Positions 1 to 26,738 of a stretch of DNA of 26,738 nt are shown piece by piece; positions within the stretch are counted from its first letter, which is position 1; every line of letters begins with the position of its first letter. The position numbers and the translations under genes were made by a program. Source of the DNA: an uncultured Eggerthellaceae bacterium (GTDB lineage: Bacteria; Actinomycetota; Coriobacteriia; Coriobacteriales; Eggerthellaceae); NCBI GenBank assembly GCA_946631805.1, contig CAMPAJ010000001.1, positions 1-26,738 on the forward strand, in the 5' to 3' direction. Below the pieces are notes generated by a model. The model searched no databases. It worked only from the letters and a program-made list of their open reading frames with translations, and was not told where the DNA came from.

Positions 1-951
1 CATGCCGGCAGCGCTGCTCGAGGCGATGACCGAGTCGATCTGGTAGGTCTTCTCCTCGCGGATGAGGTTGCGGATGGCCGCGTTGCTGATCATGATCTCG
101 AACGCAGGCGTCTGGCCGCCATCGACTGTGGGCACGAGCTGTTGGCACACGATGGCCTGCAGCACGAGCGAGAGCTGGATGCGGATCTGGCGCTGCTGCT
201 CGGCGGGGAACGTGTCGACGATGCGGTCGACCGTGCCGGATGCGCTCGTGGTGTGCAGCGTGCTGAACAGCAACTGCGCCATTTCGGCGGCGGTCATGGC
301 CGTGGCGACGGTCTCGGCATCGCGCATCTCGCCTAGGAGGATGATGTCGGGCGCCTCGCGCAGAGCCGAACGCAGGGCCTCGGCGTACGTGGCCACATCG
401 GTCGGGATCTCGCGCTGGGTCACGATGCAGGTACCATGGCGATGCACGTATTCGATGGGGTCTTCCATCGTGATGATATGGCCCGAACGCTCATGGTTAA
501 GCCGATCGATGATGCAGGTCAACGTCGTGGACTTACCCGAACCAGCAGGTCCGGTAACCAACACCAAGCCCTTTTGCAGCTTGGAGAGGCTCAACACATC
601 CTCGCCGATTTCGTAGTCTGCCGGGTCGGGCAGGCCAAAGGGAATCACGCGGATAACGGCCGAAAGCGATCCGCGCTGACGGAACACGTTGGCACGAAAA
701 CGCCCGACGCCGCCAATCGCGAAACTGAAGTCCTCGTCATGGTTGACGTTGTTGAGCATCAGGTTGATATCGCGCCCGGCCAGGTTGTATACGGCCTCGA
801 TAACGTCTTTGGTCTGATCGGGCATGAGCACATCACCGTCGGTTTTGACCAGCTGGCCGTTGGCGGCATAGGTTATGGGCATGCCGGCCTCGATGAAGAT
901 ATCGGAAGCCTTGTTGTCGATCATATGCTTGAGCAACGGTTGAAGTTCCAT
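1..951 (-). CDS. pilT: Type IV pilus retraction ATPase PilT (3' end off window)
   Basis: This is a hexameric secretion-type ATPase that powers retraction of type IV pili at the cytoplasmic face of the membrane. The 317 codons visible from ATG at 951 show Walker A GPAGSGKST (about residues 134-142), an Asp box around 161-168 (TMEDPIEY), Walker B with Glu208 (ILLGEMRD), the His box STLHTTSA (230-237) and the PilT hallmark AIRNLIRE (292-299). PilT proteins are usually near 350 residues, so roughly 30-50 C-terminal residues are missing beyond the window. The start has an AGGA-type ribosome site and lies 17 bases after the preceding gene, which suggests it is the distal gene of the pilus operon. 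The AIRNLIRE motif argues for a retraction rather than an extension (PilB-type) ATPase. Confidence 0.95.
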   Translation of the reverse strand, partial: MELQPLLKHMIDNKASDIFIEAGMPITYAANGQLVKTDGDVLMPDQTKDVIEAVYNLAGRDINLMLNNVNHDEDFSFAIGGVGRFRANVFRQRGSLSAVIRVIPFGLPDPADYEIGEDVLSLSKLQKGLVLVTGPAGSGKSTTLTCIIDRLNHERSGHIITMEDPIEYVHRHGTCIVTQREIPTDVATYAEALRSALREAPDIILLGEMRDAETVATAMTAAEMAQLLFSTLHTTSASGTVDRIVDTFPAEQQRQIRIQLSLVLQAIVCQQLVPTVDGGQTPAFEIMISNAAIRNLIREEKTYQIDSVIASSSAAGM

Positions 952-968
952 GGGATTCCTCGTTTCGA

Positions 969-1649
969 TTAATCGATTATCAGAAGCTGGCCTTGCGGTT
1001 CTTCCTCGTTCTGGACTGCCGACATCTTCCATTTGTCTATTCGATACGTGGCGTTGTTGCGCACGGTCACGATTATGTTGAGCACGCGCCCGTTCTCGCA
1101 CGAGAACTCGCCGTACAGTTTGTTGCCCACAACGCTCGCCATGACCTGGACCTTGCCGTCCACGGTATCGCGTGCCTGGTTGCAGATGCGCTTGAGCTGC
1201 GCGTTGACGACCTTGGCGGCCGCCTCGCCCGCGCTCGACGCGTCCTCGCCGTCTTCCACCACGACTTTGACCTTGTTCTCGTCGAATAGCGCGTTGCCCT
1301 GCTCGTCCTGCGCGACGGTCATCGCGCCTGTAGATTCAGGCGTGCTGAAGATCACGCCGGTGCCATCGCTTTGATTTGCCTCTTCGCGCGATTCCGCGAG
1401 CACGGCATCGACGCCTGCCAGGAATTCCTGGGCAGAGGTCTCGGCAAGATAGAGTTCCTGCATGGCCACGGCCTGGCGCTGCGACATCGTGAGCGAAGCG
1501 TTTGCGGTCGAAAGCGCCAGTACGGCCAAAACCGACAAGCAGATGAGCGCCACCAGCGCAAACACCGAAATAGCGCCGATGCGCACATGATCTGTGGACG
1601 GGCCTTGCATGACGGGTTGAGCACCGGGGTTGAGCTTGAACTTGGCCAT
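969..1649 (-). CDS. Membrane-anchored pilus-operon protein (minor pilin-like, unknown)
   Basis: The protein has 226 residues from ATG 1649; a longer reading is possible but would overlap the upstream gene. It has a short N-terminal cytoplasmic stretch, one hydrophobic helix at about residues 22-47, then a Gln/Ala/Glu-rich helix (TMSQRQAVAMQELYLAETSAQ) and an extracytoplasmic domain. This shape, a TM helix continuing into an amphipathic helix, is that of pilin-like or PilX-like proteins. The charged residue at +5 of a normal prepilin signal is not evident. It sits between a pseudopilin-like gene (4 bases upstream) and pilT, so a role in pilus assembly is inferred from context and topology only. 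I do not recognise a named family. Confidence 0.75.
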   Translation of the reverse strand: MAKFKLNPGAQPVMQGPSTDHVRIGAISVFALVALICLSVLAVLALSTANASLTMSQRQAVAMQELYLAETSAQEFLAGVDAVLAESREEANQSDGTGVIFSTPESTGAMTVAQDEQGNALFDENKVKVVVEDGEDASSAGEAAAKVVNAQLKRICNQARDTVDGKVQVMASVVGNKLYGEFSCENGRVLNIIVTVRNNATYRIDKWKMSAVQNEEEPQGQLLIID

Positions 1650-1653
1650 GCCG

Positions 1654-2097
1654 CTACACCCCGCTCTCGTAGACCGAGGTGGTAAGGGAATACAGCGGGC
1701 CATCGCCTACGACCTGCACGCTTGCAGCGCTCGATGCGTCACCCGGCTGGCCAATGGGCGCGAACACCTGGATGGTCGCGTGCCACAAGATGCCGCCTTC
1801 GCGATCGTCTTGGGTGATGTGGCACACGACGCGCTTGCCATCCTGCATGAACTCCGAAGATATGCCATGCGGGTCAGCTGCAAAGCGCTCGGCTGTCGCC
1901 GTGGCTATGGCGACGGCTTCGGTCAAATCCTTGCTCTGGTTAGACCGCTCGGCCGAAGCTGCGAACAACTGCGTGAACACGGCCAGCGACGCCATGACGA
2001 GCACGAGGAGCAACATGGCCTCGACCAAGAACGCCGCGCCCGACCAGCGGGAACGGTATGCATGCGCAGTACGTTGCGTTGGGAGCTCAAAACTCAT
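1654..2097 (-). CDS. Type IV pseudopilin-like protein
   Basis: The protein has 147 residues. After a 20-residue basic leader comes GAAFLVEAMLLLVLVMASLAV: a pilin-type hydrophobic helix with Glu26 at mature position +5 if prepilin peptidase cuts after Ala21. The remainder (about 50-147) is a small extracytoplasmic domain. The usual Gly at -1 and Phe at +1 are not present, so processing is plausible but not certain. The ATG at 2097 overlaps the stop of the preceding gene in an ATGA arrangement and has a GGGAG ribosome site, which supports translational coupling. It is probably a minor pilin of the operon; no specific family name can be given. Confidence 0.8.
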   Translation of the reverse strand: MSFELPTQRTAHAYRSRWSGAAFLVEAMLLLVLVMASLAVFTQLFAASAERSNQSKDLTEAVAIATATAERFAADPHGISSEFMQDGKRVVCHITQDDREGGILWHATIQVFAPIGQPGDASSAASVQVVGDGPLYSLTTSVYESGV

Positions 2098-2609
2098 AGG
2101 CTGCTCCCTTGCGCGCTCCTGAGCTTCACGTCGAGTGTGCCCAGGTCGGTGGTCATACTCAGCAGCGTCCCGTCGAAATCGAACGAGAACGTGCTCGTCT
2201 TGAACAAAGGCGTTGCCTTGTCGGGGTTGTAATCACGCCCGACGATGGCGTACTCCTGGTACAGCGTTCCCTGGTATGTGTAGATGCGCGTCTCGTACGT
2301 GCCGGTATCCAGCGCCTCCACCAGCACGAGCGCCGGCCCTTCGGGGCCTTCGCCCTGCTCGACGGCGAATACCGAATCGTTCACGTGGATGGTGTTGGCC
2401 ATCAGCCCCGACTGCAGGTGCACATCATGGGTGTAGGACTGCACGCCCACGACCGAGTTGTATATATGGGCACCGGCGGCAAGGCCGCCCATGAGCGCCA
2501 CGAAGAACACGGCCATGAGCAGAAGCGTGAACACATGCGCTGTCGTGCGCTTCTTCTCGGGAGCCTTGGATCGCTCGAATGCCTGAACAACTGCGTAGTT
2601 GATGTTCAT
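2094..2609 (-). CDS. DUF4860-like membrane protein of the pilus operon
   Basis: The protein has 171 residues with one TM segment at about 25-48, after a basic N-terminus, and an extracytoplasmic domain. The pattern of the outer domain (a VxVxEALDTGTYETRIYTYQGTLYQEY block, then a beta-rich C-terminus) resembles the DUF4860 family found in pilus-type gene clusters of Gram-positive bacteria; this is recognition by eye. The start has a GAGG ribosome site eight bases upstream and overlaps the stop of the upstream gene by four bases. Its own stop overlaps the next start in the same way, so this is part of a tightly coupled operon. A minor pilin or pilus-tip function is inferred. Confidence 0.8.
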   Translation of the reverse strand: MNINYAVVQAFERSKAPEKKRTTAHVFTLLLMAVFFVALMGGLAAGAHIYNSVVGVQSYTHDVHLQSGLMANTIHVNDSVFAVEQGEGPEGPALVLVEALDTGTYETRIYTYQGTLYQEYAIVGRDYNPDKATPLFKTSTFSFDFDGTLLSMTTDLGTLDVKLRSAQGSSL

Positions 2610-2932
2610 CGCGACCTCACCACCACCGAGGGCGGCACGTTATCGCCCAGCCAGTCGTAGGTCACGACGTAATCGTTACGATTGATGACCAGCCCATACG
2701 CATCTTCCAAATGTGAAAGGGACGAAGGGTACGAGCCTTCGATAGCGCAGCATTGCACGGCAGCCGCGACGATGGCGTCGCGTACCGAAGCCGTTGCCTG
2801 CTCGCGCGCGATGGATTGAGACCACCTGACGGCAAACGCCAGCACAATGGCGACGAGCACCACCACGACGGCGGCTATGATGCGCCGCCGGCGCCTGCGC
2901 TCGAGCTCTTGGTATGTGATCTCGTGATACAC
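2606..2932 (-). CDS. Small pseudopilin-like membrane protein
   Basis: The protein has 108 residues from a GTG start at 2932. A cytoplasmic segment with six consecutive arginines is followed by a TM helix at about 18-36 and then a short helix and small domain containing CCAIEGSYPSSLSHLEDAYGL. The 'EGSYPSSLSxLE' stretch is typical of the alpha/beta loop of pseudopilins. There is no recognisable prepilin peptidase site; the helix is preceded by the Arg run rather than by Gly plus Glu+5. It begins 18 bases after pilC ends and overlaps the next gene by four bases. Function is inferred from neighbours. Confidence 0.75.
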   Translation of the reverse strand: MYHEITYQELERRRRRRIIAAVVVVLVAIVLAFAVRWSQSIAREQATASVRDAIVAAAVQCCAIEGSYPSSLSHLEDAYGLVINRNDYVVTYDWLGDNVPPSVVVRSR

Positions 2933-2950
2933 CGCCTGCCCGCCTTCGCG

Positions 2951-4003
2951 TTAACCAATCGATCCCATGATGCCGATGAGCGGAAGCATGACCGCGATGA
3001 GCGTCGCGCCGATGGCTACGGTCAAAAACGCCGCGAGCAGCGGTTCCACATGGTCAAGCGACTGGTCGATCTGCAGAACGGCGTCGTCGAAGAACGTCTG
3101 CGAAAGCTGCGCGAGCGTCTCGTCGGAGCTGCCGGAACGCATACCGACGTTGAGCATGCGCGCATACAGCGGCTCGAACACCTCGTGCTCGCCGATCGCC
3201 TGCGCGAGGCTGCGCGGATTGTCTAGATCGACCATCGAATCGCGGGCGGCAATCAGGCGCTCCTTCAATACGTCGTGTTCGACGGTGGCAATGGCCTTGG
3301 TCATGGCATCTTCGCTCGTAATGCCCGACGACACGAACGTGGCAAGCGCCGCCGTAAAACGCGACAACGCAAGCTGGTACATGGCGCGTGCCGTCATCGG
3401 GACCTTTTCGAATAGGCTCACGACGCGGGCACGCCCCGCCTCGCTGCGCGTCGAGAACGACAGGTACAGCGCGATTATCGCGACGATGACGGTCACGATG
3501 AACGCAACCCAGCCGATAATCGTCGACGCGCCGATTGAAGTCAGCGATGTGGACGCCAGCGAACCGGCCATGTTCTCGTACACGTCGGCGAACACGGGAA
3601 GGATGAACATGATCGTGAACAGCAGGATGACGGCCATGATGACCAGCAGCGCCGCCGGGTACCCGACCGAAGAGCGCAGCTTGGCGAACATGCGGTCTTC
3701 CTCGTCGTAGTACAGTTCCAAATTGCGCAGGACCGCTTCCAGATGACCCGACTGCTCGCCAGTCGCGGCCATTTCCACCGCGTAATGCGGAAAACCTTCG
3801 GATGTTGCCATGGCCTGCGAAAACGTTGAGCCGTTCACGAGCTCGGCGTACATAGTGTTGCATACTTCCTGAAACCGCGAGCGCTCGCGGTTCTCGGCGA
3901 GCATCAGCACCGCTTCCTCGGTTTGGATACCGGCAGAAAGCATGGTGGCGACGCTTCCGCAGAAGGCGCTGAGCGCGCTGCTCTCGAGCAAATTCTGTGC
4001 CAT
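2951..4003 (-). CDS. pilC: Type IV pilus inner-membrane platform protein PilC/GspF family
   Basis: This is the polytopic platform protein that couples the pilus ATPases to pilin polymerisation and depolymerisation. The 350 residues hold two GspF-type repeats: the first has the hallmark TGEQSGHLEAVL (about 81-92) followed by TM helices at about 115-140 and 160-182; the second has the equivalent VGMRSGSSDETL (about 286-297) and a last TM at about 322-347. The family is commonly near 400 residues, and this copy is short at the N-terminus. It begins 40 bases after the transglutaminase-like gene with a GAGG site some 12 bases ahead of ATG. It lies in one operon with the pseudopilin-like genes and pilT. 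Confidence 0.93.
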   Translation of the reverse strand: MAQNLLESSALSAFCGSVATMLSAGIQTEEAVLMLAENRERSRFQEVCNTMYAELVNGSTFSQAMATSEGFPHYAVEMAATGEQSGHLEAVLRNLELYYDEEDRMFAKLRSSVGYPAALLVIMAVILLFTIMFILPVFADVYENMAGSLASTSLTSIGASTIIGWVAFIVTVIVAIIALYLSFSTRSEAGRARVVSLFEKVPMTARAMYQLALSRFTAALATFVSSGITSEDAMTKAIATVEHDVLKERLIAARDSMVDLDNPRSLAQAIGEHEVFEPLYARMLNVGMRSGSSDETLAQLSQTFFDDAVLQIDQSLDHVEPLLAAFLTVAIGATLIAVMLPLIGIMGSIG

Positions 4004-4043
4004 GGCTATGCTCGTTTCCTCTCTGGGCCGTTAGGCTTTCATT

Positions 4044-5045
4044 CTAATACGTATAGCGGTCGGTGTAAGCGCTGGCATCGCCTACATATTGGCTCGCCCC
4101 CGTAGAGGCGAACGTCACGTCGCAACGCGACCACGTATTCGGGTCAACTTTGAACTGGACCGTCTGCCAGGATCCGTCGATGTAGACCATGATCCAGGCA
4201 TGGTAAACCTCGTCTTTTCCAACATAGCCGGTCATGATCTTGGTCGGGATGCCCATCGAACGCAACATCGCCGCCGATAGCGAGGCGTAGTCGAAGCACA
4301 CGCCTTTGCCGGTCTTGAGCGTCTCGTCCGGGTCGGGAACATACCCAGACGATGTTGCGAGCTGGGCCGCCTTGGGATTGTCGTACGTCACGTTGGCGGC
4401 AACGTATTCGCACACCATCTTGACGACCTCGGCGCAGTTGGTCGCCTGGCTCACGAGCTCGCGGACTTTCGACACGCAGTCGCTCTTGCCGCTGTAATTG
4501 CAGAACATATTGGAGACAAGGAACGGCTTGAACTCCGATTTGAGCATCACATCGGTATCGACGCTGTACAACTCCACGTAATTCGAGCCCGACGTGTTCT
4601 GCATGATGCGGAACGAGTACGATCCGTCGCCCATGTTGATGGGATACACCGTTCGCGTGCCGTCGTTGGGAAGGTCGTAATTATAGGTCTGATCGCCTTT
4701 TTTGACCTGGAACTTTAAGCGCGCGGCGCTTTCGGCCTGCGCCGTGACGTAACCGTCGCCCGATTGCGTCCAATCGATGGCCGGCTCGCCTTGCGCGTCG
4801 GGCGGCAAGTCGGGCTCGACGATTTCTTTCGGCACCTCGAAGGCGGCACCGCTCGTCTCCCCACTTGACGAACCGCCGCCACTAGAGGGAAGGGAAAGCG
4901 CTTCGGCCTGCCCCGAAGATCCGCCGGCGCTGCTACTAGACGAGCTGGAGGAACCGCATGCAGGCACGACCGATAGCATCAGCGCGCACGCAACGGTAAG
5001 CGCTGCCCTTACAATGAAAGGGGTTATTCGCATGCGGTTATTCAT
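4044..5045 (-). CDS. Transglutaminase-fold lipoprotein
   Basis: This is a predicted extracytoplasmic lipoprotein of 333 residues. The signal peptide ends in a lipobox with Cys30 (SVVPAC), followed by a Ser/Gly-rich spacer to about residue 65. The C-terminal half carries a transglutaminase-like core with the papain-type triad: Cys250 in GKGVCFDYASLSAAMLRSMGIPT, His282 in YHAWIMV and Asp301 in KVDPNTW. Such domains act as proteases, amidases or crosslinkers; the substrate here is unknown. A start at the internal ATG (residue 5) is also possible. TATTAT lies just upstream of the start as a possible -10. It is the first gene of the apparent pilC-pilT operon, so it may process pilus or cell-wall components, but that is only context. 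Confidence 0.88.
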   Translation of the reverse strand: MNNRMRITPFIVRAALTVACALMLSVVPACGSSSSSSSSAGGSSGQAEALSLPSSGGGSSSGETSGAAFEVPKEIVEPDLPPDAQGEPAIDWTQSGDGYVTAQAESAARLKFQVKKGDQTYNYDLPNDGTRTVYPINMGDGSYSFRIMQNTSGSNYVELYSVDTDVMLKSEFKPFLVSNMFCNYSGKSDCVSKVRELVSQATNCAEVVKMVCEYVAANVTYDNPKAAQLATSSGYVPDPDETLKTGKGVCFDYASLSAAMLRSMGIPTKIMTGYVGKDEVYHAWIMVYIDGSWQTVQFKVDPNTWSRCDVTFASTGASQYVGDASAYTDRYTY

Positions 5046-5258
5046 GTTGTGCCTATAATACGCTCCTGTACTGCGGTTTCCTAATAGGACGCACTTCAGT
5101 CATTATACACTTGCAGGTATGAGCGGCCCATTGGCGCCCGGCTCGCTAAAAACACATCAGTGCCCAGGGAGCAGCAAGGATGAATCGCTCAGCCACTTCA
5201 CCCGCAAGCAGGAGAAATTCCTTCCGCTCACTCGTTTGCTACCTAGATGGTGCGATCT

Positions 5259-5999
5259 TTAAGCCCGCATCTGGTACGCGCGCAGCGCTTCCTTGATGGG
5301 CTTGCGCGCGCGAACGGGCAAGATGATGGCATCACCATCTGCGAAGATAACGGAACTATCGCCAACTGTGCGAACGTTGTCTAAATTGATGATAAATGAA
5401 CCCCCAGCGCGCACGAAGCGGTCATCCACGGCGCACAGGCGCTCGTACAACGATTGCAACGTGCCGCGCGCGGTAACGGACCTGTTGCCGGGAAGGTGGA
5501 TGATGGGGCCCTTCTTGTTCGTTTCGATGAACGTGATGTCATTGATGTCCATGTTGACGACGGTCTTGCCCGATTTGACGGCGAACGACGACTTGTAGTC
5601 CAAGACCATCTGGCGCAGCGGCTCGCCGATGGCCCGAATGAAGTTCTTGCGGTCCGAAGGCAACTGCAAGTACAGCGCATTCGCATCGTAAGCGTAAAGG
5701 GCGTGTTCGGCCTCGTTGGAAAGCAGCACTATCTTGGTACGAGGCGATGCCTTGCCCACTTGCTCCAAGAAACCGGGCATGCGCTGGGCGATCGTGTTGT
5801 CGGGATCGATTATGCGAATGATGCCCAAGTCGAAGAAATTGGGTTGCACGCGCTCCATCACCGAGAGGAAGTCTTCGCACGAGCTGGTCAGACGCACCTC
5901 GATATTGTTCATCCCGTCCTCGTCGGCGAACGAGTTGATGATGTTGCGGAGGTGCCGGCCTTCTTCCTTGTTGATGTCGCAAAGGGCGATTCGTATCAT
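5259..5999 (-). CDS. LytTR-family regulator with degenerate receiver domain
   Basis: The protein has 246 residues. The N-terminal part (about 1-130) has a CheY-like fold pattern, and the C-terminal part (about 138-240) is a LytTR DNA-binding domain (DITFIETNKKGPIIHL, then DDRFVRAGGSFIINLDNVR). The receiver is degenerate: aligned by the 'DL..' strand, the phosphoacceptor position is Arg62 (FDLGIIRIIDP) and the conserved Lys is Leu113 (YLQLP). It therefore probably does not respond to phosphorylation. I prefer ATG 5999, which has GAGG nine bases upstream, over an in-frame TTG six bases earlier. The upstream membrane-protein gene stops only six bases before this start, so the two are likely co-transcribed. 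Confidence 0.9.
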   Translation of the reverse strand: MIRIALCDINKEEGRHLRNIINSFADEDGMNNIEVRLTSSCEDFLSVMERVQPNFFDLGIIRIIDPDNTIAQRMPGFLEQVGKASPRTKIVLLSNEAEHALYAYDANALYLQLPSDRKNFIRAIGEPLRQMVLDYKSSFAVKSGKTVVNMDINDITFIETNKKGPIIHLPGNRSVTARGTLQSLYERLCAVDDRFVRAGGSFIINLDNVRTVGDSSVIFADGDAIILPVRARKPIKEALRAYQMRA

Positions 6000-6005
6000 C
6001 GGCAA

Positions 6006-6617
6006 CTACCTCGCGTCCATGCCGATCGAATCCATGACACCGTTGCTGTCGAGCAACAATGCCAGTTCCTTGGCGTTTTCGTACGTTCCTATTTCCTCGT
6101 AATCATGACCGCCTTTACCGTTGGGACGAATGCGCTCGAGCACGCCTTCCCATTGGTCGATGACGACACCTTGATCTTGGGGGTCGCCTTCCTCGCCGAT
6201 AAGATGGAAATCGAACACCGTGCTGGTAATCAGGTACTCCGGCTCAAAATTCTGCGGCGCGTCTTTGAGGTCATACCCATACGACATGCGACCGAGCGCG
6301 TCGCCTGCGAACGTGACGAACTCGTATGCATCGTTGTCGGGAACTACTTCGCCAATGGGTGCATACCCTATTTCGTGGTTGTAAATCCAGTCTTTGGAAA
6401 GGTAGAAGCGCCTGACCATCTCTTCGCGCACGAGCGTACGGGACCTGAACACGAACAGGAGCACTACTGCTACCAGGACCCAGGTGACGATGAGGAGCAC
6501 ATCAAGGACATGACTGGTGCGAGCCCAGCCCATGACAACATACAAAATTGAGAACACCAAGGCAATGACGAGGACAACAGCCTCGACCACAAGGGCTGCC
6601 TTCAGCTGATTGCGCAT
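6006..6617 (-). CDS. Two-helix membrane protein upstream of LytTR regulator (unknown)
   Basis: The protein has 203 residues from ATG 6617, chosen because AAGGAAGGA lies directly upstream. It has two hydrophobic helices at about residues 5-30 and 37-58, then a soluble acidic domain of about 140 residues. I recognise no family. Six bases separate it from the LytTR gene, in the same orientation. In streptococcal LytTR regulatory systems (HdrRM, BrsRM) a membrane protein encoded beside a LytTR regulator holds that regulator inactive; by analogy this protein could be an inhibitor or sensor. That is inference from gene order and topology. Confidence 0.8.
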   Translation of the reverse strand: MRNQLKAALVVEAVVLVIALVFSILYVVMGWARTSHVLDVLLIVTWVLVAVVLLFVFRSRTLVREEMVRRFYLSKDWIYNHEIGYAPIGEVVPDNDAYEFVTFAGDALGRMSYGYDLKDAPQNFEPEYLITSTVFDFHLIGEEGDPQDQGVVIDQWEGVLERIRPNGKGGHDYEEIGTYENAKELALLLDSNGVMDSIGMDAR

Positions 6618-6770
6618 GTCATCCTTCCTTTGATGCTGTATTTGACAGAACAATCATCTGCAACTGCCACATTATAAACGCAGTTTGCGTTGGATACGTC
6701 TCTACATGTGCATTTTACGTGCCTAATTTGGCATATGTTCACAAATATGTAGAACCAAATGGCGTGATTT

Positions 6771-6799
6771 TGAGTCACGAGATGCGTTCTCGAGACTCA
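6771..6799. repeat. 12-bp inverted repeat (hairpin)
   Basis: TGAGTCACGAGA (6771-6782) and TCTCGAGACTCA (6788-6799) pair over 12 bp with one mismatch around a 5-nt loop. It lies in the 268-base gap between two minus-strand genes, 11 bases from a second hairpin. It could help end transcription of the upstream minus-strand gene but lacks a clear T-run. Confidence 0.6.
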
Positions 6800-6809
6800 T
6801 TCTGAAAAC

Positions 6810-6848
6810 GAATGTGCAATTTGACCCCTGGGGTCAGAATGCGCATTC
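6810..6848. repeat. 19-bp imperfect inverted repeat with near-zero loop
   Basis: GAATGTGCAATTTGACCCC (6810-6828) and its imperfect complement at 6830-6848 match at 16 of 19 positions, with a single base between them and a perfect TGACCCC/GGGGTCA centre. It is REP-like in shape. It sits immediately downstream (minus sense) of the gene ending at 6886 and may serve as a transcript end. Confidence 0.6.
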
Positions 6849-6885
6849 CTGTTGGAATCTTGAATGAAAACAACCATATAGCGAG

Positions 6886-7464
6886 TTACTTGAACATGCC
6901 GTTCATGTCGCTGATGTTGGCGTTGAGCTTGCGTATGAGCGCGCTGAAAAATGCCCCGACGGCAAGGATTCCCACAACGGCGATTACACCGATGCTCACG
7001 CCGCCCGAGCTGACGGGCTCGCTCGCACCGAGCCCTGATGACAAGGGATTCCCCTCGTCGTCGATGGATTCGCCCTGCGTTGACTGGGCTACTTCACCCG
7101 ATACGTTGTTGGTCGAGGTGACTGCGGGTATTTGGGCGTCGGAAGCCACCGAGCTGATCGATTGCTCGGATGCATATACTTCCGAAAGAGTCGTCTGTTG
7201 CGGTGGTGCCGAGGCGAAGCAAGCGAACATGACTGCCAGAACCACCGCAACCAACAGCGTGCTGAGCACGGCAAACCGTTGACCGGAAGCGCCGCGTGCA
7301 AGCTTGGACACTGTTGTGGGATTTCTCACTAGCAATTCTCCACTCGGTACAAGGTGACGATAGTTCTTTGATCGTACTGTAGTAGAACTTCGCGCGCTTT
7401 CTTCTTCGTTGTCGAATTTGTCATAATTAGGTTCGTTATCGTGCGTTTGGAACAAAGCTGCCAC
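6886..7464 (-). CDS. Two-TM hypothetical protein
   Basis: The protein has 192 residues from a GTG start at 7464. It has a hydrophilic acidic N-terminus, a TM at about 64-84, a Ser/Thr/Glu-rich low-complexity extracytoplasmic stretch (about 87-155), a second TM at about 157-177 and a short basic tail. No family is recognised. GTG 7464 lies about 37 bases downstream of the expected start point of a good sigma70-type promoter but has no clear ribosome site. An internal GTG at 7329 (residue 46) has GGAG eight bases upstream and would still keep both helices. It lies between the two LytTR regulator genes, so an accessory role in the same signalling is possible but unproven. Confidence 0.65.
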   Translation of the reverse strand: MAALFQTHDNEPNYDKFDNEEESARSSTTVRSKNYRHLVPSGELLVRNPTTVSKLARGASGQRFAVLSTLLVAVVLAVMFACFASAPPQQTTLSEVYASEQSISSVASDAQIPAVTSTNNVSGEVAQSTQGESIDDEGNPLSSGLGASEPVSSGGVSIGVIAVVGILAVGAFFSALIRKLNANISDMNGMFK

Positions 7465-7507
7465 ACAGGAACTGCACTACCACGCTAATCTTTCTATAAC
7501 CATTTTG

Positions 7508-7536
7508 ATTATATATTGTATCTGGTATTGTTTCAA
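7508..7536 (-). promoter_or_regulatory. Sigma70-type promoter for the two-TM gene
   Basis: On the minus strand TTGAAA (7536-7531) is followed by a 17-base spacer and a perfect TATAAT (7513-7508). The predicted start is near 7501, giving a leader of about 37 bases to GTG 7464. ATATATTGT (7511-7519) and ACAATATAT (7546-7554) form a 9-bp inverted repeat straddling the -35 and overlapping the -10, a possible operator. I see nothing else in the 266-base gap. Confidence 0.7.
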
Positions 7537-7730
7537 ATTCGATAGACAATATATCGTATGTTCGCGATTTGATTAGACCGCAATTCCGATACGGGCGCAT
7601 ACTTCGTCCTACTAATGCAAAAGTCTATGACCCAAAAGGCGGAATGGATTAGCGTGATGCGAGCAAAAACCGAGTGCCCCAAGTAAAAACGGGTTAGAAG
7701 AACGTATCTTATGACTCAATCCCCGCGTTG

Positions 7731-8456
7731 TTACGCAACAGATCCGAGCAAGACCCCTTCGAAGGATTTGCGCAGGCGCGACGGGATGTTGAGGACTTCG
7801 CCATCCGAAAGCGTTATCGTGCCGTTGGGTATATGCGCCTCGCAGACTTCGTCGAGGTTGACGATGTACGAGCTCCCCACTTTGTAGAACCGGTCGTTTT
7901 CGGCCAGAAGGTCGAACATGCCCTGGGACGAGTACCTTCCGATGATCGACGAACCGTCCATCATGTGAACGATCTGGTCATGACCTGAGGTTTCGCAATA
8001 AAGCACCTTGCAAAACGGCACGCGGTTCACGCCCGTACGCGTGTTGAGCAAGAACGAAACGGAATGGATGCGTGCAATTTCGCTCAGCTGCGTCTTTACG
8101 GCACCGCGGAACTTTTGGCTGCTCACAGGCTGAACAAGGTAGCTATTGATGCCGGCCGAAGCCGCAAGGGCAACATGTTCGGGCGTATCGTCGAACATGA
8201 TCACGTGAAGCAGGGGTGCCGTAGCACGAGCCTCCTCAATTACATGGAGTCCGGTTACACCGGGTAATTCGTAAGGCAGTATAACGAGGTCGAGCGGATT
8301 TGACCCCGAAGGAGCAAGCTTATCGAGCAAGTCGATAGAGTTCTGAAACGTAATGACCTCGGCAGGTTCGCTGCCCAGCTCTTTTGCGACGTCTTCTACC
8401 AAGGTAGCTGGATTGCCACCTTCTACCAGGATGTCTGTATATACTGCGATTCTCAT
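7731..8456 (-). CDS. Second LytTR-family regulator with degenerate receiver domain
   Basis: The protein has 241 residues from ATG 8456. The receiver-like N-terminus (about 1-125) aligns well through LDLVILPYELPGVTGLHVIEEA, where the phosphoacceptor Asp of ordinary receivers is Pro61, and the conserved Lys is replaced by Gln109 (YLVQP). The C-terminal LytTR domain (about 135-235) contains CKVLYCETSGHDQIVH and DRFYKVGSSYIVNLDEV. DNA binding should be intact while phosphorylation control is probably lost. It differs in sequence from the regulator at 5259-5999, so this is not a recent duplication. It lies upstream of the unknown two-TM gene in the same orientation. Confidence 0.9.
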   Translation of the reverse strand: MRIAVYTDILVEGGNPATLVEDVAKELGSEPAEVITFQNSIDLLDKLAPSGSNPLDLVILPYELPGVTGLHVIEEARATAPLLHVIMFDDTPEHVALAASAGINSYLVQPVSSQKFRGAVKTQLSEIARIHSVSFLLNTRTGVNRVPFCKVLYCETSGHDQIVHMMDGSSIIGRYSSQGMFDLLAENDRFYKVGSSYIVNLDEVCEAHIPNGTITLSDGEVLNIPSRLRKSFEGVLLGSVA

Positions 8457-8778
8457 GTGGTGCCGGCATCTCTTTTATCGTCTTGCTTATGGCTTTCGCA
8501 CCGGGAATACCGATGGATTGCCCCTTTGTTGCCTATACGCGCCATGAAGGCTTACTGTCCTGCATTTTCAAAGATTCTTCAAATTTCGAACAATACATCG
8601 AAGAAAAGGTTGCGGGAAACGCCTTGTGACTTGCCTAGTGCACAGGGAGTTACGTTTAACCCCCAGTAGCCCTTGTCCAGGCATACTGGATGTTCATAAA
8701 AGGAGACCTGCGCGTTGATTCCACAGGTCTCCTTGATTATTGCTTGTTAGTGCAAGCCGTTAGAAGATCCGTTAGGGC
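8457..8778. other. Non-coding gap between LytTR regulator and gyrA
   Basis: This 322-base stretch has no credible gene. It holds the gyrA terminator at its right end and must carry the promoter of the LytTR regulator, but I could not pick a convincing -35/-10 pair. Confidence 0.5.
8698..8732 (-). terminator. Rho-independent terminator of gyrA
   Basis: In minus sense a 9-bp perfect stem GGAGACCTG/CAGGTCTCC (8732-8724 and 8710-8702) closes a 13-base loop and is followed directly by TTTT (8701-8698). It lies 46 bases past the gyrA stop. Confidence 0.9.
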
Positions 8779-11520
8779 CTATTCCTCCGTACCCTCGGCG
8801 TCCAAATCCTCTTCTTCGTCGACGAGTTGGCCCTTGTCGCGCGGTTTGGTTGCCTTGACCTTGCTTATGGCAACGGCGGTAACCTTGTCTTTTTCGGCAA
8901 CCTTCATCACGTGCACGCCCTGCGTTGCGCGACCCTGCTTGCTAATGCCGCTCACAGGAGTGCGCACGACGACGCCTTCCTCCGACATGATCATCATCTC
9001 TTCGCCAGGACGTACGATCTTGACGTCGGCAAGCTGGCCCTTCTTTGCCGTCATATTGATGGTGAACACTCCCTGGCCGCCGCGATGGTGAAGCGGGTAC
9101 TCGCTTACATCGGTGCGCTTGCCGTAGCCCTTCTCGGTGATGACGAAGAGCTCGGGATTGTAGGCTTCGTTGCAAACCTCCAGGCCAAGCGCTCGTGCGC
9201 CAGCGGGCAACGTGATGCCGCGAACGCCGGTCGTATCGCGGCCCATCGCGCGGGCTTCGCTTTCGTCCCACTTGATGGCCTTGCCGGCGCTCGATGCGAT
9301 AATAACCATATCGGTGGGTGCTACACGCTTGACGGCGATAAGCGCATCGTCATCTTTGAGGTTGATGGCGATCAGACCATCGCGGCGCGTACGGTCGTAA
9401 GCGCTCATGGCCGTCTTCTTGACCATGCCCTGCGCGGTACCGAAAATCAGGTATTCGTCCTCGGGGAATTCCTTGGTCGCGATGACGGCGGCCACGGTCT
9501 CGTCTTTCTCGAGATGCAGCAAGTTGCCGATGAACGTGCCGCGTGCATGGCGCGATGCCTCGGGAATCTCGTACACCTTGAGGCGGTACACCTTGCCCTT
9601 GCTCGTGAAGAACAGCATATAGGAATGCGTCGACGCGACGAACAGATGGTCTACGTAGTCGTTGTCCTTGAGGTTAACGCCTTGCATGCCCTTGCCGCCG
9701 CGCTTTTGCGAACGGTACGTGGCGACGGGAAGGCGCTTGACGTAACCGGCCTTGGTAACGGTAACGACCATGTTCTCGTCGGCAATCAGATCCTCGACGT
9801 TGATTTCGGTCGCCTCGGCACCGATGGTGGTCTTGCGCGGGGTGCTGAAACGCTTCTTGATCTCGAGGAGCTCCTCCTTGATGATCGAACGCAGCAGCAC
9901 GCGGTCCTCGAGCACGCGCTTGAAGTACGCGATGCGCTCGTTGAGCTCGGCCAATTCGTCCTGAATCTTCTGACGCTCCAAACCAACCAGACGACGCAGG
10001 CGCATCTGCAGGATGGCCTCGGTCTGCTTGTCGGTCAAGCCAAAACGTTCGGTCAAGCGCGCCGACGCCTCTTTGTCGGTCTCGGACGAGCGGATGATGT
10101 TAATGACCTCGTCGATGTTGTCCAGGGCAACGATCAAGCCCTCGAGGATATGAGCGCGTTCCTCGGCTTTTGCAAGTTCGTAGCGGGTACGCCTCTCGAT
10201 TACTTCTTCCTGGTGCTTGATGTAGTAGTGCAGCACTTCCTTGAGGGAAAGGACGCGCGGAACGCCGTCGACCAAAGCCAGCATGATCACGCCAAAACCG
10301 ACTTGCAGCTGCGTGTGCTTGAACAGCTTGTTAATCACGACCTGCGGCATGGCGTTTTGCTTGAGCTCGATGATGATGTCGATGCCCTTGCGGTCGGCCG
10401 CGTCGTGGATATTGCTGATTTCGGGAAGCTTCTTGTCGCGCACGAGCTCGCCGAGTTTCTCGAGCAGGCGATTACGGTTGACCTGGTAGGGAATCTCGGT
10501 GATGACGATGTTGGATTTGCCGTTCTTGAGCTCTTCCACATGGTACTTGGCGCGAATGGTCAAGCTGCCGCGGCCGGTTTCGTAGGCATCGATGATGCCC
10601 TTGGTGCCCATGATCTCGCCACCCGTGGGGAAGTCCGGACCGGGAAGGACCTTCATGAGGTCGGCCGTCGTGCACTCGGGATTATCGAGCATCAAACATA
10701 CGGCGTCGATCGTCTCGCCCAGGTTATGGGGCGGGATGTTGGTCGCCATGCCAACGGCGATACCCGCCGAACCGTTGACCAGCAGGTTGGGGAAGCGCGC
10801 AGGCAGAACCGTGGGCTCGGTCAGGGACTCGTCGTAGTTGGGCTGGAAGTCGACGGTCTCTTTATCCAGATCGCGCAGCAATTCCATGGCCGCCTTGTCC
10901 AGGCGGGCCTCGGTGTAACGCATGGCGGCAGCCGAATCGCCGTCGATGCTGCCGAAGTTACCATGACCGTCGACGAGCGGCACGCGCATGTTGAACGGCT
11001 GGGCCAAACGCACCATCGTGTCATATACAGCCGCATCACCGTGCGGATGGTACTTGCCGATGACGTCGCCAACCGTACGGGCCGACTTCATATGCGCGCG
11101 ATTGGGCGTGTAACCCGACTCGTGCATGGCGTACAAGATACGGCGATGAACGGGCTTCAAGCCATCGCGCACGTCGGGAAGGGCGCGGCTGACGATAACG
11201 CTCATGGAGTATTCCAGGAACGAAGTCTGCATTTCCTTGCCCAGGTAAGCGCTGCGTACGATGGTTCCGTCGCCGCCGTTAGCGCCTTCGACGATCTCGC
11301 CATGCGCCGAGGGCATGTCGACCATGAGCGATTGAGCTTTCATTTCCTCGCTCACGATTGCGCCGCTGAGCGAGGCACCGCCTATGCCGGTACGTTCCTC
11401 TTCGCCTTCGACGTCTTCCAGAATATCGTCGTCTTCGTCGAGTTCGGGGTCGTAATCTTCCTCGGCCCTGTTCAAGAACTCGTCAAACGAGTCATCGTGA
11501 TTGTTGGTTTCTTCTGCCAT
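8779..11520 (-). CDS. gyrA: DNA gyrase subunit A
   Basis: This is the breakage-reunion subunit of gyrase, which introduces negative supercoils with GyrB. It has 913 residues. The catalytic Tyr202 lies in [10 protein letters not shown], and the GyrA box QKRGGKG (605-611) marks it as gyrase rather than Topo IV. The quinolone pocket reads [10 protein letters not shown], with Ala163 where E. coli has Ser83 and Asp167 where E. coli has Asp87. The first ~85 residues are an acidic extension (many Asp/Glu runs) absent from typical GyrA, whose conserved core ([21 protein letters not shown]) normally begins near residue 20-30. The start is well supported: GAGGAG lies six bases before ATG. It is downstream of gyrB with a 115-base gap holding a strong hairpin, and a terminator follows. 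Confidence 0.99.
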
Positions 11521-11542
11521 TCAGTTCTCCTCTATGGAAGGA

Positions 11543-11571
11543 GCTCATGAAGGGTCTGCCCCTTCATGAGC
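11543..11571. repeat. Perfect 12-bp hairpin in the gyrB-gyrA gap
   Basis: GCTCATGAAGGG (11543-11554) and CCCTTCATGAGC (11560-11571) pair perfectly around a 5-nt loop. It lies 22 bases from the gyrA start in minus sense, just upstream of the ribosome site, with no T-run after it. It may be an RNA processing, stability or attenuation element. Confidence 0.7.
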
Positions 11572-11635
11572 GCTATCCGGTTCTTACTTTTCCTCACATG
11601 TAATGCGCGAAGAGGTTAAACCCTTTGCGCCGGCT

Positions 11636-13618
<1,983 letters not shown>

Positions 13619-13728
13619 TTACACAGCAAGCAGGATGACTCCACGCAGAGAGCGCGGACGAAGAATGGGCGCGCGGGTCGTTTGAGCAGCGCGTCTGGGT
13701 AATTCCCGCCTGTTCCCAATATCTGGGC

Positions 13729-13737
13729 ATTTTACCA
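13729..13737 (-). promoter_or_regulatory. Candidate extended -10 promoter of gyrB
   Basis: Minus-strand TGGTAAAAT (13737-13729) is an extended -10 with TAAAAT. No good -35 is seen 16-18 bases upstream. The implied leader to the GTG start is about 125 bases. A small GCTATTTTAATAGC palindrome lies just upstream (13747-13760). Confidence 0.4.
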
Positions 13738-13787
13738 TATACAGTAGCTATTTTAATAGCGCTAACACAACATGTTCAATTTTCGCA

Positions 13788-13852
13788 TTTAAGGTACTTC
13801 AGAGGTTGCATGCGACTTGGTTTAAGGTTTTTTCAACTCCGTTTAAGGTTTT
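13788..13852 (+). repeat. Three TTTAAGGT repeats, two extended to GTTTAAGGTTTT
   Basis: TTTAAGGT occurs at 13788, 13821 and 13842. The last two are 12-bp copies spaced 21 bp apart; the first is 33 bp from the second. The spacings are close to whole helical turns. They lie at the 3' end of the DUF721 gene and upstream of gyrB. Confidence 0.6.
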
Positions 13853-14375
13853 CCGTCTTATTTAGCGCCATAGACGCCGTCATGGCTTTCTCGAGTGTCT
13901 TTTTGAGCGATGCGTCTTCGATACTCGACACGGTTTGGGTGACCAAACGCTTGTCGTCTTCGGAAAGCGGTGCCGCCTCGTACTTCCTTAGGGGTGCTCC
14001 ATCCTGATCGCTTTCTAATATATAAGGATGGTTGTTCTTGTACTTGCCGCGTGAAACCAGTATCTCGAATTGCTCGACCTCTTCGCCGAACTGTTCGAGC
14101 AGCTTGAGCTTGATAAGTTCGCGCTGGGCATTGAGCTCGGCGGCGAAAATCGACTCGTCAACGTAGACGATGAGCGTCTTAACGTCGTTCTTATTCATTA
14201 TGTATACGTTGTTCGTATGTTCCAAGAACAGAGGAGCCACATCGCGGTACACCGATTCGATCACCGTCTTGTACCGGTCGCGCACCTGCCGCGCCCGTAT
14301 AGTAATGCGCGCCCGTTCCTCATCCCCCGTAAGAGACGCCAGGAACACATCGATGTCAACCCCAATTTTCTTCAT
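13833..14375 (-). CDS. DUF721 / DciA-like helicase-loading candidate
   Basis: The protein has 180 residues. The middle part (about 60-115; LIVYVDESIFAAELNAQRELIKLKLLEQFGEEVEQFEILVSRGKYK) fits the DUF721 family. Members named DciA load or recruit the replicative helicase in bacteria lacking DnaC/DnaI, and in actinobacteria the gene commonly lies between recF and gyrB, exactly as here. The C-terminal 65 residues are charged and probably disordered. I choose ATG 14375 because a -35/-10 pair places the transcription start at or next to that ATG, giving a leaderless mRNA. Upstream in-frame TTG/GTG codons exist but lack ribosome sites. The protein could equally be called a DUF721 domain protein; the exact role is inferred. 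Confidence 0.85.
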   Translation of the reverse strand: MKKIGVDIDVFLASLTGDEERARITIRARQVRDRYKTVIESVYRDVAPLFLEHTNNVYIMNKNDVKTLIVYVDESIFAAELNAQRELIKLKLLEQFGEEVEQFEILVSRGKYKNNHPYILESDQDGAPLRKYEAAPLSEDDKRLVTQTVSSIEDASLKKTLEKAMTASMALNKTENLKRS

Positions 14376-14381
14376 ACCCAA

Positions 14382-14410
14382 AGTATAATTCACGAACAAA
14401 CGTTTGTAAA
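14382..14410 (-). promoter_or_regulatory. Promoter of the DUF721 gene, probably leaderless
   Basis: On the minus strand TTTACA (14410-14405), a 17-base spacer and TATACT (14387-14382) form a good sigma70-like promoter. Only six bases separate the -10 from ATG 14375, so transcription should begin at the A of the start codon. Confidence 0.7.
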
Positions 14411-14423
14411 TACAGAACTGCCA

Positions 14424-14510
14424 TGAACAGGGGACGGAGGAATGTTCACGCAGATGAAGACAACTTCACCTTTGGCGTCTTTGCGTGAACACTCCTCCGT
14501 CCCCTGTTCA
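14424..14510. repeat. 29-bp inverted repeat with 29-base loop
   Basis: Arms at 14424-14452 and 14482-14510 are complementary at 28 of 29 positions; they begin TGAACAGGGGACGGAGG and end TGTTCACGCA. The loop is 14453-14481. It resembles a large REP palindrome. No transposase gene is near, and it lies directly upstream of the DUF721 promoter. Confidence 0.85.
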
Positions 14511-14532
14511 CGCCGGGCAGCCTCGAGCGCCT

Positions 14533-14688
14533 GTCCCGCGGAGGAGTGGGGTGTGAGCGATTCTGCAGGGTTCGAGCGCCCGGAAAACGCGCCGGTGGCG
14601 CGTTTTCAGCGAGAACGGGCAAGCTTCAGCTTGCCCCCGTACATACTTCCAGAACTATTTCCTGAATGCGCGGAGCGCAGTCAGGAAC
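14533..14688 (+). repeat. Three-hairpin dispersed element, copy 1
   Basis: About 156 bases that are nearly identical, in inverted orientation, to 23252-23405. Inside are a perfect 11-bp stem GAAAACGCGCC/GGCGCGTTTTC (14583-14607), a perfect 9-bp stem GGGCAAGCT/AGCTTGCCC (14617-14636) and an imperfect TTCCTGA...TCAGGAA stem (about 14659-14687). No coding potential is seen. It fills much of the 472-base gap between the DUF721 gene and recF. Confidence 0.85.
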
Positions 14689-14702
14689 ACCCACAATTCC
14701 TG

Positions 14703-14711
14703 TTATCCACA
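14703..14711 (+). other. Perfect consensus DnaA box
   Basis: TTATCCACA matches the E. coli consensus at all nine positions. It lies between two repeat families in the gap downstream of recF, outside any recognised origin cluster. Confidence 0.5.
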
Positions 14712-14714
14712 TAT

Positions 14715-14798
14715 GTTAGCCGAAGCCAAGCGAACACCCCACTTCTCCGCGGGACAGGCGCTCGAGGCGACGGGATGGGTTAGCCGAAGCCAAGCGAA
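14715..14798 (-). repeat. Two tandem copies of the GTTAGCCGAAGCCAAGCGAA repeat
   Basis: The 20-mer GTTAGCCGAAGCCAAGCGAA, followed by CACCCCA, occurs at 14715-14734 and again at 14779-14798. Reverse-complement copies, some diverged, lie at 23084, 23140, 23439, 26651 and 26708, so this is a dispersed intergenic repeat family. Confidence 0.8.
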
Positions 14799-14847
14799 CA
14801 CCCCACCCCCGCCAGGCGTGCCCTCGGGGCGGCGGGACACAAACAGC

Positions 14848-15978
14848 TTAGCGAGAAAACGGCAAATCAATCACTTGCGCCCGCCCAAGCAGTTCCGCAT
14901 TGAACGAAGCCAAATCCGTAGCGGTAACAAACGTTTGGACGCTATCCCCCACGGCCTGCACGAGCATGTCGCGCCTCGTCTCGTCCAGTTCGCTCATGAC
15001 GTCATCGAGCAGCAAAACGGGGTTGATGCCCAGCGAGCGCCGTACCATTTCGACTTCTGCAAGCTTCCAGGCCAAAACGATGCTGCGCTGCTGCCCTTGG
15101 CTTGCAAACGACGATGCGTCTTTTCCGTCGAGGAAAAAGGTTATTTGGTCGTTATGGGGCCCTATGAACGAGCGCCGCGCGCGGTATTCCTCGCCCGAGT
15201 ACGCTGCAAGGGCATCCGAAAGGCAATCCATCACTTCGTCTTTTTGCAAGTCTTCGGCTGTCGATTTCGAAAACGCCGAAAGATGGGGAAACCGCTCCTG
15301 CATCCTCAGCCACGAGGGGACGTACGTTGCGCTGAATTCCTCTCCCGATTTTGAAAGCACCTGGTAGTTCTGCTGCACGACGGGCACCATACGCGCGAAC
15401 AGCGCCCTCCTGTAGCAATACAACTGCGTTGCGACGGTCATGAGCGTCTGGTTTATGGCATCGACCAAAGCAGGTGAAGATTCATCTTTGAGCAGGCGAT
15501 TCTTGTAGCGCAAGGCTTTCTCGTAGTCTTTGTGCACGATGTCGTAGTTGCGCGTGAGCTGCATGCCCAGCTCGTCGAGCGACGTCCTCTTGACCGAAGA
15601 AGACTTCTTGGCGAGCTCCAAATCGTCTGGAATGAACGTTACGGCAGGCAAAACACCCCTGATTTCCTGGGCAGTCTTGGGTTTGCCATTCATCTGGTAA
15701 CGCCTTTTGCCCGGCTCGAGCGAAAGAGCCGTCTGGACGAGCCTGTTGCCATCGCCCATCGCAAGCTCGATGCGCGCATGGTCGCTGCCCACTTTCACAA
15801 GCTGGTTGATCTGCGGATGCCTGAACGACGTTGCAGCCGTCAAAAGCTGAATCCCCTCGAGGATGTTCGTTTTTCCAACCGCGTTGGGACCGCAAAACAC
15901 AACGAGGTCGCTCAACCCGCCAAGTTGCAGGTTCTCGTAGTTTCTGAACTGTTTGAACGAGAGGTCGGTTATATGCAT
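14848..15978 (-). CDS. recF: DNA replication and repair protein RecF
   Basis: This is an SMC-like ATPase that loads RecA at single-strand gaps together with RecOR. It has 376 residues, normal for the family. Walker A is GPNAVGKTN (30-38), the signature is SQGQQRS (293-299), and Walker B is VLLLDD (321-326) followed by VMSELD. The N-terminal MHITDLSFKQFRNYENL is typical, which supports ATG 15978 although no strong ribosome site is visible. It begins 27 bases after the dnaN stop in the same orientation, so it is expected to be co-transcribed and partly coupled. Downstream is a repeat-rich gap. Confidence 0.98.
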   Translation of the reverse strand: MHITDLSFKQFRNYENLQLGGLSDLVVFCGPNAVGKTNILEGIQLLTAATSFRHPQINQLVKVGSDHARIELAMGDGNRLVQTALSLEPGKRRYQMNGKPKTAQEIRGVLPAVTFIPDDLELAKKSSSVKRTSLDELGMQLTRNYDIVHKDYEKALRYKNRLLKDESSPALVDAINQTLMTVATQLYCYRRALFARMVPVVQQNYQVLSKSGEEFSATYVPSWLRMQERFPHLSAFSKSTAEDLQKDEVMDCLSDALAAYSGEEYRARRSFIGPHNDQITFFLDGKDASSFASQGQQRSIVLAWKLAEVEMVRRSLGINPVLLLDDVMSELDETRRDMLVQAVGDSVQTFVTATDLASFNAELLGRAQVIDLPFSR

Positions 15979-16005
15979 GGGCGTCGGCTTAGCGCTGACC
16001 GCAGA

Positions 16006-17097
16006 CTATATGCGCACCGGCATGACCAAATATAGGTAGTTCTCGTCGCCCATCGCCTTGAAGATGCCCGGTTTCAGCGCGCCCTGGATCTCGAACGATA
16101 CGTCCGAGGAATCCATCGCGGTCAACCCTTCGCTCACGTAATGGCTGTTGAAACCTATTTCCACATCCTCGCCCTCGATTTCGGCTTTTACGATTTCTTG
16201 CGTAGAGCCCACATCTTGGTTCGTGGTGAGCTGGATCGTCTGGCTCGGCACGTTGACGCTGAAGCGCACCTGCGAACCTGATTTTTCCAGAAGCGATGCG
16301 CGTTTTACGGCCGACGACAACGCGGACTTGGAAACTATGCAGCGGGTCTCGTACGACGAGGGTATGAGCTGCTTGTAATTGGGGTAACGGCCCTCGATGC
16401 GACGGTTGATGAACACGGTACCCGCATACGATACGATGATTTGGTTTTCCGCCAGGGCAAACGAGATGGTCTCACCTGTTTTGGGAAGGCCCGCCAGATC
16501 CGACACGAACGAGCCGGCTATGACGGCGCTAAACTCCTGCGCCCCTTCCTCGAGCGGGTGCTCGGCCACGGCCAAGCGATACGAGTCGGTTGCCACCATC
16601 TTGAGCGTTTGATCTTCGACGCTGATCAAAACGCCGGTGAGGATCGCACGGCTCTCGTCCTTCGACACGATGCGGCACACCTTGCGCGCCATTGTGGAAA
16701 ACGCTTCAAACGGCACGCTGATCTGCTGCTCCGGTTCCACGACGGGAAATGCGGGGAAATCGACGGGATTCATGCAGCGAATGGAAAACGAAGAGGCTTC
16801 GCACGAAATGACCGCGCCTTCATCTTGCGTTTGGATGTGAACGGCGGCGTCGGAAAGGTTTTTGACGATATCCACCACGAGTTTGCCGGGAAGGACGGTG
16901 GAACCGGGATCCTCGACGAGCGCAGGAGCCGTATATTGAATGGAAAGCTCCAAGTCCGTTGTCTGGAACGTCACCTCGTCCCCAACCGTCTGGACGAAAA
17001 TACCCGAAAGAACGGGCAGCGTGGAGCGGCCGGAGATACCCTTTTGGACGATAGTCAGGGCGTTGAGCAATTCTGATTGGCTGATGCTGAATTTCAT
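16006..17097 (-). CDS. dnaN: DNA polymerase III sliding clamp (beta subunit)
   Basis: This is the ring-shaped clamp that tethers the replicative polymerase, 363 residues from ATG 17097. The start is fixed by GAGGAG eight bases upstream and by the family-typical MKFSISQSELL beginning; a longer in-frame reading upstream is not supported. Conserved features include ALTIVQKGISGRSTLPVLSGI, the TDLELSI stretch, ATDSYRLAV and the typical C-terminal LYLVMPVRI. It is followed by recF. It is divergent from the ATPase/dnaA unit, an arrangement unlike the usual dnaA-dnaN operon. Confidence 0.98.
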   Translation of the reverse strand: MKFSISQSELLNALTIVQKGISGRSTLPVLSGIFVQTVGDEVTFQTTDLELSIQYTAPALVEDPGSTVLPGKLVVDIVKNLSDAAVHIQTQDEGAVISCEASSFSIRCMNPVDFPAFPVVEPEQQISVPFEAFSTMARKVCRIVSKDESRAILTGVLISVEDQTLKMVATDSYRLAVAEHPLEEGAQEFSAVIAGSFVSDLAGLPKTGETISFALAENQIIVSYAGTVFINRRIEGRYPNYKQLIPSSYETRCIVSKSALSSAVKRASLLEKSGSQVRFSVNVPSQTIQLTTNQDVGSTQEIVKAEIEGEDVEIGFNSHYVSEGLTAMDSSDVSFEIQGALKPGIFKAMGDENYLYLVMPVRI

Positions 17098-17129
17098 ATA
17101 TTCAACTCCTCTTCGTTTTTCATTGGGAA

Positions 17130-17138
17130 AGTATAGCA
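17130..17138 (-). promoter_or_regulatory. Extended -10 promoter of dnaN
   Basis: Minus-strand TGCTATACT (17138-17130) is an extended -10 with TATACT, about 33 bases upstream of ATG 17097. The -35 region is poor. A TTTCCACG DnaA-like sequence lies just upstream. Confidence 0.6.
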
Positions 17139-17193
17139 ATTCAGCTTTCCACGTGAAAACCGCGCAGAGAAAGGTGAATTTCAAACATGAAAA

Positions 17194-17566
17194 TGTGGAA
17201 AAGGTGGATAACTCGCGTTTTACCAGTACGGCGTTGTGGAAAACTCGATTTCATGGGCAATCTCGTGAATTCGAAAGAATTTTTCCACTGCGTTCTCATC
17301 TGCGATTTCATGAGATTGTGAAATGTTATTAAGCGTTTGAACTGGTGTTTTTTACCTTATGAACGCGCTTGACATTCCATTTGCTTTCAAAATCGCAGGT
17401 AAGGACAAATCCACCATTTGAAGTCATCATTCCCCGCAACTCTCCCACCTGCGCTTTGTTTTATTCATGCTGATGAGCGAGTTATTAACAATTCTATTCA
17501 AAATTCACCACCCATATTCCACGTTCATTCACGGTTTTCCACTTTTGTTGAACAAAATGGGGAAAA
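17194..17566. other. DnaA-box cluster in the dnaN/ATPase gap
   Basis: The 572-base divergent gap (17098-17669) holds TGTGGAAAA (reverse complement of TTTTCCACA) at 17194-17202 and 17235-17243. Near-matches are GGTGGATAA 17203-17211, TTTTCCACT 17281-17289 and 17535-17543, and TGGGGAAAA 17558-17566. AT-rich stretches lie around 17480-17520 and 17590-17645. The gap could be part of a split origin or a regulatory titration site; no gene is seen in it. Confidence 0.65.
17337..17351 (+). promoter_or_regulatory. Origin-region motif copy 1 (TTGAACTGGTGTTTT)
   Basis: First of three copies of TTGWACTGGYGTTTT, one in each gap around the ATPase gene and dnaA. There is no matching -10 at promoter spacing, so it is more likely a protein-binding site than a -35. 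Confidence 0.55.
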
Positions 17567-17635
17567 CTTTGAAAACTGCTTTTCGGGACATATTTTGTTT
17601 TCACGTGAATATTTCATCTATTCATGAATGACCTA

Positions 17636-17641
17636 TATAAT
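17636..17641 (+). promoter_or_regulatory. Candidate -10 of the GHKL-winged-helix gene
   Basis: A perfect TATAAT lies 28 bases upstream of ATG 17670, giving a leader of about 22 bases. The -35 (TTCATC at 17 bases) is weak. Confidence 0.5.
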
Positions 17642-17669
17642 TTCAAGACACCGAAAAGAAAGCACACTG

Positions 17670-18632
17670 ATGAACGCAGCTCAAACGCAAGATACTTTCG
17701 ATTATTCATACGTCGACGCCACGGCGCGCATCGCGCTGTACGACGACCTTAAATCGGCGCCCAGGGTAACCGAAATCCCGCCCGCCACCACGAACGAATT
17801 CATCGAGCACCTAACGACCGCTATTTACGAGCAATCCAAGCTTGTTGGTGGAAAAGTACCATACACGCTGATCAGAGAGGTTTCCGAAAACTTCATACAC
17901 GCGCAGTTCAAGGAAATCGTCGTCTCCATACTGGATAACGGCAACACCATACGCTTCGCCGACCAGGGTCCCGGCATCCAGGAAAAGGAAAAAGCCCAGC
18001 AACCTGGTTTCTCATCCGCAATCGAGCCCATGAAAAAATACATTCGCGGGGTCGGTTCCGGATTCCCCTTGGTCAAAGACTACCTCGACAACAGCGAAGG
18101 CTCCATTCAAATAGAAGACAACCTCGTGTCGGGCGCCGTTATAACCATAAGCCTCGAGCAAAACAGGTCGCATCAAGACCAAATAGGGTTTTATCAACCC
18201 GGGCAATACCAGCCTACGGGAACCCAAGCCGAAGCTTCCCAACCTGCAGCATGGCAACCTCGCGACACTAGCCGGCAGACCTATGCTCCAAACCGTTCCA
18301 ACGCCGCGCCTGCGGCATATGCAACATCGCCGTATGGCCAGCAAAATCATGCTGGCGCGTATGCAAACCAGCAGGTCGTGACCAGCCACGGCGGCGTGCC
18401 GGCTGCATTGATTCCGCAGCCGCTATCCGATCGCGAGAAGCTGTTCATACTTGCGCTGTTCCGCGAAGGAGATCTTGGAGTTACCGACCTCAAGAACATT
18501 ACCGATACGCCCGGATCGACGACGTTCAACACACTGAAGAAGCTCGAAGAGATGGGCATCGTCCAAAAAGCGGCGGGGAAAAAGCGCGCGCTCACCGATT
18601 TCGGGTACGAGGTTGCCGCCCAAATATCGTAA
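17670..18632 (+). CDS. GHKL ATPase with C-terminal winged helix, upstream of dnaA
   Basis: The protein has 320 residues from ATG 17670. Its N-terminal half is a histidine-kinase-type ATPase fold: N box EVSENFIHA (70-78), G1 box DQGPGI (98-103), G2 box RGVGSGF (126-132), then beta strands to about 162. No dimerisation/phosphoacceptor His domain and no TM segment precede it, so it is more like anti-sigma kinases (RsbW/SpoIIAB) or orphan GHKL ATPases than a sensor kinase. A Gln/Pro/Ala-rich linker spans about 165-250. Residues 252-320 form a MarR/ArsR-like winged helix (SDREKLFILALFREGDLGVTDLKNITDTPGSTTFNTLKKLEEMGIVQK). It would thus bind ATP and DNA. It precedes dnaA by 134 bases in the same orientation. 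The function is unknown; a regulator of initiation is conjecture. Confidence 0.88.
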   Translation: MNAAQTQDTFDYSYVDATARIALYDDLKSAPRVTEIPPATTNEFIEHLTTAIYEQSKLVGGKVPYTLIREVSENFIHAQFKEIVVSILDNGNTIRFADQGPGIQEKEKAQQPGFSSAIEPMKKYIRGVGSGFPLVKDYLDNSEGSIQIEDNLVSGAVITISLEQNRSHQDQIGFYQPGQYQPTGTQAEASQPAAWQPRDTSRQTYAPNRSNAAPAAYATSPYGQQNHAGAYANQQVVTSHGGVPAALIPQPLSDREKLFILALFREGDLGVTDLKNITDTPGSTTFNTLKKLEEMGIVQKAAGKKRALTDFGYEVAAQIS

Positions 18633-18639
18633 TCCGACT

Positions 18640-18716
18640 TTTTCCACAGTACTTTTGAACTGGCGTTTTATACGTTCTAGGAATGTTTTCCACATACAGG
18701 GCCAAAGTTTTCCACA
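18640..18716 (+). promoter_or_regulatory. Three consensus TTTTCCACA DnaA boxes in the dnaA promoter
   Basis: Identical TTTTCCACA 9-mers lie at 18640-18648, 18686-18694 and 18708-18716, all in the same orientation. The last ends seven bases before the -10 of dnaA. This is the expected arrangement for autoregulation by DnaA and may also contribute to origin activity. Confidence 0.75.
18655..18669 (+). promoter_or_regulatory. Origin-region motif copy 2 (TTGAACTGGCGTTTT)
   Basis: Second copy of TTGWACTGGYGTTTT, between two DnaA boxes in the dnaA promoter. It differs from copy 1 at one base. Confidence 0.55.
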
Positions 18717-18719
18717 TTT

Positions 18720-18728
18720 TGGTATACT
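18720..18728 (+). promoter_or_regulatory. Extended -10 promoter of dnaA
   Basis: TGGTATACT (18720-18728) is an extended -10 with TATACT. The predicted start is about 32 bases before ATG 18767. No good -35 is present; the space it would occupy is taken by DnaA boxes. Confidence 0.65.
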
Positions 18729-18766
18729 CGGTGCCCCTAGAATTTGCAATCGAGGCGGGGTGTGCC

Positions 18767-20299
18767 ATGAACAGCGAACAACTCACAAACGAATGGAAGC
18801 GCGTCTGCGACGTCATCCGCTCGTACGAAACCATCAATGCATCCCAGATGAACGCGTTCTTCTCTCGTCTGCAACCGCAGGCCATGAGCGAAGACTTCCT
18901 GATGCTCACGGCCGACAACGATTTCATAAAGACGTGGATTGAGCTCCATTACGCACGCTACATCGAGCAAGCGCTCTATGACTTGTACGGGAACCAATTC
19001 ACGGTTGCCATCGAGGTCGACATCAACCAGGCGCCCCCGGCCGAGCCGGCAAAACCCGCTCCGGTGGAATTCGCGCCGCAAGCACCCGAAACACATGTGG
19101 AAGAAGCTTCCATCGAACAAGCTGCGATGAACACCGCGCCGAAAGAGGAACCGCCTGCAACCACGCAGGTCCAGGTCGCTTCCGAAAAAGGAACGCAGAA
19201 CCAGGTCCCTGGCCAAGGCGATACCGCAAAAAGCCTACTCTCTTCGGTATCGACCCTCACGTTCGAGAACTTCGTCATCGGCGAATCCAACCGCATGGCC
19301 TATTCGATGGCCGTCGCAGTCGCAGAAGAGCCGGGGCGCTCGATTTTCAACCCGCTGTTCATCTACGGTCGGTCCGGCTTGGGCAAGACCCACCTGATGC
19401 GCGCTATCCAGAATTACGTCAACGAAACGTATCCGCACCTCAGAGCCGTATACGTAGACTCAGCTGACTTCCTGAGCGGGTATGTGGACGCAACGGTCGC
19501 CCACGACAAACAGAAGTCGAGCTTCAAGAATTTCAAGAACCAGTACCAAGATGCCGACATCCTCATGATCGACGATATCCAATACCTCCAAGGAAAGGAT
19601 CAGACGCTCGACATCGTCTTTCAGATATTCAACCGCATGGTCGACGAGGGCAAGCAGGTCATTCTTTCGGCTGACCGCGCCCCCAAGAACATCACGATGG
19701 ACGAGCGGTACCAAAGCCGATTCAACAGCGGCGGAACGGTCGACATACAACCGCCCGAAGTCGAAACGAAACTCGGCATCATCAAGAGCTTCGTCGAGGA
19801 GTACAAGGTGACGAGTGGGTTGGCATCGTTTGAGCTTCCCGAGGAAATAGAGCGCTACATCGCGGAAAACTCGAGCTCCAACATCCGCGAGCTCAAGAGC
19901 GCGGTTACCAAGGTCATATACAACATGACCTCGATGAACAACGACAGCATTACCATCAGCGACGTTTCGCGCCTGCTCGAGAACCATTTTTCGGGCGGCG
20001 CGATGAAGAAGCTCGTGGTTGGGGACATTCAGAAGCAGGTCGAAAATTACTACGACGTGAGCCATGCCGACCTCGTGGGGCAAAAGAGGTCGCGCAAGAT
20101 AGTCTACGCGCGCCAGATCGCCATTTACCTTTCGCGCCAGATGCTCAACCTCCCCTATAACTCAATCGCCAAGAACTTCGGCGGGCGCGACCACACAACC
20201 ATCATGTACTCGGTTACGAACGTCGAAGAGAAGATGAAGGAGAACAGGGACCTGCGCGAGGAGATAGAGAACATCAAGCGTCGCATACGCGAGATGTAA
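18767..20299 (+). CDS. dnaA: Chromosomal replication initiator DnaA
   Basis: This is the AAA+ initiator that binds DnaA boxes and opens the origin. It has 510 residues from ATG 18767. Domain I is about 1-85; a Pro/Ala/Glu/Gln-rich domain II linker runs from about 88 to 158. The AAA+ core starts at TLTFENFVIGESN, with Walker A GRSGLGKT (201-208) and Walker B ILMIDD (265-270). Domain IV ends with the DnaA-box recognition motif GGRDHTTI (472-479). An ATG further upstream gives an N-terminus unlike DnaA and would overlap the promoter, so it is rejected. It is on the plus strand, divergent from dnaN, and 134 bases after the GHKL-winged-helix gene. Three DnaA boxes in its promoter indicate autoregulation. 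Confidence 0.98.
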   Translation: MNSEQLTNEWKRVCDVIRSYETINASQMNAFFSRLQPQAMSEDFLMLTADNDFIKTWIELHYARYIEQALYDLYGNQFTVAIEVDINQAPPAEPAKPAPVEFAPQAPETHVEEASIEQAAMNTAPKEEPPATTQVQVASEKGTQNQVPGQGDTAKSLLSSVSTLTFENFVIGESNRMAYSMAVAVAEEPGRSIFNPLFIYGRSGLGKTHLMRAIQNYVNETYPHLRAVYVDSADFLSGYVDATVAHDKQKSSFKNFKNQYQDADILMIDDIQYLQGKDQTLDIVFQIFNRMVDEGKQVILSADRAPKNITMDERYQSRFNSGGTVDIQPPEVETKLGIIKSFVEEYKVTSGLASFELPEEIERYIAENSSSNIRELKSAVTKVIYNMTSMNNDSITISDVSRLLENHFSGGAMKKLVVGDIQKQVENYYDVSHADLVGQKRSRKIVYARQIAIYLSRQMLNLPYNSIAKNFGGRDHTTIMYSVTNVEEKMKENRDLREEIENIKRRIREM

Positions 20300-20613
20300 G
20301 TTGGGTTTCCTTTCGGTATGCCCTCGTATTAACCCACAAGAACCTCTAAATAATTTTTTATATAGTTGTAGTAATAAAGACGGTTGAAATGGGGATTATC
20401 TGAATACTACCTGCTCAATGGCTGAAAATCATGTTTCAAAAATAGTGGATTACAGACAGGTTTATCAACAAGGTAAAACTGCCTTGCCCAAAACCTTGCC
20501 GTTTTCCAACCTGTATCCCACGCTTTTTCGCCTTCATTCAACCGTGTTTTCCACAATGGGTTAACCGGATTCACGATTGTTATGTCAAAAACATATACAA
20601 CTATATATAGGGG

Positions 20614-20628
20614 TTGTACTGGTGTTTT
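20614..20628 (+). promoter_or_regulatory. Origin-region motif copy 3 (TTGTACTGGTGTTTT)
   Basis: Third copy of TTGWACTGGYGTTTT, seven bases after the right arm of the 12-bp inverted repeat. It differs from copy 1 at one base. Confidence 0.55.
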
Positions 20629-20660
20629 GTAGGGAGGTTTTGAAGGCTGAAATCGTCTTA

Positions 20661-20688
20661 TTGACGGAAGGCGCTCCCGAACTATAAT
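20661..20688 (+). promoter_or_regulatory. Sigma70-type promoter of the rpmH operon
   Basis: TTGACG (20661-20666), a 16-base spacer and TATAAT (20683-20688) give the best promoter in the window. The leader to ATG 20728 is about 33 bases. Confidence 0.85.
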
Positions 20689-20727
20689 CTAACGGTTGCT
20701 CTATTTACAGTATGAAAGGGTAGTAGT

Positions 20728-20862
20728 ATGAAGCGCACTTATCAACCTAACACTCGCAAGCGTGCGAAGTGCCATGGCTTCCGTGCTCGTATGGCAACGA
20801 AGGGTGGCCGCGCAGTGTTGGCCCGTCGTCGTGCAAAGGGTCGTAAGCGTCTTACCGTCTAG
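20728..20862 (+). CDS. rpmH: Ribosomal protein bL34
   Basis: A 44-residue, strongly basic protein of the large ribosomal subunit. The sequence begins [18 protein letters not shown] and continues [26 protein letters not shown], which is the full L34 signature and length. AAAGGG lies nine bases upstream of ATG, and a sigma70-type promoter precedes it. It is the first gene of the conserved rpmH-rnpA-yidD-yidC-jag cluster, and the next start is six bases after its stop. The residue pair Cys15-His16 sits where Asn/Thr-His is more common. Confidence 0.98.
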
Positions 20863-20868
20863 CTTTTC

Positions 20869-21201
20869 GTGAAAACGATAAAGTCAAGTTCGGAGATTAC
20901 GAATCTCTTCGAATGTGGACGGCGGTTCAACACGCCAGAGATCAGCTTAATAGTGTTACGGAACCGGAATCAGCACGACCTTTGCGGTCGTGTTGCTTTT
21001 ATAGCCGGAAAACGCCTGGGGAACGCCGTGTGGCGCAATCGGGCGAAGAGGCGTATGAGGGGCGTTTGCCAAGAGGTGGGCGGCCCTTTTCCTGGTTACG
21101 ACGTAATATTTTTAGCCCGGCGCAATGTGGCCGACGCATCATTCGACGATATGGTGCGTCATACATTGAATGCCCTGATGAAGGCAAAGATTGTATCGTA
21201 G
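20869..21201 (+). CDS. rnpA: Ribonuclease P protein component
   Basis: This is the protein subunit of RNase P, which assists the catalytic RNA in removing tRNA 5' leaders. It has 110 residues from a GTG start six bases after the rpmH stop. The family signature appears as RVAFIAGKRLGNAVWRNRAKRRMRG (41-65), with the RNR-x-KRR-x-R core (56-64). No strong ribosome site is seen, so coupling to rpmH is likely. Length is normal. It overlaps no other gene, and yidD starts directly after its stop. Confidence 0.95.
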   Translation: MKTIKSSSEITNLFECGRRFNTPEISLIVLRNRNQHDLCGRVAFIAGKRLGNAVWRNRAKRRMRGVCQEVGGPFPGYDVIFLARRNVADASFDDMVRHTLNALMKAKIVS

Positions 21202-21202
21202 C

Positions 21203-21481
21203 ATGTGCGAAGCTTGCGATTCTAATATAGATGCAGAAGGCAAGGGAGTCGGACCGAAGTCTAAGAGTATCCCCTGTCGTATAGCTATTGCCCTGATCAG
21301 GTTTTATCAATTCGCCATATCGCCGCATCTTGCGGGTTGTTGTCGTTTTGTCCCGTCGTGCTCTGCGTACGGGCTCCAGGCATTTCAGAAGTATGGTTTT
21401 GCAAAGGGCCTTAGGCTCACGCTGAAACGCCTGGCCAGATGTCGTCCGGGAGGGCCGTACGGTTACGATCCTGTGCCGTAG
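21203..21481 (+). CDS. yidD: Membrane protein insertion efficiency factor YidD
   Basis: This is a small membrane-associated protein that assists YidC-dependent insertion. I choose ATG 21203 (92 residues), one base after the rnpA stop; an in-frame TTG at 21191 would overlap rnpA. The conserved YidD block is complete: RFYQFAISPH, then CCRFVPSCSAYGLQAF, KYGFAKGLRLTLKRLARCRP, and GYDPVP at the end, including the conserved cysteines. Its position between rnpA and yidC is the standard order. Confidence 0.95.
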   Translation: MCEACDSNIDAEGKGVGPKSKSIPCRIAIALIRFYQFAISPHLAGCCRFVPSCSAYGLQAFQKYGFAKGLRLTLKRLARCRPGGPYGYDPVP

Positions 21482-21528
21482 GGGCACGATGGCCGTGGCA
21501 CCTCTTTGGTATAGAGGAAGGAAAGTGA

Positions 21529-22335
21529 ATGCCGGATATAATGCAAGTTAACGGAGTCTGGGAGGCGATATTATGGGCTATCGCCTGGGTGGTAGAGAAA
21601 TTCTATTTCCTCGCCCACGACTGGGGCTTGGCAATCATTCTGTTCACGATCGTGTTCAGGCTGTTGCTCATGCCTTTGATGCTCAGCCAGACGCGCTCGA
21701 GCCATCAGATGCAAAAGGTTCAGCCCAAGTTGAAGGAAATCCAAGCTCGATGGTCGAATGACCCGGTGCGCATGCAAGAGGAAACGCAGAAGCTCTATGC
21801 TGATGCCAAGTTCAACCCGCTTGCGAGTTGCGTTCCCATGCTCATTCAGATGCCTATCTTCATCGCGCTGTTCCAGGTGCTCAGGAACATCCAGGATTGG
21901 CTTCCCGCATATGTTGGCACGTTCAGGTTCTACGATATAGTACCGAGCCTGACCGCAACGCCGGCGGAAGTGATGGAACAGGGCCTTGTGCCGTTCATCC
22001 CGTATGGCGTGTTGATCATCATCTTCGTCGGAGCGACGTTCCTGCCGATGCTCCTTCAGCAACGCAACAACCAGGACCAGCAGCAAAAGAACCAGATGTA
22101 CATGATGTCCATCATCATGGGCGTCATGATGCTGTTCGTCAGTTGGAGCTCCCCTGCCGGCGTTCTGCTGTTCTGGGGTGTTTCGGGCATCATCGCCGTT
22201 GCCACGCAGCAGATTTACATGAGCTACCTCAAGAAGAAGGATGCCGAGGAAGTGGCAGAGCAAATCGAGGTTGCCCCGGTCCAGGTAGAAGTCGAGCGCA
22301 AGCCCAGGAAGAAGCGTCCGAAGAAAAAGCACTAG
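21529..22335 (+). CDS. yidC: Membrane protein insertase YidC/Oxa1
   Basis: This is an insertase for inner-membrane proteins, 268 residues, the short Gram-positive type. It has five predicted TM segments (about 10-30, 32-53, 98-120, 150-180, 188-220), the groove arginine at Arg44 (TIVFRLLLMPL) and a cytoplasmic helical hairpin between the second and third TM. The C-terminal tail RKPRKKRPKKKH is very basic, as in ribosome-contacting YidC proteins. There is no lipobox at the N-terminus, unlike SpoIIIJ-type paralogues. The start has GAGGAAGGAAAG upstream. It lies 47 bases after yidD. Confidence 0.97.
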   Translation: MPDIMQVNGVWEAILWAIAWVVEKFYFLAHDWGLAIILFTIVFRLLLMPLMLSQTRSSHQMQKVQPKLKEIQARWSNDPVRMQEETQKLYADAKFNPLASCVPMLIQMPIFIALFQVLRNIQDWLPAYVGTFRFYDIVPSLTATPAEVMEQGLVPFIPYGVLIIIFVGATFLPMLLQQRNNQDQQQKNQMYMMSIIMGVMMLFVSWSSPAGVLLFWGVSGIIAVATQQIYMSYLKKKDAEEVAEQIEVAPVQVEVERKPRKKRPKKKH

Positions 22336-22389
22336 AACGTACGCGTTATCCAACTACTTGCAAGGGCTTGATTTGAATAGGAGCTTACG

Positions 22390-22977
22390 ATGACTGAAGA
22401 GATTCAGAACGAAGTTGAAGAATTTGACGAGGAAATCGACGAGGAAGTGGAAGAAATCGAGGAAGCTTCCGATGAGCAGGATATTCCTGACGATCCCATG
22501 GACCTGACCGATGAGCAGCTCGACGAAATTGCCGACACCGCCATCGCCGTCTTGCGTGACGTTCTTAAGTATTTCAACGTCGGCGAGGTAACAATTGACG
22601 AGTACGAAGGTGACGAAGGGGAGCTCATCCTCGATATAACGGGCGATGATTTGGCTGTGCTCATTGGACGTCATGGTAGGACGCTCGATGCACTGCAGTT
22701 TCTCGTATCGGCCATTACCGTCCGCAAGATCGGTTTCCGCTTCCCCGTTATCGTGGATGTGGAAAGTTATAAGAATCGTCAGCGTCAGAAGCTTGAGGCT
22801 CTGGCGCGCTCCTCGGCTCGCAAGGCCGCGGCTCAGGGTCGTAGCGTCAAGCTTCGTCCGATGACCCCTTATGAGCGCCGCATCATCCATGTTGCCCTTC
22901 GCGATGATCCGCGGGTCGAGACGGCATCTGAGGGTGAGGGGACCGGTAGGCATGTCGTGGTCGTGCCGGTCAAGTAA
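22390..22977 (+). CDS. jag: Jag/KhpB-type KH-R3H RNA-binding protein
   Basis: A 195-residue cytoplasmic RNA-binding protein, usually encoded after yidC. A KH domain (about 78-125) carries the GRHG loop (93-96; VLIGRHGRTLDALQFLV). An R3H domain (about 135-195) has R163-x3-H167 (YERRIIHVAL). The first ~45 residues are extremely acidic (Glu/Asp runs) and replace the Jag_N domain seen in many Firmicutes homologues. In streptococci KhpB/EloR partners KhpA and affects cell division; the role here is inferred. A terminator follows, so this ends the operon. Confidence 0.95.
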   Translation: MTEEIQNEVEEFDEEIDEEVEEIEEASDEQDIPDDPMDLTDEQLDEIADTAIAVLRDVLKYFNVGEVTIDEYEGDEGELILDITGDDLAVLIGRHGRTLDALQFLVSAITVRKIGFRFPVIVDVESYKNRQRQKLEALARSSARKAAAQGRSVKLRPMTPYERRIIHVALRDDPRVETASEGEGTGRHVVVVPVK

Positions 22978-23004
22978 CGCAACCTTATACATATATATGT
23001 AATG

Positions 23005-23027
23005 GGCCCGCGATTGCGGGCCTTTCT
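23005..23027 (+). terminator. Rho-independent terminator of the rpmH-jag operon
   Basis: A perfect 7-bp stem GGCCCGC/GCGGGCC (23005-23011 and 23016-23022) with loop GATT is followed by TTTCTCTT. It lies 28 bases after the jag stop. The palindrome ACATATATATGT (22989-23000) precedes it. Confidence 0.85.
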
Positions 23028-23083
23028 CTTGTTATGGCAATCCGTCCCGTCGCCCCGTGCGCGTCCCGCGGAGGGGTGGGGTG

Positions 23084-23159
23084 TTCGCTTGGCTTCGGCC
23101 TTCCGTCCCACCGCCCCCGGAGCCCAGGGCGGTGGGCCTTTCGCTTGGCTTCGGCTAAC
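23084..23159 (+). repeat. Two copies of the TTCGCTTGGCTTCGGCTAAC repeat
   Basis: Reverse-complement copies of the dispersed 20-mer: a 3'-truncated one at 23084-23099 and a complete one at 23140-23159. They belong to the repeat array that fills the 568-base gap between jag and rsmG. Confidence 0.75.
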
Positions 23160-23225
23160 TGATGTGTATTACAGGAAGTGTGCCTGCAGAATCGCTCAAG
23201 ACCCACCGCCCAGGGCTCCGGGGGC
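23113..23225. repeat. 24-bp perfect inverted repeat, arms themselves palindromic
   Basis: Arms at 23113-23136 and 23202-23225 are exact reverse complements, separated by 65 bases. The left copy also forms its own hairpin CCCACCGCCC/GGGCGGTGGG (23107-23116 and 23127-23136). This is BIME-like organisation of REP units. Confidence 0.8.
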
Positions 23226-23251
23226 TACGTTGTTCCGATTGAGGTCGCAGG

Positions 23252-23405
23252 GTTCCTGACTGGCTTTGCGCATTCAGGAAATAGTTCTGGAAGTATGCAC
23301 GGGGGCAAGCTGAAGCTTGCCCGTTCTCGCTGAAAACGCGCCACCGGCGCGTTTTCCGGGCGCTCGAACCCTGCAGAATCGCTCGCACCCCACCCTCCGC
23401 GGGAC
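23252..23405 (-). repeat. Three-hairpin dispersed element, copy 2 (inverted)
   Basis: About 154 bases that are the near-identical reverse complement of 14533-14688, with the same two perfect inner hairpins conserved. The copies differ by a few substitutions and one small indel near the outer end. Confidence 0.85.
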
Positions 23406-23438
23406 GTGCACGGGGCTTCGTTGCTCCGATCGGGGCCT

Positions 23439-23458
23439 TTCGTTTGGGTTCGGCTAAC
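23439..23458 (+). repeat. Diverged copy of the TTCGCTTGGCTTCGGCTAAC repeat
   Basis: Matches the dispersed 20-mer at 18 of 20 positions. It is the last recognisable unit of the array before rsmG. Confidence 0.65.
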
Positions 23459-23545
23459 CTAAAGCTTACATCCTGCTCACGGTAGATAGGCCTTTGGAGG
23501 TGGGTGGTTATACTTGGTATTGCTTCTGACTTGACCTTTGTTTGC

Positions 23546-24217
23546 CTAGAGGGGGTTCTTTTGGGCTTGGCCTTCTTGGCGGGGGAGTTTTAGTTTTGGC
23601 TTGGCGGTTTTTTCGAATACGAGGATTCTGCGTTCTGTTTCGCCGATGTTGAACGAACGATCCGAGCAAAGCGACATGCCTACCGTTGTTTGGACTTCTA
23701 GGGCGTGGTTGAGTTCTTCTTCGCTTACGTGCGATTTGTAGCAAATCAGTCGGCCGCGTTTCTTAAGTAAGGGGCTTGCGAGTTCGAGCAGTATTGAAAG
23801 TTGGGAAAGGGCTCGCGCTGTTAATACCGAGAATCTTCCTGCTTGGGTTCTGGCGAGGAGCTCTGCTCGGCCGGAGAACGTTTTTACTTGGTTGTCTATG
23901 CCGAGTTCTTGAAGTATGGAATCGAGGATTTTCATCTTCTTCTGACGAGAGTCTATAAGGAGCGTTTCCCTGCCGGTTGCGATGGCAAGCGGGATGCCGG
24001 GGTATCCAGCGCCGCTTCCCATGTCTCCATATAGGCCTTCGGGGGCTTCGTTCATTTCTGGGAGGCCCGAGAGGGAGTCCTCGACATGGAGTGTCATAGC
24101 TTCTTCCGGTGAGGTTATTCTCGTCAGGTTCGTGGTTTCGTTGGCTTGAATCACCAGGTTTAAATGACGAACGATAAGGTTTTGCTGGTGTTCATCGAGA
24201 GTTTCGAAGATAGACAT
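23546..24217 (-). CDS. rsmG: 16S rRNA (guanine-527-N7)-methyltransferase RsmG
   Basis: A SAM-dependent methyltransferase that modifies G527 of 16S rRNA; loss gives low-level streptomycin resistance in several bacteria. It has 223 residues from ATG 24217, chosen over an in-frame TTG further upstream because AGGA lies four bases before ATG and the MSIFETLDEHQQ start fits. The SAM loop GDMGSGAGYPGIPLAI is at 64-79, followed by LLIDSRQKKMKIL. The Lys/Pro-rich C-terminal tail (about 207-223) extends beyond the fold. It is on the minus strand, opposite to jag and parAB, whereas it is usually co-directional between them. Confidence 0.95.
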   Translation of the reverse strand: MSIFETLDEHQQNLIVRHLNLVIQANETTNLTRITSPEEAMTLHVEDSLSGLPEMNEAPEGLYGDMGSGAGYPGIPLAIATGRETLLIDSRQKKMKILDSILQELGIDNQVKTFSGRAELLARTQAGRFSVLTARALSQLSILLELASPLLKKRGRLICYKSHVSEEELNHALEVQTTVGMSLCSDRSFNIGETERRILVFEKTAKPKLKLPRQEGQAQKNPL

Positions 24218-24492
24218 GAGATCCTGCCGTCGAATAGAAGATTCAATTACGTCGGCAAAATGATAGCGCAATTATCATTTCTCGGTGCATTCCCTAAAAA
24301 GTTTGAAGAGCATTGGGTCTTGGCTGTATACTGCTGTATCACGTTGAGAGATTCTTAACATCCCACTCGCATGAGTGTTTTCATATATCTAGCGCCGCTG
24401 ATTTATAGCGGGCATTCTTTAATGACCAACGTCATCGTTTACAGCATAGAGATATAGGTTTAGGTCGTATGACGACGTACGAGGAGGATGTT

Positions 24493-25515
24493 GTGGGTAT
24501 ATTCGACAGCTTCAGACGCGATAGGAAAACCTCAAGCGAGCCTTCTTCTGTTACCGTTCCAGAGCAGAAGAACGAGGATGCGTCTTCGCAGAATGAAACA
24601 GAGGTTTCGAACGATGTTTCACGTGAAACATCTGAGCAAGATGTCGCAACCGAAGATTCTAAGAAGAGCGTGCTCGATGTCGATGAAAGCGCCTTTGTCG
24701 CCACGCCTCTAAAATCGTATGACGAGAAACTGCCTATCACGAACGCTGTTGGTATCACCAAAGTCATCTCGATTATCAACCAGAAGGGCGGCGTCGGAAA
24801 ATCGACGACGGCAATTAACCTGGCTGCTGCGCTTGGAGAACAGGGAAAGCAAGTGCTGCTGGTGGATTTGGATCCGCAGGGAAACACGACGAGCGGTCTT
24901 GGCGTAGACAAGAGCCAGCTGCCACGCTGCATCTATAACGTTTTGCTTGATGACGGGAAAATCGAAGATGTGATTATCCCCGACGTGTGCCAAGGCCTCG
25001 ACTTGGCGCCTGCAACCATCAATCTTGCCGGCGCTGAAGTAGAGCTTGTTTCGGAGATGGCGCGCGAGCAAAGGTTGAAAGATGCCGTCGGCTCGATGAG
25101 GGGAAAGTACGATTACATCTTCGTCGATTGTCCCCCTTCCTTGGGTTTGCTTACCGTCAATGCTCTGGTCGCTGCCGACAAACTGATAATTCCCATTCAA
25201 ACTGAGTTCTATGCACTCGAAGGTGTGACAAAACTTCTTGAATCGATGAAACGTGTCAAAAGTAGGCTTAATCCATCGCTCGAGATTTTCGGGATTCTTC
25301 TTACCATGTATGATGGACGCACAACGTTGTCACGACAAGTTGCAGCAGAAGTGCGAAAGTATTTTGGCGAGCAAGTTTTCGAGACAATTATTCCTCGTAC
25401 GGTAAAATTGTCGGAAGCACCAAGTTACGGTATTCCCATAACTCAATATGATCCCTTGGGCAAAGGTGCTGCCGCATATGTGAATCTTGCTAAGGAAGTG
25501 ATGGAACGTGGCTAA
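24493..25515 (+). CDS. parA: Chromosome partitioning ATPase ParA (Soj)
   Basis: A Walker-type ATPase that, with ParB and parS, segregates chromosome origins. It has 340 residues from GTG 24493, favoured because GAGGAGG lies five bases upstream; ATG 24469 in the same frame has only a weak site. The first ~88 residues are an acidic/Ser-rich extension, unusually long for Soj-type ParA. The deviant Walker A QKGGVGKSTT is at 97-106, with the signature lysine Lys98, and DLDPQGN at 125-131. The region coding residues 41-46 contains a perfect parS site. It overlaps parB by eight bases, so the two are co-transcribed. Confidence 0.97.
   Translation: MGIFDSFRRDRKTSSEPSSVTVPEQKNEDASSQNETEVSNDVSRETSEQDVATEDSKKSVLDVDESAFVATPLKSYDEKLPITNAVGITKVISIINQKGGVGKSTTAINLAAALGEQGKQVLLVDLDPQGNTTSGLGVDKSQLPRCIYNVLLDDGKIEDVIIPDVCQGLDLAPATINLAGAEVELVSEMAREQRLKDAVGSMRGKYDYIFVDCPPSLGLLTVNALVAADKLIIPIQTEFYALEGVTKLLESMKRVKSRLNPSLEIFGILLTMYDGRTTLSRQVAAEVRKYFGEQVFETIIPRTVKLSEAPSYGIPITQYDPLGKGAAAYVNLAKEVMERG
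24615..24630. other. parS: parS centromere site inside parA
   Basis: TGTTTCACGTGAAACA is a perfect 16-bp palindrome identical to the widespread ParB-binding consensus. It lies within the 5' part of parA, where it encodes VSRET in the non-conserved extension. Confidence 0.95.
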
Positions 25516-26566
25516 GCCAAGAAGTGGATTGGGAAGAGGTCTTGGCTCGCTCTTGGGTGGAGATCCTGAGGGAGGATTGCCTTCAGCTCCAGCAGCTCCC
25601 GCAACACCGGAAGCGCCGCAACCGCCAAAAGCCGATGATGTAAAAGAAGAAAGCGCCAAGGACGAAGGTACCAAGTTAGGCGTCGAGGAAGATTTGAACC
25701 TCACGACCGAAGAGAACGTAACAATCAAACGAGTAGTAGAGCGCGCCGCATCAAGCTCTACCGCTACACGTGCTGCAATCGGTCCCGATGAGGATTTTGA
25801 AGTACCGATTGACTTGGTTGAACCGAATCCCGATCAGCCGCGTACGAACTTCAAGAAAGAAGAGCTCGAGGAACTAGCCGAGTCCATTAAGAAGAACGGC
25901 CTGCTTTCACCCATCCTCGTTCGCAAACAGGGCGACAAATACCAGATTATTGCAGGTGAAAGACGTTGGCAGGCGTGCAAGAAAATAGGGCTTAAGAAGG
26001 TTCCCATCCGCATAAAGGACGCCGACGACGAACAAACAATCATTCTTGCGCTCATTGAAAACATCCAGCGAAGCAACCTGAATCCCATTGAAGAGGCGTA
26101 TGGATATCGCCGCATGATGGAACGTGGGAAGATGACGCAAGCCGAGGTCGCCCAAGCGGTTTCGAAGGGTCGTACGACTATTACAAATGCGCTTAGATTG
26201 CTCGAGTTACCAGAGGATGCGCAGAAGCTGCTCTTCGAAGAGCAAATAACTGCCGGGCATGCTCGCGCTATCTTGTCGATCCCGACTGAAGAAGGCCGCA
26301 GGAAGCTCATCGATAAGCTCACCAACGATAAGCTCTCGGTGCGTGAAGCAGAAAACTTGGCCCGCCTGCTTTCTGGGAAAGTGAGCGAAGGAAAGGTTAA
26401 GAGGCCGCCTGCGCCTAAATCGTTCAAGACTGTTGCTCGTGCTTTGAGCGATTCGCTTGAGGCGGATGTGAAAATCAGGAGTAGTAGAGGGAAGAATAAG
26501 ATTGAGATCGCCTTTGCGGATGAGGAGGAGTTGCAGAGGATCTTTAAGGCTATTGCTGGGGAGTAA
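25508..26566 (+). CDS. parB: Chromosome partitioning CTPase ParB (Spo0J)
   Basis: A parS-binding CTP-dependent clamp, 352 residues from GTG 25508, which overlaps the end of parA by eight bases. The N-terminal ParA-contact motif SGLGRGLGSLL (6-16) is followed by a Pro/Ala/Glu-rich linker (about 20-95). The ParB/Srx core has the CTP-binding motif GERRWQA (150-156) and ENIQR (184-188). The helix-turn-helix (about 206-232) is MTQAEVAQAVSKGRTTITNALRLLELP. A C-terminal dimerisation region ends at 352. A terminator follows within 20 bases. Confidence 0.98.
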   Translation: MAKPRSGLGRGLGSLLGGDPEGGLPSAPAAPATPEAPQPPKADDVKEESAKDEGTKLGVEEDLNLTTEENVTIKRVVERAASSSTATRAAIGPDEDFEVPIDLVEPNPDQPRTNFKKEELEELAESIKKNGLLSPILVRKQGDKYQIIAGERRWQACKKIGLKKVPIRIKDADDEQTIILALIENIQRSNLNPIEEAYGYRRMMERGKMTQAEVAQAVSKGRTTITNALRLLELPEDAQKLLFEEQITAGHARAILSIPTEEGRRKLIDKLTNDKLSVREAENLARLLSGKVSEGKVKRPPAPKSFKTVARALSDSLEADVKIRSSRGKNKIEIAFADEEELQRIFKAIAGE

Positions 26567-26583
26567 ATGATTTAATTCTTTTG

Positions 26584-26612
26584 AAGCCCGCCTTGTGCGA
26601 GCTTTTTTTTTT
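26584..26612 (+). terminator. Rho-independent terminator of parAB
   Basis: AAGCCCGC (26584-26591) pairs with GCGAGCTT (26597-26604) with one internal mismatch around CTTGT. The T-run spans 26603-26612. It lies 17 bases after the parB stop. Confidence 0.85.
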
Positions 26613-26650
26613 GACAATCCCACCGCCTAGCGAGGAGAGGGGGAGGGTCG

Positions 26651-26727
26651 TTCGCTTGGCTTCGGCTAACTTGTCCCGCCGCCCCTGGAGCTCGGGGTGG
26701 TGGGCCTTTCGCTTGGCTTCGCCTAAT
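26651..26727 (+). repeat. Two copies of the TTCGCTTGGCTTCGGCTAAC repeat
   Basis: A perfect copy of the 20-mer at 26651-26670 and a diverged one at 26708-26727, separated by a GC-rich block resembling the unit at 23113-23136. This is another REP-like array downstream of parB, running to the window edge. Confidence 0.75.
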
Positions 26728-26738
26728 CTAAGTGGATT

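Follow-up and report, generated by a model that had tools for sequence, protein, structure and literature searches.

A motif conserved at the replication origin of Coriobacteriia often lies midway between inverted repeats elsewhere in the genome and may serve as a DNA-folding site

Enterobacterial BIMEs are dispersed intergenic elements composed of inverted REPs, and some of them have a central IHF site. In E. coli oriC a single IHF site is combined with clusters of DnaA boxes in opposite orientations, as reported in PMC8407004, and Neisseria CREE consist of inverted repeats and a core able to bind IHF, which was suggested to help synapsis of the ends (PMC2649163). The locus described here has features in common with all three. 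As in oriC, a site is placed within the origin amid oppositely oriented DnaA boxes, but its sequence is different and proteins of the HU/IHF family were not found in any of 15 genomes searched. CREE are likewise short dispersed elements with inverted repeats around a core with a possible IHF site, but the sequences differ, the arms of the Coriobacteriia elements vary while their central motif is constant, and the latter elements are only possibly mobile. With BIMEs they share the organization of dispersed intergenic inverted repeats; however, Coriobacteriia arms pair across approximately 100 bp, while each BIME arm is itself a REP hairpin, and only 0–10 exact copies of the motif per genome were registered in 25 Coriobacteriia genomes. 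A search of the largely open-access literature found no study of the Coriobacteriia origin or of the motif.

The window analysed, a stretch of 26,738 nucleotides from an uncultured Eggerthellaceae bacterium, contains exactly three matches to TTGWACTGGYGTTTT, all on the same strand and without a fourth exact one (Table 1). This confirms the three copies around the ATPase gene and dnaA described in the sequence-only reading, as well as their distribution, one per gap, between dnaN and the ATPase gene, the ATPase gene and dnaA, and dnaA and rpmH. If up to three mismatches are allowed, the window has 6 matches, a number reached by none of 100 shuffled sequences (mean 1.73). Position 17670 is the most likely start of the ATPase gene, rather than 17628.

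Table 1. Motif copies, genes and putative origin elements, with positions in the window.
Feature	Position	Strand	Remark
dnaN	16006..17097	-	
DnaA box TTTTCCACA	17194..17202	-	part of tandem pair TGTGGAAAAGGTGGATAA left of copy 1
DnaA box TTTTCCACA	17235..17243	-	left of copy 1
Left arm GTTCTCATCTGCGATTT of inverted repeat around copy 1	17292..17308	+	from arm-pairing score
Motif copy 1 TTGAACTGGTGTTTT	17337..17351	+	dnaN/ATPase gap; the conserved copy
Right arm AAATCGCAGGTAAGGAC of inverted repeat around copy 1	17390..17406	+	from arm-pairing score
DnaA-box-like stretch, opposite orientation	17535..17552	+	right of copy 1; de novo motif 1, - strand, offset 438 of 572
ATPase gene (HATPase_c domain and winged helix)	17670..18632	+	
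Three DnaA boxes TTTTCCACA around copy 2	18640..18716	+	at 18640, 18686 and 18708
Motif copy 2 TTGAACTGGCGTTTT	18655..18669	+	ATPase/dnaA gap
dnaA	18767..20299	+	
Predicted origin unwinding core	20363..20422	-	degenerate motif copy, two DnaA-box-like sites, CCG, DnaA-trio-like TTATTACTACAACTA
Degenerate fourth copy TGAGCAGG (TTGAGCAGGTAGTATT)	20410..20417	-	19 bp 5' of the first DnaA-box-like site of the core
DnaA box TTTTCCACA	20547..20555	+	upstream of copy 3
Motif copy 3 TTGTACTGGTGTTTT	20614..20628	+	dnaA/rpmH gap; weakly conserved
rpmH	20728..20862	+	named from sequence and conservation

De novo motif search upstream of the ATPase gene returned tandem pairs of DnaA boxes instead of the motif, and its consensus TGAMCTGGKRTTTT is therefore a model seeded with the sequence originally noticed. 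Using this consensus with at most two mismatches and counting each strand, we compared the origin gaps of relatives, and the three copies behaved differently. Upstream of the ATPase gene the motif was found on the plus strand in 29 of 46 loci and on the minus strand in 8, with 1.3 expected per strand. In the ATPase/dnaA gap it was registered in only one of 39 loci on the plus strand, which is the window itself, and in none on the minus strand, so that copy 2 has no equivalent in the same gap of the 38 other loci tested. The gap after dnaA gave 6 of 42 loci on the plus and 5 on the minus strand (0.4 expected per strand), and partial matches at the place of copy 3 were seen in L003 and L015. Thus, the alignment of origin gaps that was proposed for checking the motif supported broad conservation of copy 1 only, with copy 2 seen in its gap only in the window and copy 3 weakly conserved. 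The conserved copy remains upstream of the ATPase gene in either orientation of the ATPase-dnaA block, while its flanks diverged among loci.

The tandem DnaA-box pairs themselves have a regular arrangement: one of the two de novo motifs lies nearly always on the plus strand and the other nearly always on the minus strand, and in the window they flank copy 1, one on each side. In 28 of the 46 origin loci (those with a plus-strand motif score below 16 were left out) the boxes left of the conserved copy are oriented 54 versus 8, while on its right side the preference is weakly reversed, 19 versus 13. A second regularity was registered at the predicted unwinding core: in 31 of 42 loci its DnaA boxes have a short form of the motif, TGAMCWGG, at a distance of 19–20 bp (offset −20 in 14 and −19 in 17 of them, any other offset in no more than three); its counterpart in the window is degenerate. 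Like BUS, the core beside this short copy combines DnaA boxes with a spacer that contains GC and with TTA/CTA repeats resembling trios. All 42 gaps gave at least 20 matches to a consensus of BUS features (tandem DnaA boxes, spacer and DnaA-trios), which was derived from these same 42 loci and for which the lowest scores, 20–22, are by estimate near chance. To our knowledge, BUS as described has no TGAMCWGG module on the boxes' far side, 19–20 bp away. The motif is conserved at the origin of many relatives, and its short form keeps a fixed spacing to the core boxes; it has the appearance of a genuine site for protein binding, and this part of the original proposal is supported. Its restriction to the origin is not.

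In a strict scan of 25 genomes of relatives (25 of 26, with L018 left out) 87 exact copies were found, while three control patterns gave 6, 11 and 0; 8 of the 87 were identified upstream of the ATPase gene, the eighth in L025. The extended motif has 135 copies spread over 67 of 296 genomes. Numerous copies across the genome, the outcome that the sequence-only reading named as refuting it, are thus observed in relatives. Some of the sites are not independent, as the close relatives G003 and G010 have several in common. In Collinsella the strict scan gave one copy in G023 and none in G025, though actinobacterial IHF is present in both. Most sites are intergenic (9 of 86 within called coding sequence) and some are located 67–250 bp from gene starts, as could be expected for the regulon of a conventional transcription factor having no link to DNA architecture. 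We consider such a regulon quite unlikely, since convergent gaps (17) are as frequent as divergent ones (13), with 29 tandem, showing no promoter preference, since the sample of neighbouring genes that was read has no common theme, and since inverted repeats centre on the site. The flanking genes showed no orientation preference, and a promoter or regulon role was rejected on this ground. With respect to replication no clear orientation bias was seen by eye in four genomes. After collapsing duplicate flanks, 12 DnaA boxes were counted in 52.8 kb near non-origin sites versus 11 in 221.6 kb of distant sequence, a contrast that was set aside because the distant set is mostly coding. Neither TGACAGG nor AAAAAGT close to the sites had a fixed position. 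A tRNA end lies within 20 bp of the site in three of 60 loci (L048, L111 and L127), and in L111 the site is situated between an integrase gene and tRNA-Asp. Viral contigs contained three matches to the motif; the ORF lists of two of them have no recognisable integrase.

The sequence-only reading proposed the adjacent HATPase/winged-helix protein as a natural candidate binder. In that case the protein would regulate the origin together with dnaA and the gene that encodes it. Its gene indeed adjoins the motif copies, keeps the conserved copy upstream of it whichever way the block is turned, and occurs widely across the class, in 264 of 296 genomes. The protein is nevertheless unlikely to be the binder, as far as can be judged from sequence comparison, because one genome keeps the site apparently without it and because its winged helix diverges. 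This genome (G182, completeness not stated) has TTTGAACTGGTATTAT with one mismatch upstream of dnaA, while no ATPase was found between dnaA and rpmH or elsewhere at E <= 1e-15; the protein thus seems not to be present wherever the site is conserved, as it would be for an operator. Among the 67 genomes in which the extended motif occurs, four gave no ATPase match at this threshold: G082 was listed as such, and G182, G208 and G241 were recognised by their absence from the match list, with genome completeness not stated. Conversely, 201 of the 264 ATPase-bearing genomes have no extended copy. In 10 motif-bearing loci mean identity amounts to 44% in the winged helix and 52% in its recognition helix, compared with 72% in the ATPase domain; for all 17 ATPase rows, of which an earlier run used 13, the values for winged helix and ATPase domain are 38% and 63%. 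The lack of promoter preference among the sites also argues against the ATPase as a regulator.

Strong inverted repeats (score cut-off 13) around the conserved core, as in CREE- or MITE-like elements, were registered at 45 of 102 non-origin sites versus 15 of 218 decoys and, with decoys limited to gaps of 300 bp or more, 6 of 119; the other 57 sites have no strong repeat. Sites that contained N or had short flanks did not enter this test; 103 were kept and then 102, since L158 proved to be an origin copy, and its removal retained all 45. The centres of repeat and motif are no more than 6 bp apart in 35 of the 45 strong cases and in 9 of 48 weak ones; the repeat centre lies at a median of +6.0 from the motif start, and the median loop is 100 bp. 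At the origin the trend is much fainter. The repeat around copy 1 scored 11.9, that is below the cut-off, but was equalled by none of 300 flank shuffles; its arms, similar to those in L002, are weaker than in strong elements, while the spacing is alike. Copies 2 and 3 have no centred repeat. Among the copies upstream of the ATPase gene in 28 of the 46 loci (again without those of plus-strand score below 16) three beat all 60 shuffles, and in six no more than one shuffle scored as high or higher, the mean centred score being 7.2 versus 6.5 for off-centre controls and 6.05 for shuffles. In L041 the centred arms are themselves DnaA-box pairs.

Such elements might be miniature mobile ones recognised by a transposase, with the origin copy as a domesticated relic. 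Their long inverted arms have a rough common consensus (113 sites, origin copies included, without shuffled control), similar elements occupy two places of one genome (L105/L107 and L083/L085), and a 430-bp stretch with an element in G003 corresponds to 58 bp in the related G010. However, the stretch absent from G010 is longer than the element, the central motif is constant between elements with differing arms, and the fixed DnaA-box spacing of the short copy at the unwinding core is hardly expected of a relic, which makes this origin improbable, if less so than a regulon. The neighbours of 12 sites, viewed by eye, looked like diverse genes or spurious frames rather than transposases, and the motif was rejected as a transposon end. 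Still less credible, and in our opinion very improbable, is a transcribed hairpin RNA, a terminator or RNase III substrate, of which the motif would be a part. Among the folds listed (duplicate flanks collapsed) the arms are predicted to pair strongly at many sites, and a few, such as L048, are terminator-like. Yet the motif occupies the symmetric centre instead of the stem, origin copies among these folds have no such stem, and an Rfam search of 20 loci, which matched two tRNAs and two riboswitches, found no family over the motif.

Because relatives carry the motif elsewhere, often midway between mirrored repeats, the data suggest a DNA-folding site rather than an origin-only switch. Specifically, we tentatively propose, with a probability of roughly 0.45, that TNTGAMCTGGKRTTTTRY is an asymmetric site of about 18 bp for an abundant architectural protein that bends DNA in Eggerthellales and their relatives within Coriobacteriia and would fold both oriC and the dispersed elements. 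We infer that the bound protein would bend DNA back on itself, bringing together sites of both sides. In oriC this fold would hold the DnaA arrays, both the box clusters that flank the copy in front of the ATPase gene and the unwinding core beside the short copy. In the dispersed intergenic elements, where the site is placed midway between the inverted repeats, the bend would allow arms about 100 bp apart to meet despite the stiffness of DNA.

Several binders were compared. The LexA SOS box, GAAC-N4-GTTC, is a dyad with a free centre; it was discarded, as GG in the centre of the motif is among its best conserved positions and the right half has TTTT instead of GTTC. The E. coli IHF consensus WATCARNNNNTTR, taken from PMC8407004, was rejected too, since TGAMCTGGKRTTTT, overlaid by eye, fits it only at some positions. 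HU/IHF was dismissed because PF00216 was not found in any of the 15 genomes (control genomes were positive in 9 of 14 cases), while actinobacterial IHF (NF041260) exceeded the curated cut-off in all 15, and for these two reasons it is the leading candidate. Of the 14 other IHF sequences compared by tblastn, 11 showed 73–86% identity to the copy from G011, two from Collinsella 58–59% and a second copy in G005 48%. Of the candidate binders, actinobacterial IHF is the most probable. Against it, the binding of M. tuberculosis mIHF is reported to be non-sequence-specific, with 153 ChIP sites lacking a common motif (PMC3724605, PMC6155035). A more far-reaching and doubtful version is that in Coriobacteriia a sequence-specific architectural protein, probably actinobacterial IHF, takes over the role of E. 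coli IHF in the absence of all HU/IHF proteins, folding oriC for DnaA, and that its site has also come to centre several families of dispersed inverted repeats.

With a fixed module at its side, the unwinding core would have one part more than so far described. If actinobacterial IHF is the binder, sequence specificity, apparently absent in the mycobacterial protein, becomes testable with the list of sites at hand, and the role proposed here, if true, would mean convergence with E. coli IHF in two settings, oriC and the repeat elements.

Sequence search of the window located three exact copies of the 15-bp motif at 17337, 18655 and 20614 (+), as the sequence-only reading had claimed, and its assignment of one copy to each gap also held for the gaps between dnaN and the HATPase/winged-helix gene (hereinafter ATPase), between this gene and dnaA, and between dnaA and rpmH. 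The comparison set comprised 45 relatives' loci retrieved with the ATPase protein as a query (46 with the window), nearly all of them Coriobacteriia by title (Eggerthellaceae, Slackia, Adlercreutzia, Collinsella and similar). Conservation of the copies among relatives was found only in part: the motif, which is asymmetric and constrained in its spacing, is conserved at the origin upstream of the ATPase gene, while the copy between ATPase and dnaA was seen in that gap only in the window. Upstream of ATPase the pattern TGAMCTGGKRTTTT with up to two mismatches was registered in 29/46 loci on the (+) and 8/46 on the (−) strand, against 1.3 loci per strand expected from shuffling, and the excess of the core pattern is partly by construction because the pattern was derived from these same loci. 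The sequence originally proposed, at the same tolerance, was found there on the (+) strand in 12 of 45 relatives. With the same limit of mismatches TGAMCTGGKRTTTT is present in the ATPase/dnaA gap of one locus out of 39, the window itself, and after dnaA in 6/42 (+) and 5/42 (−) loci, with 0.4 expected per strand. At the conserved position the motif is kept and the flanking sequence varies among species. Relative to dnaN-recF-gyrB and rpmH-yidC, the ATPase-dnaA block has the window's order in 16 of 46 loci (window included) and the opposite one in 28, the block being truncated at a contig end in the other two; both arrangements carry the conserved copy. In two loci (L039, L040) and one relative's genome (G122) ATPase and dnaA lie in opposite directions rather than in tandem.

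The motif is not restricted to the origin: in relatives it is dispersed and mostly located outside genes. The exact pattern occurs 87 times among 25 relatives' genomes, 22 of which have a match, versus 6, 11 and 0 occurrences for control patterns in which the two halves were set one base further apart, two core bases were altered or the whole was reversed. The extended motif TNTGAMCTGGKRTTTTRY gave 135 occurrences in 67/296 genomes of the class and none when reversed. Flanks were analyzed for 86 of the 87 exact copies (the last is in locus L025): according to gene calls from a home-made codon score checked on the window only, nine fall in coding sequence, seven are origin copies, 11 have one neighbouring gene outside the retrieved stretch, and the remaining ones occupy convergent (17), divergent (13) and tandem (29) gaps, some counted sites being shared by position between G003 and G010, which are close relatives.

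At about one third of non-origin sites (35/102) the motif is the geometric centre of inverted repeats. Predicted folds of the flanks contain long complementary arms on either side of many of the sites listed, and ungapped arms within 150 bp surpassed all 20 flank shuffles at 60 of 113 sites. A score of at least 13 was reached by 45/102 non-origin sites (103 minus the origin copy L158), while for midpoints of other intergenic gaps it was 15/218, 6/119 and 4/96 with gaps of at least 150, 300 and 400 bp, respectively. The rate of such strong repeats was 36/75 for exact-pattern loci (25 genomes) and 9/27 for extended-motif loci (296-genome search). Counted from the first base of the motif, whose own centre is at 6.5, the median position of their centre is 6.0, and it lies within 6 bp of the motif centre in 35/45 strong repeats versus 9/48 weak ones. 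The loop between the arms has a median of 100 bp; arm sequences vary among elements, with a rough common pattern AATAANGCGTTTTTCTGCAGAA from inside to outside. One close relative has 58 bp where a 430-bp element-bearing stretch stands. Six elements (L101, L118, L062, L105, L107, L115) have at least two repeat units on each side of the central motif. At the origin, a centred repeat above all 60 shuffles was found for 3/28 copies, and in locus L041 the arms are DnaA-box pairs. The repeat around window copy 1 scores 11.9, below the cut-off of 13, and none of 300 shuffles equalled it; the same test found no such flanking repeat at window copies 2 and 3.

The short form TGAMCWGG keeps a fixed spacing to DnaA boxes. 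With up to two mismatches it precedes the first box of the predicted unwinding core in 31/42 loci by 20 bp (14) or 19 bp (17), every other offset between −40 and 0 being represented in at most 3 loci of 42. The third exact copy (20614) lies in the same dnaA/rpmH gap, away from the predicted unwinding core. Matches to the parS consensus, with at most one mismatch and both strands counted, number six in the window versus 0.2 expected. In relatives, DnaA boxes in tandem are found downstream of dnaA together with CCG and a stretch of TTATTACTACTACTA, a combination resembling the basal unwinding system known from the literature (a passage of PMC8287927).

Predicted features of the window near the motif copies and the origin
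Feature	Position	Strand	Remarks
parS-like site	24616-24629		GTTTCACGTGAAAC
Degenerate parS-like sites	17146-17159 and 17598-17611		beside dnaN and ATPase gene
Predicted unwinding core	20363-20422	−	degenerate motif copy TGAGCAGG at offset −19
Arms around window copy 1			GTTCTCATCTGCGATTT and AAATCGCAGGTAAGGAC; spacing like that of dispersed elements

The ATPase, proposed as a binder in the sequence-only reading, is disfavoured by an origin copy in a genome without an ATPase match and by divergence of its winged helix. This genome (G182) has matches for dnaA, dnaN, recF, gyrB, rpmH and yidC and carries TTTGAACTGGTATTAT upstream of dnaA, and no ATPase match was found in 14 kb around dnaA or genome-wide at E ≤ 1e-15. 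In 10 loci where the site precedes the ATPase gene, mean identity is 44% for the winged helix, 52% for the recognition helix and 72% for the ATPase domain. The HU/IHF family (Pfam PF00216) was found in none of 15 genomes (G015, G018, G017, G003, G092, G266, G005, G011, G025, G023, G007, G090, G263, G002, G004), with 9/14 control genomes positive, while actinobacterial IHF is present in all 15, with two matches in six. Copies adjoining integrase genes in loci L111, L123 and L091 (the last integrase is partial) are compatible with an IHF-like role; in L111, 2 bases separate the copy from a tRNA-Asp end and 103 bp separate it from where the integrase gene ends. Against actinobacterial IHF as the binder counts the description of mycobacterial IHF as non-specific in passages of PMC3724605 and PMC6155035. 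In the stretch L111:1897-2093 this copy has a phage-type integrase gene on one side and a tRNA-Asp cluster on the other, the expected place of an attachment site.

No earlier report of the motif was found in the literature searched, which covered few subscription papers. A protein on the motif may bend DNA so that sites on either side would meet. Models for such a role are offered by E. coli oriC, where IHF bends DNA and brings flanking sites together (PMC8407004), and by Neisseria CREE, for which a meeting of the ends via DNA bending was proposed (PMC2649163).
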